DNA of 64,000 bases from Patiria pectinifera (lineage: Eukaryota; Echinodermata; Asteroidea; Valvatida; Asterinidae). The translations under genes and the position numbers were made by a program. Under the pieces are notes generated by a model. That model worked only from the letters and a program-made list of their open reading frames with translations. It was not told the DNA's origin and made no database searches. Positions 1-64,000 of this stretch are shown piece after piece. Location of the stretch: positions 2,728,001 through 2,792,000 of the forward strand of contig CM057136.1 of NCBI GenBank assembly GCA_029964075.1, in the 5' to 3' direction. The number at the start of each line of letters is the position of its first letter. Position 1 is the first letter of the stretch.

Positions 1-47
1 ATGTGTCCTACGTTGTTCACACAATCGCAGCACTGCCCTGTACCAAG

Positions 48-568
48 TTAAAGGGAAAATACAACATTTGCAAACATCAAAATATAAAACTACCAAATCA
101 TTTTGAAATACCTTGCTGGACTGTTAGTGAATGACAGTGTAAAGCATCCTGTAAAATCATGGCACATGGTATACTGTCATTTTCAAAAAAAGTGCTATTT
201 TTGTATCAATTTCCAACGCTGATCGGCCGATCAGCGTTGGAAACAACTGGCTTTTTGGTTCAAATACTGGCCCCAATTGACCATCGCACTTGTTTGCAAT
301 CGATTACAAACCTATGAACGGGTACGAGCCAGCTAGACTGGTTTCCTGACCTTACAATTCCCCAATGTATGTAAACTGCTGTTTCTTCTTATATGGAGTC
401 AGGGAACCAGACTACAGGAAAATGATCGTTTTTCTTGGTTTTATAGCATTTTCGAACCCAAAACCTCAAAAAAGTCAGTGTAACTATATTTGCTATATAA
501 TTTTAACCCCCCAATTCCATCCTTTTCTGAAAATTACAGCAAAAGCAAATGATGTATATTCCCTTTAA
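48..568 (-). mobile_element. Family A miniature element, copy 1
   Basis: Non-autonomous DNA transposon, no coding capacity. It starts TTAA-AGGGAAAATACAACATTTGC and ends with the near-inverted form before CCCT-TTAA, so both ends abut TTAA. Positions 211-242 are a perfect 32 bp palindrome centred on CGGCCG. A second inverted pair (CTGGTTCCCTGAC type) lies towards the right end. Six relatives occur in the window; copy 7 (57489-58008) is the closest. TTAA duplication suggests piggyBac-type mobilisation (inference). Confidence 0.85.
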
Positions 569-1710
569 TGCATGTCTCAGTTCTAACCTCGCAGAAAGAA
601 CGGCTCTGGGGACACAAAATTGTGCTCTTGTGCAACTTTTAGACGCCTTGTGGACACAACGTGTACCTCATAAAAAAAAGGTTCACAAAAGAAACGGTAA
701 ATGCAATTAAATTTCACACAGTGTTACTAACGAATATGTCATTCTTACAATGTGTAAGAAGTTCAAAACTTCAACTTGGTTTTGAAAAAAAAGATGGCTC
801 TTTTGTATCGTTGCAGTTTTTGTTCACTCACCTGTAGTTGGATTGAGCAGGGTTAGGATTTTTTTGACGAATGGGGATCATTGATCTTAGGCTGAAAGGG
901 TGAAAATAACTTTTTAGCACTCGGCTGAAAGGCTTGAACACCCTTTTCATTTGGCGTAATGGGTGTAATACATTTCTTTATTGTGACGCCATTGTCTGTT
1001 GAAAGGGGATATCGTGACCATTCAGGGCCTACCTTTGAACTTTGCCAAATCTTTTCAGCTCTTATTTGATATAACCAAACAGTGCTCAGCCATCCACACA
1101 TTGCACGCATGGTTTGTCAATAATTGGTGTAATTTGCTTTTTTAGCAGAAAATTATGTCAAAAAGCGTGCCTCTTAAAGTTGCATCCCCCCCCCATGCCA
1201 ATTTCGAGATTCGTCTGGGACAAAAATCGAGTTACATGTATTTTTAAATGGCTATTTTCCATGCAATCTTATCTACTTATGAATAAAAAGAAAACAAATG
1301 CGCACACGTTCGTTTTTATGTAGTCGTGGAATAATGTACAATTTTTCGTATCATTTTGCCGCCTGAATTCAGGTGCCTGGTTGTAGGCTGGTTCCCACCA
1401 CCCTATTGCATTCGATAATGCAGGGACCGGGACCAGTCCACTAGCTGTGCGAACGCAAGAGATCGAGCAAGCCAAATAAAAGCCTTGTTTTAGAGAGTTA
1501 TAGACACCTGTAGATAAAAAGGCCGTTTTCTCCGTATTTTTATATATTTGTTGAAAATTCGTGAGAACAAAAAATGAATTTCTTAAAAAGCACAAACAAA
1601 GAGAGCAAGTTTAAAGAACTATCTGCTCAGGGAGAGGTGTGCTCAGAATCAGATAATCCTTAAACTAGATATTCATGTTTATATGAGTGTTTTTTACTGG
1701 CTTGTTCATA
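569..1710. other. Stretch without recognisable gene
   Basis: No coding signal is seen here. There is a run of C at 1184-1193. At 834-863 there is an isolated copy of the GTTGGATTGAGCAGG motif followed by GGTTAGG, which matches the iterated motif and end of the element at 15224-15502, so this is probably a decayed fragment of that family. Confidence 0.5.
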
Positions 1711-1955
1711 ACAAGGCCGGATCCAAGGGCCAACGGGGACCAAGGCCCCCCCCCCCCCCTTCAAAACGAAGCCAATGTTGTTTTTTTAAGTTACATTGTC
1801 ATAAAGGCAGGCACTGCGTCCACCGACATCTTTTCCTCAAAGTGATTTGGTTTAAATGGTCAGAAATTGCCGTAATATTTTGGACCCACTTTTTGGGGGA
1901 CCAAAACATTTTTGGCCCCCCCAAGAAACTTGGGTTCAGGATCATCCGCCCTTGG
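1711..1955. mobile_element. hAT-like miniature element, copy 1 (CCGGATCC ends)
   Basis: Left end CAAGGCCGGATCCAAGGG and right end GGATCATCCGCCCTTGG are roughly inverted. The element is framed internally by a C run and a CCCCC tract. A second copy sits at 42178-42467 and shares the CATTGTCATAAAGGCAGGCA-like interior. The superfamily call rests only on the look of the ends. Confidence 0.6.
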
Positions 1956-2631
1956 TTCATAATAATAAACTTTGACAGACGTGTGCGTTAACGGGACATG
2001 CAGTTTAAGCAACTTTTCCAGGGTCTCCATATACCATATTATTGTTGGTTTATTGACTATTTTGTTAAGTGGACCAACATGCAAAATTTCCGCTTGAGTG
2101 TTTGCTCTGAATTCTTACGCCATGGGAACTAGACCCGCCCTGTTTATTTTGTTAAGTTTCTTCGCATGCAGTTTTAATAATTGTTTAAGACCAGAAGTGT
2201 TTACAAATGCAACGGCATCAAACCTGTAAAATTTGTGTTTATAATTAGCGGGGTTAATTAAGTTTTTGTTCTCGATTTTTACCGAGCGCGTATGAATAAT
2301 AAGTGTCTGTGTACTGCGGTGCTTTTTCGGTTCGTGGACCGTATACTTACGGTCCTTGATCATTGGGCGGCGGCAAACACTCGGGAAAAAGTCTGTCGTT
2401 ATATTTTGCTTCCATTGTGGTTAGCCTTGTCACTTATGAGAGCTCCACCTTGATTTGAGTCTACGGTGAGTATTCCACTTCTTGAAGTTGAAGTGAGTTT
2501 CAATCTGAGTAATTTCCAGGGACTTCATTTATATAATGTTTATATAATGATCTTTGGCGATAGAAGCCTTCAAAAACCCTTGACTTCAATGACACGCCAC
2601 GCCGTGACCATGAGCTTTTACGCTGTCAGTG
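1956..2631. other. Stretch without recognisable gene
   Basis: Nothing supportable beyond short open frames with no protein-like composition. The stretch borders the long inverted repeat that starts at about 2632. Confidence 0.4.
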
Positions 2632-4612
2632 CTAGCCGTGACCAAGGCGTTGGGCTTATCGATTCGCCGATAAAAAAAAATCGCCGATAAGAAAATCCCT
2701 AATCAACTTGGCAAGGCATAATTGCGTCCACATATCGATGCCCGTACGCTGCTAGTGAGAAAGTAACTTGTACTGTACAGCAAGGCAGGCTATGCTTGTA
2801 CGTACGCGTAACCCAACAGTTGGACAGGCTATGTTAGTGCATGTCGCCTACACATTGTCATATAACGACCTTGAATACATGTACTTTGTGTAGCCTGTAC
2901 AGGGCGACCTAAAAAAATGCAACCCTACAACATTTGCCTTTAAAAAAAATAAATAGCCTTGTTCAATGCGGTCTCTCGGCTTTTTGTCGAAGGGCGATAA
3001 TCGGGCCCTGCACCCACAATCAACGCGGCTACGTGCGTGTACCACCGACCCTTGTCCGTACGAACGGTTCGGTACTAACACAACCAGCAAGCACACACGC
3101 ATGAGTACGGACTGTACGCATGGTGTAAGGGGCCATTCCGAATTTTCAATGTTTTAAAATTTCGACTTTTTTTCCAAATTATTTTGACCCACCCACCCAC
3201 CCCTAATTTCGATTAATAAAAAACTGAACATGTACATGTACATGCACTTGCATGTACGTGCACATGTACACCCACACCATGTACATGTGTGTCTAGTTCA
3301 GTGACGGCGTGAAGTTGTCGGTCTTCCTCTTTTATGTGATAAAATATGTGATACCTCACCAAGTATCTTTTAACGAAATTCAATCAGAATATTTATCAAT
3401 TTTTAAAAAAAAATGTAGTTGTTGTGTTACTTGTTGGTGTCCCTGCCACACTGTACGATGGTGTAGCCGTGCGTTATGCACGTGGATCGTTTACTTTCGT
3501 TTTGACGGGGACTTTACTGAATAGAGTCTGGTGACTCTACATAGAAATTTCTTTGAATTAAAGTCGAATCATCCATGTGCACTTGTTATGCAAAGCAGGG
3601 GCAGTGGTTCAAGGATATCTATGTCGACTTGCAGAACGTGTGCAAGAACGCGACTTGAATGCTTTTATGTGTTCACAATACAACAACGCTGTTTAGTTAT
3701 TTCAATGTGGGACACAGTGAGAAATTTTGGAATCATAATGGCGTCAGCGATACTTGCTGGGGAGCTCTTGCGTACGACTTTCTTATCGCCCCCCATGACC
3801 CATGACCTTATCGCCCCCCAGTCGCCTCCCCCACTGAGATTTTGAGTTTCTAACAAAATTATCATTGATCTACATGACGCCCCCCTCCCCATGAAATGTT
3901 TCAGCCCCCCCAGCGCCCCCCACTGAAAAATTCCTGGCTACGCCACTGACAGTACATACAGGGGACGAAGTTGGAAAAGAAACACGCATCGCGAATTCGG
4001 AACGTTTGCGCGTAGTTTTTTTTCCATGGAAAGTGAATTTCGATTTTCAATTATTTAGCTTGACCCACCCACCCACAATTTGGAAAAAAGATCGAAATTT
4101 TAAAACATTGAAAATTCTGAATGGCCCTTAATAAGGCAGGAAATGTAGGCCTACTGTGTTCTGCGTGTGGGTGTACGTACGTACGTGTGGGGGATATACG
4201 CGCCGCGTGGCCTGTTACGCGGACTAGCTCATGCATGTACTGTGTGTGCATGGCTGTTGTACGAGTACGTGTGTGTATATAGACCGCTTGCAGACGCGTT
4301 CGATAATCGACGCGCGAAGGCGCGCGACGCCATGTTGTGGGACAAGCGCATTTCTATCCATGCACATTTTGTCCCACAACATGGCGTCGCGCACCTTCGT
4401 GCGTCAATTATCGAACGCGTCTGCAAGCGGTCTATACGTGCGTACGTACAAGCATAGCCTTGCTGTACGGTACAAGTTACTTTCTCACTAGCAGCGTACG
4501 GGCATCGATATGTGCACGCAATTATGCCTTGCCAAGTTGATTAGGGATTTTCTTATCGGCGATTTTTTTTTTATCGGCGAATCGATAAGCCCAACGCCTT
4601 GGTCAAGGCTAA
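2632..4612. repeat. 2 kb long inverted repeat element
   Basis: The outer arms, about 2632-2807 and 4439-4612, are near-identical reverse complements. Both carry GGGCTTATCGATTCGCC, a poly-A/T spacer, CGCCGATAAGAAAATCCC and GCATCGATATG. A second inverted pair lies inside (about 3125-3183 against 4078-4131, containing TTTTCAATGTTTTAAAATTT). Next to the right arm sits a third palindrome, 4278-4435. The high arm identity suggests a young insertion. A transcript would fold into a very long hairpin. The interior has no convincing open frame. At about 3775-3950 it contains C-rich sequence ending GGCTACGCCACTG, resembling a hAT-like element end. Confidence 0.85.
4278..4435. repeat. 158 bp hairpin inside the long inverted repeat
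   Basis: The arms begin TATAGACCGCTTGCAGACGC and close with the reverse complement GCGTCTGCAAGCGGTCTATA. Pairing continues through CGATAAT and the CGCGACGCCATG/CATGGCGTCGCG and TTGTGGGAC/GTCCCACAA segments. The loop is only a few tens of bases (ATTTCTATCCATGCAC region). It is either an independent foldback insertion or an inner part of the 2632-4612 element. Confidence 0.8.
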
Positions 4613-4735
4613 GAAAAAAAGGGATCGTTCGATTTGTATGTTTTGGGTATCAGATTAAAGCTGAGAGCTTTTTCTTCCAAATACTGAAAAAGAAATCTTG
4701 GAAATAGCACTTTGGGTTGCTGAGAAAATACTAAC

Positions 4736-4744
4736 TATAAAAAG
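4736..4744 (+). promoter_or_regulatory. Possible TATA box upstream of the 90-residue gene
   Basis: TATAAAAAG lies about 410 bases upstream of the ATG at 5149. No convincing initiator is seen at the expected distance, and the leader would be long, so this is only a candidate. Confidence 0.25.
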
Positions 4745-5148
4745 TAGTCATTTTTCATCATGTTTACACCAAAAAAGTACATGTACCACAGTATTAAAGG
4801 AAGGGATTTTCACTGTATTTTGTGCATGTCCTAATCCGAACAACGCCGCACAAGAGTACAGTGAATTCAATGGAAATACCATTTATTTTCCACTTGAACA
4901 GGTATCTCATCCTTTCTAGTTTAAACCCTTTCAGCATCATAATATGTCAAAATACCAAAGAAATCGCACAAATGAAGGATAATTGCATAGTAGGCTTACA
5001 GTTAAATGTTTCCCAGGTTGAAGTACTTGTGTTCAGGATGAAAAATTACTACTTTTACGTCCTTTTACAATTCTTTTCTCCACCTTGTAAAGGTCTGTCA
5101 TTATAGAACGATCATCCCTTTTGAAGAGTGACCTTATACTTGGTGAAC

Positions 5149-8100
5149 ATGATGAAGCAGGGAGTTGTCTTCATTTTCCTGTTGATGTTACTTCTGCTAC
5201 CCAGTCCTGGTGGTGGGTATATTCTTTCAGACGTAGACCAAGTAATAGCTTCTCGCCTGGGCTTTTTGAAGAAAAAAAAGGAAAAGGAAGTAGACGGCCC
5301 CTCCGAATATTCGAATTCGAAAATAAATGATTTGAGTAGTTGATAATCGATCCAATATAATTTTGGCACAACCCTACCATTTTTCCCATAGATTGGGGCC
5401 CAAGAATCTTGGGGGGGGGGGAGCCAAAAGGACATCTCCGACGAGATGCGGATTTTCTTCCGACATGCTGATCGATATGTCGAGTTCAAGAGTTAAATAA
5501 TGTACCGTCTTCGCTCTTTGACGAAATTAGATTTTAAATCATAACGAATTCGAAGTACGAGTGTTTCACAACAGAAAGTGTGATCTGAGATTTGGTTTAT
5601 TTCCCCTCTATTTTCAGGCCTCTATAACCCTCTGAAAATATAGAGTTTATTTTAGATTGTTTGTTCGCACATGCGGGTCTCGCCAGTGGGTTGACTGGTT
5701 CCCATCCCTTCAATTATAAAAGGGGCGACAACCAGTCTATCCAGCGAGGCGGCAAAGAATTCGACATATTTCAATTAATTATTCCTTTTATAGTAATTGT
5801 TGGCCATTTCTTTATTTTATTTTTTTCGTTCAATGTCTCATTCAAAAGTTAGTAACTTTTGTATTGCTTTTAAAGCATTAAACAAATGTTATTTTTCGGG
5901 TTGAAACTCGGAAAAAATATATATCTAGCATCTTTAAAGGGCATGTGATGTTTTTGTTCTGCTTGAAAAGAAAATTCTAGATTTAAGGAGTCGTTGGGGT
6001 GTTGGGCTGTTTATTTGTTTGTTTTTCTTTGTTTCTTTGAGTGTTTTTAAACTCTCCTCAAAGCTTGAAACCTAATCTAAACATTCAAATAAGATTGGCC
6101 ATTTTCCTCACTTCAAAAAAAAAAAAATCCAGAATGCTTTGCAAGACGAAGACGCCGATCATCTGTAAAAGCCCCAAAGCCAACTACATGTAAGTAGCCT
6201 TCGGTGTTTAAAGTAAGTTTCTTGGGTTTTTTCCCCTTTTCATGTTTTTCAAGCTATTAGTCACTGGTGCCCTACATCAAGCGTGCCAGTTACAGGGCAG
6301 CGCAGTGGAAGAGGTCAGATGTGCCATCGAGGAAATTCTCTCTCTATATAGAGAGCACATGGCTACATTATTTGGCTGATTTTTTTAGGTTTTTTTACCA
6401 ATAAGTCGGCCACATTGTTTGGCATATTTGCCGCCATATTGGCCGCCATTTTTAATTTGAAGCATGATAGCAAAAAAGGGATACCAGAAATGAATTAGCG
6501 AGGGTAAAAAAACTATAACTTAAAGCGTATTTATAATTTCATCATATTATTAGGCTGATAAATCACTTTTCCATTTTTTTATAAGTGGTTATACAAGGAA
6601 GACAGATCCAGATAATGTGCAATGAAGTTTCAAATACACAATCTCAACTTTCACTTATACATTTTTGGCCAATATATGGCTATTCTCAAATTTGACAATT
6701 TTTGGCAGCCATATTGGCAGCCATCTTGAATTTGGTTCATGGTTGCAAAACAAAAGAATGCATGAAATGAATTTGGCAGGGTTGAAAGCATACCCCGGTA
6801 TATCTAATAATTAAATATATGCATTCATCATATTATTTGGCTGATATATATTATTTTCCTCACATTGACCACTTTTGGCGGCCATATTGGCGGCCATCCT
6901 GTCTGCCATCTTGAATTTGAAACTCGTTAACAAAAAAGGATACAAGAAATGAATTTGCAAGGGTAAAAAATATAACCAAACAATTTACTGATGCTTTTAT
7001 CACATTATTTGACTGATAGGCTATGTGAGGTTTTTACATTTTTGTACCAATTAGGTGGCCATATTGGCTGCCATATTTGTAGCCATATTGGCCGCCATTT
7101 TGAATTTGAAGCATGAAGCAAAAAGGAGTGAATTTGCGAGGGGCAAAACATATAACTAACAATTTTACTTATGAATTTATCATATTATTAGGCTGATATA
7201 TGACTTTTTCCATTTTATTTACCAAAATGGCGGCCATATTGGCCACCAAAGTGGCCGCCATCTTGAATTTGAAGAATGAGAGCAGAAAGGGATACCAGAA
7301 TTGAGTTTTTGAGGTCACATATAACTAACTATTTTATTTATGCTTTTGTCAAACTATTTGTCTGATATATGTCGTTTTCCAGTTTTGCGGCCATATTGGC
7401 TGCCATCTTGGATATCTCCAGATCATCGGATCTTTTAACTGTTAACATCCAAAATGTGTTTTAGGACCTTAAAAGGCACCCCCAAAAATGGTGTAGGTTA
7501 GTTGGGGGGGGCGGTGCACGGGGGGTCGGTCCCCCATAGATACTCCCCTAATAGGCTAGCCAATACGCTGACCGTGTGCCAAACCAAACTATGGGACCAC
7601 TTCTTATTGGGCTCGCTTTATTTTCTTGTTTTCATGACTACAGCTGATACTCAGAGCTATAAGATGTTTGGCGCTGGTGGCGCTTTCCTCGTGTTAGTCG
7701 TTCTTGCTGTGGGTGGTGTCTGCTGGTTAGTATTATCAAAGATCCTATCCGGTTTGTAAGTGTGACGTCATCTCAACTTAGCCATGATGGTGTAGCTTGG
7801 CACCAATGGAACCGGAAGTTAACGCAACTTGAGTGTTTATCCAATGGGCGCTCGTAATCAGTGGTGCGTGCGCGTGTATGACGAAGTCACTTACGAACCG
7901 GATAAGGGAAGATAGGACTCTTGGTATATTTTTGTACGGTGACCTATAAAACACGATGACGTCATCAAATCGGGCTATGGGGAAGGGCGCCCCGCGCCGG
8001 ACGGTAGGTAGGTAAACGTGCGTACGGCTACGCAGAATCTACACTTGAATTAATATTCGAGCGGGATTTTCATTGAAAAAAAAACTTCGAGAAATGAATT

Positions 8101-8710
8101 AAACAAGTGCGAGTGCACAGTTAGCTCTGGCCGTCTTGCATGAAATCTATCAAAATGATCCCTGCCACAGAGCTTTAAAATGCGATGCGACGTTCCAAAA
8201 CTTCAAGTTCCAAAACTGAAGATTTTAACTCTCTTTAGATTCAATATGGCCGACCTGTGAATTAGTCTGGTTCTCTGTCCCCATTGTCCTTCGGACTATA
8301 TGCATGGGGGCCGGGAAACAGTTTACTTGTGAATAAGGCCCATTGGGCCCGCCCAACGCGCACGTGGGCAGCTGTGATTGGTCAAAACTTATCAATGGGC
8401 GTGGCTTAGTAAAGCTTCGAGGTATCATTGGCTGTTTTGTTATAAGGCGGATTATTTAAACTTCCCGGGCACAAGTTAATGTTTTCACTGCGACCACAAC
8501 TTAATGTTTTCTTGTGAGGTGCTTCGATATGTGGTTTCGTATGTGATAGGTATAAGTGAACTATGAATGATGCCATTATGAGCTGGAGTTTTATGGTCTC
8601 GTTTTGTGCGCAGGCGGAAGCGGACCAAGCAACTCACTACTACCGCACCGGCTCCCAACAACGAGAATGCCGAGATGGCGGACGACGATGAACCTGATCC
8701 CGAGATGTGA
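5149..8710 (+). CDS. Three-exon gene for a 90-residue type I single-pass membrane protein
   Basis: Proposed coding exons are 5149-5212, 7644-7755 and 8614-8710, with stop TGA at 8708-8710. Lengths of 64, 112 and 97 give 273 bases, 91 codons. The exon ends are phase 1 then phase 2, and each matches the next start. Donors are GTGGGT (5213) and GTAAGT (7756). Acceptors are TTCATGACTACAG after a T-rich tract (7643) and TTTTGTGCGCAG (8613). Exon 1 encodes a signal peptide: MMKQ, then a run of V, F, I, L and M, then PSPG. After about 12 residues comes a membrane span of roughly 25 residues (AFLVLVVLAVGG to LSKILSG), then RKRTK, then an acidic tail ending DDDEPDPEM. The spliced topology is lumen or outside N-terminus with a cytoplasmic tail. 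I do not recognise a family. Exons 2-3 alone could instead start at ATG 7634 (72 residues). Exon 1 read through would give another small secreted frame, so the weakest link is the exon 1 to 2 junction. No AATAAA is seen just downstream. Confidence 0.6.
6367..7412 (+). repeat. Six-unit diverged tandem array (GGCGGCCATATTGG units)
   Basis: Units begin near 6367, 6548, 6834, 7010, 7187 and 7355. They are about 175-185 bp, except unit 2 (about 286 bp, with an insertion) and unit 6 (partial). Each runs ATTATTTGGCTGATATAT, then GGCGGCCATATTGGC, then GCCATCTTGAATTTGAA, then a segment like AAAGGGATACCAGAAATGAA, then ATAACTAACAATTTTA. The array lies wholly inside intron 1 of the proposed 90-residue gene. 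Divergence between units implies an old array. Confidence 0.85.
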
Positions 8711-9239
8711 ACGGCGGCAGATTTGGACAGGGATCGAGCGAGCCTCATATATTCCCCGGAATCCGGCTCTTGTATTACTTGATAATGATGTTATGTTATT
8801 GGCTCTTTGTTTATTTTGCACACAAGTAGCTATAGGCCTAGTATTCGTCTCTATTAATGTCTCTTCGCTGTCTTTGAATTGATATTTTCGTCCGTATTTG
8901 ATATTTTCTTTTTTCCCTGGAACATTTTTCTTACGAAATGATAAATATTAGATCGTTAAAATTTCATACCCCTTTTTTCTTCCAAAAATGTTTTTTTTTT
9001 TCTCTCCTAACGAAATTTAAAATGTTATGTTTGATTTTAACGAACTTCTTTGCATGTAATGGGCTCAGCTCCCAACACGTTCTGTTATAGACCGTTATCA
9101 TGCTGCCACCATTTCAGTCATGTTCCCTGTATCCAATAACAGTACTAAATGATAATGTGGGTGTGGTTTTTGGGGGGGGGGGGGCAAAAAGGAACCAGAC
9201 TATTTTTCCTTCCAGCCTCGCTTTGGTTACGTTGATTTA
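8711..9239. other. 3' flank of the 90-residue gene
   Basis: This is a likely 3' untranslated region followed by spacer. No canonical AATAAA is visible, so the end of the transcript cannot be placed. A G run at 9173-9183 precedes the old repeat at about 9240. Confidence 0.35.
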
Positions 9240-9655
9240 AATGGGGAAAAATCAAGATGGCCGCAACATAATGATGGTCTTTACAACGAAGTGCATGGAA
9301 GAATCCTTTTCACATTTATTATGGCGATTGGCTTGAGAAGTACTTTTACGGGTGACATCACTACTGGAGGGGAAACACATGCTAACGTCATTGGTTATTC
9401 ACCCCAGAAATTGAACAGAAAGAGGGTCAATCAACCTTTGATTAATGTGTGTCTCAAACACCGTGAGAGTCTCAACCTTCAAGTTATGAGTAGAGATTTT
9501 TCCCCGATTTGTTTTTATTTTTGAAGTAAGGTCGTTTATCTTTTGTCGCAGTGACGATTTTTGCTGGCCTGCATTCCGAATGCTATAGGAAGCCAACTGC
9601 ACGGACTTATTCGCGCGAGGAAGCCATTTTGGTCGTGTTCCCTGAATGTATTTCA
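9240..9655 (+). repeat. Old interspersed repeat, copy 1
   Basis: Shares an ordered set of blocks with 10428-10889: ATGGCGATTGGCTT, GGGTGA, CCCCAGAAATTGAA, ATTAATGTGTGTCTC, AACACC(G/T)TG, then TTTTTCCC-GATTT-TTGAAGT and CATTTATC/CATTTACC. Similarity is modest, so the family is old. No coding capacity is seen. Confidence 0.6.
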
Positions 9656-10427
9656 TAAATTGTGAACTGTTGAATGGGATGGTGCCAGACTATTTATGCA
9701 TACTAGCCTAGCTTTCATTTTTTTTTTAATGTGGCTTAAAACATTAGAATATGTTTGATCACAAATTTTCAATTATTCATCAGAGCAGACTGGTATTAAT
9801 TTGTGATTTACTTTATATCATTGCTTTCATTTCTCTTCGCAAGTTCCAAAAATGAACAATTTACCTCGCTTTCAATTTAATATGGCCGACTCGTGAATGA
9901 AGCCCATAGCAATTTCACGAGCAATGGTCGCAGTCCAATATTGGGTTTTTGTTCCCCTGTAAAATGTGACCTGCTATATCATAATGAGGAATAACCCCAC
10001 CTTTGACTTTTAAAGCTACACATGTATCATGTTGAAGCGCAAATCATATTGGCTTTCCAATAATACCAAGTTTATTTCTGTAGCTTAATTGTTTTCCAAA
10101 GATATACCGCAGGAACTTCAACAGTGTCCCTCCGTAGGCCTCATTTCGAGAAGAACGACTTTGAAAAAAGAAGAAGATATGAATTGCGCTGCCACCGGCA
10201 GTGAAAAACGTTCTTCAGTTCTGCCACTCTGGGGGTATTTTCCCCAATAATAATGCATAGCGCAAGTATGAATCTTGAATACCTTGGCTACTCACAAAAA
10301 AATATCGATTTTGACATGGTTTTTCTAGTATCCGACTTCGTTGATTACTCAAAACAAGGTACATGTATTGGGGAACATTCTTTATTTTGCCACAGTAGGT
10401 CACAAATACTCCTAGAACTATGAGGGT

Positions 10428-10889
10428 GCAGACCAGTAAATCGGTCCCAAATTGCCTGCGCCAGCCAAATCACAATTTGCATGCCCTCAAAATCTTCGGT
10501 ATTTGAGCATGCTGTGGGCCATGAACTTGAAGGATTGTAAAAAATATGGGTGGAAGCCGTGCACAGGACTGGGAGCTTGCAGTTCTGTGTAATTTTGATG
10601 TAATTTGGACCCTAAAAGCGCTCTAATTTGCAATGGAGTGTAGGCATCGTTTTTCAAAATGGCGATGGGCTTCAGGACTGTTTTCAGGGGTGATCATCTT
10701 CAGATGGAAATTTCTCCTAAAAGTCATCAGTTGACCCCCCAAAAATTGAAAAGAAAATGAAAGATGATGAAATAAGCTTTAATTTGATGTGTGTCTCGAA
10801 CACCTTGGAGAGTTGTGAGTATTTTTCCCGATTTTTTGAAGTGGGATCATTTACCATTGGGGTCTATGGAAGTTTATTTACTGGTCTGC
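10428..10889 (+). mobile_element. Old miniature element, copy 2, with 14 bp inverted ends
   Basis: Begins GCAGACCAGTAAAT and ends ATTTACTGGTCTGC, a perfect 14 bp terminal inverted repeat. The interior is homologous to 9240-9655. It is likely a non-autonomous DNA element; the superfamily is not identified. Confidence 0.7.
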
Positions 10890-11904
10890 TACCATGAGGC
10901 TCCACGTAGTGCCTTCATCAATTTCAGCACTGTGTAAAGTAAGTTGTATAAAATCCTTCATGTTGTGAAAAAAAGGTTGCAGTTGCATTGGAATCATTTG
11001 CCTGGCTACCAGTCATCATGGCAAGACATCAGTTTATATGCTCACGGGCAAACGTTTCCAATCGAATCCCAAACCACTATAGTCTTTTAACTCTAAAAGG
11101 GCCAGGGCGGAATCCGCCCCCCCCCCTCCTCGACTTTTTCCGCGATAGCCTTGAAAAAAAAAATCGCGACTCGAGCTGTTATGACTTTTTAGCCTCGAGC
11201 CTTGCGTATCTTTTGAAACCAAAATCATAAAATGAGCCGTGAAAACTGAATTTTCCCATATACATGTACGTCGTGTACACAGAGCAGAAATACCATTCGA
11301 ACATATGAATAATTAATTAGCCATAATTCCAAAACCCTTTGACCTTTGGTCATGAAATTTCTTGGGTATGCTTATGAAGAGTTGCTTTATGCATGTACCG
11401 AGTTTCAAAAGTTTTCGTCACTCGATGGCCGAGATCTTAGGCCCCCCCCCCCCCCCGGCTGAGAGATGGTCAAAATAACCCGGCCCTTTTTAGGGTCAAA
11501 CAGGGTTTGTGTTTTCATTAGAACCCGATTGGTATCCTATACTGTATTTCATTTTGTTGAGGGGAAACCAGCAAATATTAATCACCGGCTCTTTAAATAT
11601 GTGAATTGTGAACCCGAAGATTGTCAAGGTTTTGTCATGAGGCATTGCCTTTCTGTATTTTGGGGGAAAAAGAGGAAACATTAGAAATCATACTCTTTCA
11701 TTCACATGATAACGATCCACTTTATTGTTGTAATAATTACAACAACTTCCGATTCTATTACTGTAGTTAAAGCTAACAATAACACTTCTCTCACTTCAAA
11801 ATTTGGAACATTTCGTTTTTGGTGTTTCTAATTTATACGTGTTGAGAAAAATATATATTTCTTGCTAAAGTTGTTATCATTGTCATTCATCCCAAAAAGT
11901 AATA
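10890..11904. other. Stretch without recognisable gene
   Basis: Contains C runs at about 11118-11126 and 11443-11457 and no protein-like open frame. Nothing else supportable is seen. Confidence 0.4.
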
Positions 11905-12172
11905 TACCTGGCAGTGCTGGCGGAACACTTTTGAAAGTGTGTGTGTGGGGGCAAAGCACGGCCAGTGCTGTCTGGCAGTTGCAAATTCAAAAAGCGGGGG
12001 GGTAAACCTCATTCATCGATAAGGGCGCCTTTTTTCAAGGGTACGCTATTGTGGGACGAATCAAGAGTGGGGGCCATGCCCCTCCCCCCCCCCCCCCCCC
12101 CAAAGGGGAAAAAGAGGGGGGGGGGGGCAATGGCCCAAACCCCGGTTGCCGCCACCAGTGCCTGGTGTAATC
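11905..12172. mobile_element. Miniature element with C-run/G-run core
   Basis: Left end TACCTGGCAGTGCTGGCGG and right end CCGCCACCAGTGCCTGGTG are imperfect inverted repeats. The middle (about 12072-12137) is GGCCATGCCCC, a long C run, a short A/G spacer, a G run and GCAATGGCCC. It is strongly self-complementary and hard to sequence accurately. Confidence 0.55.
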
Positions 12173-12690
12173 TACCGAATTATTTTCAACAAGCTTATTT
12201 TGATTAAAGATCGTTCTGGTACCAAACACCCCCCGAAATTATTCCGTCTAGCTTGCTGTCAAATCGAAGAAATCAAGACTGTAGGTGATTTCCAACGATC
12301 ACTCAATTGACTGATTTTTTTTAATATTAATAAAGAGTGCTCGTTATAATAGACGAAATCGTGTTTCGTGGTCAAACGGTTGTGCATGATTTTTCACTGT
12401 TTTCTCAAAAAGTGTGAAATCGATCGAGCAGAAATTTCAACAGGTTAGGTTTTGAGCATTCTTCTTTGGATTTCGAGTATTGTTATTATCTTCGTCAAGG
12501 AGGTAATTTTTTTCATCGGATTTGGTTAGTTTGTTTGTTGGTTGGTTAGTTGGTTTGTTGGTTTGTCTGTTAACAAGATAACTCAAAAAGTATGATGGGC
12601 GGATTTGCATGAACATTTTTTCCGGATCTGGGTCTGGATCCAGATATTTTTTAGGATTCTTCACCATTTATGCGAGTATTGTTTAGCCTT
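12173..12690. repeat. Diverged family E-like fragment and GTTTG-rich tract
   Basis: At about 12390-12500 the order CTCAAAAAGTGTGAAAT, GCAGAAATTTCAACAGGTTA, TTTTGAGCATTCTTCTTTGGATTT matches the right half of family E (34406-34953), but with much divergence. At 12520-12570 there is a simple GTTTGTTGGTTGG-type repeat. Confidence 0.45.
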
Positions 12691-13054
12691 GGCGGAGGTT
12701 TGCGCTCTCAGTGATTTCTAGTTTATTTTGGAAACGAAAATTGAACAAAACGATGATAATGAGCCGAATTTCTGGTTTTCGGCTGTGCGGTAATTGACCA
12801 ACAGAGGGCGCTGTGCTGTTTCAGTTGAAAAATAAACCGCGCCTGCTCCACTCGCTCTCTTCCACATTGATGGCCGTTCGGATGCCGTATTTTCTACCGG
12901 AGACTGCAGGAAAGCATCGCCAAAAATCATCATTTCGACCGTAGGAGACCGATACACTCGCACCTGGAATCCAACGGGACTGGATGTTGTTGCAGTAGGC
13001 TGTTAAAATCCGGCTGTAAGCTGTTTCCTGAGTAACAAACGGTGGAAAATTGAG

Positions 13055-13075
13055 ATGGATTCGAAGTTGAATACG
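13055..13075 (+). CDS. Candidate first coding exon (MDSKLNT), phase 0 donor
   Basis: ATG at 13055 opens seven codons (M D S K L N T). A strong donor, ACG|GTAAGG, follows exactly at a codon boundary. The upstream 350 bases are GC-richer than the surroundings, with CpGs, CT-rich blocks and an AGAGGGCGCT motif, like a 5' untranslated region and promoter. No matching downstream exon is recognised in the window. The same architecture recurs at 38533 and 46903. It could be a chance ATG before a donor-like site. Confidence 0.4.
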
Positions 13076-13435
13076 GTAAGGTTTTCGTTTGGTTGTGTGT
13101 TGTGTTGAATTATTTATTGACAAGATCGTAAAACCCACGCTATATGTTTTGTGTGTGTTTGGCTGGGCTCGAAAAGAGGCGGGGCTTACATTTTCATTTT
13201 GGCACATTATGATTTACCAGGAAAGTGTGCTGCGGTTTTGCTTGTTCTTTTTTCTGCCAACACCAACAAGGGACTTATTTTCAGAGTAATGTAAACCATA
13301 TCAAGCTGTTTAACTGCTGTTGAATTTTGTGTTGCACTTGCAACAGTGAAAATGTAGTTTAGGATGCCTCTATTTGTTTTACTAATGACAGTTTTATCCA
13401 AAACTGACTTTATTATGATGACAATCAATTCCAAA

Positions 13436-13838
13436 TGACGAAAAAATGTCGCAACCTGACGCCACCTTTTTCTTCATAGGCCGATATCATCTCAATGAAG
13501 GTCATTCATTGCAAAAATGATGATAAGACATGAATCTGGGACTGAGAAACATTTCCAATTTTGTAATGTTATTGTTAGGGGCTACAGTCGACTCTCGTTA
13601 ATACAAACTCGTTTGGACCTAGCCAAATAGTTTGTTATATCAGAATTTTGTATTAAGAGGAACATCAGTCCCATTCATTGCGTACATAAATGCACAGTCG
13701 AGACCAAGGCTTTGTGTTTGCTATAACGAGAGTCAACTGTACTTAGAACATTTTCTTGACTCTCCATTATTAGTCTATATATATAGACACAGTACACAAT
13801 CGCTGAAGTGGCGTCAGGTTGCGACATTTTTTTCTCAA
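13436..13838. mobile_element. Miniature element with GTCGCAACCTGACGCCAC ends, host of a pogo-like insert
   Basis: The left end contains AAAAAATGTCGCAACCTGA and continues CGCCAC. The right end is its reverse complement (13808-13832), so the outer arms match over about 25 bases. The interior is interrupted by the pogo-like element at 13585-13739, giving a clear order of insertion. Confidence 0.75.
13585..13739. mobile_element. pogo/Tigger-like miniature element with TA duplication
   Basis: Begins CAGTCGACTCTCGTTA and ends TAACGAGAGTCAACTG, flanked by TA on both sides (13583-13584 and 13740-13741). The CAGT...CTCTCGTTA end and TA target duplication are typical of pogo-type Tc1/mariner elements. 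At 155 bp it has no transposase and is nested in the 13436-13838 element. Confidence 0.85.
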
Positions 13839-14173
13839 ATGATGCCTCAAGCAATTTTTTTTATTTGGATTTTTATTATTAAAACATTGTTTTTGATCGG
13901 TTTCTTTTTTTGGCAAACATTTCGATTTTCTCACCTGTTGTTCAAGGAGTCACGGCAGCAGTTCAGACACCGCGTCATTTTACGCCATATTTTCCGTCTT
14001 AAATAAAAAACCCTGCCCTCTTTCTGCAAAATAGAGCCTGCTGATATTTTTTATCTTAGCGAACTATTTAGGTAAGGCCCAAATCATAAAGTGACTTTTC
14101 TTGCTGGTATCGTAGGTTAAGTCCGGAAAGTGTCTTTTCGTTCACTATATGAAATGGGTCATAAACTACACTT

Positions 14174-14568
14174 TTAGGCAAAAAAAATAAAAATAGTCGG
14201 TCTCTGGTCAGGCCAAAGTTCCGGAATTGATGCGGCGACGTGTTTTTTTTCTTCCCTTTTTGGCTTTTTTTTTTTGCTTTAAAGCTTGGATTGTTCAGAC
14301 AATGTGGGTACTATTTTGCTTTTTTGTGTCCTTATATTCATTGATAAATGTCCTCCATCGTTTGCTTTGGTGCCCTCCATCACTTGCCTTTGTGCAATTT
14401 CCCCATTCCTTGGTGCTCCTTGGTACAAAAATTTGAGGTGGTGTGGCAATCGAGATCTCTGTTGTAGCTACCGTGTTAAACACGTTTTTTGAAAACAAAA
14501 AGCTCGACGCACATGATTAAAATCGACGCAAGCGCTGACCAGAGACTGACTATTTTTTTGTTGGCCTT
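14174..14568 (+). mobile_element. Family B1 miniature element, copy 1
   Basis: Starts TTAGGCAAAAAAAATAA then GGTCTCTGGTCAG, and ends CTGACCAGAGACTGAC then TTTTTTTGTTGGCC. It is homologous along its length to 25960-26317, sharing GGTACTATTTTGCTTTTTTG, CCTCCATC, TTTGGTGCAATTTCCCC and CTTGGTGCTC. No coding capacity. Confidence 0.85.
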
Positions 14569-15119
14569 TCCAAAAGAAGTACATTTTGCAGTGTTTTATT
14601 GGTAAGATTGATTCTTCAAGATTTTGAAAATAATGGAGAAAAAAATGTCTGTTGGTTTGGATTTGGTGACAGTATGGAATGAAAACATCAAGAATGAAAA
14701 CATCAGTTTTGTAACCAGTGACTGTTTTTTTAGATTGTAGAAAATATACATGTTCATGATTTGGTAAAAAACGGAGTCTATGGATGGTGTACTGTTCAAT
14801 AGATAAAGTAGGTCCAACTAACTTGGTAAAAATATTGATTAAGTGGGTTGAAATTTTGTTTTTGTCCGTTTACATATTTTATTATTTTTAGGCCATTTCC
14901 TTTTTCATAACGCTGTTGCTATTTTTACGGAAGTCGACTGTTGCGCATGCATCGGTTATCAACAGAATGGTTCTTGGACTTTTAACTTCTCTCAAACCCC
15001 AACATTCCTACAGAGCCATGAATCAGAAAGAAAAATACAATGTACTTTAGTGCAAAGTAGGATTTGATTTTAAACAATAAAAGTAAGAAATTGTATAGGG
15101 CCTATTTAGAAACTCAAAA
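14569..15119. other. Stretch without recognisable gene
   Basis: AT-rich spacer. An imperfect local duplication, GAATGAAAACATCA, occurs at about 14677 and 14692. Nothing else supportable is seen. Confidence 0.4.
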
Positions 15120-15190
15120 CGTTACTACCAAGATTCGAACCCTGCACCTTCGATCGGCACTCAAAATGCACATCTAACTTATTGACGAAT
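15120..15190 (-). repeat. tRNA-like SINE remnant
   Basis: On the - strand it carries a T-arm-like GCAGGGTTCGAATCTTGG (box B GGTTCGAATC) preceded by a degenerate D-arm-like region, as in the heads of tRNA-derived SINEs. No intact cloverleaf can be drawn, so this is not a functional tRNA. Confidence 0.45.
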
Positions 15191-15223
15191 TTCAAACCAC
15201 GTATGTTGCAATTTAAGCCACAT

Positions 15224-15502
15224 TAGGGCTACCTTATAAACCAAACACTGCTGAATCCAACAGGATCCAACAAAATCGTAAACCCGTTGGAGCCTGTTGG
15301 ATTGGGCAGTAAACGCCTTTCAGAGTCAGATTCTGTTGGGTACTGATAAATAACGCCAAGTTGGATTCTGTTGGATCCAGCAGACAACTAAAACTGAGGC
15401 ACAGTTGGATTCTGTTGGATTGAGCAGGAAGCAACCGATGGACTCTGTTGGATTTAGCAGGGTAGTCCTGAGGAACCCTTAGGGGGTTAGGGCTTAGAGT
15501 GC
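15224..15502. mobile_element. Family I motif-iterated element
   Basis: Packed with copies of GTTGGATTCTGTTGGAT, often followed by AGCAGG, present in both orientations. At the start it appears as GCTGAATCCAACAGGATCC. The right end runs AACCCTTAGGGGGTTAGGG. The general plan is like families G and H: short, no coding, one motif iterated, CCCTAA-like end. Confidence 0.6.
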
Positions 15503-15551
15503 TGCATTTTCATGTCACGGTACACATAAATGTGACATATTTTAAACACCT

Positions 15552-16110
15552 TTAAAGGGAATATACATGTATACATCATTTGCTTTTGCTGTAATTTTCA
15601 GAAATGGATGGAATTGGGGGGGGGGGGTTGGAAATATATAGCAAATATAGTTACACTGACTTTTTTGAGGTTTTGGGTTTGTAAATTGCTATAAAAACCA
15701 AGAAAAACAATCATTTTCCTGTAGTCTGGTTCCCTGACTCCATATAAGAAGAAACAGAGCAGTTTACATACATTGGGGAATTGTAAGGTCAGGGAACCAG
15801 TCTAGCTGGCTTGTACCCGTTCATACATGTGTACATGTAGGTGTGTAATCAATTGCAGACAAGTGCGATGGTCAATTGGGGCCAGTATTTGAAAAAAAAG
15901 CCATTTTTTTCCAACGCTGGTCGGCCGACCAGCGTTGGAAATTGATACAAAAATACCACTTTTCTTGAAAATGACAGTATACCAGGTGCCATGATTTTAC
16001 AGGATGCTTTACACTGTCATTCACTAACAGTCCAGCAAGGTATTTCAAAAATCAAAATGATTTGGTAGTTTTTTTTTTTGATGTTTGCAAATGTTGTATT
16101 TTCCCTTTAA
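15552..16110 (+). mobile_element. Family A miniature element, copy 2
   Basis: TTAA at 15552-15555 and 16107-16110. Left end AGGGAATATACATG...CATCATTTGC; right end GCAAATGTTGTATTTTCCCT. A perfect 32 bp palindrome at 15909-15940 (CGCTGGTCGGCCGACCAGCG core) differs from copy 1 by a compensated base pair. The pair CTGGTTCCCTGAC / GTCAGGGAACCAG at about 15725-15800 forms a second hairpin. Confidence 0.9.
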
Positions 16111-18600
16111 CAGTCTTCTGGCTGGCTCGCAAATTCAATTTGAGTAAATGAGATTTTTGTGTGACGGCGTTCGGTAATTCTGGCAAAACCATTTATACAT
16201 TTCTGGAGTCTGTTATGATACTCCACGTTTCATTGTGAATCTATTTACCAGACAGACCCTGGACATGTTTCGGTTCCCTTGTGTCCTTCCAACAAAAGGA
16301 CAGAAATCGCTGAATTATGACATTTATTCCCGACGTTGACCTTTGGAACTTCAGAAAATTTGGTATTCAGCTCAGACTACAGGTAAATGTGAACACACAG
16401 GTTCATGTACATGTACATGTTCATGTTCATAGCGCACTGTACATTTTTACATAGATTTGTATTCCATATGCTCTTAACTCAACAAACATACAACATGTAA
16501 CAATTGATTTCTTGTCACGTATTTATGGAATCACACAATTTGTTTTGAATTCTAAATATTCAAACTGTTGAAGATCGAGCCGATTCTCAAAATTAAACTA
16601 GAAGTCTAAACTAGATTTGACTACTCTTTCAAATTTAGCCATAACTTTTGAATAAAATGTTGTTAATAATATTTTCCCCTGAAATTCCCGCTTACTATAT
16701 TAGGCCTATACGTACATTTTCAGTGTACGCTCTCCATGTTATCCACATTGAAAAAGTAGGGTCCCGTTAAAATTGCAGTCTTGGTTAAAATGGCCTGAAG
16801 AGTTTGAAATTAATGCAAATTACGTTTTTTTAATGCGAACTCAGGAAGATTCCAAACAATGCCCAGATACGCTACCCGTTACAAATGAGTCTTTTTAAGT
16901 TGGCAAAGTACATTGTAAATTTAGAATAGAATCCATACGTACACAAATGTACATTTGGGGACATACCCTACATGTACGGTGCATGTGCATACGTACATGT
17001 ACATGTACATGAACCATTCATGTATGCACATGTACAAGTACTGGACATATCAAAATAATTCTAAAGATGAAAATTTGAAATTTGGGACCCCCTCCAAAAT
17101 ATAATAATCCATTTATTGTTGCCTTTTCAGGCCAAAACACCTATGCAGATGTAGGCCTACATGTTCATTTTCAGGAATAAAGTTCATTGTACTTTGTTCC
17201 ACTTGTCCCTCTTATGTTAAAAGCTTTAAGCCATAAAGCACAGTAAGTGGTTTCATGGTGTCAGATTGCTTGAAGGTCATTGTATTTGAATGGCTTCTTT
17301 CTGCTACAGCTGGGGGGGGGGGGAGAGAGATAATTCACCTTCAGCAGTACTTACTCCTTGAATGGCACTCATGAACAGTTTCTGAAACCATTGCATGGAA
17401 TTACATGTACTGGTATATAGATTATGCAATAGGCATAGAGGTACTTAATATTTATGGATGCACTGTGGGTATCAATTCCATGCTTGTTTTATCCATTTTT
17501 ATAAATACACCCAAATTCTATTCATTTGCTTTTTTTAAGTATTTGCTCATGTCGGAGTGTAGTCAGGATTCCATACGCTAAAAGGGCTGAAAGTTGCCTT
17601 GTGGTATTTTCAAGTTTCATCCCGAAAAATGGATTCCTTTTCTAAATTGCTCTTTTTCTAGCAATACTTTTGAATGAGACATCAACCCAAAAATCGGCCC
17701 ATGTTTAAATAGTTCTAAGAAATTATTACTTTACAACTTTGATTATTGACTGTAACTCCCTTTTCGCGGCGTAGTCTGGTCCCCGCCCCACACTCAGTAT
17801 CGATGTATGGACTTGGAGCCAGTCTGCTTGAAAAGTTGATCTGTTTGTGCCAAAAACAAAAACTTGGGTTTTTTTTTCAAAAGGGTTGCAGACATCCAAA
17901 ATCATTCAGGTTGCAAATTTATTAATAGAAAAAAAATCTAATTTTTCTGAAGAGCACCGGGAACGCCTTATTGATACAATTTGTAAACAGCCTTGTCCAT
18001 TACATGGACAATGTATGTGAATAGGGCTACATGGAGGGCAGGAATGAACAAAATATCACATAAATCAGCTACTTTTTTGTTAAAAAATCATTTTATAAAG
18101 ATAAGTACCGGTATCGGTTTTATTTTAAGTAAAATAAATGTTAATAAGATGCAGATTCTTCAAACCGGATTTTTATCTGTAGTTATTTCAATGGGGGTGA
18201 AAAAAAAGGTAGGGGCCTACTTATAATTTGTAGATTTTGTTGATTTGATTTGATAGATTTCTATGCTTTTCTAATAAATACTTGCACACTGCACTCAGTG
18301 CACTGTATTTTGTGATTCGTACATTTGCTGCATGTACATGTATTGTACTGGGATTTCCCTTTACACGTTCCCATTGTCCAGTTTCCAATATCCTTCGTGT
18401 TCATATTTGATCAAGGGCAAACTTTGCAACAAAAATTTTCTTTGTAATGACAATTCCATTCATGACTAACGTCAGGACTTCATTTTACACCATGGGCATT
18501 TTTGTTACTTAAGTGCAGAATCAGTTCTAGCTTATCTGGAAAGAAAATATAGGGTTGTGCCGAATATTGGCCTACCAAATAGTTGAATGTTCCAAAAAAA
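16111..18600. other. Spacer rich in ACATGTAC words
   Basis: Self-complementary CATGTACATGTACATG tracts occur at about 16403-16425 and 16995-17012, with a G run at 17313-17323. Short open frames here do not look protein-like. Nothing else supportable is seen. Confidence 0.45.
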
Positions 18601-18606
18601 TATTCC

Positions 18607-18690
18607 AAAAAGCATTTTATCTAATGGAATACATGTATTTGAAAAGCATTTTATCTAATGGAATACATGTATTTGAAAAGCATTTTATTG
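18607..18690 (+). repeat. 35 bp tandem duplication
   Basis: Two exact copies of a 35 bp unit starting AAAAGCATTTTATCTAATGG and containing ACATGTATTTG, plus the beginning of a third that diverges after AAAAGCATTTTATT. Exact identity suggests a recent slippage event. Confidence 0.9.
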
Positions 18691-19276
18691 TATGAGCAGT
18701 GTCGAGAAGATGACAAAAAAAATTAATGTGATATTTACAACATTATTGGTATTTAAATTACAGTGTACCGTACATAGTAGTTGAGGAGTTTTATTCTTTG
18801 TCTATAACTATACTGTCTATAGTCAAATGCATGATTTGGGAGCATCCGGGAGGAATTTTAGACCTACCGGTAATGTAAGTATTTAATATCTGTTGTACAT
18901 GTATACCAAATAATCATTTCTCTCAAATAAATATGTGTGTAGTTCACACCGGTATTCTATATTAATATGATATTCCTGCAGCTTGACAATGATCATCATA
19001 AGATACAAGGCGCCATACATGTTCAGTGGGTTGTGATGGAGAAAGACAACTGTTGTTTGTTATGGTACGTGATGTATGCAGCAGCGTGTGTGCAGGCAAT
19101 CATGCATAAGGCCAAGGACACATTAATAATGCAGGCCTATTATGCTGGATATTTACAGTGAAAAGGGGGAATTTTACAGTGGGGAAAAACACTGTGAGAA
19201 ACGAGATCGGTTATTTATTTTTTAAGCCAAACCTTGGGGCACATATATTATATATTCATATTGTCTCATTTGAGGT

Positions 19277-20309
19277 TAGGCCAAAAAAAAAAATAGTTCT
19301 GCTTCCGATTACATGCCTTTCAAAAATAGGGTCGGTCGGTCGGAATTTTTTTTTTTTTTGCCAATTTTTTTTATGCAGATTGAATGGGGTATTCATATAT
19401 GTGCGAAGTTTTAGCCTAAACTATTTCCATTGCACTACAAAAGCTATACACAAAATGGCCACAAAAAGTGAGTAAAACCTACCTTAATTATTGTCAATAT
19501 ATTTACGTTCGATAATTCGCAAAAAAAATTGTGGAAAATTCAGGTCGTTCGCGCCATAGGCACAACGCTAGTCAAGAATGGGAGCTGGCCAAAACTCCGA
19601 AGTGTGTGATGCACTGTACATGTACCCGGCCCGCGGCCAACGGGTCGAAAATTTCAGGAAACACGCTGCATTGTATCACTCCAAATACGATTAGTACGAT
19701 CTCAAAATGAACTCGTGAAAACGGAAAATACATACACAGACAAGCTAGATCAAATCTGTGAATTAACTTGCAAAAATGTTCTTTCTCCATCGGTGTTTTC
19801 TTGGCATTTTTACGATGTCTTTCTCAGCATTTTTACGATGTCGAGTCCGACCAGTTGACAGAGCACGCGCCTGCGCCTGCTGCATAGCCATGCTACTGCT
19901 AGCGCTATCGATCGCATAGCCGTGCACAGACTAGTTACCGCATTTTCATAATTGGCCCCTGCGCGGCGCGGCGGGAACCAGTCGTCGCCGCATTGCGCTT
20001 ATTACGCACGTGATTATAGACATCGAATTGCGAAGTAGTTGAATCGCGCAGCGAATTTGTAAAAATAACAGAGGTTTCTTTTGAAAAAATAGCGAATGTA
20101 AGTAAAACAATAAATACAAGCATTTTGATGCAAAAGGGTTGTTGAGAGGTATTTTGTGAAGACAGACAAGACATAAGGTCTTTATTTTTATTTATTCAAT
20201 CTTTTTTTTTTTTTTTTTTTGGAATTGCTGATAAAATTTTTAGGGTTGCAGCCTAAAAATAGGGTCGGTCGGGTAACCGGAAGCAGAACTATTCTTTTTT
20301 TTGGCCTTA
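19277..20309. mobile_element. Family B2 element, copy 1 (about 1 kb)
   Basis: Left end TAGGCCAAAAAAAAAAA then TAGTTCTGCTTCCG. The right end is the inverted form, CGGAAGCAGAACTATT then TTTTTTTTGGCCTTA. Inside each end lies AAAAATAGGGTCGGTCGG. The interior contains a markedly GC- and CpG-rich block (about 19840-20010). No transposase is recognised. Confidence 0.75.
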
Positions 20310-20784
20310 GCTTGTAAAAATGCAAATTACACTGTACCATTTAATTATCTTTATCTTTTTTGTGCAGTTACCGGTAACTTCATTTGATTTTAGTCCAAGT
20401 TAAAAAATTAAATCAGTCTCTCGTCTCCGCCAGCTTCCTTTTTTTCCTGGCCGCCTCAGTTTTGTCGTTGTTGTTGCTTTTGTTTTAATGAAATTTGCAA
20501 TCTTTTTATGTTCCCGCAAAGTTGTAAATTACATAACATGTATGCAAGTTCGTGATCTGGGAGAAAGGGTGACGACTCCTTGGGAGTAAAAATTTATATC
20601 TGCAAGAGAGTCAACAAAATGGAAGAATCCATCTTGAAAAATATGCTTTCTTGGAAAAGAAAAAAAAAAAAGGAAGCCTCCCTTTTATTCAAAAAGCCAG
20701 GACAAAACTACTTTTTTTTTTTACTTGGCCTTCTGCTTCAGAATTAGCAAATAAGTTACAATACATGTAACATGTACATGTACC

Positions 20785-21048
20785 TAAGGCCAAAAAAAAT
20801 AATAGTTCTGCTGCCGATTTCCCTACCTACCCTATTCTGACAGCCCCTACCCTAATTTTTTTTATGGGAAAAATGAGAAAAAAACACCCCAAACCATCAA
20901 TTTCTACCTTTTACCCTTGACAACACGCAGATGCCTCCATATGATTGTACAAAAATTGGCAAAAAAAATTATTTCCCTACCGGTACCTACCTACCCTATT
21001 TTCAAATGCCATGTAATCGGAAGCTGAACTATTTTTTTCTTTGGCCTA
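20785..21048. mobile_element. Family B2 miniature element, copy 2
   Basis: Same ends as 19277-20309 (TAAGGCCAAAAAAAA then AATAGTTCTGC; right end GAAGCTGAACTATTT...TTTGGCCTAA), but only about 264 bp. Inside, CCTACCTACCCTATT occurs near both ends in the same orientation. It is probably an internally deleted relative. Confidence 0.8.
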
Positions 21049-21235
21049 ACATACATGTACATTGACAAATTACCAGTACATGTGAAATTATGTATGTCAC
21101 TTTAATTATAAAGGCATACCCGCACACTTTACTCGCAACTTAAATTACTGACCGGTAAAGTAGTGCAACTGACCTTTGACACCATTTTGGACACTTTTGC
21201 CAAGCTGGTACCGTTCATGCATTATTGATCATCAT

Positions 21236-21420
21236 TGAGCTGATAACTGATGCCACTGGGAGCCAGACCATGATGTCCGTATCATAAAGATCCAACACCT
21301 TGGTGTGATCTCATGTTGATGGACTCGGTGGCGGAATTGCTGGTGGGTGTCAATCCCATCTCTTGTCCACAGCTGCTCACCAAAATACAAATATTCCATC
21401 AAGTCTTCTGTCATTACCAT
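21236..21420 (-). CDS. Possible isolated exon or gene relic
   Basis: The - strand frame has protein-like residues (TEDLMEYLYFGEQLWTRDG region) and ends in a stop near 21232. Splice sites are weak: GACAG could act as acceptor before AAGACTTGATGG, and CCAAG|GTGTTG as donor. I recognise no family. It may be chance. Confidence 0.2.
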
Positions 21421-21778
21421 TGTGGGTGATCTACCGGTACATGTTTTGTGAACAGGCCTGTTTTTTTTTATATAATAAATGACCTATCGCGGGAGAATCA
21501 CTTCAGAATCGCGTCAATGCAGCTTGTGAAATATTGTACAATTACCGGGAACATACAAATGGACGCGGAACGCGCAAAATCTGAGACAAACAAAACTTAG
21601 TGTACAAAAACTCCATCTATGATGACTAAGGGTCGTGGCCAACTCGCAAATGGCGATAGGTCAATTTGCCACCGGTATATTATTCACTGAAAATTCCTCA
21701 TTTACATTTTGGCCAAAATAAACTTAATGCACATCTACATGTACGTATCAGGGATCATTGCCTTTCGAAAGTGTGAAT

Positions 21779-22016
21779 GGGCAATTCCACGGTTACTCAC
21801 GTTACATTTTTGATGTACTTTTGAGTTTCCTTGGGCTGTAATTACTTTACTGAAAAGGTTTAATAACTGTTATCCCCATGGTAGATAGAGTAGACCTAGA
21901 CCTACCTAAGCACCAAAGATGACATCCAGAAAAATGTGTTATGTATGATAAACAAGACGCACAAAATCGGTTACTCACGTTACGAAAATGTAATGTGAGT
22001 AACCGTGGAATTGCCC
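21779..22016. mobile_element. Miniature element with GGGCAATTCCACGG ends
   Basis: Ends GGGCAATTCCACGGTTACTC and its reverse complement match over about 31 bases. Next to the right end, GGTTACTCACGTTAC recurs (21969-21983) and pairs with GTAATGTGAGTAACC, so one terminal motif occurs three times and the right end carries its own hairpin. 238 bp, no coding. Confidence 0.85.
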
Positions 22017-22932
22017 GAATGATGAATGTACATTGTTCATTCACGAATTGAAGCGGGAAGTACATGTAAGTACTTTAAAAAAATTGTTCTGGGTGAATTT
22101 TTTTTTAAAAATCAAAAATTTTCTACTAATCCCACAGCCAAGAAACCCTGCTGCCACTGCTATTTCACAGTATTTCAGAAATTAAGTTGTAGGTTTTCCA
22201 AACCTGCTGCTTGCAAATTGGTTTGTGTTGGCAGCTTTACACACTTTCCTTCTGCAAAGGTCAACTGAAATTGTCCACATCTTAAAAGGATAATGTCATT
22301 CATATGGAATTCATTTGCCTTTTCTCAGAAAAAAATTGTACAACCACTGAAAAAATGGTTAAACGCGTACGAGCATAGTTTGCACATAACTACCGGTATA
22401 CGTATTCGCACTTATGTGAAAAATCAGATGGACTTTTCTAGTGGTTTCACAACAAGGTGAGAATTTTCCCAGGTATTTTCTTTCTTTTATTCTTTACGAA
22501 TGGGAACCATTATTTAACCTTTGATGTTGCCCCTTTAACAATGTCATATTATTTAACTGTACGGCATTAGTAGCGCCAGGGGGCTGGTGTTTTTGATAAT
22601 AATGCATCCATTCCCAGCATGCGTGGACCCCGCAACACAGTACGATCATTCAGTGGATTTGGGCAAGGCGAATTCCAAGGCCATGTGGCCCATTCCCGTG
22701 TAATCAGGCTTGCGTAAATGGCGCGTACAGTCAGTCCGGTTCTCATTTATTTACTCAGTGTTATACAAAATATTGTAATTTTTATAAATGTAAACACTTT
22801 GTTTTCAGGACAATTTTTTTTAAGGGTTGGTTGTGAAATTTGAAGCCGGAATCCAGATCCTGAGAACATCAAAATTAAATTTCAGTTTATGTTTTCTAAG
22901 AATAGTCAATGTTTAATTTATATGCATAGTCA
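22017..22932. other. Stretch without recognisable gene
   Basis: AT-rich spacer with no recognised repeat or coding signal. There is a short GC-richer patch at about 22560-22740. Confidence 0.4.
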
Positions 22933-23082
22933 ACCATTGATGCAACTTTTCCTTAGATCCGCTGATTTCCTTGTGTTTTTACTTCTCATGAATGCCATTA
23001 CAAATTGCAAAATACTTGTACAAAGTCTTGTATGGTTTGGAGTTTCCTCGTTTTTTGTAAATTCGCATTTGCATGCCTGACA
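22933..23082 (+). mobile_element. Family J miniature element, copy 1
   Basis: About 150 bp. Shares ATGCAACTTTTCCT, ACTTCTCATGAATGCCATTA, ACAAAGTCTTGT and TTTGCATGCCTGA with copies at 29948, 43950 and 58430. Family ends are AGGCATGCAACT / AGTTGCATGCCT. Confidence 0.75.
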
Positions 23083-23644
23083 TGTACATGTACGTACATT
23101 TAAAAAATAAGCCATCGATTTTAATTTATTCCTAAATTGATAATTTACAAATTAATTATACAATTTTTTTTTTTTTAGTTCAGCGACAGCGGTGTCCATT
23201 GCACTCACTTTATTCCTGTCACTTGGCCCATTTTAGTTTAGTTTTTTTTTGTCTCGGGATGATGGGATTTAACATCTGATCTCGCAAGGAACAAAAAAGG
23301 AAGAAATTAATCTCTTACTCTTAGCAATGAGAAAGATAGTTTGTACTTAACGTGTACATAACTTGTATCCAGGCTAGCTTGGGAATGTGTGGCACGTAAT
23401 GTATGAAGCATACACGTGTGTGTTACACATTATGTTTCGCCCAGGGACGTACATGCAACGTTGTAAGTTGTAACATGTAACGGTACCTGTACCTTTCGAC
23501 ATTATGATGTTAAGTGAGTATTTGCGAATGTTGATGTACAATATGTTTATCAACCCCATTGCAGTTTATGGCTGGGTTGGGCCATATGAACTTTACCGTT
23601 CTGCCATCCTGCAAAAAGAGGGAACCGTGAGAGTTAAGCTTAAC

Positions 23645-23970
23645 CCTCCTGCTGTTTAAACAGTCATAGACAGTCAAAAAAATCAATCCTCTTCCCTGCC
23701 ATGCCTTTTACACAGGCTAGTCGCCAACAGTCAGATTATATTTTAAGCAGGCACTCTAACTAGTCAAATTCGGTCAACAGATAAAGCAGGAAACTGGTGG
23801 CACAGCTTTCTTATCAATCACCTACAGCCTGTATCGAGTTACATTAAACAGTCACAGCCAGTCAATCCTGCTTGTAGGCTGGGAGCTCTTAACTGTCGAA
23901 AGGAGTCACTCGATTGATTTTGACTGAAGCCTGGACTACTTGGCACAGAATGTACATGTTTGCATTGGAG
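23645..23970 (+). mobile_element. Family H motif-iterated element, copy 1
   Basis: Starts TTAACCCTCCTGCTGTTTAA. The interior repeats the motif ACAGTCA(C/T)AG-CCAGTCAATCC and its variants (CAGTCATAGACAGTCA, AACAGTCACAGCCAGTCAA, CAACAGTCAG). Homology to the reverse strand of 55511-55843 extends to a CAGAATGTACATGTTTGCA-type right end. Non-coding. Confidence 0.75.
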
Positions 23971-24072
23971 AGTTACCGGTATAATGCATGCATTGAGCAA
24001 GTGAGTTTGCTACCCGGTGTTAGGTTGCTGTAACGATGCCATTTTCTGGATACATTAGGACAATCTTGTTTC

Positions 24073-24467
24073 TTAAAACCCTAACTCCTAGGATGTAGCC
24101 TCAATCCTGCAAAATCCTCCAATTGGCCTCATGGAAAAATAGCACATAGCCTCAATCCTGCAAATTCCTCCCTTATTTCTTGAATATGGTCCATGGAGGG
24201 GTGACCACTGCCTGAATCCTGCAAAATCCTCTGACTGTCAATAGGATGAGGCAGAGGCAGTGACATCCTGGAGCAGTGCGGAGGATGTCAAGTATAATCA
24301 AGGACTAAATTTATGCACGGCTGAGCATAAACAACACAAGGTCCTGCCCAAGACCTTGACACAGTGCGTACTCTGAAATCAGCAGCGCACTTTTGCCATG
24401 TAACCTCAATCCTGCAAATTCCTCCAATTTGCAAAAAGAATTTGGGAGGATTCAGGGCGGTTAGGGT
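24073..24467 (+). mobile_element. Family G motif-iterated element, copy 1
   Basis: Begins AACCCTAACTCCTAGGATG and ends GGTTAGGGTA. The motif CCTCAATCCTGCAAAATCC, or close variants, occurs about five times plus an inverted GAGGATTCAGG near the right end. The left end matches 32081-32498 and 54696-54748. It also shares ACACAAGGTCCTGCCCAAGA with the 32 kb copy (inverted). Confidence 0.75.
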
Positions 24468-25959
24468 ACCTGGTACTTTTACGTATCCTGTACATACATG
24501 TAAACCTAAAAATTGAAAATAATTAAATGTATAATTTTGAATTGTACCAACATGTACCGGTACGTGTAATGTATACATGTACAATAACTTGGTAACCTGG
24601 GATTCACGTCTGTTTATATAAAAAAAAAAATAATGAATGTCCTCAGCCTAAAAATATGGCATGTGCGCAGTTGTGCGGGTACTGATGCATGATACCCGGT
24701 ATAGCACTTTGACTCGAAACGTATTTCTGCACATGTACCGGTACATGTACATGAATGTACATGTACGTACTGCTATGATTGTACACAGGTTCATGTACCA
24801 TAGACATGTTTATTTACATATTTGTATTGAACTTTAAGTCCTTAAGACATTACAATATTAAAACCATAACACAGACCCAAGAAAGTACATGGTACTGGCC
24901 ATGTTTGGGCTGATTCAAATATGGGATGAATTTATTTGACATAAATGTACATTTATAATGCTGTGGCACGTCATGCTTTGATAACACTTTGATAACACGC
25001 ATGGTGCAAACACGGTATAACATATTGGGTTTAATCGTGTCAGTGCATGCAATCTGTGATATATTGGGTCGAGTCTTGATACAGTACTAAATAAATAAAT
25101 AATCATACATACCCTGTAACTACAAAGCACTGGAAATATAAATCAAATGGCTGTTTTAGAAATATTCAACAAATAATGCCAAGTTCATAAATTGGTTTGT
25201 CTGAATATACAACACCTGTATTTGACCCAAAGTCATAAATCATACACAGAAAATGCTTGCATGTTTATGGACATGGACATACATGTATTGGAAACATTGC
25301 ATTGGGGAATTTATGGTTTTTTGGGTCTTATCATTACATGTACTGTATGTTGTGCATGCTTATTTTAAGCTGTCACTAAAAAAAATGATCTCGAGTGAAT
25401 GTATGGATACATAATGTACACAAAAATGTAATTGTATCGTATAATTACAGGTTAAGGTACCGGTGCATTAGTTTTGCAATATTACATTCCATGTAGTAAA
25501 TTATTGATTGGCAACATGCCAAGCATATGTTTGAACGCATACACGCCCACATTTGTATAATACCCCGGACTTTAATACCCAATTATAATTCAATTAAAGC
25601 TGGCACCATTGTGATGGTCAGTCCGGTCACTATTCATGAAAAAAACAAACAGACGTCCATAGGCAAACACTGAATCTTTGACAACCAGACGATCATAATC
25701 ACCTTTGACATTACAAAAAGTCCAGCGTCCATTTTATCTTTGTACACGTAATACTGCAACATTATCCCATTGAATGTACAGTGTAGTGAAGGGTGTAATT
25801 TGACTTGTCGATATTGCTCACGTAGGCTCGACGAAGGTTCGGGATTCGGAGGAGGGGGGTGGGGATTGGATTATAAAGGTCCATTCCAGGTCGTCAGATA
25901 TCACACATTTCTAGCAGTTCATCAAGAAATCTAATTAGGCTGAAAGATGAGTCTTGCGA
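24468..25959. other. Spacer rich in ACATGTAC and ACCGGTA words
   Basis: ACCGGTACATGTACATG-type tracts occur at about 24540-24580 and 24730-24768. No gene or recognised element is seen. Confidence 0.45.
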
Positions 25960-26317
25960 TAAGGCCAAAAAAATAAATATTTGGTCTCTGGTCAGACCAA
26001 AGTTCCGGAATTGACGCGGGGACGCGGCTTTTTTTTTTTTCTTCAAGCTTGGATTGTACAGACAAGGTGGGGTACTATTTTGCTTTTTTGGGTGCCCTCA
26101 TGTACACTGGTGTCCTCCATAATTTGCCTTGGTGCTCTCGATCATTTGCCTTGGTGCAATTTCCCATTCCTTGGTGCTCTTTGGTGAAAAAAATATGAGG
26201 AGGTGCGGCAATAGAGGGCGCTGTTGGAGCTACCGCGGAACATTTTGGATTGACGCGCATGATGAAAATCGACGCGCGCGCTGACCAGAGACCGACTTAT
26301 TTTTTTTTTTTGGCCTA
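25960..26317 (+). mobile_element. Family B1 miniature element, copy 2
   Basis: Ends TAAGGCCAAAAAAATAAAT with GGTCTCTGGTCAGACC, and CTGACCAGAGACCGAC then TTTTTTGGCCTAA. Interior homologous to 14174-14568. An AGAGGGCGCTGTTGGAGC block lies near the right end. Confidence 0.9.
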
Positions 26318-26485
26318 ACCTAGTCAGAATGGAAGATGGGGTTAATTTGGATTCAATGTACAGTGTATGCAACTTTCATTTCAAATTTGGCACTTTTGAG
26401 TGGCTGTGCGTAAAATATCTTGCAAAGGAATTTCGGGGTACAAAATATTGGTCCTCAAAAATCGCAGGTCGACCTGAGGCTAGCC

Positions 26486-27011
26486 TTAAAGGGAATATAC
26501 AAGATTTGCTTTTACTGTTATTTTCAGAAATGGATGATTTGGGGGTTATTTTATAGCAAATATTGTTACATTGACTCGTTTGAAGTTTTGTGTTTGTACA
26601 TGTAGATGCTGGAAAAGCCAAGAAAACGATCATGTTCCTGTAGTCTGGTTCCTTGACCCCACATAAAACGAAACGGAGCAATTTATAGATGTCGGGGAAT
26701 TGTAAGTCTACCCCGGTAGCTGGATTTTCATAGGTGCATATTATCGATTGCAAACACAATGCAGACTAACTAAATATGGCAAATTTGGGGCATTATTTAA
26801 AAAGAAAAAGCCATTTTTTTCCAACGCTGACCAGCGTTGGATATTGATACAAAAGTAACACACCGTATTTCTTGAAAATGGCAGCACACCAGGTGCCATG
26901 ATTTTTAATACAGGATGCTTTAGACTGTCATTCACTAACAGTCCAGTAAGGGTATTTCATAATAATTTGGTAGTTTTGTTTTTTGATGTTTGCAAATGTT
27001 GTTCCCTTTAA
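26486..27011 (+). mobile_element. Family A miniature element, copy 3
   Basis: TTAA at both ends (26486-26489, 27008-27011). Left end AGGGAATATACAAGATTTGC; right end GCAAATGTTGTTCCCT. The central palindrome has lost its CGGCCG core, leaving CCAACGCTGACCAGCGTTGG (26821-26840). Confidence 0.9.
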
Positions 27012-27454
27012 AAGTGGCATTATTCTACCCTATAATTGCTTTGTACCTTTACAAAGAAGCAAATTGTATGGACTTGTCTCGAAAACAAATCATGCATTTA
27101 ATTTTAAGGGTTGTGCTTGCATCAGTGGCTATAGCCATAACCATCAACTTAATCTGACCATGATATTAATTTGGAGTTGTGTAGGACGTAGTCATTTAAT
27201 TGAAGTGGTCATAGGTCTCTGGATAGTTGTTTGCATAGGGTTAATCAAATAGAACTGGAGCACCTGTATAGAGTGGTCAATAAAATGCCGGTAGGATGGG
27301 TCATCGATAGACAAATAAGAGAAAGACCTTAAACAAGCTGAGTCTGCATGTACTGTACAATGTATGCACAAATTGTAGGCCTACATACAAAGTACAGTGT
27401 ATGTAGTTGTAATATCAAATATGTACGTACATACATTGTACATGTAGTCGCCAA

Positions 27455-27834
27455 TAAGGCCACAAAAAAAAAGTCTCCGGTTTCTGGTATGCGCGCGTGT
27501 CGCCATAGCCATGCGCGTTGGCAAAATGAAATTTTTTTTTTTTCAATGAAAGATGATGTCTCAAAACCGCCAAACTCACTGGTTTGACTAGAATCCTGCT
27601 GCTGCACAATTTTAACGTGTTTTTAGATTGGGTTATGGTCGAGAATAAGCTTTATGTGGCCTCTCTGGACTCCCATATATTTGCACTAAGTTTAGTCGGG
27701 CACCATTTGCAGTCATTAGCCGACATTTGAAGCAAAAAAAATTAGGTTAAAAAAAAAAAAAAAAAGCCGCGTCGCCGCACCACTTTTTGGGCAAGCTCCA
27801 TACCAGAAACTGGAGACTTTTTTTTTTGCCTAAA
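27455..27834. mobile_element. Family B3 miniature element
   Basis: Left end TAAGGCCACAAAAAAAAA then GTCTCCGGTTTCTGGTATG. Right end CATACCAGAAACTGGAGAC then TTTTTTTTTGCCTAA. About 380 bp. The outermost AGGCCA-AAAAA matches families B1, B2 and B4 while the rest of the end differs. Confidence 0.8.
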
Positions 27835-28422
27835 CAAAAGATTGTCGTGTACCTTCAAAGTCATGAAAACAAAGTACCAGTAATGAGGCAAATGGGGGGT
27901 GGGGTTCGGAATTGGAATCAATTCCAAAAAAACCTGGATTCACCCAAGCCTATTGGAGACATTGGTAGAGAGTGTTCTATAACGTATAGCATCGCAAATG
28001 AAACGGGTCAGAAACACCGAACGATGCCCCTGCAATCGTAAAGGAAACACCAGAGACATTCTACAATGCGTTGTGGGTTTAAAGGGCGCCCTCTATTGGC
28101 AGCTACACTCGAGGATCAGACGACCAGTGTTTCACTCCTCCAACACCCCCTGACAGGTTGCTGAAAGCTTTGTAGGTGATTGATGACGACTTTGGCCTGC
28201 TGAGGTTAGCCCTGGGAATGCCGTGGGTGGGTATCTGTGGATCAAATTCTAGCCCTGATCACCCGTGCCTGTGTACATTTACCTAGTCCCAAGCATGAAA
28301 AGCAATCAGATGAAATCATGCATGATGCCCACACAAAAATCTGGCATTTAAAGGCACATGTACATGTAGGTTCATTTGCTTTTCATGCATTTTTAAAGTT
28401 TGTTTCCAATAATAACACCAGG

Positions 28423-28690
28423 TCAGGTTGGCGTAGGAGTCAGGTTAGCGTAGCAGTTCTTTCCTCTCCTTCCACCGCTTTGACCCAGGTTCAAATCCCG
28501 CTTGGGCCAATATGTGGATTGGGTTTTCAGTCCCTGCCTAATTCCGTGGGTTGTCCCCAGAATATTCTTCTTGGGTTTTCCCTCCCACCTCTTAAAAAAA
28601 AGTTCTTCATTGTCTGCTCCCTAGGTTTCTTCAGGCTTGCGAGCTACAGTGCCGAGGGCGCTTTTGAGGAAAGTCTTGGTACCAGAATAT
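28423..28690 (+). repeat. tRNA-derived SINE
   Basis: The head has a box A-like TTAGCGTAGCAG at about 28445 and box B GGTTCAAATCC at about 28488. It is followed by a body (TTGGGTTTTCAGTCCCTGCC, TTGGGTTTTCCCTCCCACC, TTCTTCATTGTCTGCTCCC). The body recurs in diverged form at 50350-50455. The long + strand open frame across this region is SINE sequence, not a gene. Confidence 0.7.
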
Positions 28691-28766
28691 TAATCAGTCA
28701 GTGAGATAGGTAACCGGGCTAATTCACAAGTGAAAATCAGTTAGTCACTGAGTCAGTCAGTTGGTG

Positions 28767-28790
28767 CATGGAGCTATTAATAGCTCCATG
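28767..28790. repeat. 24 bp perfect palindrome
   Basis: CATGGAGCTATT followed directly by AATAGCTCCATG, with no loop. It sits after AGTCAGTCAG-type short repeats. Function unknown. Confidence 0.85.
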
Positions 28791-29947
28791 GTCAGTGAGA
28801 TACATAAGGTGACACTAGGCTGGCGCTCTGGAAATTGGAATCGGCAAAAGTGAATCAAGCATTGAACATGTGGGGCCCAATTCACAGGGATTCCAAGTAA
28901 CACTTCAAATTTAGCATTGAAATTTGCCCAAATGTTGAACTTTTGGAGGAGATACTGTTTGAAGGATATTCCAAAAAAATCCTGTATGTTCGCATACCAT
29001 TGCATTAATTTTGCGAAAAGTTTTTATAGCCGACATGCATTGACCCCCCCCCCCAAGAAAATATCTAAATTTACACAACAGCTTGAATTTCCAAAGACAA
29101 AAATATTGAAAGGACAAAATATCTAAAATCAATTGAATAGATGCCAACAGAAACCACAGATGATCAAAACAAATTAATATTCAGAACATGTTTTGCTTTG
29201 GTTAACTTTATGGAGCATTTAAAATTTATGCATTTTGGTTTCAGAGCTGCGAGACGGAAGTACCGGTATGTGTTTCAGTATGGCCTTGGGATTGGTTATA
29301 CTCCATATTATTCCCAATTTGGGGAAACATAATTCAATTTATTGCCAATAACTGCTAGACGGAGCGCTCTCGGATATCCAAAATCGGAAAGCTTAATGGG
29401 CCCATACCGTGTTCAGCCGGCATGCGCAGGCACATTACCCGGTAAATTCTGAGGTGATATCTCAAAATGTATCTGGAATATTCATAAGGGTGTTGGACTG
29501 CTTATTATGTTTTATAGTTTTTTTAAATGCTGTACTTTGCGTGCAAAGAAGACATGCACGATACATATTTTAAAATCACAAACTTGTGTATAGTGCAATG
29601 TTGAATTAAAGAGTACAGTGTATGTGAATAAAGGCAAGGCATTTTTTTATTCAAATGTTAATAGTATCTCAAGGAAATGATGAAAAATTTCTACGATTAG
29701 GCCTATTTGTCAAGAAGTGCACTTTTGTCGGAAGCCACTTTACACACATGATTTGAGAGTTCCGTGAGGAATTTTAGCTCTAACTTCTTCCTTTAAATTA
29801 AAGGGTCTATGCTGTGAATTTTTCTTACACATATGTAGGAACACATTTTGTGCAACTTTATACTCCTCTCAATGTAAGAAAACTATTTGACATCCCTTTC
29901 ATTTGGTTAACTTCATTTTAAAGTGCACTTCTTTGAATTAAAAAAAA
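28791..29947. other. Stretch without recognisable gene
   Basis: A C run lies at about 29045-29053. Short open frames on both strands do not look protein-like. No repeat was matched within the window. Confidence 0.4.
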
Positions 29948-30110
29948 ATCTCATGCTTTTGAGGGTGTTGTTGCTGTGATATATGCTGCGTCTCATGAGT
30001 GCCATTACAAAATGGAAAGCGCTGTACAAATCTTGTGTGGTTTGGATTTTCCTCATTTTTTTCTAAATTCCCAATTAAATGCCTGAGAACTAGGAATTGA
30101 AATTTCAGGC
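29948..30110 (+). mobile_element. Family J miniature element, copy 2 (diverged)
   Basis: Shares TCTCATGAGTGCCATTACAA, GTACAAATCTTGTGTGGTTT, TTTTCCTCATTTTTTTC and AAATGCCTGA with the other J copies. The left end is degenerate. Confidence 0.65.
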
Positions 30111-31117
30111 CTGAAAACATTCACACTGTTCCATCCTTCATTTGAGATTCAGCCTGTTTTACCCGTGCAGCAAATTTAAAATGTCATCTTCTTCAAAGCT
30201 GTGTACACATTGCCCAGCCACAATAAATTTACATTTTGCCCTCAAGGATTTCTGAAGTCTAGCTCCCCTAGATGTGGTAGATAAAAATAATGATAAATAC
30301 CCAAGGCTGGTGGCTGCCAATGTTTGCCCAGACGAAAAGGAATATTGCTTTCATGTACTGATTGTATTATTCGGGCCGACCCATTTATATTTCTGGGTAG
30401 GACTTAAATGAAGCGTAAACCTGGGTGCGTTCAGCACAACATTGGACAAAGTGGGCGACATTAATAATCCGTATTGAACATTGTGCATATTTACATTTGT
30501 ACCCCGTACAGGTATGGGCAGGCACGTAGACAATATGCATTTGTAGACGGATTTTATGCCTTAATATTTTGAGACCTTGTGTGTTTTGGATCATTCTTAT
30601 AATGTACAACATTCTAGGCCAGTCAACATCAGAACATATGACAACAATACTCTTGTTGCATACTCCCATAATTTCATTTTTTTGCAGTATTGGCAGAATT
30701 TGTTAATGTTAGCACACAAGGAAATACAAAACCACACCCCACTTTAAAAATCAAATTTACAAGCTTTGCGTCGTCTAGCCTTTGCGGGGAGTGTAACATT
30801 ATCCGCTGTAATAATAATGTCCAGGGTATGTTGTAAATGCGATTAGCCTCGTTTCATAGACAAAAGGGTGCAGTTCAAATGTACCGTAGTGAAATGTACA
30901 TGTACGTGACTCTGTAATTCTGTACTTCTACATAAATTACGTGACAAATCTGATATATGTCCAGTTAGACTGGGGGAGGGGGCTGCTAAGTGCTGTATTT
31001 CGAAGGAATTTTCAGCAACACGTGTGTGTGTTTAGAACATTGCACACTGCGTGCACACAAACCTGATGGCGTTGAACACGCAGTTGTAATTATCCTATGA
31101 AGATGGCGTCCTATAAC
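30111..31117. other. Stretch without recognisable gene
   Basis: No supportable gene or element is seen. Several short open frames on the - strand (about 30385-30669) lack any recognisable pattern. Confidence 0.4.
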
Positions 31118-31120
31118 TAA

Positions 31121-31480
31121 AGCCCTTTTCACACTAGAGCCTCTCAACCTGGGTTGAACTCAACCCTGGGCGAACCCAGTGCCGCCCCGGGTTGAGTTTT
31201 TGATTTTTCAACCCCGCGTTCAACCCCGCATCGTTTCACACTTGTTTCATGCAAATCAAGCTTATCATGCTCAGTTACTACTGTTTTGAACCCTGGCAAG
31301 AATTTCAACCCGGGTTGAAAATCTCAACCCTGGTCTGGAGCAGGGTTGAGTTCAACCCTGGGCGAAATCAATCTCGGGGTTGACGCAGGGTTGAAATTCT
31401 TCAAATGTGAAACGATGCATGGTTTCAACCCTGCGTCAACCCTGCGTCAACCCCGAGATTTGTCTAGTGTGAAAAGGGCT
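31121..31480. mobile_element. Harbinger-like miniature element packed with CAACCC motifs
   Basis: A perfect 18 bp terminal inverted repeat, AGCCCTTTTCACACTAGA / TCTAGTGTGAAAAGGGCT, is flanked by TAA on both sides (31118-31120, 31481-31483). This fits the 3 bp TWA duplication of PIF/Harbinger. The interior holds well over ten copies of CAACCCTG or its inverse, many as CAACCCTGCGT or CTGGGTTGAA. 360 bp, non-coding. Confidence 0.9.
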
Positions 31481-32080
31481 TAAGAGACATCAAGTTGCAT
31501 ATGACGTCACAAAAGACCGCACTAACTGATGATCCATCCAGCGTGCTAACCGTATCTTGCGAAACTTCTCTACTCAGTACTGGTAGTGTCGAGACATTTT
31601 GCTGGCCAACTGATTGTTGCTGTTAATTCCCAGCATTCAGAAATGTTGTTCAAATCAGGGACTGATACTTAACAGAGCTCTATCAAGGGAGCAATTTCAT
31701 TTTGCTCTTTTGGTCATTAGTTATCCCCTTACACACACAGTTTCATTTTATTCCTACCATGTGTGCGCTGGAAAGGACTGGGTGGGGGGGGGGGGTGCAT
31801 AAAAATTCTTGGCTCAAGACCAACACGGAGTCAAGCCCTGGAATAAAGCATACCTGGGAGAAAAAAATATAAAGTGATCAAGTGAGCAATTTCTCTTGAT
31901 TCGCATCGCAGAATGCAAGGGAATTTTGACGTCAAGTTGGTACCCGATCGCGTAACCTGGAACCGGTTCCTGACATCAGCGGTCGGGTACTCGGGTACCC
32001 GGTTGCGATACACAGCCCTAACTGATTAACTAACTTTTTACTACTCACTGTGACTAGTGTTAAAACACACTACCGGTACG

Positions 32081-32498
32081 TTAACCCTAACCTTCCAAAA
32101 TCCTCTTTTACAAAATGGAGGATTTTGCAGGATTGAGGCTTTAGGCCCCTATGGGAAAAATGTGAGGCAGATTTTGGAGGATGCAGTGTGTCAAGGTCTT
32201 GGGACGGACCTTGTGTTGTTTATGGTCAGCCGTGCACACATTTTTATACATTTTAGGCCTAGATTATACTGGAAATCCTCCACACTGCTCCATGATGTCA
32301 CTGGCTCTGCCTCAACATATTGACAGTGATTTGCTGGAGGATTTTGCAGGATTGAGGCAGAGGTTATCCCTCCAACTTGTCCAAGGACCACATTCTCGGC
32401 TTTTGCAGGATTGAGGCTGTATGCAATGTTTACATGAAGGCAGTTTGCAGGACTGAGGTTGCATCCTAGCAAAATTGCATAGGAGTTAGGGTGACGGT
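32081..32498 (-). mobile_element. Family G motif-iterated element, copy 2
   Basis: TTAA then CCCTAACCTTCC at left; GGAGTTAGGGTGACGG at right. TTTGCAGGATTGAGGC or close variants occur about five times, with an inverted GGAAATCCTCC. It is homologous to 24073-24467 in reverse orientation. Confidence 0.75.
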
Positions 32499-32962
32499 TA
32501 TTAAAGTGTCCACATGTCCACCAAGCTACGCAACCTCAAAGTGTTCCTGACTAGTATTTCTGCAGTGCATTGTGGCATGACTCGGCAGTGAAAATGTAGC
32601 AACCAGCGAAAGATTCACCAAACAGGAAGTTGTAGGTAGTATATTGAGGAAGTAATCGGCACTACAGGGCTTAAAGAGCTTTACGAAACAGAAGCTCAGT
32701 TTTCTAGAATGGTTAAGGTCAGAATCTGTTTAGGACTAACAAAAGATGGAACTGCAAGATCCAAAAGATGTAAAAATTTGTTGGGTGCACCAGAGACTAA
32801 ACTTTATCACTCACATGATCAAGATTCACAGAAAGCAGGCTATAGTGAGAGAAAGTGAAAGTGCTGAAATTCAAGACTACCGATGGACGAGTTTTGCAAG
32901 TATCCGGATACTCAAAAGTAGTTTCTGCTATTTTTTTATACTCGTCATACTCATGGTTAAAC

Positions 32963-33438
32963 AATAAGGTGTTTCACGGTAATATACGCCATCTTGCCCG
33001 CGGGGCAATTTTACACGCGTTGCTGTGTATACGCATCAGCAATGGAACATTGCGCTTCGAAGATATCATGCGTTCATTCCAAAATGCGCCCGCGTCTAGC
33101 AACGTGTGTTCTTTTTGCCCCGTGAACAAGTTGGCGCATATTGTAGAACGCCATGGTCCAGTGGTTATGGTGTTTGACTCATGTATGAGGGTACAGGGGT
33201 TCGAACCCCGCCAGGAACATGATGTTTGTGCCCTTGGGCAAGACACTTAACTACAATTGCCTCTCTCCACCCAGGAGTATAAATGGGTACCTGTGAGGGT
33301 CGAGGACCGATTGAGCGCTGATATGGGCTGCCGCGTGGTCTCGTGGCCTAATGAACGGGGTAATAATTGTAAAGCCTTTTGAGATTGTTGATACAATGGA
33401 ATTATTACAATTATTATATTACCGTGAAACACCTTATT
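32963..33438. mobile_element. TIR element containing a tRNA-derived SINE
   Basis: A perfect 24 bp inverted end pair is bounded by AATAAGGTGTTTCACGGTAA and its complement ending 33438. Inside, a second inverted pair (GGGGCAATTTTACACGCG...GTTGC against GCAACGTGTGTTC...TTGCCCC, about 33000-33121) precedes a + strand SINE at about 33150-33400. The SINE has a tRNA-like head (GTCCAGTGGTTATGG; box B GGGTTCGAACCCC) and the core TTGCCTCTCTCCACCCAGG. The SINE either inserted in, or was incorporated into, the DNA element. Confidence 0.8.
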
Positions 33439-33829
33439 CCATAACTCGTCCTACACAATTGCAAATGTATGTAGCTCATACTCATTTGCAAGACTGTACT
33501 GTACATAGGTTGGTTTGAAAACGGAAGGCGTACACACACATGACAATGTGTTTAAAACAAAATTAATTTAAATGAAATAAAAATCAAATATTTGATGGAA
33601 TTGTTCAACAGGTTTTTAAAATTTTTGTGTGTGAAGTATGCTGTACATGTATTATATATGGGACTGCTCCCCCGTCCTCCACCAAAAAAAAAATGAAAAT
33701 AAAAATAAAAATTACCATCAGCAGGATATATGCATATCATATTATCAAGATAATTCTGCTGTTGTGTTTAATTTTTATAAGTGAACAATAATTTAAAAAA
33801 ATTCACATCAAGCCTGCTGTATCACATCC

Positions 33830-34003
33830 TACACATATTTACATTTAACAACTTTGTACAATGTGCTACACGTTCCTCTTGTTGGATCAATGCTGCCCTC
33901 TGTTGTCAGCCTTGTACACAAATCTCCAAGCATGGGTGGGGCAGTCTGCTCCGTGTAGCGCTCGTGCCGCAGCGCCCAACGATCAGCTTGGATGTTGACT
34001 GCA
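33830..34003 (-). CDS. Possible isolated exon
   Basis: On the - strand a good acceptor, CTGCATGAACTTATTCAG, precedes an open frame of about 57 codons. It has protein-like composition (NIQADRWALRHERYTEQ at its start, then GDLCTRLTTEGSIDPTRG) and ends at TAG near 33829. It would be a terminal coding exon entered in phase 2. No family is recognised and no second exon is proven; it could be chance. Confidence 0.3.
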
Positions 34004-34405
34004 CTGAATAAGTTCATGCAGAGAATGTACAGTAGTCAATGGGCCTGGCGCATGCACTTTAGACATCTGCTTAATCAATATATAATATCTCTCTATTCAA
34101 TTAATTTCAACTGGACTCTTTTTTGTATTTTTATGGGCTTCTAATTATTAGATAATGTAAGCTTAATTGTAAATGCATAATCGTAAGTTAGAAAAACCCT
34201 TGATTGAATGTTGAAGTGCTGGAAAATACTGAATATTATTAGCATGATAAATTCACGAGACACTCGCCAAAGGCTTGAATTTCATTCCAATAAGTCTAAA
34301 TTACACTTCCAATATAAATTGGCCAAGTCAATTTCATGTATTGTTTTACACACTGTACATGATAAATACATCAAATGAATTGAAAGCTGAATAATATGTT
34401 CATGA

Positions 34406-34953
34406 TTAAAGCCAGAGTCCATCATTTGCAGCTATCCAAAAAGTAACTGGCGTAATTATTGTTGAAAAACATACTTAGTTGAAAGATAGTGAGAAGACTA
34501 AACTCCCTGTGAAATCAGTCTTTCTGGCAAGCTGTCATTTTGAAGAAATCAACAAAAGAAGGCCTTTGGAAATTTCCGTTAGTAGTTCATTTTTTTATTT
34601 GGTGAAGTGTGCGCAAGCATTGACACGACACACACACACGCACGGTTGCTACAATTCGTCGGATCAGTGCGCGACAACGCGATGTCGCGGCGACATCGCG
34701 TAGCTGCAGTCGGCTTAGTGAGAACGTGTTTCAGACGCTGAATTCAGGCCCAATTCAAAACATGATTCATCAACTTTTGATTTGAAAATCAAGACCCTAG
34801 AACGTTGTTTTTCTCAAAATATACAGCAAAAGCTGAGCTGAAACTTCATCAGGTTAGTTGTTAAGCACCCTTCTTTAGATTTTGATCACTTTTGTTGCTT
34901 CAAACGAACAAAATGCACAAATTACAAATGATGGACTGTAGGCCTACCTTTAA
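34406..34953 (+). mobile_element. Family E miniature element, copy 1
   Basis: TTAA at 34406-34409 and 34950-34953. Left end AAGCCAGAGTCCATCATTTG; right end CAAATGATGGACTGTAGG. The centre holds the hairpin CGCGATGTCGC / GCGACATCGCG (about 34679-34701). The inner part of the end, CATCATTTGC, is shared with family A. Confidence 0.85.
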
Positions 34954-35548
34954 TAGATGGCCCACTGTAAAAGGCTTCTATTTCATTTCAATAAGTTTTA
35001 TTGATTTTTTTCATTTTAGTAAATTACATTTGATTTTTTTCAGCAGCAATACTCACTGAGATTATCATTGTGAAACTTTAAATGTTTCAAAATTATATAA
35101 AATTTATTTATGCATTGATTTCTGACTAGGTTTTTTTTTTATTAAACCATGCAACGTCTAGCCCCTAGACTAGCTCTAAATACCAAGTGAACAAAAGCAC
35201 ACATCTTAAAGATGACTACAGTGCAAGTGCAAGTTACGTACATGACTACAACCTCAAACCCTGCAAATACAGTGCCATAAACGTAATTCTAATCCTCAGT
35301 TCACATCTACAGAATATCTCCCAGCTGCATCTTTTTCCCCCCCGTTCCCCAAACCGGATCTCGAATAATCAATTCAATCTTGAGCCCTCCGCATATAACA
35401 TTCAACTGTTTGGTGAAAACTTAAAAGAAAAGCCAGAAAAAGAAGCCATGTTTCTTTTTACAAGTGAAGCCACAAGCATATCGGATTGATCTGTTTAAGC
35501 TATCACTTGAAAGAAAAAAAAATTTCAAAAAAGTGGATTGGATTAGAC

Positions 35549-36079
35549 TTAAAGGGAATGTACATCATTGGCTTTTGCTGTAATTTTCAGAAATGAACTA
35601 TTTGAGAGGTTAGTATAATAGATCAAATATTGTTACACTGACATTTTTGAAGTTTTGTGTTCGAAAAGGTTGGAAAAACCCAGAAAAACAAAAATGTTCA
35701 AGTAGTCTGGTTCCCTGACTCCACACAAGATAAAATGGATTAATTTATAGATGATGGAAAATTGTAAGGCAAGGGAACCAGTCTAGCTGGCCTGCACCCG
35801 TTCATGAACATACAACCAATAGCAAACAAAATTTGGACTGAAAAAATGGTAAATTTGGAGCAGTAGTTGAAAAATAGTTAGGTTTTTCCAACGCTGGTCG
35901 GCCGACCACCGTTGGAAATGTTTACAAAAATACCATTTTCTTGAAAATGACTTCACACCAGGTGCCATAATTTTACAAGATGCTTGAGACTGTCATTTAC
36001 CAACATCGTAGTAAGGTATTTCGTAAAATCTTCGTAGTTTTATTGTTCGATGTTTGCGAATGTTGTATATTCCCTTTAA
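35549..36079 (+). mobile_element. Family A miniature element, copy 4
   Basis: TTAA at both ends (35549-35552, 36076-36079). Left end AGGGAATGTACATCATTGGC; right end GCGAATGTTGTATATTCCCT. The central palindrome is CCAACGCTGGTCGGCCGACC then ACCGTTGG, with one mismatched pair. Confidence 0.9.
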
Positions 36080-36394
36080 GAATATCCTGGGGGTTGTGTA
36101 ACGTCTATCATTGTATCTGCGTGTGGTGGTTTGGAATATGATTAGCTACAGTATGCACTACAATTCCTATCTGTTAGTGACATGTGTGTGTTTCTTTTGC
36201 ATAAAGCGTTATGACGTACATACGTGTACGTCGAGTGTTCTAATTGATGACTCAGTGTTTAGTGCAGTAAATAATACATACATGTAGACTGGCCTACATA
36301 CATGTACACCTGTTTTTTGCATAATTGTGTATGAACCAACCGGTCAGTTTGTTTCAGTAGTGGAGTTTTTTTCTTTCATCGACATGATTTTATT

Positions 36395-36530
36395 TTTTTA
36401 ATAAATACCCAATGTTGTCCAAGGACTTGCGAGAAAAATATTCCGAAGTTACTCGGATGGGACTCGAACCCACGACCTCCTGCTTACTAATGCAGAGGTC
36501 TAATAGCCCTCGACCATTGCACTCAATTTA
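36395..36530 (-). repeat. tRNA-like SINE, - strand
   Basis: The - strand reads a D-arm-like GCAATGGTCGAGGGC, an anticodon-like hairpin (CTCTGC...GCAGGAG with an 8-base loop) and a T arm GTGGGTTCGAGTCCCAT. The oversized loop and mismatched acceptor argue against a functional tRNA. A/T-rich sequence follows the head on the - strand, as in a SINE tail. Confidence 0.55.
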
Positions 36531-36551
36531 TTTTCTCTTCACCAATTTAAT

Positions 36552-36705
36552 TCAACCCTAACCACCCCAACTCTATCAAAATTTCATCCCCATTTTGGTG
36601 GATTTTGGGGGACTTGGTCCAAAAGGCCTGGCGTGACTAAATATTGATGGATTTTGATGGACTTGGTCCAGTTCCTAGTAAAAGACGCTAGGGAGTTTAA
36701 TAGTG
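36552..36705. mobile_element. Family G-like fragment, copy 3
   Basis: Starts CAACCCTAACCACCCC and ends near GCTAGGGAGTTTAA. It contains ATTTTGGTGGATTTTGGGGG and ATTGATGGATTTTGATGGAC, the same GATTTTGATGGATTC-type motif that fills 39333-39669. Confidence 0.55.
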
Positions 36706-37678
36706 TTAAATTTTAATGCACAAAATGATTACGAATATTCGTTTGCATTTAGTGGAACACAGCCCTTGCTCCATGCGTACTTGGCAACATTTTGAATATG
36801 GCCCCGGCCCCCGGTTCAATATTTATGCAAATTACCCCATACCTTAACATGTATCCAACATTTTGTAGCTCTTGGATTTCCATTTCATCACCCAGAAATG
36901 CAAAATCTTGAATGTACAATATGTTTACAACTACCGGTAAAATGTACAAGTACATACAAACAAAATGTACCATGAAAAATGTGGAGGGGGCGGGGTGATG
37001 TTAATTGTGCTATGAGTCATTGGTTTCTCCATATGACTAATGGATATTTACCATTCACACATGAAGTTGAATAGGGCTTTCCATTTGCCTCGTACAAACA
37101 AAGTACACCAATCCAAAAATAAAAAAAAACCTTCAAAAAGTCAAGAAGGATAAGGGAATTAAAGATTTATTAAGTAAAACATCAAGTGCTGTTTAAAGAT
37201 GTATTCTTTGTGCTTGTTTCCTGTTTCATCTTAATTTAAATAGATTTGTTTTTATACATTTGCTATTTTCCTTGCAATATAAAAGTTATTAACTTTTAAA
37301 TGAGATATTGAACACAAATTTCACCGACGTTTACTGGTAGTTATTGAATATTTCTTCACAAAATATGAATTATTGGCTGCCAGACATTAGGTAATTGTTT
37401 ATAATAATATAATCTTCAACCTGTTCGACAGCAGTTCCAAAAAAAATAATAACTAGAATTATACTTTCGAATGAAGCTCTTTTTCAATGTAAATGCTTCA
37501 TCCCCAGTTTAATTTATCATCCGTTGAAGCCATGCGTTTTCATCAGTACCCAATCCTTCACAAAAATTTGTTTGTCATTTGTAGATGGAAAAAACACACA
37601 CCTTAATTCCCTTTCTCAGATGCTGATCTACCCATTCTTATAAATGGTACCATCCAAGATGGCCGCCTATGATTAGCC
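36706..37678. other. Stretch without recognisable gene
   Basis: AT-rich spacer. Nothing matched to a repeat or a coding exon. Confidence 0.4.
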
Positions 37679-38009
37679 TCACCTTTTTGCCCAACCAAGG
37701 CACCTCATGCGCATCCGTAAACACCATCGGAGGAAAGAGTGTTCACAAGTCATAGATGCATGAGATGGGGAGAATTCTGCATACAAATTAAGAAAAAACA
37801 AAACCCAACCACAAAGCAAAACACTAGCAATGAGTTTCAGTCTTGCGAGTTGGCGCAAACTTGATGGACCCAGGCTCATTAAGCATATCACACGAGATTT
37901 CTCCTCGGGGTTCTCCAATTCCATCTGCTCGAGCCTGACGCCCCGTGGATGTTTTTCCATCTTTCATTTTCCCCTACGTGACGGGACAAAAAGAAATTTA
38001 AAAGAAATT

Positions 38010-38270
38010 ACATATTGATGAAAAAATTTTCACAGAGGTGGTTGATGCGTGTCGGTGGACGGAGCCCAGCGCCAGTTTTATTTTTGAGTTGGGAATTCCT
38101 CAGATTCCTGCTATTATAGCTTGGCATGGATTGATCCAAACTCATTATCGATTCATGCGCGTGGCTCCTTTGGTAAGAGGGCCAGCGTCCAGGAGGGTTT
38201 GGGAATCCTGCATTCGTGGCGGAACTAATGCCGGCTACATCGCTGTCTAGATCTTTCCGGAGTTGCTCAT
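38010..38270 (-). CDS. Possible coding exon on the - strand
   Basis: Following an acceptor-like AATAATCACAG, the - strand is open for about 90 codons. The composition is strongly protein-like and polar (SFDDEQLRKDLDSDVAGISS at the start, later GLRPPTRINH). The region is GC-richer than its neighbours. Possible donors are CCTCT|GTGAAA or ATAT|GTAATT, both weak. Upstream on the same strand (38369-38534) is another lysine-rich open frame. No family is recognised. The + strand candidate first exon at 38533 overlaps this locus, so at most one reading may be real. Confidence 0.35.
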
Positions 38271-38532
38271 CATCAAACGACAATCTGTGATTATTGCAAT
38301 CTCGGAGGTGAGCTCTCGCTCTCTGCCAGCTTCGATGTTAACTTGCTTAGTAACAAAAAACACCTGCATCTGCTCTGGAGATATCTTCGTTGCGGATGTC
38401 GTGACGTTCTCAAGACTTTGGGAGATCTTTGGGAGATTACTTCTTTTCCTTTCTTTTTTGGGTTGACTCTTTTTCTCGCGGTTGCCCCGTCTCACCGGCA
38501 CCCTGAGGTGGTTGGGTAGAATTCCCAAACTC

Positions 38533-38544
38533 ATGGGAAAGAAG
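38533..38544 (+). CDS. Candidate first coding exon (MGKK), phase 0 donor
   Basis: ATG GGA AAG AAG is followed by GTGAGT, a near-consensus donor (AAG|GTGAGT) at a codon boundary. The preceding 500 bases are GC-richer with CpGs. No TATA box is evident. It has the same layout as 13055 and 46903. No downstream exon is recognised. Confidence 0.35.
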
Positions 38545-39332
38545 GTGAGTCTTCAAGTAAGTCAAAACTTGGGATTTTTCTTTCTTCTCTCCCCCCCCCC
38601 CAACATTGCAATGGAATTTGATGTAAACTCAGACTTTGCAATTGTTTCAATGGGCCTTGTTCTTGAACGAGCGAGGGCAGTGTAACAGGCCATTTTGGGG
38701 TATAAACATGCAGCCAAGATTCTAGACAGCAATTTACATGTTGCTGGAATTATGAAAATTACAATTTTACAAGTCAGGGTACTAAACTGTTTAAATGAAC
38801 GAGATTTTCCTAGTTTTTGTAACCCTGAAAATAATGGTGTTATGTCCAGCGACTCATTCACTAACCTAATGCCAACGGCAATTATTCTTTGTTTGTCTCA
38901 TTGTGCGTTTATGCAGTGTTGTCTGACCTGCTAAATTCATACTGCTCTGGCAATATTTTACCTGATGAATAATTGTAATTTGCATTTGAGGACTGCGCTT
39001 CAAACAGTATTAAATTTCATCCTGCATGCACTGTCAACCCTTAGTACAGGTACCGGTATTTGAAAGTTTCACAGTAATTAGCCCTAGTTTAATTTGTTTC
39101 TTTAATCTTTTAGTCATTGTAGTGCCTTATAAGACTGCCCTGCTTATTCATACTCCAAAAACTGCCCCATCACTCCAGGATTTTATTAATTCTTTAGTGA
39201 ATAAACACAATGTAATACAATGTAATTATGTGCTAATAGGTTAAACATATGATGAATGTTTGTAGTGGGATTGAGTTTATTTTTATATTGGGTGATACGT
39301 GTAAATTAAGTCCTGAAGGATGAAATGGAATA

Positions 39333-39669
39333 TTAACCCTAACCCCTTGGGTATATTTACTAGAAAGTATCCTGAATCCGCCAAAATCCATCATTTTTGC
39401 CATGCGAAACAATTTTGGTGACCAGTGAGTCCATCAGAATCCACCAGTTAGCCGGGAGTAAATCTGTTGAGATCCTGAATCCATCAAAGTCCCCCCAACT
39501 GCTCAATATGGAGGTATCCTGAATCCATCAAAATCCTGCAGTACCGCTAGGCTTCATGTCCTGAATCCATCAAAATCCCCCAATTTTCAATATGAAGGTA
39601 TCCTGAATCCGCTGAAATCCCCCGAAACAGGGGTGTGGATTTTGATGGATTCAGGTACGTTAGGGTTAA
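39333..39669 (+). mobile_element. Family G-like motif-iterated element, copy 4
   Basis: Ends TTAACCCTAAC and GTTAGGGTTAA are perfect inverted repeats, readable as TTAA plus CCCTAAC. The interior carries ATCCTGAATCC(A/G)TCAAAATCC about five times, with one inverted copy next to the right end. Non-coding. Confidence 0.85.
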
Positions 39670-40457
39670 AGATTCTCTGAATCTGTCAAAATCAACTTTC
39701 AGGTTTTTCATGATTTTGATTGTTTTAAAACTTTATTTTTCAAATGCAAAGAATGTGAATGCACACTGCCCTTTTGCTTCTAATGTTGCTTTACATGTAG
39801 TATAGACTCTGGAATGATCATGTTGTGCTTGTTGACAAAAAATAACAAATAAACAATAATACGGAAAAAAATGCTCTTGTTGTTTTCCCTGAATCAACAA
39901 TTCCTCCCATAATCTTATGTAAATGTACGTGACGTGTGATGTCACAAATGTGCCATACCACACAATTTTTATGTTTGTTTTTAGCCTTCCTTTTTAACAT
40001 CAATATCAAGTATGATTGATAACTGCGGTATCAAATAATTTGTGTTCCGTCTGGCTGTGCTGTTTTTCATCCATTATTGACACCCTATTATTTAAGCCGC
40101 TATTGTCAATATATCTGCAGGTGGATTACAATTCATAATTAAATTCCTCCGGCGGGATTTGAGTGCAATGTTTCCCCGGCAATGAAAGGTGGAGAATAAA
40201 TGCACAGCGTGACTCATCCCTCGGTTCCATGTTCACCTGTTTTTTTTTTTTCTTGAAGACGCTCGTTGTCTGGCGAGGAGTGATTTTGAAAGATTTGGCA
40301 AAGGGGATGGATTTCATGTTTTCATGAGTCATGCCCCTAAAAAAAAAAGAACTAAGAAAAACTCATGCCGTTGTATGACAGTACAAATGTATGTGGGTCA
40401 ATTCATGCAAATTAGCTATTATATCGTCGCTGTTCTCATGATGTGAAAAAAACTCTA

Positions 40458-40960
40458 TACAGGGTGAGTAGAAAAATCCGAAACCCAAATGTCGGGACCA
40501 TTGTTTTTGTAAAGCTCTGCATGTAGCAATTTTAAAATCTAGGATAGGAAAGCCCAATTCGTAAGCTTTCTTTAAAGTACAAGAATCATTCAAATCCCTC
40601 GCGTACTTTTCAAGTTTATTTTAAACACAACCGCTGTTTTTAGGTTCTGTCCATGGATCACAAAAAAAATTCAGTGTTCTTTCAGCAACACGAAAACAAA
40701 TCACATAAGGATGTGTGCGAATTGTTTTTTTGTTTTGCTGAAAGAACGCACTCCTTTTTTGTGATCCGTGGACAGAAAACGTTGGCTGTGTTCAAAACGC
40801 TGTAACTTGAAAAGTAAATAAGTGATGTGAATGATTCTTGTACTAAAAGAAAGCTTATGAATTGGGCTTTCATATCCTAGATTTTGAAAGTGCTACATGC
40901 AGAACTTCACTAAAACAATGGTCCCGACATTTGGGTTTCTTTTTTTTTGCTCACCCTGTA
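40458..40960. mobile_element. Family D foldback element, copy 1
   Basis: Begins TACAGGGTGAGTA and ends GCTCACCCTGTA, with TA at both extremes as for mariner-type elements. The two arms, about 240 bp each, are reverse complements over nearly the whole element: ACCCAAATGTCGGGACCATT, AGCCCAATTC, AAGAATCATTCA, GATCACAAAAAA. The loop is only tens of bases. The homologue is 44398-44930. Confidence 0.9.
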
Positions 40961-41126
40961 CCGGTATTTCTGGCACAATTAAGTTCATCACGAGATAATC
41001 ACATTGACGTTAATCCTTTTTTTCTTAATTGCATACTGTACGGGCTTATTGTTTCTGACTAGCGCACCTTGAACAAATAATAAAGTACCGATACATACAT
41101 TGACAAAATTGGGAACTGCTTATATA

Positions 41127-41199
41127 GGGCTGGGTAGCTCAGTTGGTAGAACACCGGAACGAAAATCCGGAGGTCCCCTGGTCCAAACCCAGCTCTGGT
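41127..41199 (+). repeat. tRNA-like sequence (GAA anticodon position), SINE head
   Basis: GGGCTGG can pair with CCAGCTC. Box A TAGCTCAGTTGGTAGA is intact. The anticodon stem CCGGA/TCCGG is perfect around ACGAAAA (GAA at the anticodon position). However C replaces the invariant U33, the D stem reads GAAC, and the T loop is GTCCAAA rather than TTCGAAT. The downstream GGTCAATTTCTTTG resembles 44212-44300. I read it as a tRNA-derived repeat rather than a working tRNA-Phe. Confidence 0.5.
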
Positions 41200-42177
41200 C
41201 AATTTCTTTGTTTAACTATAATGCACCTATCGGCAGTGAGCTGACAGCTTCCGTTTGAGGTTTTTAAAATAATTTTTTTGGAAACTTTGTTGGATAAGAC
41301 AAAATTGATGATTGTTTTGATGTCTTGTTTGTTTTAGGAATATTTGGGTCCAAGTGACTTTTGGAAACTCTAGGGTCCATTTGAGAATCAGTGTTGACAG
41401 CTGAACTAAATTTATTGAATGGATTTGATGTTTTTAGCTTTTTTAAATTGCTGCAAGAGAATAACATACAATGTACCGGTACCTCTAGGAAATTGTCCCC
41501 GGTAGTAAAAAAGTGAAGCCATTGTGCAGACACAGGTTGGATTTTTCTAGATTTTTTCCAGACTCATGGATATCAGAAAAGTCTGAAATGAGACGATCTC
41601 ATTACTGTATTTTTTTCTTTGTAAAGAATAAAAGTGATTTTTAGAAGCACCTTTTTGAGCAAATATAAATGTGTGGACATCCATGTAGCCGTTGTAATGC
41701 TCTGGGGCTTGGCCTAATAAATTCTGTAGATTGTGTTTTAATCTTCGTTAGGGCTGTCCATTTCCGAATAATTTAGTATTCGATTACTCAAAACTGCATT
41801 TGACCGAATATTAGGATATTCAAAATCTGCTAGCTGCAACTGCGTTCTGCGCCGGTAAAAAGTTGCACGAAGAGCGTACCAGTTAAAATTTGCGATCGAT
41901 ATGATGCTCTGGAGTGTTTTGTAGTAAGTATTTTATTACTTACATACCGGGTACCGGTACATGTATTTTGTAAAGGTGTTTAACCTGCTAAAAGGATGTG
42001 AACAGTGAACCGCCGTTGACAAAAAGGGGCACGTGACAATAAAACATCCCAGCTTTACGATAAAATAACATCACAGTCATGTGTGTATGTGCGTTTTTAA
42101 ATTTTTTTTTTTTTGATAATCAAACTGGCCAAAAGCTATTTAGTTGAAGATTGATATTTTAATATTCGGTATATTTG
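41200..42177. other. Stretch without recognisable gene
   Basis: AT-rich spacer with an ACCGGGTACCGGTACATGTA tract at about 41945. No coding signal. Confidence 0.4.
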
Positions 42178-42467
42178 CAAGGGCGGATCCAGAACACAAT
42201 TGTTTGGGGGGGGGGGGCCAAAAAAAATTTGGTCCCCAAAAAGTGTGTCCAAATTTTTTTTTTGGATTCTGGATGCTCTGTGGTGCGATCTGAGGCAATT
42301 TCTGACCACTTTAACCAATGTTTTTTGAGGAAAAGATGGTGGTGTACTCATTGCCTGCCTTAATTGCGAAGTCACTAAAAGAAAAAAAAAAAGATTCGTT
42401 TTTTTGGGAGGGGGGGGGGGGGGGCATGGCCCCTTTGGCCCCCCCCTCCCCTTGATCCGCCCTTGTG
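42178..42467. mobile_element. hAT-like miniature element, copy 2 (GGCGGATCC ends)
   Basis: Ends CAAGGGCGGATCCAG and CTTGATCCGCCCTTG are good inverted repeats. A G run (42205-42217) and a GGGGG...CCCCCCC block near the right end make the inner ends complementary too. Homologous to 1711-1955. Confidence 0.75.
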
Positions 42468-43125
42468 TATTCGGCATAACTCTCATTTTCCTCAAATCGC
42501 ACTCTTTTTTGTCCTTGAAATTTTCTAATTTTCACGACATGTACAATACATTAAGTACTACTGGTACATGTAGTATTCATGATCATTTCATGTTTTGTTT
42601 GTGCGGCTGACATGCTTGAAATATTTATGGCAGCAATGAACTACATGTACAGGCACTTCCCATCGGGGGAAAAAGTGGAGGTGGCTTCATTCGCGGCAGA
42701 ATTTCCGATGAAATGTCAAGACCAAATGTCACGCTGGTTTGTTGGACACAGTTGGTGTCTCACCATGTCTGTCGTGCTGCGGGAAGGGGGAAGAGTGGTG
42801 TCTGCTGTCTGCTAACAGCAGGTGGAGATTTCACGTAGGACGAAAATAACACAACAGAATGGTTAGAATGTTTTTGAACAAGTATTGGTACAAATACATA
42901 TGTACAAGTACTGTACATGTACATACATATACATGTATGCGCAGTAAGGGTGGAATTTGGTGTTTGTTTTGCTTTTAGATGTTCGTAGTTTTTCACAAAC
43001 AGTATTTTGCTAGTCACAGAAGGTTCAGTGACCCGATGTACATTTTTGTGTCTGACTGACTCACTGAACCACTCACCGACTGTCGCTTGTAAATATATAC
43101 AGTATGTGTGTCAATTCATGCCAAC

Positions 43126-43215
43126 TAGCTTGAGTAACTCCAGCTGACATGCTCATATTCATTCACATGTGAATGAATTCATGTATGAGCATGTCAGCTG
43201 GAGTTACTCAAGCTA
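43126..43215. repeat. 90 bp hairpin with perfect 32 bp arms
   Basis: Arms 43126-43157 and 43184-43215 are exact reverse complements, starting TAGCTTGAGTAACTCC. The 26-base loop contains its own 20 bp palindrome TTCATTCACATGTGAATGAA. Possible readings are a miRNA-like precursor, a tiny foldback element, or a replication-generated palindrome. No other copy was noticed in the window. Confidence 0.9.
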
Positions 43216-43329
43216 CCAAACTACATTTGTACATGTGTTGCTGCATTTTGTCGATGTTCTCACAAAGTCACAAAAACCTCTATATATCTGGCAAAAGTTC
43301 ATCACGAGTCCATCGCATCTGAATCTGGA

Positions 43330-43578
43330 CTACCTAAATCTGGTAAATTGGGAGCAGTATTTGAAGAAAAAAAGTAAGGTTTTTTTCAACGAGCGGCCGG
43401 CCGACGTTGAGAAATTGATACAAAAATTACCCTATTCTCGAAAATGACAGCACACCAGGTGCCATGATTTCACAGGATGCTTGAGACTATTATTCACTTA
43501 CAGCCGAGTTTAAAGTACATTTGTACATTTGTTTTATTTTTGATGTTTGCAAATGTTGTATATTAGCCCTACCTTTAA
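43330..43578 (+). mobile_element. Family A miniature element, copy 5, truncated
   Basis: Only the right half is clear: CAGTATTTGAAG, a damaged palindrome (CAACGAGCGGCCGGCCGACG), GAAAATGACAGCACACCAGG and GCAAATGTTGTATATTAGCCC with degenerate TTAA at 43575-43578. The left end is missing or too diverged. Confidence 0.75.
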
Positions 43579-43949
43579 AAAACATCGTAAAAAACATCGT
43601 TCAGTATTGTTCGGTATAACAATTTTGTTTCGCTATATGCTATTACCGAAATTGTATCCAAGCTAATGACTGATGCACTGTTACGGCTTCAATGGCTATT
43701 TTTAACGATTTCTTCCGGCGTCATCTGACATTGATCAGTGGACGATGCTCGATGCTCGTTTGTTTTTTCTTGTCATTTTTTCTCCTATTGGATTATTTTT
43801 TTAGGGAAAAATGGCAAATTGTCTGCCGGTATTTGTGAATTTGTTGCCATAATTTTGGAATTCTCAAAATAAATAAAACTGGAGATCACATGTTACGCAT
43901 GTTTAATTGAAAATAAATAAAATGGATGACCACATGTTACACATGTATC

Positions 43950-44106
43950 AGGCATGCAACTTTTCCTCGGATCCGCTGATGTCCTCGTTTTTACTTCTCA
44001 TGAATGCCATTACATGATTACAAAATGAAAAACACTGTACAAAGTCTTGTGTGGTTTGGATTTTCCTCGTTTTTTCCCTCTAAATTCCCAGTTGCATGCC
44101 TGATGT
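43950..44106 (+). mobile_element. Family J miniature element, copy 3
   Basis: Begins AGGCATGCAACTTTTCCTCG and ends CAGTTGCATGCCTGA. The inverted ends AGGCATGCAACT / AGTTGCATGCCT are intact. Copies at 22933, 29948 and 58430. Confidence 0.85.
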
Positions 44107-44211
44107 ATAATTGAACAATAATCACCAGAAAATAAGTAATTTAAAAAATGTAATTTTGAAATAAGGCACAAAGGGAATGAAGACGCTGACAAAATGGGGA
44201 ACCGACAAAAT

Positions 44212-44290
44212 AAGGGTGGAAAGCTCAGTTGGTATCTCTCTCGAATGGCAATCGGAAGGTTCAAACCCCGCTGCAGTCAATCTATTTGTT
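44212..44290 (+). repeat. tRNA-like SINE head
   Basis: GGTGGAAAGCTCAGTTGGTA (box A) and AAGGTTCAAACCCCGC (box B) have tRNA spacing, followed by GTCAATCTATTTGTTCAA. That tail matches the one after the tRNA-like sequence at 41127, so both belong to one SINE family. Confidence 0.55.
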
Positions 44291-44397
44291 CAATTTTAAA
44301 GTGACAAAAAAGTGGGTTTTTTTGGGGGGGGGGATTAATGACATCAGCATAACATCAAGAATAGTACAAGTAGATATCAACAAAATCATAAAAAATA

Positions 44398-44930
44398 TAC
44401 AGGGTGAGTAAAAAAACGAAACCCAAATGTCGGGACTATTGTTTTATTGAAGTTCTTCATGTAGCTTTTTAAAATCTAGGATATGAAAGCCCAATTCATA
44501 AGCTTTCTTTTAGTACAAGAATCATTCAAATCACTCATGTACTTTTCAAGTTCCGGCATTATAAACACAACCACTGTTTTAAAGTTCTGTCCCCGGATCA
44601 CAAAAACGGGTGCATTCTTTCTGCAAAATGAAAACAATTCACATACATCCCTATGTGATTTGTTTTCGTTTTGTTGAAAGAACATTGAACTTTTTTGTGA
44701 TCCGTGGACAGAACTTTAAAATGGTGGTTGTGTTTAGAATTCCGTAACTTGAAAAGTACATGAGTGATTTGAATGATTCTTGTACTAAAAGAAAGCTTGT
44801 GAATTGGGCTTTCATATCCTAGATTTTGAAAGTGCTACATGTAGAACTTCACAACTTAAGTTCACTAAAACAATTGTCCCACAAACGAAACCCAAACATT
44901 TGGGTTTTGGGTTGTTTTACTCACCCTGTA
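44398..44930. mobile_element. Family D foldback element, copy 2
   Basis: Ends TACAGGGTGAGTAAAAAAAC and GTTTTACTCACCCTGTA. The arms are homologous to 40458-40960 along their whole length. The right arm carries a short local duplication around ACGAAACCCAAACATTTGGG. Confidence 0.9.
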
Positions 44931-45631
44931 TTGAGTCTTAAGATCTGAACCAAGATTACAAAAATTATCCCATAATGTAGCATTAAATAATTGTCTTGTT
45001 TGTACTGTTGACAGTCTCCAATTTGTTTTTGTTTTTTAATAATACAATCTTAGGATTTCACCAGTTATTCTGGCCGTACATTGAATATACGGGCTACTCC
45101 AGCGCTATGACAAAATTTTTAAGAGCTCAGTGAATAAACTTGAAAATGTATTTCTCAAATCTTGCACCGGCACATCCATCATCGACCGGTGGTAATGGTT
45201 TTAAGGAGATTACAGACTACAAATTTTGTGATCATTTCGCTGAATCCTTAAAGATATCATGGTTAATTAGCTCTGTCATTGACATTACACTTCTTTTCAT
45301 AACACACTGAACTTGCCGATAACAAGCCCATACATGGAAAAGTGCTGCTGACCGCACTGTGGCCTTTGGGGTCAAAGGTCAAAGCCATATGATATAATTG
45401 ACTAGTTGCTTTTGATAGCTTGTTCATAATACCATTGGTAATATGATACAGTGTGGGGCCAGGGCATTTGCGTAGTGCATTAGGAAATGTTTGGATAAAC
45501 GCATTCTCTATTCCCAGTAGAACAGAATATTTTCCTCCATACTTTGTGTGTCTAATTATGGATGTTTTTTTTCCAAAAGGTTGGTTATTAGTGAAAAATG
45601 AAATTTACCGGTATAAGCAGCAAACTACCGA

Positions 45632-46234
45632 TAGGCCGAATAAAAATAATAAGTAGTTTCTCGTCCGGGGGCTTGTCTGGGGAATGAACCGGGACCTCTC
45701 GCCATTATTTGGGCTACGAACAGTGTCATAAGACAGGGATGAAATGATAGAATTTAAAAAAAAATGATCATTTTCAAATTCTCCCTACAGTGACTTCCGG
45801 TCTGATGACGTCATAATTTTGAAACCTTGCAAAGTAATATGGACGGATGGTTTTTGAATTAAAAAAAAAGGAAACCCTATTTGATGTACCGCTAGAGGGC
45901 GCCCTTTCAAATGATGACATTAAAAAAAAAAAGTTTCTCGTCCGGGTGTTTAAAAAAAATTAAGGAGGCGGGTGCGTTTCCACCTCCCCCTCCCTTGCAT
46001 AAGATGGCGGATTTTTCCAAGATGGCTTCCATTTTCTCGCCTCTTTTGCTGATGCAGAATTGTCCAAAAAGGTCGTAACCCTTTCTACATACCGTAGCTG
46101 GAAGCAAATAAAAAGAAAATATTCCGGCATTGACAATATTTTTGTAAAATATATTGCAATTGTATGAAATGTATGGGTTGGAAAAAGGAAGCTGTGAGAG
46201 ACGAGAAACTGGTTAATTTTTTTACCTGGCCTTA
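45632..46234. mobile_element. Family B4 element
   Basis: Left end TAGGCCGAATAAAAATAA then AGTTTCTCGTCCGGG. Right end GACGAGAAACTGG then TTTTTTTACCTGGCCTTA. AGTTTCTCGTCCGGG recurs at about 45941, so a second element or a duplicated end may be nested. Includes TACCGCTAGAGGGCGCCC and repeated AAGATGGC words. Non-coding. Confidence 0.65.
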
Positions 46235-46849
46235 AAGCTGAATTTGTACTTTCTTATAAGAAATTTAAAATCAATATTTACTATAGATGGGGCCTCAATC
46301 CAATTATGTATAGCAATCTCGATTAATCGTAAATGTTCTGCATACTAGTGAGTAATGCAGAAACCCAGGCTAGGCCTCCTCATAGACATGAGGATGTTGC
46401 ATACGAGAGCTCGACGTCGGACTATACATGTATAGGCAGGCTAGTCAGAGCTGGCCTTGCAGGAATAGGCATCTAGAATGCCCTGGGTATCTGTCTTGCT
46501 CCTCCTGCATGCGTGTGTGTGTGTAGGTCTCTCCTCATCCGATCGTCCGTCCGCATCACATTAGTCGGGTTCTCCAGCATTCTCATTAAGAATGCGCGTC
46601 ACACCTTAGTCCCCCTCTGCACTGTGTGTGTGTCTCTCTCTACCGTTCTCTGTTCTGTGGGACGTTGGGAATGCATGCGCACATTCTGTGGCCCTTCGGC
46701 CCATCATCACATCTGCATCCTTCGTTTCATCGGACGATAGCCTGCTGTCTTATTTCACGGACTCTCTTCTTTGGGTGTGACGGAACGAGGGACAGGACAT
46801 AAAGCGGATCATTTTTTTTCTCTTTCTGTGGACGAGAATTTCTCTTGTT

Positions 46850-46880
46850 TATAAAACCTCCCTGTATTGTCTCTCTAGTT
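46850..46880 (+). promoter_or_regulatory. TATA box and initiator of the MVEK first exon
   Basis: TATAAAA at 46850-46856 is followed 27 bases later by CTAGTTC (A at 46877), which fits the initiator pattern YYANWYY. This is the expected spacing for an RNA polymerase II start. It predicts a leader of about 26 bases before the ATG at 46903. Upstream (46500-46840) is CT-rich with repeated TGTGTGTGT. Confidence 0.55.
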
Positions 46881-46902
46881 CAGCGGAATAGTGCATCACG
46901 AC

Positions 46903-46914
46903 ATGGTTGAGAAG
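46903..46914 (+). CDS. Candidate first coding exon (MVEK), phase 0 donor
   Basis: ATG GTT GAG AAG is followed by GTAATA, a donor at a codon boundary, just downstream of a TATA box and initiator. The reading frame would continue in the next exon, which is not recognised in the remaining 17 kb. First coding exons of four codons are common in animal genes with alternative promoters. The donor is weaker than those at 13076 and 38545. Confidence 0.45.
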
Positions 46915-48174
46915 GTAATATTTCAATTTTGTTTTATATGTCTTCCTGCGAGTTTATTTTCTTTGGCTTGTTGGCTGGCTTCAGTAAAGATAGCCTTGAA
47001 GTTCATGGGCATTTTAATGAGGTCAATTACAACTGCATGTAGAACACACAAATCATATATTGTTTATTTTAATTGTCAACTCCTGCGTAAGAAAATTCTG
47101 CTTAACTCATTCTGCTTACGAGTCCTGACACTATCATGTTATTTCTGAAATTATGTTTGCAAATTTATTAGGGTGGATTCTATTTTTGAAAGTTTCACAA
47201 AATTGGCGGGAGATAATTTGTTGTGTAAGTGTTTATGGACACATGAGTGGAAGTGTTACTCTTCCAAAATATCAAATCTTTTCTCAACCCTGTCCCTAGA
47301 GCACATGTGACATTCAGATGTGTTTCCTTTTTTTCAGGAGACCTTTATGGACAAGCTAATCTACGTATATTTTTTTTGGGGGGGGGGGTGTTGTGTTGAG
47401 GCAGAGGAATCGCCAACGTCTCTGAATATTGATTTGTGATATTTCCCAGGTTAGGTTCAGTAAATCCCACGGTCTCCAGAGATGTTTGGAATTAGCCTGT
47501 TTTGTTGTTCTTGTGTGTCTATAAATCAAAACTGATTTGAAATGTCAAAAGTTGAAATGGAATAGTTTGTGTACCAATACGTGTAATTTGTTTTTTTAAC
47601 ATTAGTGTGTACTTACATCATGTACTATTTGTTGATCAAAATTTGAGATAAACACAATTTCTCATTTTTGTTGAAGGGAAAATTAAATTGTTTCCTTTTT
47701 CAATTTTTTTTTTACGGAGTTCATTTTAATGTGTATATTGCAAGGAGTGACATCAGTACTGATAAAAATTCAAATAGGAAATTCCTAATTTGGAAATATA
47801 AATTTAATCTTTTTAATGCATACCGGTACGTGTATATTTGGAAGGATTTAAATCTATCATTCTTTATTATTTTTTTTATTTCATTACATGATTTTTGGAT
47901 TTTTTTTCAGGATCCTGAGCATCAGAATTGTAAAAACTTATGTATCTCTGTTGCTTCTGTAAAGTATAAAAAAAAAAATTATGTTGTTATATATTGTATA
48001 ACATTGTAATAAAAATTACAGCTTCATGTATTACACGTATGCAGTTTCAGCTGTGGAGTGCAGAATACATGTACCGGTACATGTACATGTACATGTATGT
48101 GCCCCATTGTGCATAGCGTAAATCACATCAATAATTAAAGGCACGTATACGTACATTAGTAATTACCCGGAAAT
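46915..48174. other. Probable intron sequence
   Basis: If the MVEK exon is real this is intron. It contains a G run (47380-47388) and CTTACATCA-type words and no convincing exon. Confidence 0.35.
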
Positions 48175-48730
48175 GAACGTACTCATGAAATGAGCAAAAC
48201 CTTACTTAAAGTGAAGAAAGGAGCGTCATCAAATATCCTGTGAAAGTATTCTGCCTGAAAAGGTTTCGTTCAGAAGAAAACAATCATGGAAGGCAGTTTT
48301 AAAAAAATGTGCCCGCAGACACATTTTTTTTTTCAAAAAGAAGATTACCCACCACCAAGCCCTCAACATCATGTTCGTACATGAACACTTACTAGCTGAA
48401 TGAGAATCATGTCGCGAGTGCTGATCCAGGGATTATACGCACGAGAGGGTGTACACGTACATTCAAAATATGAAACGACAAAGTTTGAATGGGAATGGCT
48501 AGCAACAGAATCCACTTTCAAGCCCAAACAAATTGTGAATCGTTTTTTCCTCGTTTTTCTCAAAATGTCAAAATGTATAGAGTCCACTGAGCTGAAACTT
48601 CAACAGGGTTAATCGTTGTGAACCTTTTAAGATTTTGAGCAATATTGTTGCCTCAAACGAAGCAAATGCAAAAAAAAAAACCCAAAATTTATTGTACCAT
48701 GGGTTCCCGTATTACATCCAGTTTGGGCTC
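48175..48730 (+). mobile_element. Diverged family E-like element
   Basis: Order of blocks as in family E: AAGAAAACAATCATGGAAGG, an inverted GTGCCCGCAGACACATT, GAGCTGAAACTTCAACAGGG, then TTTTAAGATTTTGAGCAATA and TTGTTGCCTCAAACGAAGCA. The ends are too worn to define. Confidence 0.5.
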
Positions 48731-49277
48731 TTTTCCAAGAGGTGTCACACTTAATTTTGAAAATGTATTCAAAATTTGGTTGATTTGATCTTGAATCTTT
48801 TAAGTTAATTATCAGTCATCACATTGAAAACTTCATGCCTTCGTGAATTTTAATTTTCATAAGTTCCTGATAAACTGAAGTGTTTAATATGAGCTCATGT
48901 GAGAGTGGGTTGGGGAACATGCAATGTTGAATTGTTTACGTATGTTAAAATTGCTACTTATCCAAAGATGATGAAAATTCTATATGAATAATGATACACT
49001 AAGGTTGGCAAAGCAGTACTTATCCCCCCCCCCCTCCCCCCCTTCAACTGCCGTGACCTGCAAGTCCGAATCCAGGGGCACGAAGGAGTTTAAATCCCCT
49101 TTGGGCTGAAAAAAATAAGCCATTTAAAACGTAAGCTTTAAACCGTAAAATATAGAGCAGATGATTTAAATACAGGGTGAGTAAAAAAAAAACAACCTAA
49201 ACCCAAATGGAGCTTCTGATTTGTTTTTAGGGGTTCTGCGTATAGCGCGTTTGAGATCTAGGATGGAAAAGCCCAAG

Positions 49278-49768
49278 TTAAAGAGGTTGTGGAATGCTCG
49301 AAGACAACTCCATCATTTTTCGGGTATATGTGGCCTAAGGTGTGATGAAATAAAAACGACTATTGTTTCTGTCATAAAATGAGTACAAAAGGTACTTTTG
49401 AGAGCTGTTTTTGAGGTCCTGTTTCGACCCGAACGTGCAATTTGTGTAAAAGTCGTCGTTGGGGGCAGCAAACAAAACATAGTAAATTGTGACGTAATAA
49501 ACAGGACTCGTTTGTATTACGCTGCATCGGGAGTCCTGTTTATTACATGTACGTCACGATTTACTATTTTTGTTTGCTGCCCCCAACGACGACTTTTACA
49601 CAAATTGCACGTTCGGGTCTAAACAGGACCTGAAAAACAGCTCTCAAAAGTACCTTTTGTACTCATTTCATGACAGACATAATAGCCTTTTTTATTTCAT
49701 CACACCTTAGGCTACATATACCCGAAAAATGACGGAAATGTCTTTCGAGCATTCCACAACCTCTTTAA
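49278..49768. mobile_element. Family F foldback element flanked by TTAA
   Basis: The arms, about 230 bp each, are near-perfect reverse complements from TTAAAGAGGTTGTGGAATGC to the matching GCATTCCACAACCTCTTTAA, meeting near 49525. They include TGTTTGCTGCCCCCAACGAC and its inverse. Host element D has the empty-site order AGCCCAATTCATAAGC in copy 2, against AGCCCAAG-TTAA-[F]-TTAA-TAGCTTCC here. This shows insertion at TTAA with duplication. Confidence 0.92.
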
Positions 49769-49991
49769 TAGCTTCCTTTTAAAAAGAATCATTCAAATCG
49801 CTCTTGTAATTTACCAGTTTAATAATTTTGTCCACGGATCACAATAAAGGCAGGTAATATTTCAGTAAAACGAAGACAATTCACATATCAGAAAACAACA
49901 CATCAGAACACTCTCACAAACATGATAACTGGCACTTATAACCTTTATTTCAACACCTTCTGCGTGCAATGTTAAAACAACATGCTTCATA

Positions 49992-50195
49992 ATGTCAAGA
50001 GTTTATATAGTCTTGCTCTGTCTTGTACCTGTACTTGGCTACCCTGGAAACTTACAGGATTATTCTGATATCGATTTCATGTTAGGACATGGATTCATGT
50101 TACTGAAATGTCACGTACGGTACCTTATCCGTAGACACAATTTAAAAGTGTGTTTGTGTTCAAAATTCCACACCTGGAAAAGTACATGTACATGA
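49992..50195 (+). CDS. Small open frame with signal-peptide-like start inside element D copy 3
   Basis: The frame starts MSRVYIVLLCLVPVLGYPGN, a textbook-looking secretory signal with a small-residue cleavage site, then an acidic DYSDIDF stretch, then runs into element D arm sequence to the stop. Only the first 40 or so codons are unique to the loop insertion. It may be a captured host exon fragment or chance. No family is recognised. Confidence 0.25.
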   Translation: MSRVYIVLLCLVPVLGYPGNLQDYSDIDFMLGHGFMLLKCHVRYLIRRHNLKVCLCSKFHTWKSTCT

Positions 50196-50349
50196 GTGAT
50201 TTCAATGATTCTTTTACAAAGAGAGCTTATTATTTGGGCTTTCACATCCGAGATCTGGAAAGCGATACATGTAGAACTTCCTTTAAAAATATGCGACGCC
50301 ATTTGGGTTTCTTTTTTTAAACTCTGGGAGGAGATTCTACGTGTTACTT

Positions 50350-50453
50350 GGTGCTTTTTGAAGTCCTTGTCCCTCCATGGGTTTTCCTGGAATGTCATTC
50401 TTTTGGGGTTTTTCCTCCCACCTCTATATCTGTAATTTCCTTCTTTGTCTTAA
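50350..50453 (+). repeat. SINE body fragment
   Basis: GTCCCTCCATGGGTTTTCCT, GGGGTTTTTCCTCCCACC and TTTCCTTCTTTGTCTTAAG match the body of the SINE at 28423-28690, without a tRNA head. It runs directly into the left arm at 50454. Confidence 0.5.
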
Positions 50454-50827
50454 GACAACATAAGTTTGTGGTAGCACCATGTGAATAAATCTCTTTGTGA
50501 GTATGTGTGGTTCTGCAAAGAACCGGAGGGACTCAAAATATGGGACGCCATTTGGGCGCCTATGGGTCACCTATACCCTGAGCTCCTTCCCCTTTGCCCC
50601 TCACTGTGTACTGACACGCTCCAGTGATCATCCAGCATCCCTCAGTCAACTTGCATCCTGTCTCAGCTTCGCCGGTTTCGAGTTTCACCAGTTTGCATCC
50701 TTCTCACGCCTCACCGCACCCATCCTTATAACATCGCATCATCGTTGGAATCCCTCATTCTCCTGACGACGCATACTCACAAAGAGATTTATTCACATGG
50801 TGCTACCGCAAACTTATCTTGTCTTAG
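50454..50827. repeat. Inverted-repeat element with a histone-type stem-loop in its left arm
   Basis: The left arm (about 50454-50509) and right arm (about 50769-50827) are inverted copies of CAAACTTATCTTGTCTTA / GATTTATTCACATGGTGCTA sequence. Just inside the left arm, on the - strand, is GGTTCT-TTGC-AGAACC (50509-50524): a 6 bp stem with a 4-base loop, then ACACATACTCACAAAGAGA. This is the layout of a replication-dependent histone mRNA 3' end. The interior has no histone coding sequence that I can see. Confidence 0.7.
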
Positions 50828-51234
50828 AATCTTTCCACCATGCAAACCTTCAAATCCCATCTTCTTCGTCTTGCAAGGACCCCACTGAAACCATGGATCC
50901 TCTTCACAAAGATAAACGACTACCCCAAATTTCTGGATAGAGGCGTGATATGGCACTGGTGCGAGTGTGCGAGACTTAGCGTGCGACTGCAGTCTTTCAG
51001 TGGTCAAATTTCTGTCAGGACGCGCAGAGAGCGGCATATTGCGCATGTAGACAAACCGTTTCGTGCATTTTGTACACAATCTCAGATGAATCGTTTATCT
51101 TTGTATAGAGGATCCGTGCTGAAACTAAAGTTGGAAAATTTACGTACGTGTGTGGGATACCCTGGCTGAAAGCCAAATAATAAATAAATATATACTTTCA
51201 TTATACATCTGATAGCAGCCGTCTGTGTAATCTT

Positions 51235-51781
51235 TTAAAGAGAAAGTTAAGTACAAAGTACATCACTGGCATTTGCTGTAATTTTCAGAAATGAACCATT
51301 TGAGGGGTTAATATATTAGATCAAAATTTGTTACACTGACATGTTTGAAATTTTTGTTCGAAAATGCTGGAAAAACGAAGAAAAACAAAAATGTTCAAGT
51401 ATAGTCTGGTTCCCTGACTCCACTAAAGATAAAATGGATCAATTCCCAGATGCCGGAAAATTGTAAGGTAAGGGAACAAGTCTAGCTGGTCTGCAACCGT
51501 TCATGAATATGTAACCAAGAGCAAACAAAGTTTGAACTGAATAAAAAATGGTAAATTTGGAGCAGTAGTTGCAAAATAGTTAGGTTTTTCCAACGGTGGT
51601 TGGCCGACCACCATTGGAAATGTATACAAAAATACCATTTTCTTGAAAATGACTTCACACCAGGTGCCATAATTTTACAAGATGCTTTAGAATGTCATTT
51701 ACCAACATCCTAGTAAGGTATTTCGTAAAAACTTGGTAGTTTTATTTTTCGATGTTTGCAAATGTTGTACTTTCCCTTTAA
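51235..51781 (+). mobile_element. Family A miniature element, copy 6
   Basis: TTAA at 51235-51238 and 51778-51781. Left end AGAGAAAGTTAAGTAC...CATCACTGGC; right end GCAAATGTTGTACTTTCCCT. Central sequence CCAACGGTGGTTGGCCGACC then ACCATTGG keeps most palindromic pairs with changes on both arms. Closest to copy 4. Confidence 0.9.
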
Positions 51782-53159
51782 TATGCATCCCTTAATTATT
51801 ACTCATTACAAATTAAATCGACTTCGAGAGATTGTCAAGAGGCTCAAGTGTCACGGGTATTTCAGTTAGCGCTCATTTCATTTAGCCATCCAGTTACTGT
51901 CAGTTGTGTCATCACCTTACTCCTTACCGCCAGACACAGTGTGATTATTCATTAAAAGCAAAATGCCAAAAAGCCAATGTATATGTCCGACCCCACTAGT
52001 ATGTTATCACCGACGCTGACGTTAAGAAAAAATTAAGAAGTGCTGAAGATTTCTTGAGGGCTCATGTCGGAGATATAATGTACACAGCAATGGTTGAATA
52101 TATCAACAAGATAGAACAAGGATTGCGCGTGATAAATGATATTGACATGTCTACAGATTGTATCCGCATGCGGTGCGCATAGCGATGATTAAATACCGCC
52201 CAGGCCCAGCCATTAGCCAATGAGTAACCTGCTCTGTCTCCAAGATGCTCCAATGCATGATGGGAAAGGTCAAGGGTCAAGTATGGTTCTCAAACCCCGT
52301 CGTCTTGTGCCGCAGGCCGAGGGGTTTTTGGCACACTGTTGTGCTTGCCAAATTGAATTTATCTCGAAAGGATTGATTTGGTTTTAAATGTCTACCCGGG
52401 GGACGGAAGTGAAATTATTGATGTCAGAAGAGTGCATTGTTGTTGCAAGTCGGAGCCCAGGTTCCATTTATTTGGCAAAATAGCCCCCTTGAAATAATTT
52501 ATGAAACATACAAATATTTGTAAATCCACATTAAAATGAAACACAAATCCTCCCTAAAATATGATCTAAAATTCAGTACTGAAACCCCCCCCCCCAATTT
52601 TTTTACCAAAACACAAAGCACCCCCACAATGTTTTTCATTTTAAATTTTGGATTATAAAAATTACTGACGTGATGTACGTGTAAACCTCATGTTCATTGT
52701 AGTACAGTACAGTAATTATGCAGAATGCCATTCGTACCGGCATATTGATGTAATTGTTTCCCAGACTAAAGGCTTCTCCTCTTTTATTTTGTCAATGCCC
52801 GAGGGGCTCGGCATTTTCTTGAAGTAATTAGTGATAAATTATGCATACAGGCTATGGAGTGGTCACGCTATACTCTCCTGCATCCTGTGTGTACCGGTAT
52901 GCGTAGATGTACAAGCTGAACGGGCCGCCCTTGGCCCTTTTAACGATTCAGCTAATAAGCCAGGCGAGCGCTCTTGCATTGGATAGTGCTGAGTGATTCT
53001 GATTTGGTGTTTTCTAAAGAGGAAACTTGATCCTGATTCTGTCTCCGCGGAGGGTGCGGAAAGAAAAGTAACCAAATTGAAGTGGGGAAGCGGGGAAGCG
53101 TGGGTACCGGTATACATACAGCTATGTGTACAGTACCTCAGAAAGTCTGCAAATTATTT
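51782..53159. other. Stretch without recognisable gene
   Basis: No gene is supportable. A C run lies at about 52586-52595. Confidence 0.4.
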
Positions 53160-53412
53160 TTAAAGGTAGAGTCTATCATTTGTCATTTGTGCATTTTGTT
53201 CGTTTGAAGTGCACAAAAGTGCTCAAAATCTACAGAAGGTACATGCTGAACAACTAACCTGATGAGGTTTCAGCTCAGCTTCAGCTGTATATTTTGAGAA
53301 AAACAACATTCTAGGATCTCGATTTCAAATCAAAAGTTGCTGAATCATGTTTTGAATTGGGCCTGAATTCAGCATTTTCACTAGCTGATTGCAGCTATGC
53401 GATGTCGCATAA
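53160..53412 (-). mobile_element. Family E fragment (left part only), copy 2
   Basis: Starts TTAAAGGTAGAGTCTATCAT and runs through GCTCAGCTTCAGCTGTATAT and GTTTTGAATTGGGCCTGAAT, matching 58797 onwards. It stops in the GCGATGTCGC hairpin region and joins family F sequence. Confidence 0.8.
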
Positions 53413-53631
53413 ACGAGTCCTGTTTATAGCACGATTTACTGTGTTTTGTTTGCTGCCCGCAACGAATACACAAACTAACTACTGACGGAAATTTCCAACG
53501 GTGCTTCTCAAAAGTACCCTTTGTACTCATTTCATGACAGAAACAATAGTCGTTTTTATTTCATCACACCTTAGGCTACATATACCCCAAAAATGACGGA
53601 AATGTCTTCGAGCATTCCACAACCTCTTTAA
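53406..53631. mobile_element. Solo arm of a family F foldback
   Basis: From about GAGTCCTGTTTATAGCACG to CCACAACCTCTTTAA it matches one arm of 49278-49768. A few diverged patches include AACTAACTACTGACGG, which resembles family E. It ends at TTAA 53628-53631, which is also the start of the next element. Confidence 0.8.
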
Positions 53632-54195
53632 AGCTGGTTAGAGTACATTTGCAGCTATCCAAAAAGTAACTAACAAAATTATTGTTGAAAATCATACTTG
53701 GTTTAACGATAGTAACTGCACTAAACTCCCTGTGAAATTATTCTTCCTGGCATGCTGTCGTTTTGAAGAAAACAATACAAGAAGGTCATTTCCAAACTCC
53801 AAAGATGCGTCTCAAGACGCATTTTGAAAATTTCTGTTGGTAGTTCGTTTTTAATTCGGCGAAGCCGTGAATGGGTGCGCGCTAGCATTGACATGACGCA
53901 CACATGCCCGCGGTTGCTATAATTCGTCGGTTGAGTGCGTGACTTCGCCTAGCTGCAATCGGCCGAATGAGAACATGTCCCATACGCTGATTTCAGGCAC
54001 AATTCAAAACAACTTTTGAATTGAAATCGAGATCCTAGAATATTGTTTTAACTCGGAATATATACAGCATTCACTGATCTAAATTTCATCAGGTAAGTAA
54101 TAAGCACCCTTCTTTAGATTTTGAGCACTGTTGTTGCTTCAAAAAAATAATAATAAATGCACAAACGACCAAAATTGAAAACACTCTACCTTTAA
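53628..54195 (+). mobile_element. Family E miniature element, copy 3
   Basis: TTAA-AGCTGG at left (53628) and CTCTACCTTTAA at right (TTAA 54192-54195). Interior in the order of copy 1, with its own short hairpin GATGCGTCT / AGACGCATT (about 53802-53822). The left TTAA is shared with the solo F arm. Confidence 0.85.
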
Positions 54196-54695
54196 TACGG
54201 TAACCAAATATTCCATAATTAAACGTGGGCAGATTTTTTGTTCGATGTCTCTTTTGAAAGTACATTAAAAACAGCACGCGGCGAGCAACTTTAACCTTTT
54301 ATTTCAAATGATACAAACACAGGAATTGCTTTTCCCATGGGTTCATATAGCCGCCGACCCGTGGCCGTAATTTCCTCACTTCACAATGTTTGCCTTGAAA
54401 TAAGACCTCTAGAAATTGTCCAATAAAGAGCACAATTCAAGAACCGTTGGGAAATTATGTAGACATCACTTCTGGGCTCTCCATAGACTGAAGGGACAAT
54501 ATGTTCAGGTCCGGAAAAATTGGCCCGTTGGAAGAAAATTTAGTGTGAAAAAAAGTAGTTTAAGCTATGGTCGCGTTCGAATTGAACTTCAGTTTGTAAG
54601 AAGTTACTGTACTACGAGTGATGAATATTCTGTTGTGGTTATTCTTCCATGCATCAACAATTGGATGAATGTCAGCCCCCTCAGAAAGTCGTTCA

Positions 54696-54748
54696 TTAAC
54701 CCTAACTCCCTAGGCCTGTTTTTGCTAGGATGCAACCTCAGTGTGTGA
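54696..54748. mobile_element. Family G end fragment, copy 5
   Basis: TTAA then CCCTAACTCCCTAGG and TTTTGCTAGGATGCAACCTC match the right end of 32081-32498 in inverse orientation. The homology stops after about 50 bases. Confidence 0.75.
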
Positions 54749-54749
54749 A

Positions 54750-54991
54750 CATGTAACTGGGTTCACCCACGCGTGATCTCGGTGCATGAATAACCTGCCC
54801 TTCCGACTGATCCAAGAATTCCCACTCATTTCTTCAACAAAACAGCTTTCGAGTGTGTTTCGCAAAGGCCTAGCGGACATTGATTCCTGCAAAACGTATT
54901 CCCAATCATCTTGGATGTCATTCCGTGCGACGTCTAACTCCCCGCTTTTTGCTAGCATGACTGTGAGCAGAACGGGAACTTCCGGTGACAT
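54750..54991 (-). CDS. Possible coding exon on the - strand
   Basis: From an ATG at 54991 the frame is open for about 80 codons with protein-like content (MSPEVPVLLTVMLAKSGELD at the start, later CFVEEMSGNSW and HRDHAWVN). An in-frame stop lies a few codons upstream, so this would be a start exon or begin at an acceptor in GTCACCGGAAG. GC content is higher than the flanks. The + strand is also open here, which lowers confidence. No family is recognised. Confidence 0.3.
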
Positions 54992-55510
54992 CAGATAATC
55001 AGAAAACAATTAGGATAACTGGATTTTGGAATCTCCGAGTTTACCCACTTCTTATTTTCCTCGAAGCTGTGTGGGGGTGGCTTTTCCTGCATTTTTTTTT
55101 TTTTAAACCTACCATTTTATACTGAATGGCCCAAATTTAATGACGTTTGATAAATGCATCCCAGTTGCGTGAGAGAGGCTTTTAAGACATCGTTTTCCAT
55201 TAATTCCTCTTTCTATATATGCCAGCTGATTGCATCAAACTGACAAATCTCTTGTCTACTCCCCAAAACCTCTTGGCGAGGAACAAGTGGATGTTATCTT
55301 TGCTGAGGCTTTCAGAGGCTTAGATGTTTCTTTTCACTTATCCTGAGTCTTCATGTGGATAGATTTGCAGTTCAGTTACAAATTGAGTTGATAACAATTG
55401 TCCATTGGTATTAAATTGCCTTGCTTTTATTGCAAAGTGGAACAGATGTTTCTGTGACAACTACGATCAAATGATGATTAAGTTGCATACATACAGTGTA
55501 CATCAACTCC

Positions 55511-55843
55511 TGCAAACATGCATTCTGTGCCAAGTTGTCTTTTCAATCAAAATCAATCAAGTGACTGTTTTCAACAGTTGAGAATTCCCAGCCTACCTGT
55601 ATATAAAGCAGGATTGACTGGCTGTGACTGTTAATGTAACTTGATACAGCTATGCTTAGACTGTGGGTGATTGATAAGCCAGCTGTGCCCACAACTTGCC
55701 TGCTTTAGTCTGTTGACTGAGTTTGACTAGTCACAGTGCTTGCTTGATAACTGCTGGTGACTAGCCTGTGTTAAAAGCATAGCAGGGGAAGTGGATGGAA
55801 ATATTGACTGTCTGTGATTGTTTAAGTAGCAGGAGGGTTAAGG
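55511..55843 (-). mobile_element. Family H motif-iterated element, copy 2
   Basis: Reverse-strand homologue of 23645-23970: AGCAGGATTGACTGGCTGTG, TGGGTGATTGATAAGCCAGC, GTCTGTTGACTGAGTTTGAC. It ends AGCAGGAGGGTTAA. The motif TGACT(G)..TGTGACTG is iterated throughout. Confidence 0.8.
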
Positions 55844-57064
55844 AATTTAAACAAAATGTTCTGTGAGGTACCGTTGGTTCCAATACTACAATTTGTCAAA
55901 ATAAAATGAACTGTGACATTAAATAAAACTTTGACATCAATTTTTATAATTTAAGAGGTTTTTGCTCTTGTTTATGTGATAGGCTATTCATTAAATTAAG
56001 CTTTAATAACAATTGGGCTAGATGTACATTTTTTTTGTTAGACAATGTTTTTACTTAGAGTAATTGATATTGGCTATGGAATTAATCCATACACGCAGTG
56101 ACAAACCGTTATATTAGAAAGGGTTTCAATTTTGAAAATGGGTCAAGGGAAGGATTTCTAATTTTGCAAATTCAAGCTGAGCAGACGTTCTGTATGTTAA
56201 AATATTTATATGCCTGTGTTCATGTACCGGTACTGGTATGTACACGTACATGTACGTGTACATTGTACACCCACACATACCGGTACTGTGTTTTTGATGC
56301 ATGCACATTTGTAAAATGGAATGCTGTCATGCATAACTGTCGCCCTCTGGCATACATGTAAATCCATAGTCCATAGTCACACCTGTCATAACATTTCAGC
56401 ATGTACATGTACATGTAGCATACTGAAGGCTCAAAATAGATACAGCTCAATGCTCCCTGGTGAGTTAAAAATGCTGTCTGCTGCCCTCACTTGGTAGAAT
56501 ATGGTTGTGGTGTAATTATAAAACTCTACATGTAGGCCAGTGATAAAGAAATACGATGTAGGCAGTCCATAGACATGTGTACGTGTACCGGTACATGTAC
56601 CGGTAGTGTACATGTACATGTACTTAAATACTTTATTGGATGTTTGGTTTTGTACATGTACCGGTACCGTAGTTTAAAATTTCTACCATGTGTGGAAACT
56701 GATGAGAGAATATAGATGAGAATTTTTGGATAAATTTTTTGGATAAAAATACGAAACTACCGTTCCCCCGGTAAGATGTACCGGTACGTCTTATAGTAGT
56801 TGGGATCGGTGTGCACATGTGTATACATGTATATTGGAGAAGGGGCCATTAAAATGTAGGTTATTTTCTTTACAAAAGGTGGGCGAGGGCTGATGTCATC
56901 TGATGGAAAAATTGCACACCAGTTTTCATATGTTGCTATACTTGTCCGTTACCATTCAGCATTCCAGACTCAAGAACCATTAAATTTCAATATGTACATG
57001 TTTGGTCTGGGAGCTTAAGCCAATGTGAAAAATTCCTGGATGTCCGCGCCGACGTACATGAATA
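55844..57064. repeat. Spacer dense in ACATGTAC / ACCGGTAC palindromic tracts
   Basis: Tracts at about 56224-56286, 56400-56420, 56577-56625, 56651-56668 and 56775-56790 consist of overlapping ACATGTACATGTAC and TACCGGTA words, every one self-complementary. No coding signal; short open frames here simply translate the repeat. Confidence 0.7.
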
Positions 57065-57150
57065 CAGGCATGCAACTTATCCTTGCATTGGCTGGTTTCC
57101 TCTTTTATTACTTTGTTACCCTCTTGTGTGAATTGAAAGAATTTGAATAA
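57065..57150 (+). mobile_element. Family J fragment, copy 4 (left end)
   Basis: CAGGCATGCAACTTATCCTT then TTTCCTCTTTTATTACTT matches the left half of J copies; the right half is not recognisable. Confidence 0.5.
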
Positions 57151-57488
57151 TTTCAAATTTGACAAACACTTCGGAGTGCAGAAAGTCTCGTAAAGCTTGA
57201 AATGTCATCTTTTTTTGGGTGACTTTTCAGTTGTGGTCCTGCTAATGGATCTTGTTTTGTTTTTTAAAATTCAGTGATAGACCAGGGAGTAAAACAAGTT
57301 GACTTCATATGAAGCATAAATATGTTTAGAACAGTGTTGGAAATAATGTTTATTTGTGCAAATTTGTTCAATTACGCTGGACTTTGCTTTCCAAGGAATA
57401 AGACATTTTTAGAAGAACTTTGACCGTATTCTGTGTCTTGTCAGAAATCATTTGAAAGACTAGACCGTGTCGGGGGGGGGGGGGGGGG

Positions 57489-58008
57489 TAAAGGGAAAAT
57501 ACAACATTTGCAAACATCAAAAAATAAAACTACCAAATCATTTTGAAATACCTTGCTGGACTGTTAGTGAATGACAGTGTAAAGCATCCTGTAAAATCAT
57601 GGCATCTGGTATACTGTCATTTTCAAGAAAAGTGGTATTTTTGTATCAATTTCCAACGCTGGTCGGCCGACGTTGGAAAAAAACAGGCTTTTTTTCCAAA
57701 TACTGGCCCCAATTGACCATCGCACTTGTTTGCAATCGATTACGCACCTATGAACGGGTACAAGCCATCTAGACTGGTTCCCTGACCTTACAATTCCCCA
57801 ATGTATGTAAACTGCTTTGTTTCTTCTTATATGGAGTCAGGGAACCAGACTACAGGAAAATGATCATTTTTCTTGGTTTTTATAGCATTTTCGAACCAAA
57901 ACCTCAAAAAAGTCAGTGTAACTATATTTGCTACATATATTTCCAACCCCCCAATTCCATCCATTTCTGAAAATTACAGCAAAAGCAAATGATGTATATT
58001 CCCTTTAA
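57489..58008 (-). mobile_element. Family A miniature element, copy 7
   Basis: Follows a G run (57471-57488) that has replaced the first base of TTAA. The right TTAA is at 58005-58008. It is nearly identical to copy 1 (48-568) through most of its length. The central palindrome is partly deleted (CGCTGGTCGGCCGACGTTGG). Confidence 0.9.
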
Positions 58009-58429
58009 GGGTAGGAGTATAAGGGAGGGGGGAGGTGCAGAAGGGTTTGAGGAAGATGCTCGGTTTATAAGGAGTTGATGAAATCGGCCTCGTGATTAGC
58101 ATTACATGCTTGGGCCCTAGCTGCAGTAATGAAGGCGTGGGTACTTGAGTGTGTTCTGCATCATATGGTTTGACGTAGATATATCGGCTAATTATGCCGG
58201 GAAAGTGGGGCCATGTTTAAGGGAAAGGAGAATGATGATGGTAATGCGTACACTGTAGAAAATGGTTCTGAGAAATAGAAATAATATTGGAAAGGATATT
58301 TCTTATTGTAATCATGTACATACGTGTATAGTCAGTTTGTATTTTGGGAATTAAAGCAAAAAAATAAGTTTTTGCAATTTTTTTTATGGTTAGAATGGGA
58401 GTATTTGCCCTTTCTTAGTCTACAAAACA

Positions 58430-58572
58430 GGCATGCAACTTTTCCTCGGATCAGCTGATTTCCTCTTTTTTTCACTTCCCATGTGTGCCATTGAAAATAG
58501 AAAAACAATGTACAAAGTCTTGGAAAAATTTGCATTTCCTCTTTTTTTGTGATTTCCCAGTTGCATGCCTGA
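58430..58572 (+). mobile_element. Family J miniature element, copy 5
   Basis: Ends CAGGCATGCAACTTTTCC and CCCAGTTGCATGCCTG are inverted. Interior GTACAAAGTCTTGG and TTTCCTCTTTTTTTG as in the other copies. Confidence 0.85.
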
Positions 58573-58796
58573 CAAGAAAATGCAGTGACTAAAATGATTT
58601 AAATGTTGTTTTTTTCATATATATTTAAACATTTGTTTAAATGTGATTTATATTTTATGTGAATGAACTCAAATAAATACTGATCGTTTTAAATCCAAAT
58701 GAGGAAGATGAACTTGCATGTATCTATTGAGATCACATGAAGAAATTTTGTAAAATGTTAGTTTTCATTTTAAATTGTATTGCAGTTTGTGTGGGC

Positions 58797-59333
58797 TTAA
58801 GGCTTAGTCCATCATTTGTAATTTGTGCATTTTGTTCGTTTGAAGCAACAAACGTGCTCAAAATCTAAAAAAGGATATTGAACAACTAACCTGATGAAGT
58901 TTCAGCTCAGCTTCAGCTGTATATTTCGAGAAAAACAGCATTCTAGGATCTCGATTTCAAATCAAAAGTTGCTGAATCATGTTTTGAATTGGGCCTGAAT
59001 TCAGCGTCCGAGATACGTTCTTAATGAGCCGATTGCAGCTACGTGATGTCGCGCACTGATCCAACGAATTACAGCAACCGCACGCGCGTGTGCGTCGTGC
59101 CAATGCTTCGCTGCTAAACAAAACGAACTACTAATATAAATTTCCTACGGTGCGTCTTAAGAAGCACCGTTGGAAAGGCCTTCTTTGTTAATTTCTTCAA
59201 AATGACAGCTTTCCAGAAAGAACAATTTCACAGGGAGTTTAGTCCCCTTAGTATAGTTCAACCAAGTATTTTTTCAACAAGAATTACGCCAGTTACTTTT
59301 TGGATAGCTGCAAATGATGGACTCCAGCTTTAA
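58797..59333 (-). mobile_element. Family E miniature element, copy 4
   Basis: TTAA at 58797-58800 and 59330-59333. Reverse of copy 1: starts AGTCCATCATTTGTAATTTG and ends GCAAATGATGGACTCCAGCT. An internal GTGCGTCTTAAGAAGCAC hairpin (about 59150-59168) sits near the middle. Confidence 0.9.
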
Positions 59334-60231
59334 CCAATGAGGTTAATTTATGAAGAAATGAAATAGAGTTGAAGCACATGTATTGCCTTTTTTCCGGTTT
59401 TTTTTGTAATTCAAAAGTAAAGGCTTAAGTGCCAGCCTGTCAGTTCTGCTTCCAAAATGTCTGCAACAAAAATGGCCAAACCCTCAGCCAGCTAGTCGCG
59501 ATAATAGACCGAGCAATGTGGCGCTATAGAGTTAAACATTCACCAACTTCTGTCGTGGGCAGATCTCGGAAACCATTTTTATCAGACCAGACGATATTTG
59601 CAGTCACAAAGCCATCTGTAACGTGCCATGCATGTTAATTAGACAATTGGTTGCTAGGCAATGACCAGTCGACATCTATTCAGCGATAAAATTTGTGCTG
59701 GATTTTGTACATGTACATGTAGCGTGGATGTATTTTTACTGTTGCTTGTATTTTATTTTATATTTACAATACCGTAGTTGTGTTTCTGAGGATTACGGTC
59801 AATTTCCTTGTTGTTATAACCACTTCAGTCTGACACAAGTTTGTAAATTAACCATATTTGCACATATTCTGTCCGTCTAGCTACCGGTACTGTTGAGGTT
59901 GTCTAACTCATGAGAGATTCTGTCGGCCCTTATCACACTAATGGTAGATTTTGCTGATTTGCCCGTACAAAAAGCGTGGCAATTTATCTCAATTTGCAAG
60001 ATTTCATGGGAATACTGGCACAGTGCCAATTATATCCCAGCACCATAGGATGGACAACAGGGGCATAGTCCTGTTTTTGACTTCAACTTCCATTTATCCA
60101 TCATGTAGATAACAATTGGGTACATGACTTGTAACTGTTGAGGGGTACCGTGCATGTATGTGTGCATGGAGTCAAGTAGTAAAGTCTGTCACCAGCCAAT
60201 ATAGCCCATCAGGCCAGCGTTAAATTTTGTT
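59334..60231. other. Stretch without recognisable gene
   Basis: A + strand open frame at 59429-59638 starts at GTG and lacks splice context or a family pattern. Nothing else supportable. Confidence 0.4.
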
Positions 60232-60435
60232 CTATCCCCCCCTCCCCCCCATGGGATGCCAGTCCATCGCAGGTTACTCCCCAGCTAATGCCGGTATCCA
60301 TCTATGCTCCTGGGTGGAGAGAGGCAAGTTGGGGTGAAGCAGCTTGCCTAAGGACACAACATATGGCCAGCAGCTGGATTCGAACCCTGACCCTGCAATC
60401 ATGGGTCACAAACCCTAACCACTAGGCCACACCCC
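60232..60435 (-). repeat. tRNA-derived SINE, - strand
   Basis: On the - strand: tRNA-like head GTGGCCTAGTGGTTAGGG with box B AGGGTTCGAATCC, then CCTTAGGCAAGCTGCTTCAC and the core TTGCCTCTCTCCACCCAGG, then GATGGATACCGGCATTAGC. The core is the same as in the SINE at 33150-33400, so one family is present twice. Confidence 0.85.
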
Positions 60436-60609
60436 CTTCCTAGTTACAGTGTTGTACAGAAACCAATTTTAAGGCTTAAAATGGGTTTGCTTTCGCATCA
60501 TTATGTGACAGAATTCATTGTAAGTAATCTCTTTTAAGAGTTGTCTGGTTCTGTCTGAGAATAAAACCAGCTTGTTTTGGGATGGATTTTGCATATGCGA
60601 CATTCAACA

Positions 60610-60663
60610 GGGGGCGCTAGATACCCGGAAGTAAAAGGGGGCGCTAGATACCCGGAAGTAAAA
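60610..60663 (+). repeat. 27 bp perfect tandem duplication
   Basis: Two exact copies of a 27 bp unit starting GGGGGCGCTAGATACCCGGA. Perfect identity implies a recent event. Confidence 0.9.
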
Positions 60664-62439
60664 GAGGATTGCGAAAACCACGTTTGTCAGTTTCGTAGAA
60701 CTTACTAGAAGAAATCATTTAGCTGTTGTGGCATTAAAGGGCAGTTGTATGTCGGTACTCAGAGAGAGAATGAACAAGTATTTTCATTTAAACCGACGTT
60801 ACACTGCTTAAGATCCACACATGTTCCCCCAAAAAGATTAGCTGTTGTAAGGTGTCACCCAAAACGCCCATTGACCTTTAAAACCTTGATGTCCTAAATC
60901 CTATATTAGGATAAACTGTTCCTTCCTAGGAATCATTTTTTTTTTAATGGGATTTCAGCTTAAATTCATTTATAGGTGTTGCTAATAATTGCCAAGCTAA
61001 CAGAATTAAGGAAAATAAGAGATAAAACTTGTCACGAACTTCGGAAAAAAAAAAACAACGTTGAGGTGATTCTATTGTCATTGGACTTTACTACATGCAC
61101 ACAAGTTTTGAGTATTAGCAAGTAAATGACAATGAGGGAGTGAAGTTTCGGAATGGAAGGAGTTCTATTGTGTTCCTTTTGGCGAGAGTTTAAAATATCC
61201 TGCAACATTTGAAAGACAGACTCTGATGGAACTACATGTACATACACCTTACATGTAATTCATTGGTGTCTGGTTCGCGGTGGCCCTAAACAAATTTATT
61301 TAGCGGTGTTTAAATGCAGTGCAAAGTTTAACGTCTAGCAAAGTTCACCAGAGAGATTTTGCTGAACAACAGACTGAGCAAACATGAGGTATTATCACAC
61401 CCATAGACAGTCAATACCATGTAGCTTGGAGTGTTTTCGGCTATTGTCTGCAATGGACTTTGGAAAGTAGCTTGAGTTTTTTTCTCCCATTCAGGGGGTA
61501 GAGTAAGTCTAAATTGGTCCCAACTTAAGTTCAGAACTTCAATCATGGGAACACCACATTAAGAACAATAGCTCATAAAGTGATGCAATATATTCATGTA
61601 AAATTCAAAGTAAACATGAATTAATGTTGAACTTATACTAAATGAAAAGTTCTACAAGTTTGTCAAACGCTACATGTAAAGGTGCAACAAATGTTTTTTT
61701 TTTAAATTTTATATTGTGCTGTTGTTTTAAATGAAGGGCATACTACCGGTATATGTGTACCGTAAATGGGCCATTCCGTACATTTTGGGCCCACATTTTT
61801 TCCTGTCCCTGTTAAATCTGACAGTAAAATTTTATAATTCTGATGCACTCCTTAAAATGCAGTCGTCCTCCAAGAGTTATTATGAATAGCAAACTACCCA
61901 ACAAATTACAAAAAAAACTGTGTGATGTCATTCTCAATGAAGCTTAAATGGCAATGATGCTTAAATGTTACCAAGCTAATGTCATTCTCAGTGATGCTTA
62001 AATGTTACCACGGTAACATGGACAGGAAAAACTCATACTTTGGATCATAACTTTACATGTATTTAACCTATAACTCTGAGTGGAAAACTGTTGATTGAAT
62101 GGAACCAGATTATTGCAAACTTGTGCAAACAGTAAAAATCTCCTAAATTTGTGCGGATTTAAATACAAGTTTTCAATCAGCTCATGACGAGATTTTATAA
62201 GCAGTTGAAGTTGTCCAGAGCAGAATATTCTTAGAAGCATTCCAGCATCGGGAGAACATCACAGGAGTAAAATTAGCAACATCGTTTGGGAGCTGCCCTG
62301 ACCCCTCTTTGAGATGTTTATTTTCTGGAACATTATTATGCTAAGGAGGCACATTCCTGGCCGTGAGCAGTCAAAACAGGCTGAAGGAATTTCTGATGTT
62401 ATGGCGCGCCGTAATCGACTGAGAAAAACCACCAGAGTC
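60664..62439. other. Stretch without recognisable gene
   Basis: No coding signal. At 61925-62010 a segment (ATGTCATTCTCA, TGATGCTTAAATGTTACCA) is imperfectly duplicated. Otherwise AT-rich spacer. Confidence 0.4.
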
Positions 62440-62526
62440 CCTCCGGTTCTTTTCAGAACTACACATACTCACAAAAAGAGATTTATTCACATGGTGCTAC
62501 CGCAAACTTATCTTGTCTTAAAACCT
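62440..62526 (+). repeat. Histone-type 3' end repeat, single copy
   Basis: GGTTCT-TTTC-AGAACT (62445-62460) is a 6 bp stem with the UUUC loop of the histone mRNA 3' stem-loop, followed by ACACA and a purine-rich CAAAAAGAGA (about 62472-62481) where a histone downstream element would be. The segment through CTACCGCAAACTTATCTTG is the reverse complement of 50447-50535. Upstream sequence has no clear histone coding frame, so this looks like a dispersed 3' fragment or part of a repeat that carries it. Confidence 0.65.
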
Positions 62527-63399
62527 GTGATGTCGCAAAATGACTTAAGGAAATACAGGTAAATGAACATAGGGGGAAAACTCGAAAACAATAAGAAATT
62601 TAGACAAAATTATCTGGTGACTGAGTAAAAACTTGTTAAGAAAAAAAACAAAATTATATGGAGACTAACAATGCAGTAAGCAAGTGTGTTTGAAGTTGCA
62701 TCCTTGTGCTCTACAACAAATTAAAAAAATTTCTATGAATAAATTTGAACTTGTTTTAACCAGAAAAAACACCTTTTTTCAACGTTTGATACTGAAATAC
62801 GGTAGCTGTAACGTTAATATTTCGGCCTGAAATGACATCACACCTTTGCTCATGAATACAGAGATTTATTTGCATAAACACCAAAGAGGCACCTGAAAAC
62901 ATTTAAAATGGCATCATGAGAATTGAAAATAAGGTGAAATGGGACACAAAGGTGCATTTTTAAGGATTGCATGAACAAAATTACATTAAATGGGCCCTTA
63001 AATAGCAAGTTTAAAGGTACACATGACTATGTTCAATCCGAAGGATGCCGGATAAGTTTGTCATTAATTTTAATGGAGATAAATTAAATGCATGGCTTTC
63101 ATACCGGTGCAATAACATTGACCCGACTGTCACGATGATCAAATACCAAAGCTGGTACCAGCATGTAAAGGTTTATGTGGCATTGATTCCATATGACCGG
63201 AGCGCTCTTAAATTAATCTCTTTTTAAAGTGATGCAGTGTTTGTCTACTCTACTCCAACATGAATATTCAAATTAGCCATCAATTGCCCTACTTATGTTT
63301 TCCGTTCTGGACGTGACCACCCCCAGTCCAGACAGCTCCCAGGGACAAATGTTTACAAAACTAGGGATAGAATTCAGATTTGATCAGGCGCAAGTGTAG

Positions 63400-64000
63400 T
63401 ACAGCTTTATGTTGTATTGCTTCACTGTGCTTTGGTTTGATGAATAGAAGGTCCATAGTTCTACGCATGTCATTATATACGCCCGGCCTCTGTGCATGCA
63501 AGCAGTACATGCTTGTAAACTACTCGTTCAATCTGTATGTGTGTGATGTACTGCTAGACGACAGTGTAATGGGGAGTGGCTGCTGATATACAGTGTGCCG
63601 GCTGTCTAGCATCTGTCGGCTCTCCTCAGTAACGGCGCATCGTTGGTACCCTTGCTCCCACGTACACACACGTGTGCGGTGCACGAGCAGCGATAGAGTG
63701 TCGGCTAGCATCGTCAACAAGCCTCAGACATCGTTATCATTTTCTCTTCTTTTACCTGCTTGTTCTTCCCCCTCAAGACACCTCAGTGAGCTTGCAATAT
63801 TGGATGCTACAAATCTCCATTCACCAGAAAAGTGTGATTTGATTTTCAGTTTGTGGATGGACGATTGTGTCTTTCTAGTCTGATAGATGAAGGATCAACT
63901 AAACTCTCATCTTGTGGTGGAATAATTTTACGTCATGAATGTGGTGTGATTAGGAGCAAAAAACCTGCCGCTGTAACATTGGATGCACGTGACTCTTGGG
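63400..64000 (+). promoter_or_regulatory. GC-richer stretch with a TATA-like site, possible 5' region
   Basis: ATTATATACGCCC at about 63472-63484 is followed by 500 bases richer in G, C and CpG than the spacer before it, including GTGCACGAGCAGCG and CT-rich blocks. The composition resembles the leader region upstream of the MVEK exon. No ATG-plus-donor first exon is seen before the window ends, so this is a weak call. Confidence 0.25.

Follow-up and report, generated by a model that had tools for sequence, protein, structure and literature searches.

The window, that is, the whole 64,000-nucleotide stretch of Patiria pectinifera DNA analysed here, contains on its plus strand three open segments that are read below as the exons of one small gene. 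Its parts are as follows.

5093-5148, plus strand: candidate 5' UTR stretch of exon 1, which would need an upstream non-coding exon
5149-5212, plus strand: exon 1, coding part (64 nt), with the ATG at 5149, the putative signal peptide and the first base of codon 22
5213-7643, plus strand: intron 1, phase 1
7644-7755, plus strand: exon 2 (112 nt), coding for a short ectodomain and the putative membrane span (residues about 31-53)
7756-8613, plus strand: intron 2, phase 2
8614-8710, plus strand: exon 3, coding part (97 nt), with the RKRTK stop-transfer, the acidic tail and the TGA stop

Joined at their GT/AG borders, the three exons give 273 nt, or 91 codons including the stop, and a product of 90 residues. 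A second in-frame ATG lies at 5152 in exon 1. The sequence gtgggt follows exon 1 directly and tcatgactacag directly precedes exon 2; exon 2 is followed by gtaagt, with an in-frame stop (7757-7759) just past this donor, and exon 3 is preceded by ttttgtgcgcag. When the coordinates were re-read, the three segments, their splice signals, the succession of phase 1 and phase 2 and the 90-residue frame matched the sequence-only reading exactly. That reading had also drawn attention to a total of exactly 91 codons; the count is correct and provides no independent evidence, since any chain that stays in frame yields a whole number of codons.

The product shows, by simple hydropathy and charge rules rather than a trained predictor, a signal peptide, a membrane span, a basic stop-transfer and an acidic tail in the order first described. 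The putative signal peptide has Lys at position 3, no acidic residue, a core with a 10-residue mean hydropathy of 3.56 and small residues at the likely cleavage sites. The 19-residue mean hydropathy of the single span peaks at 2.68 from residue 34, and basic residues follow it (Lys 54 and RKRTK at 60-64); residues 54-90 hold 5 K/R and 8 D/E in all. General membrane-insertion rules applied to this layout predict that the product would enter the ER, where residues 1 to about 21 would be cleaved off as the signal peptide, leaving about 9 residues outside, residues about 31-53 across the membrane and residues 54-90 in the cytosol, with RKRTK at 60-64 and then the acidic end. If cleaved after residue 21, the mature part has 69 residues and a mass of 7.4 kDa.

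Splicing would join 5212 to 7644 and 7755 to 8614 in a transcript of at least three exons. Scored with consensus matrices and ranked among all GTs (3902) and AGs (3118) of the window, the donor at 5213 is 43rd of the GTs (top 1.1 percent) and the acceptor at 8614 is 17th of the AGs (top 0.5 percent). The acceptor at 7644 ranks 146/3118. The donor at 7756 (score 4.63, rank 319/3902) reaches no better than the top 8 percent and is outscored by a competing donor at 7726 within exon 2 (score 5.98, rank 149/3902), whose use would shorten the span and cut the product to 80 residues. The acceptor-like site at 5093, on which the possible 5' UTR depends, scores 7.02 (top 3.4 percent of AGs in the window). 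Intron 1 lies in phase 1 at codon 22; in animal genes for signal-peptide proteins, phase 1 introns are over-represented around position 20 (PMC1626468), and we count the phase and position of intron 1 in favour of the gene.

Composition differs from exon to exon. Third codon positions of the 90-residue frame have a GC of 0.56, higher than intron 2 (0.452) and the window as a whole (0.389), and purines make up 0.62 of codon position 1 and 0.40 of position 2. Exon 3 stands out (GC 0.588; intron 2, 0.452; the 90 bases downstream, 0.456), whereas exons 1 and 2 (0.453 and 0.473) are near flank values, the stretch 7500-7643 having 0.528. Stops are also missing from an unused frame of exon 1 and from an unused frame of exon 3, so an open frame does not set every exon apart. 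The 3290 bases 3' of the stop contain no AATAAA or ATTAAA and only weaker variants, such as GATAAA at 8940.

The window is rich in repeats, and none of its 71 self-match rows overlaps an exon. Introns and repeats together give the DNA a composition that suggests an animal source. No second copy or paralogue of the gene was found within it; the best other matches have E values of 0.78 (exon 2) and 0.74 (exon 3). Within intron 1, a diverged tandem repeat (about 6377-7411; spacing about 160-280 nt) includes five copies of a 49-nt core that has CCATATTGG-like motifs. Dispersed over the window are at least six copies, some in one orientation and some in the other and 71-94 percent alike, of a repeat about 520-560 nt long.

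49-568, 15548-16109, 26480-27010, 35548-36079, 51255-51781 and 57489-58014: copies of the 520-560-nt interspersed repeat
43341-43564: part of this repeat

Three long copies (34403-34937, 53628-54165 and 58806-59336; 71-81 percent alike) belong to another interspersed repeat, about 530 nt in length. The segment 41128-41201 matches a tRNA family of Rfam (32.8 bits, cut-off 29), is not called by ARAGORN and is perhaps a tRNA-derived repeat. The segments 1727-1871 and 42294-42441 form an inverted repeat pair (76.5 percent alike) within open frames with proline runs.

How readily such a chain of exons could arise from unrelated splice-like signals and hydrophobic frames was judged by enumerating chains with donors of at least 4.6 and acceptors of at least 6.4 on the consensus matrices and introns of 50-3000 bases. 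The requirements set for the signal peptide, the span and the stop-transfer were placed slightly below the product's own values, and these near-observed thresholds were fixed only once the product had been seen. Under them, the real plus strand has 89 raw chains and one passing locus, with its two in-frame ATGs, the real minus strand has 63 raw chains of which none passes, and no passing chain occurs in 1200 shuffled windows (1-kb blocks, dinucleotides preserved). In a further 1000 shuffles the intron limit was raised to 5 kb, or to 4 kb where a chain had two exons; these likewise gave none, and one- or two-exon chains of the same architecture are found neither on the two real strands nor in these 1000 shuffles. 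The shuffled windows hold a mean of 42.4 raw chains; both real strands are richer than this, which means that the shuffles somewhat understate chance. Relaxing the rules also weakens the separation, as 46 of 1000 shuffles pass mid criteria and 482 of 1000 pass very loose ones, and the sequence-only reading could have accepted other architectures as well. On the real plus strand six chains pass the mid criteria, all of which begin with exon 1 and use 7644 as acceptor, some with exon 2 ending at 7725 or exon 3 at 10138, whereas the minus strand has none; the very loose criteria give 125 chains on the plus strand and 2 on the minus strand. Near the observed strength the locus thus beats its shuffled controls, and we consider a chance assembly improbable.

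Large receptors often finish with membrane-span and tail exons, and exons 2 and 3 might be the last two exons, coding for stalk and span and for the tail, of a longer type I receptor with more coding exons in intron 1 or upstream, in which case the 90-residue form would be incomplete. The frame of exon 2 is indeed open upstream from 7502. On the other hand, exon 1, which codes for the putative signal peptide, is in phase with exon 2, and Pfam scans of all six frames of the window (E up to 0.1), which could miss domains split across short exons, gave two matches (DUF5453, E 0.0044; AAA_34, E 0.0042), neither of them an extracellular domain. We regard the longer receptor as just as improbable as the chance assembly. 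The AAA_34 match is itself taken as chance; of 12 helicase-like patterns, the loosest alone (KN..P) matched anywhere in the six frames.

Least probable is that the locus holds two separate things. Exon 1 would then be a frame of 64 residues (5149-5343) for a secreted peptide, left unspliced, and exons 2 and 3 would come from a different transcript that starts elsewhere and perhaps uses the hydrophobic stretch immediately before 7644. The frame of exon 1, if unspliced, does stay open up to a stop whose last base is 5343, and in the frame of exon 2 the sequence before 7644 is FLLGSLYFLVFMTTA, then DTQS. Against this, the donor at 5213 is among the strongest of the window, and the sole in-frame ATG before exon 2 in the open stretch (7634) lies 3' of the hydrophobic residues. 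Such residues would be expected there anyway, since pyrimidine-rich sequence ahead of an acceptor is often translated as F and L.

The best reading of 5149-8710 is the one first proposed, a gene of three exons that encodes a small type I membrane protein; we put the probability that this gene model, single-copy in the window and with predicted splicing, is real at about 0.6. Annotation easily overlooks spliced genes for membrane proteins this small.

In a Pfam search the product has six weak matches, each under its curated cut-off. Those to OAD_gamma (PF04277; E 0.00087, 20.4 bits, cut-off 27) and TMEM51 (PF15345; E 0.094, 12.9 bits, cut-off 25.5) extend over span and tail and probably reflect composition. 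Solved structures in the PDB give no match at E up to 10, and neither the 42 pattern matches in viral contigs nor the 529 in prokaryote contigs include a relative. On the evidence of Pfam, the PDB and the prokaryote and viral contigs, the predicted product is assigned to no family.

As to function, the product may act as an accessory subunit whose helix would bind a pump, a channel or a receptor larger than itself and whose charged tail would tune or anchor that partner. This role is a best guess from the layout and is offered tentatively. A small-residue packing face on the helix was considered and dropped, as 5951 of 20000 shuffles were as strong (4816 of 20000 for the core only). If real, the gene would be one more candidate regulator, and no new mechanism is indicated by the evidence.

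The nearest look-alike of the product, compared by eye, is the FXYD family (phospholemman, Na,K-ATPase gamma; PF02038). Both have a similar size, a short ectodomain, one span and a basic then acidic tail, and several FXYD proteins also have a signal peptide. They further share GG, a G eleven residues on, and Ser followed by a basic residue at the inner edge (LSK). The family mark, the PFXYD motif, is seen in the alignment in all six FXYD sequences used and is absent from the product just outside the membrane, where DTQSYKMFGAGG is found instead. Against an FXYD profile the product scores 2.7 bits, and 126 of 500 segment-shuffled controls score as high or higher. BLASTP gives E values of 2.0 (FXYD1), 0.025 (FXYD2), 2.0 (FXYD3), 0.12 (FXYD4) and 0.001 (FXYD6), with no match to FXYD7; the best score over the six (20.8 bits) is equalled or beaten by 49 of 500 controls. 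Taken singly, FXYD6 is the strongest match, with 15 of 500 controls at or above the product (FXYD2, 52; FXYD4, 83). PF02038 is not among the Pfam matches of the product, whereas all six FXYD proteins used do match it. With no PFXYD and with profile and best BLASTP scores that these shares of segment-shuffled controls reach, membership of the FXYD family is rejected. That the product is a lineage-restricted type I microprotein, with no relatives outside its own animal group, and that as an accessory subunit it parallels the FXYD proteins without being related to them, we consider unlikely. The product differs from the ITAM adaptors DAP12 and FcR-gamma in having neither an acidic residue in the span nor a tyrosine in the tail. 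In length and in the order of its parts it matches small type I membrane proteins in general, and the gene probably encodes an ordinary member of that kind.
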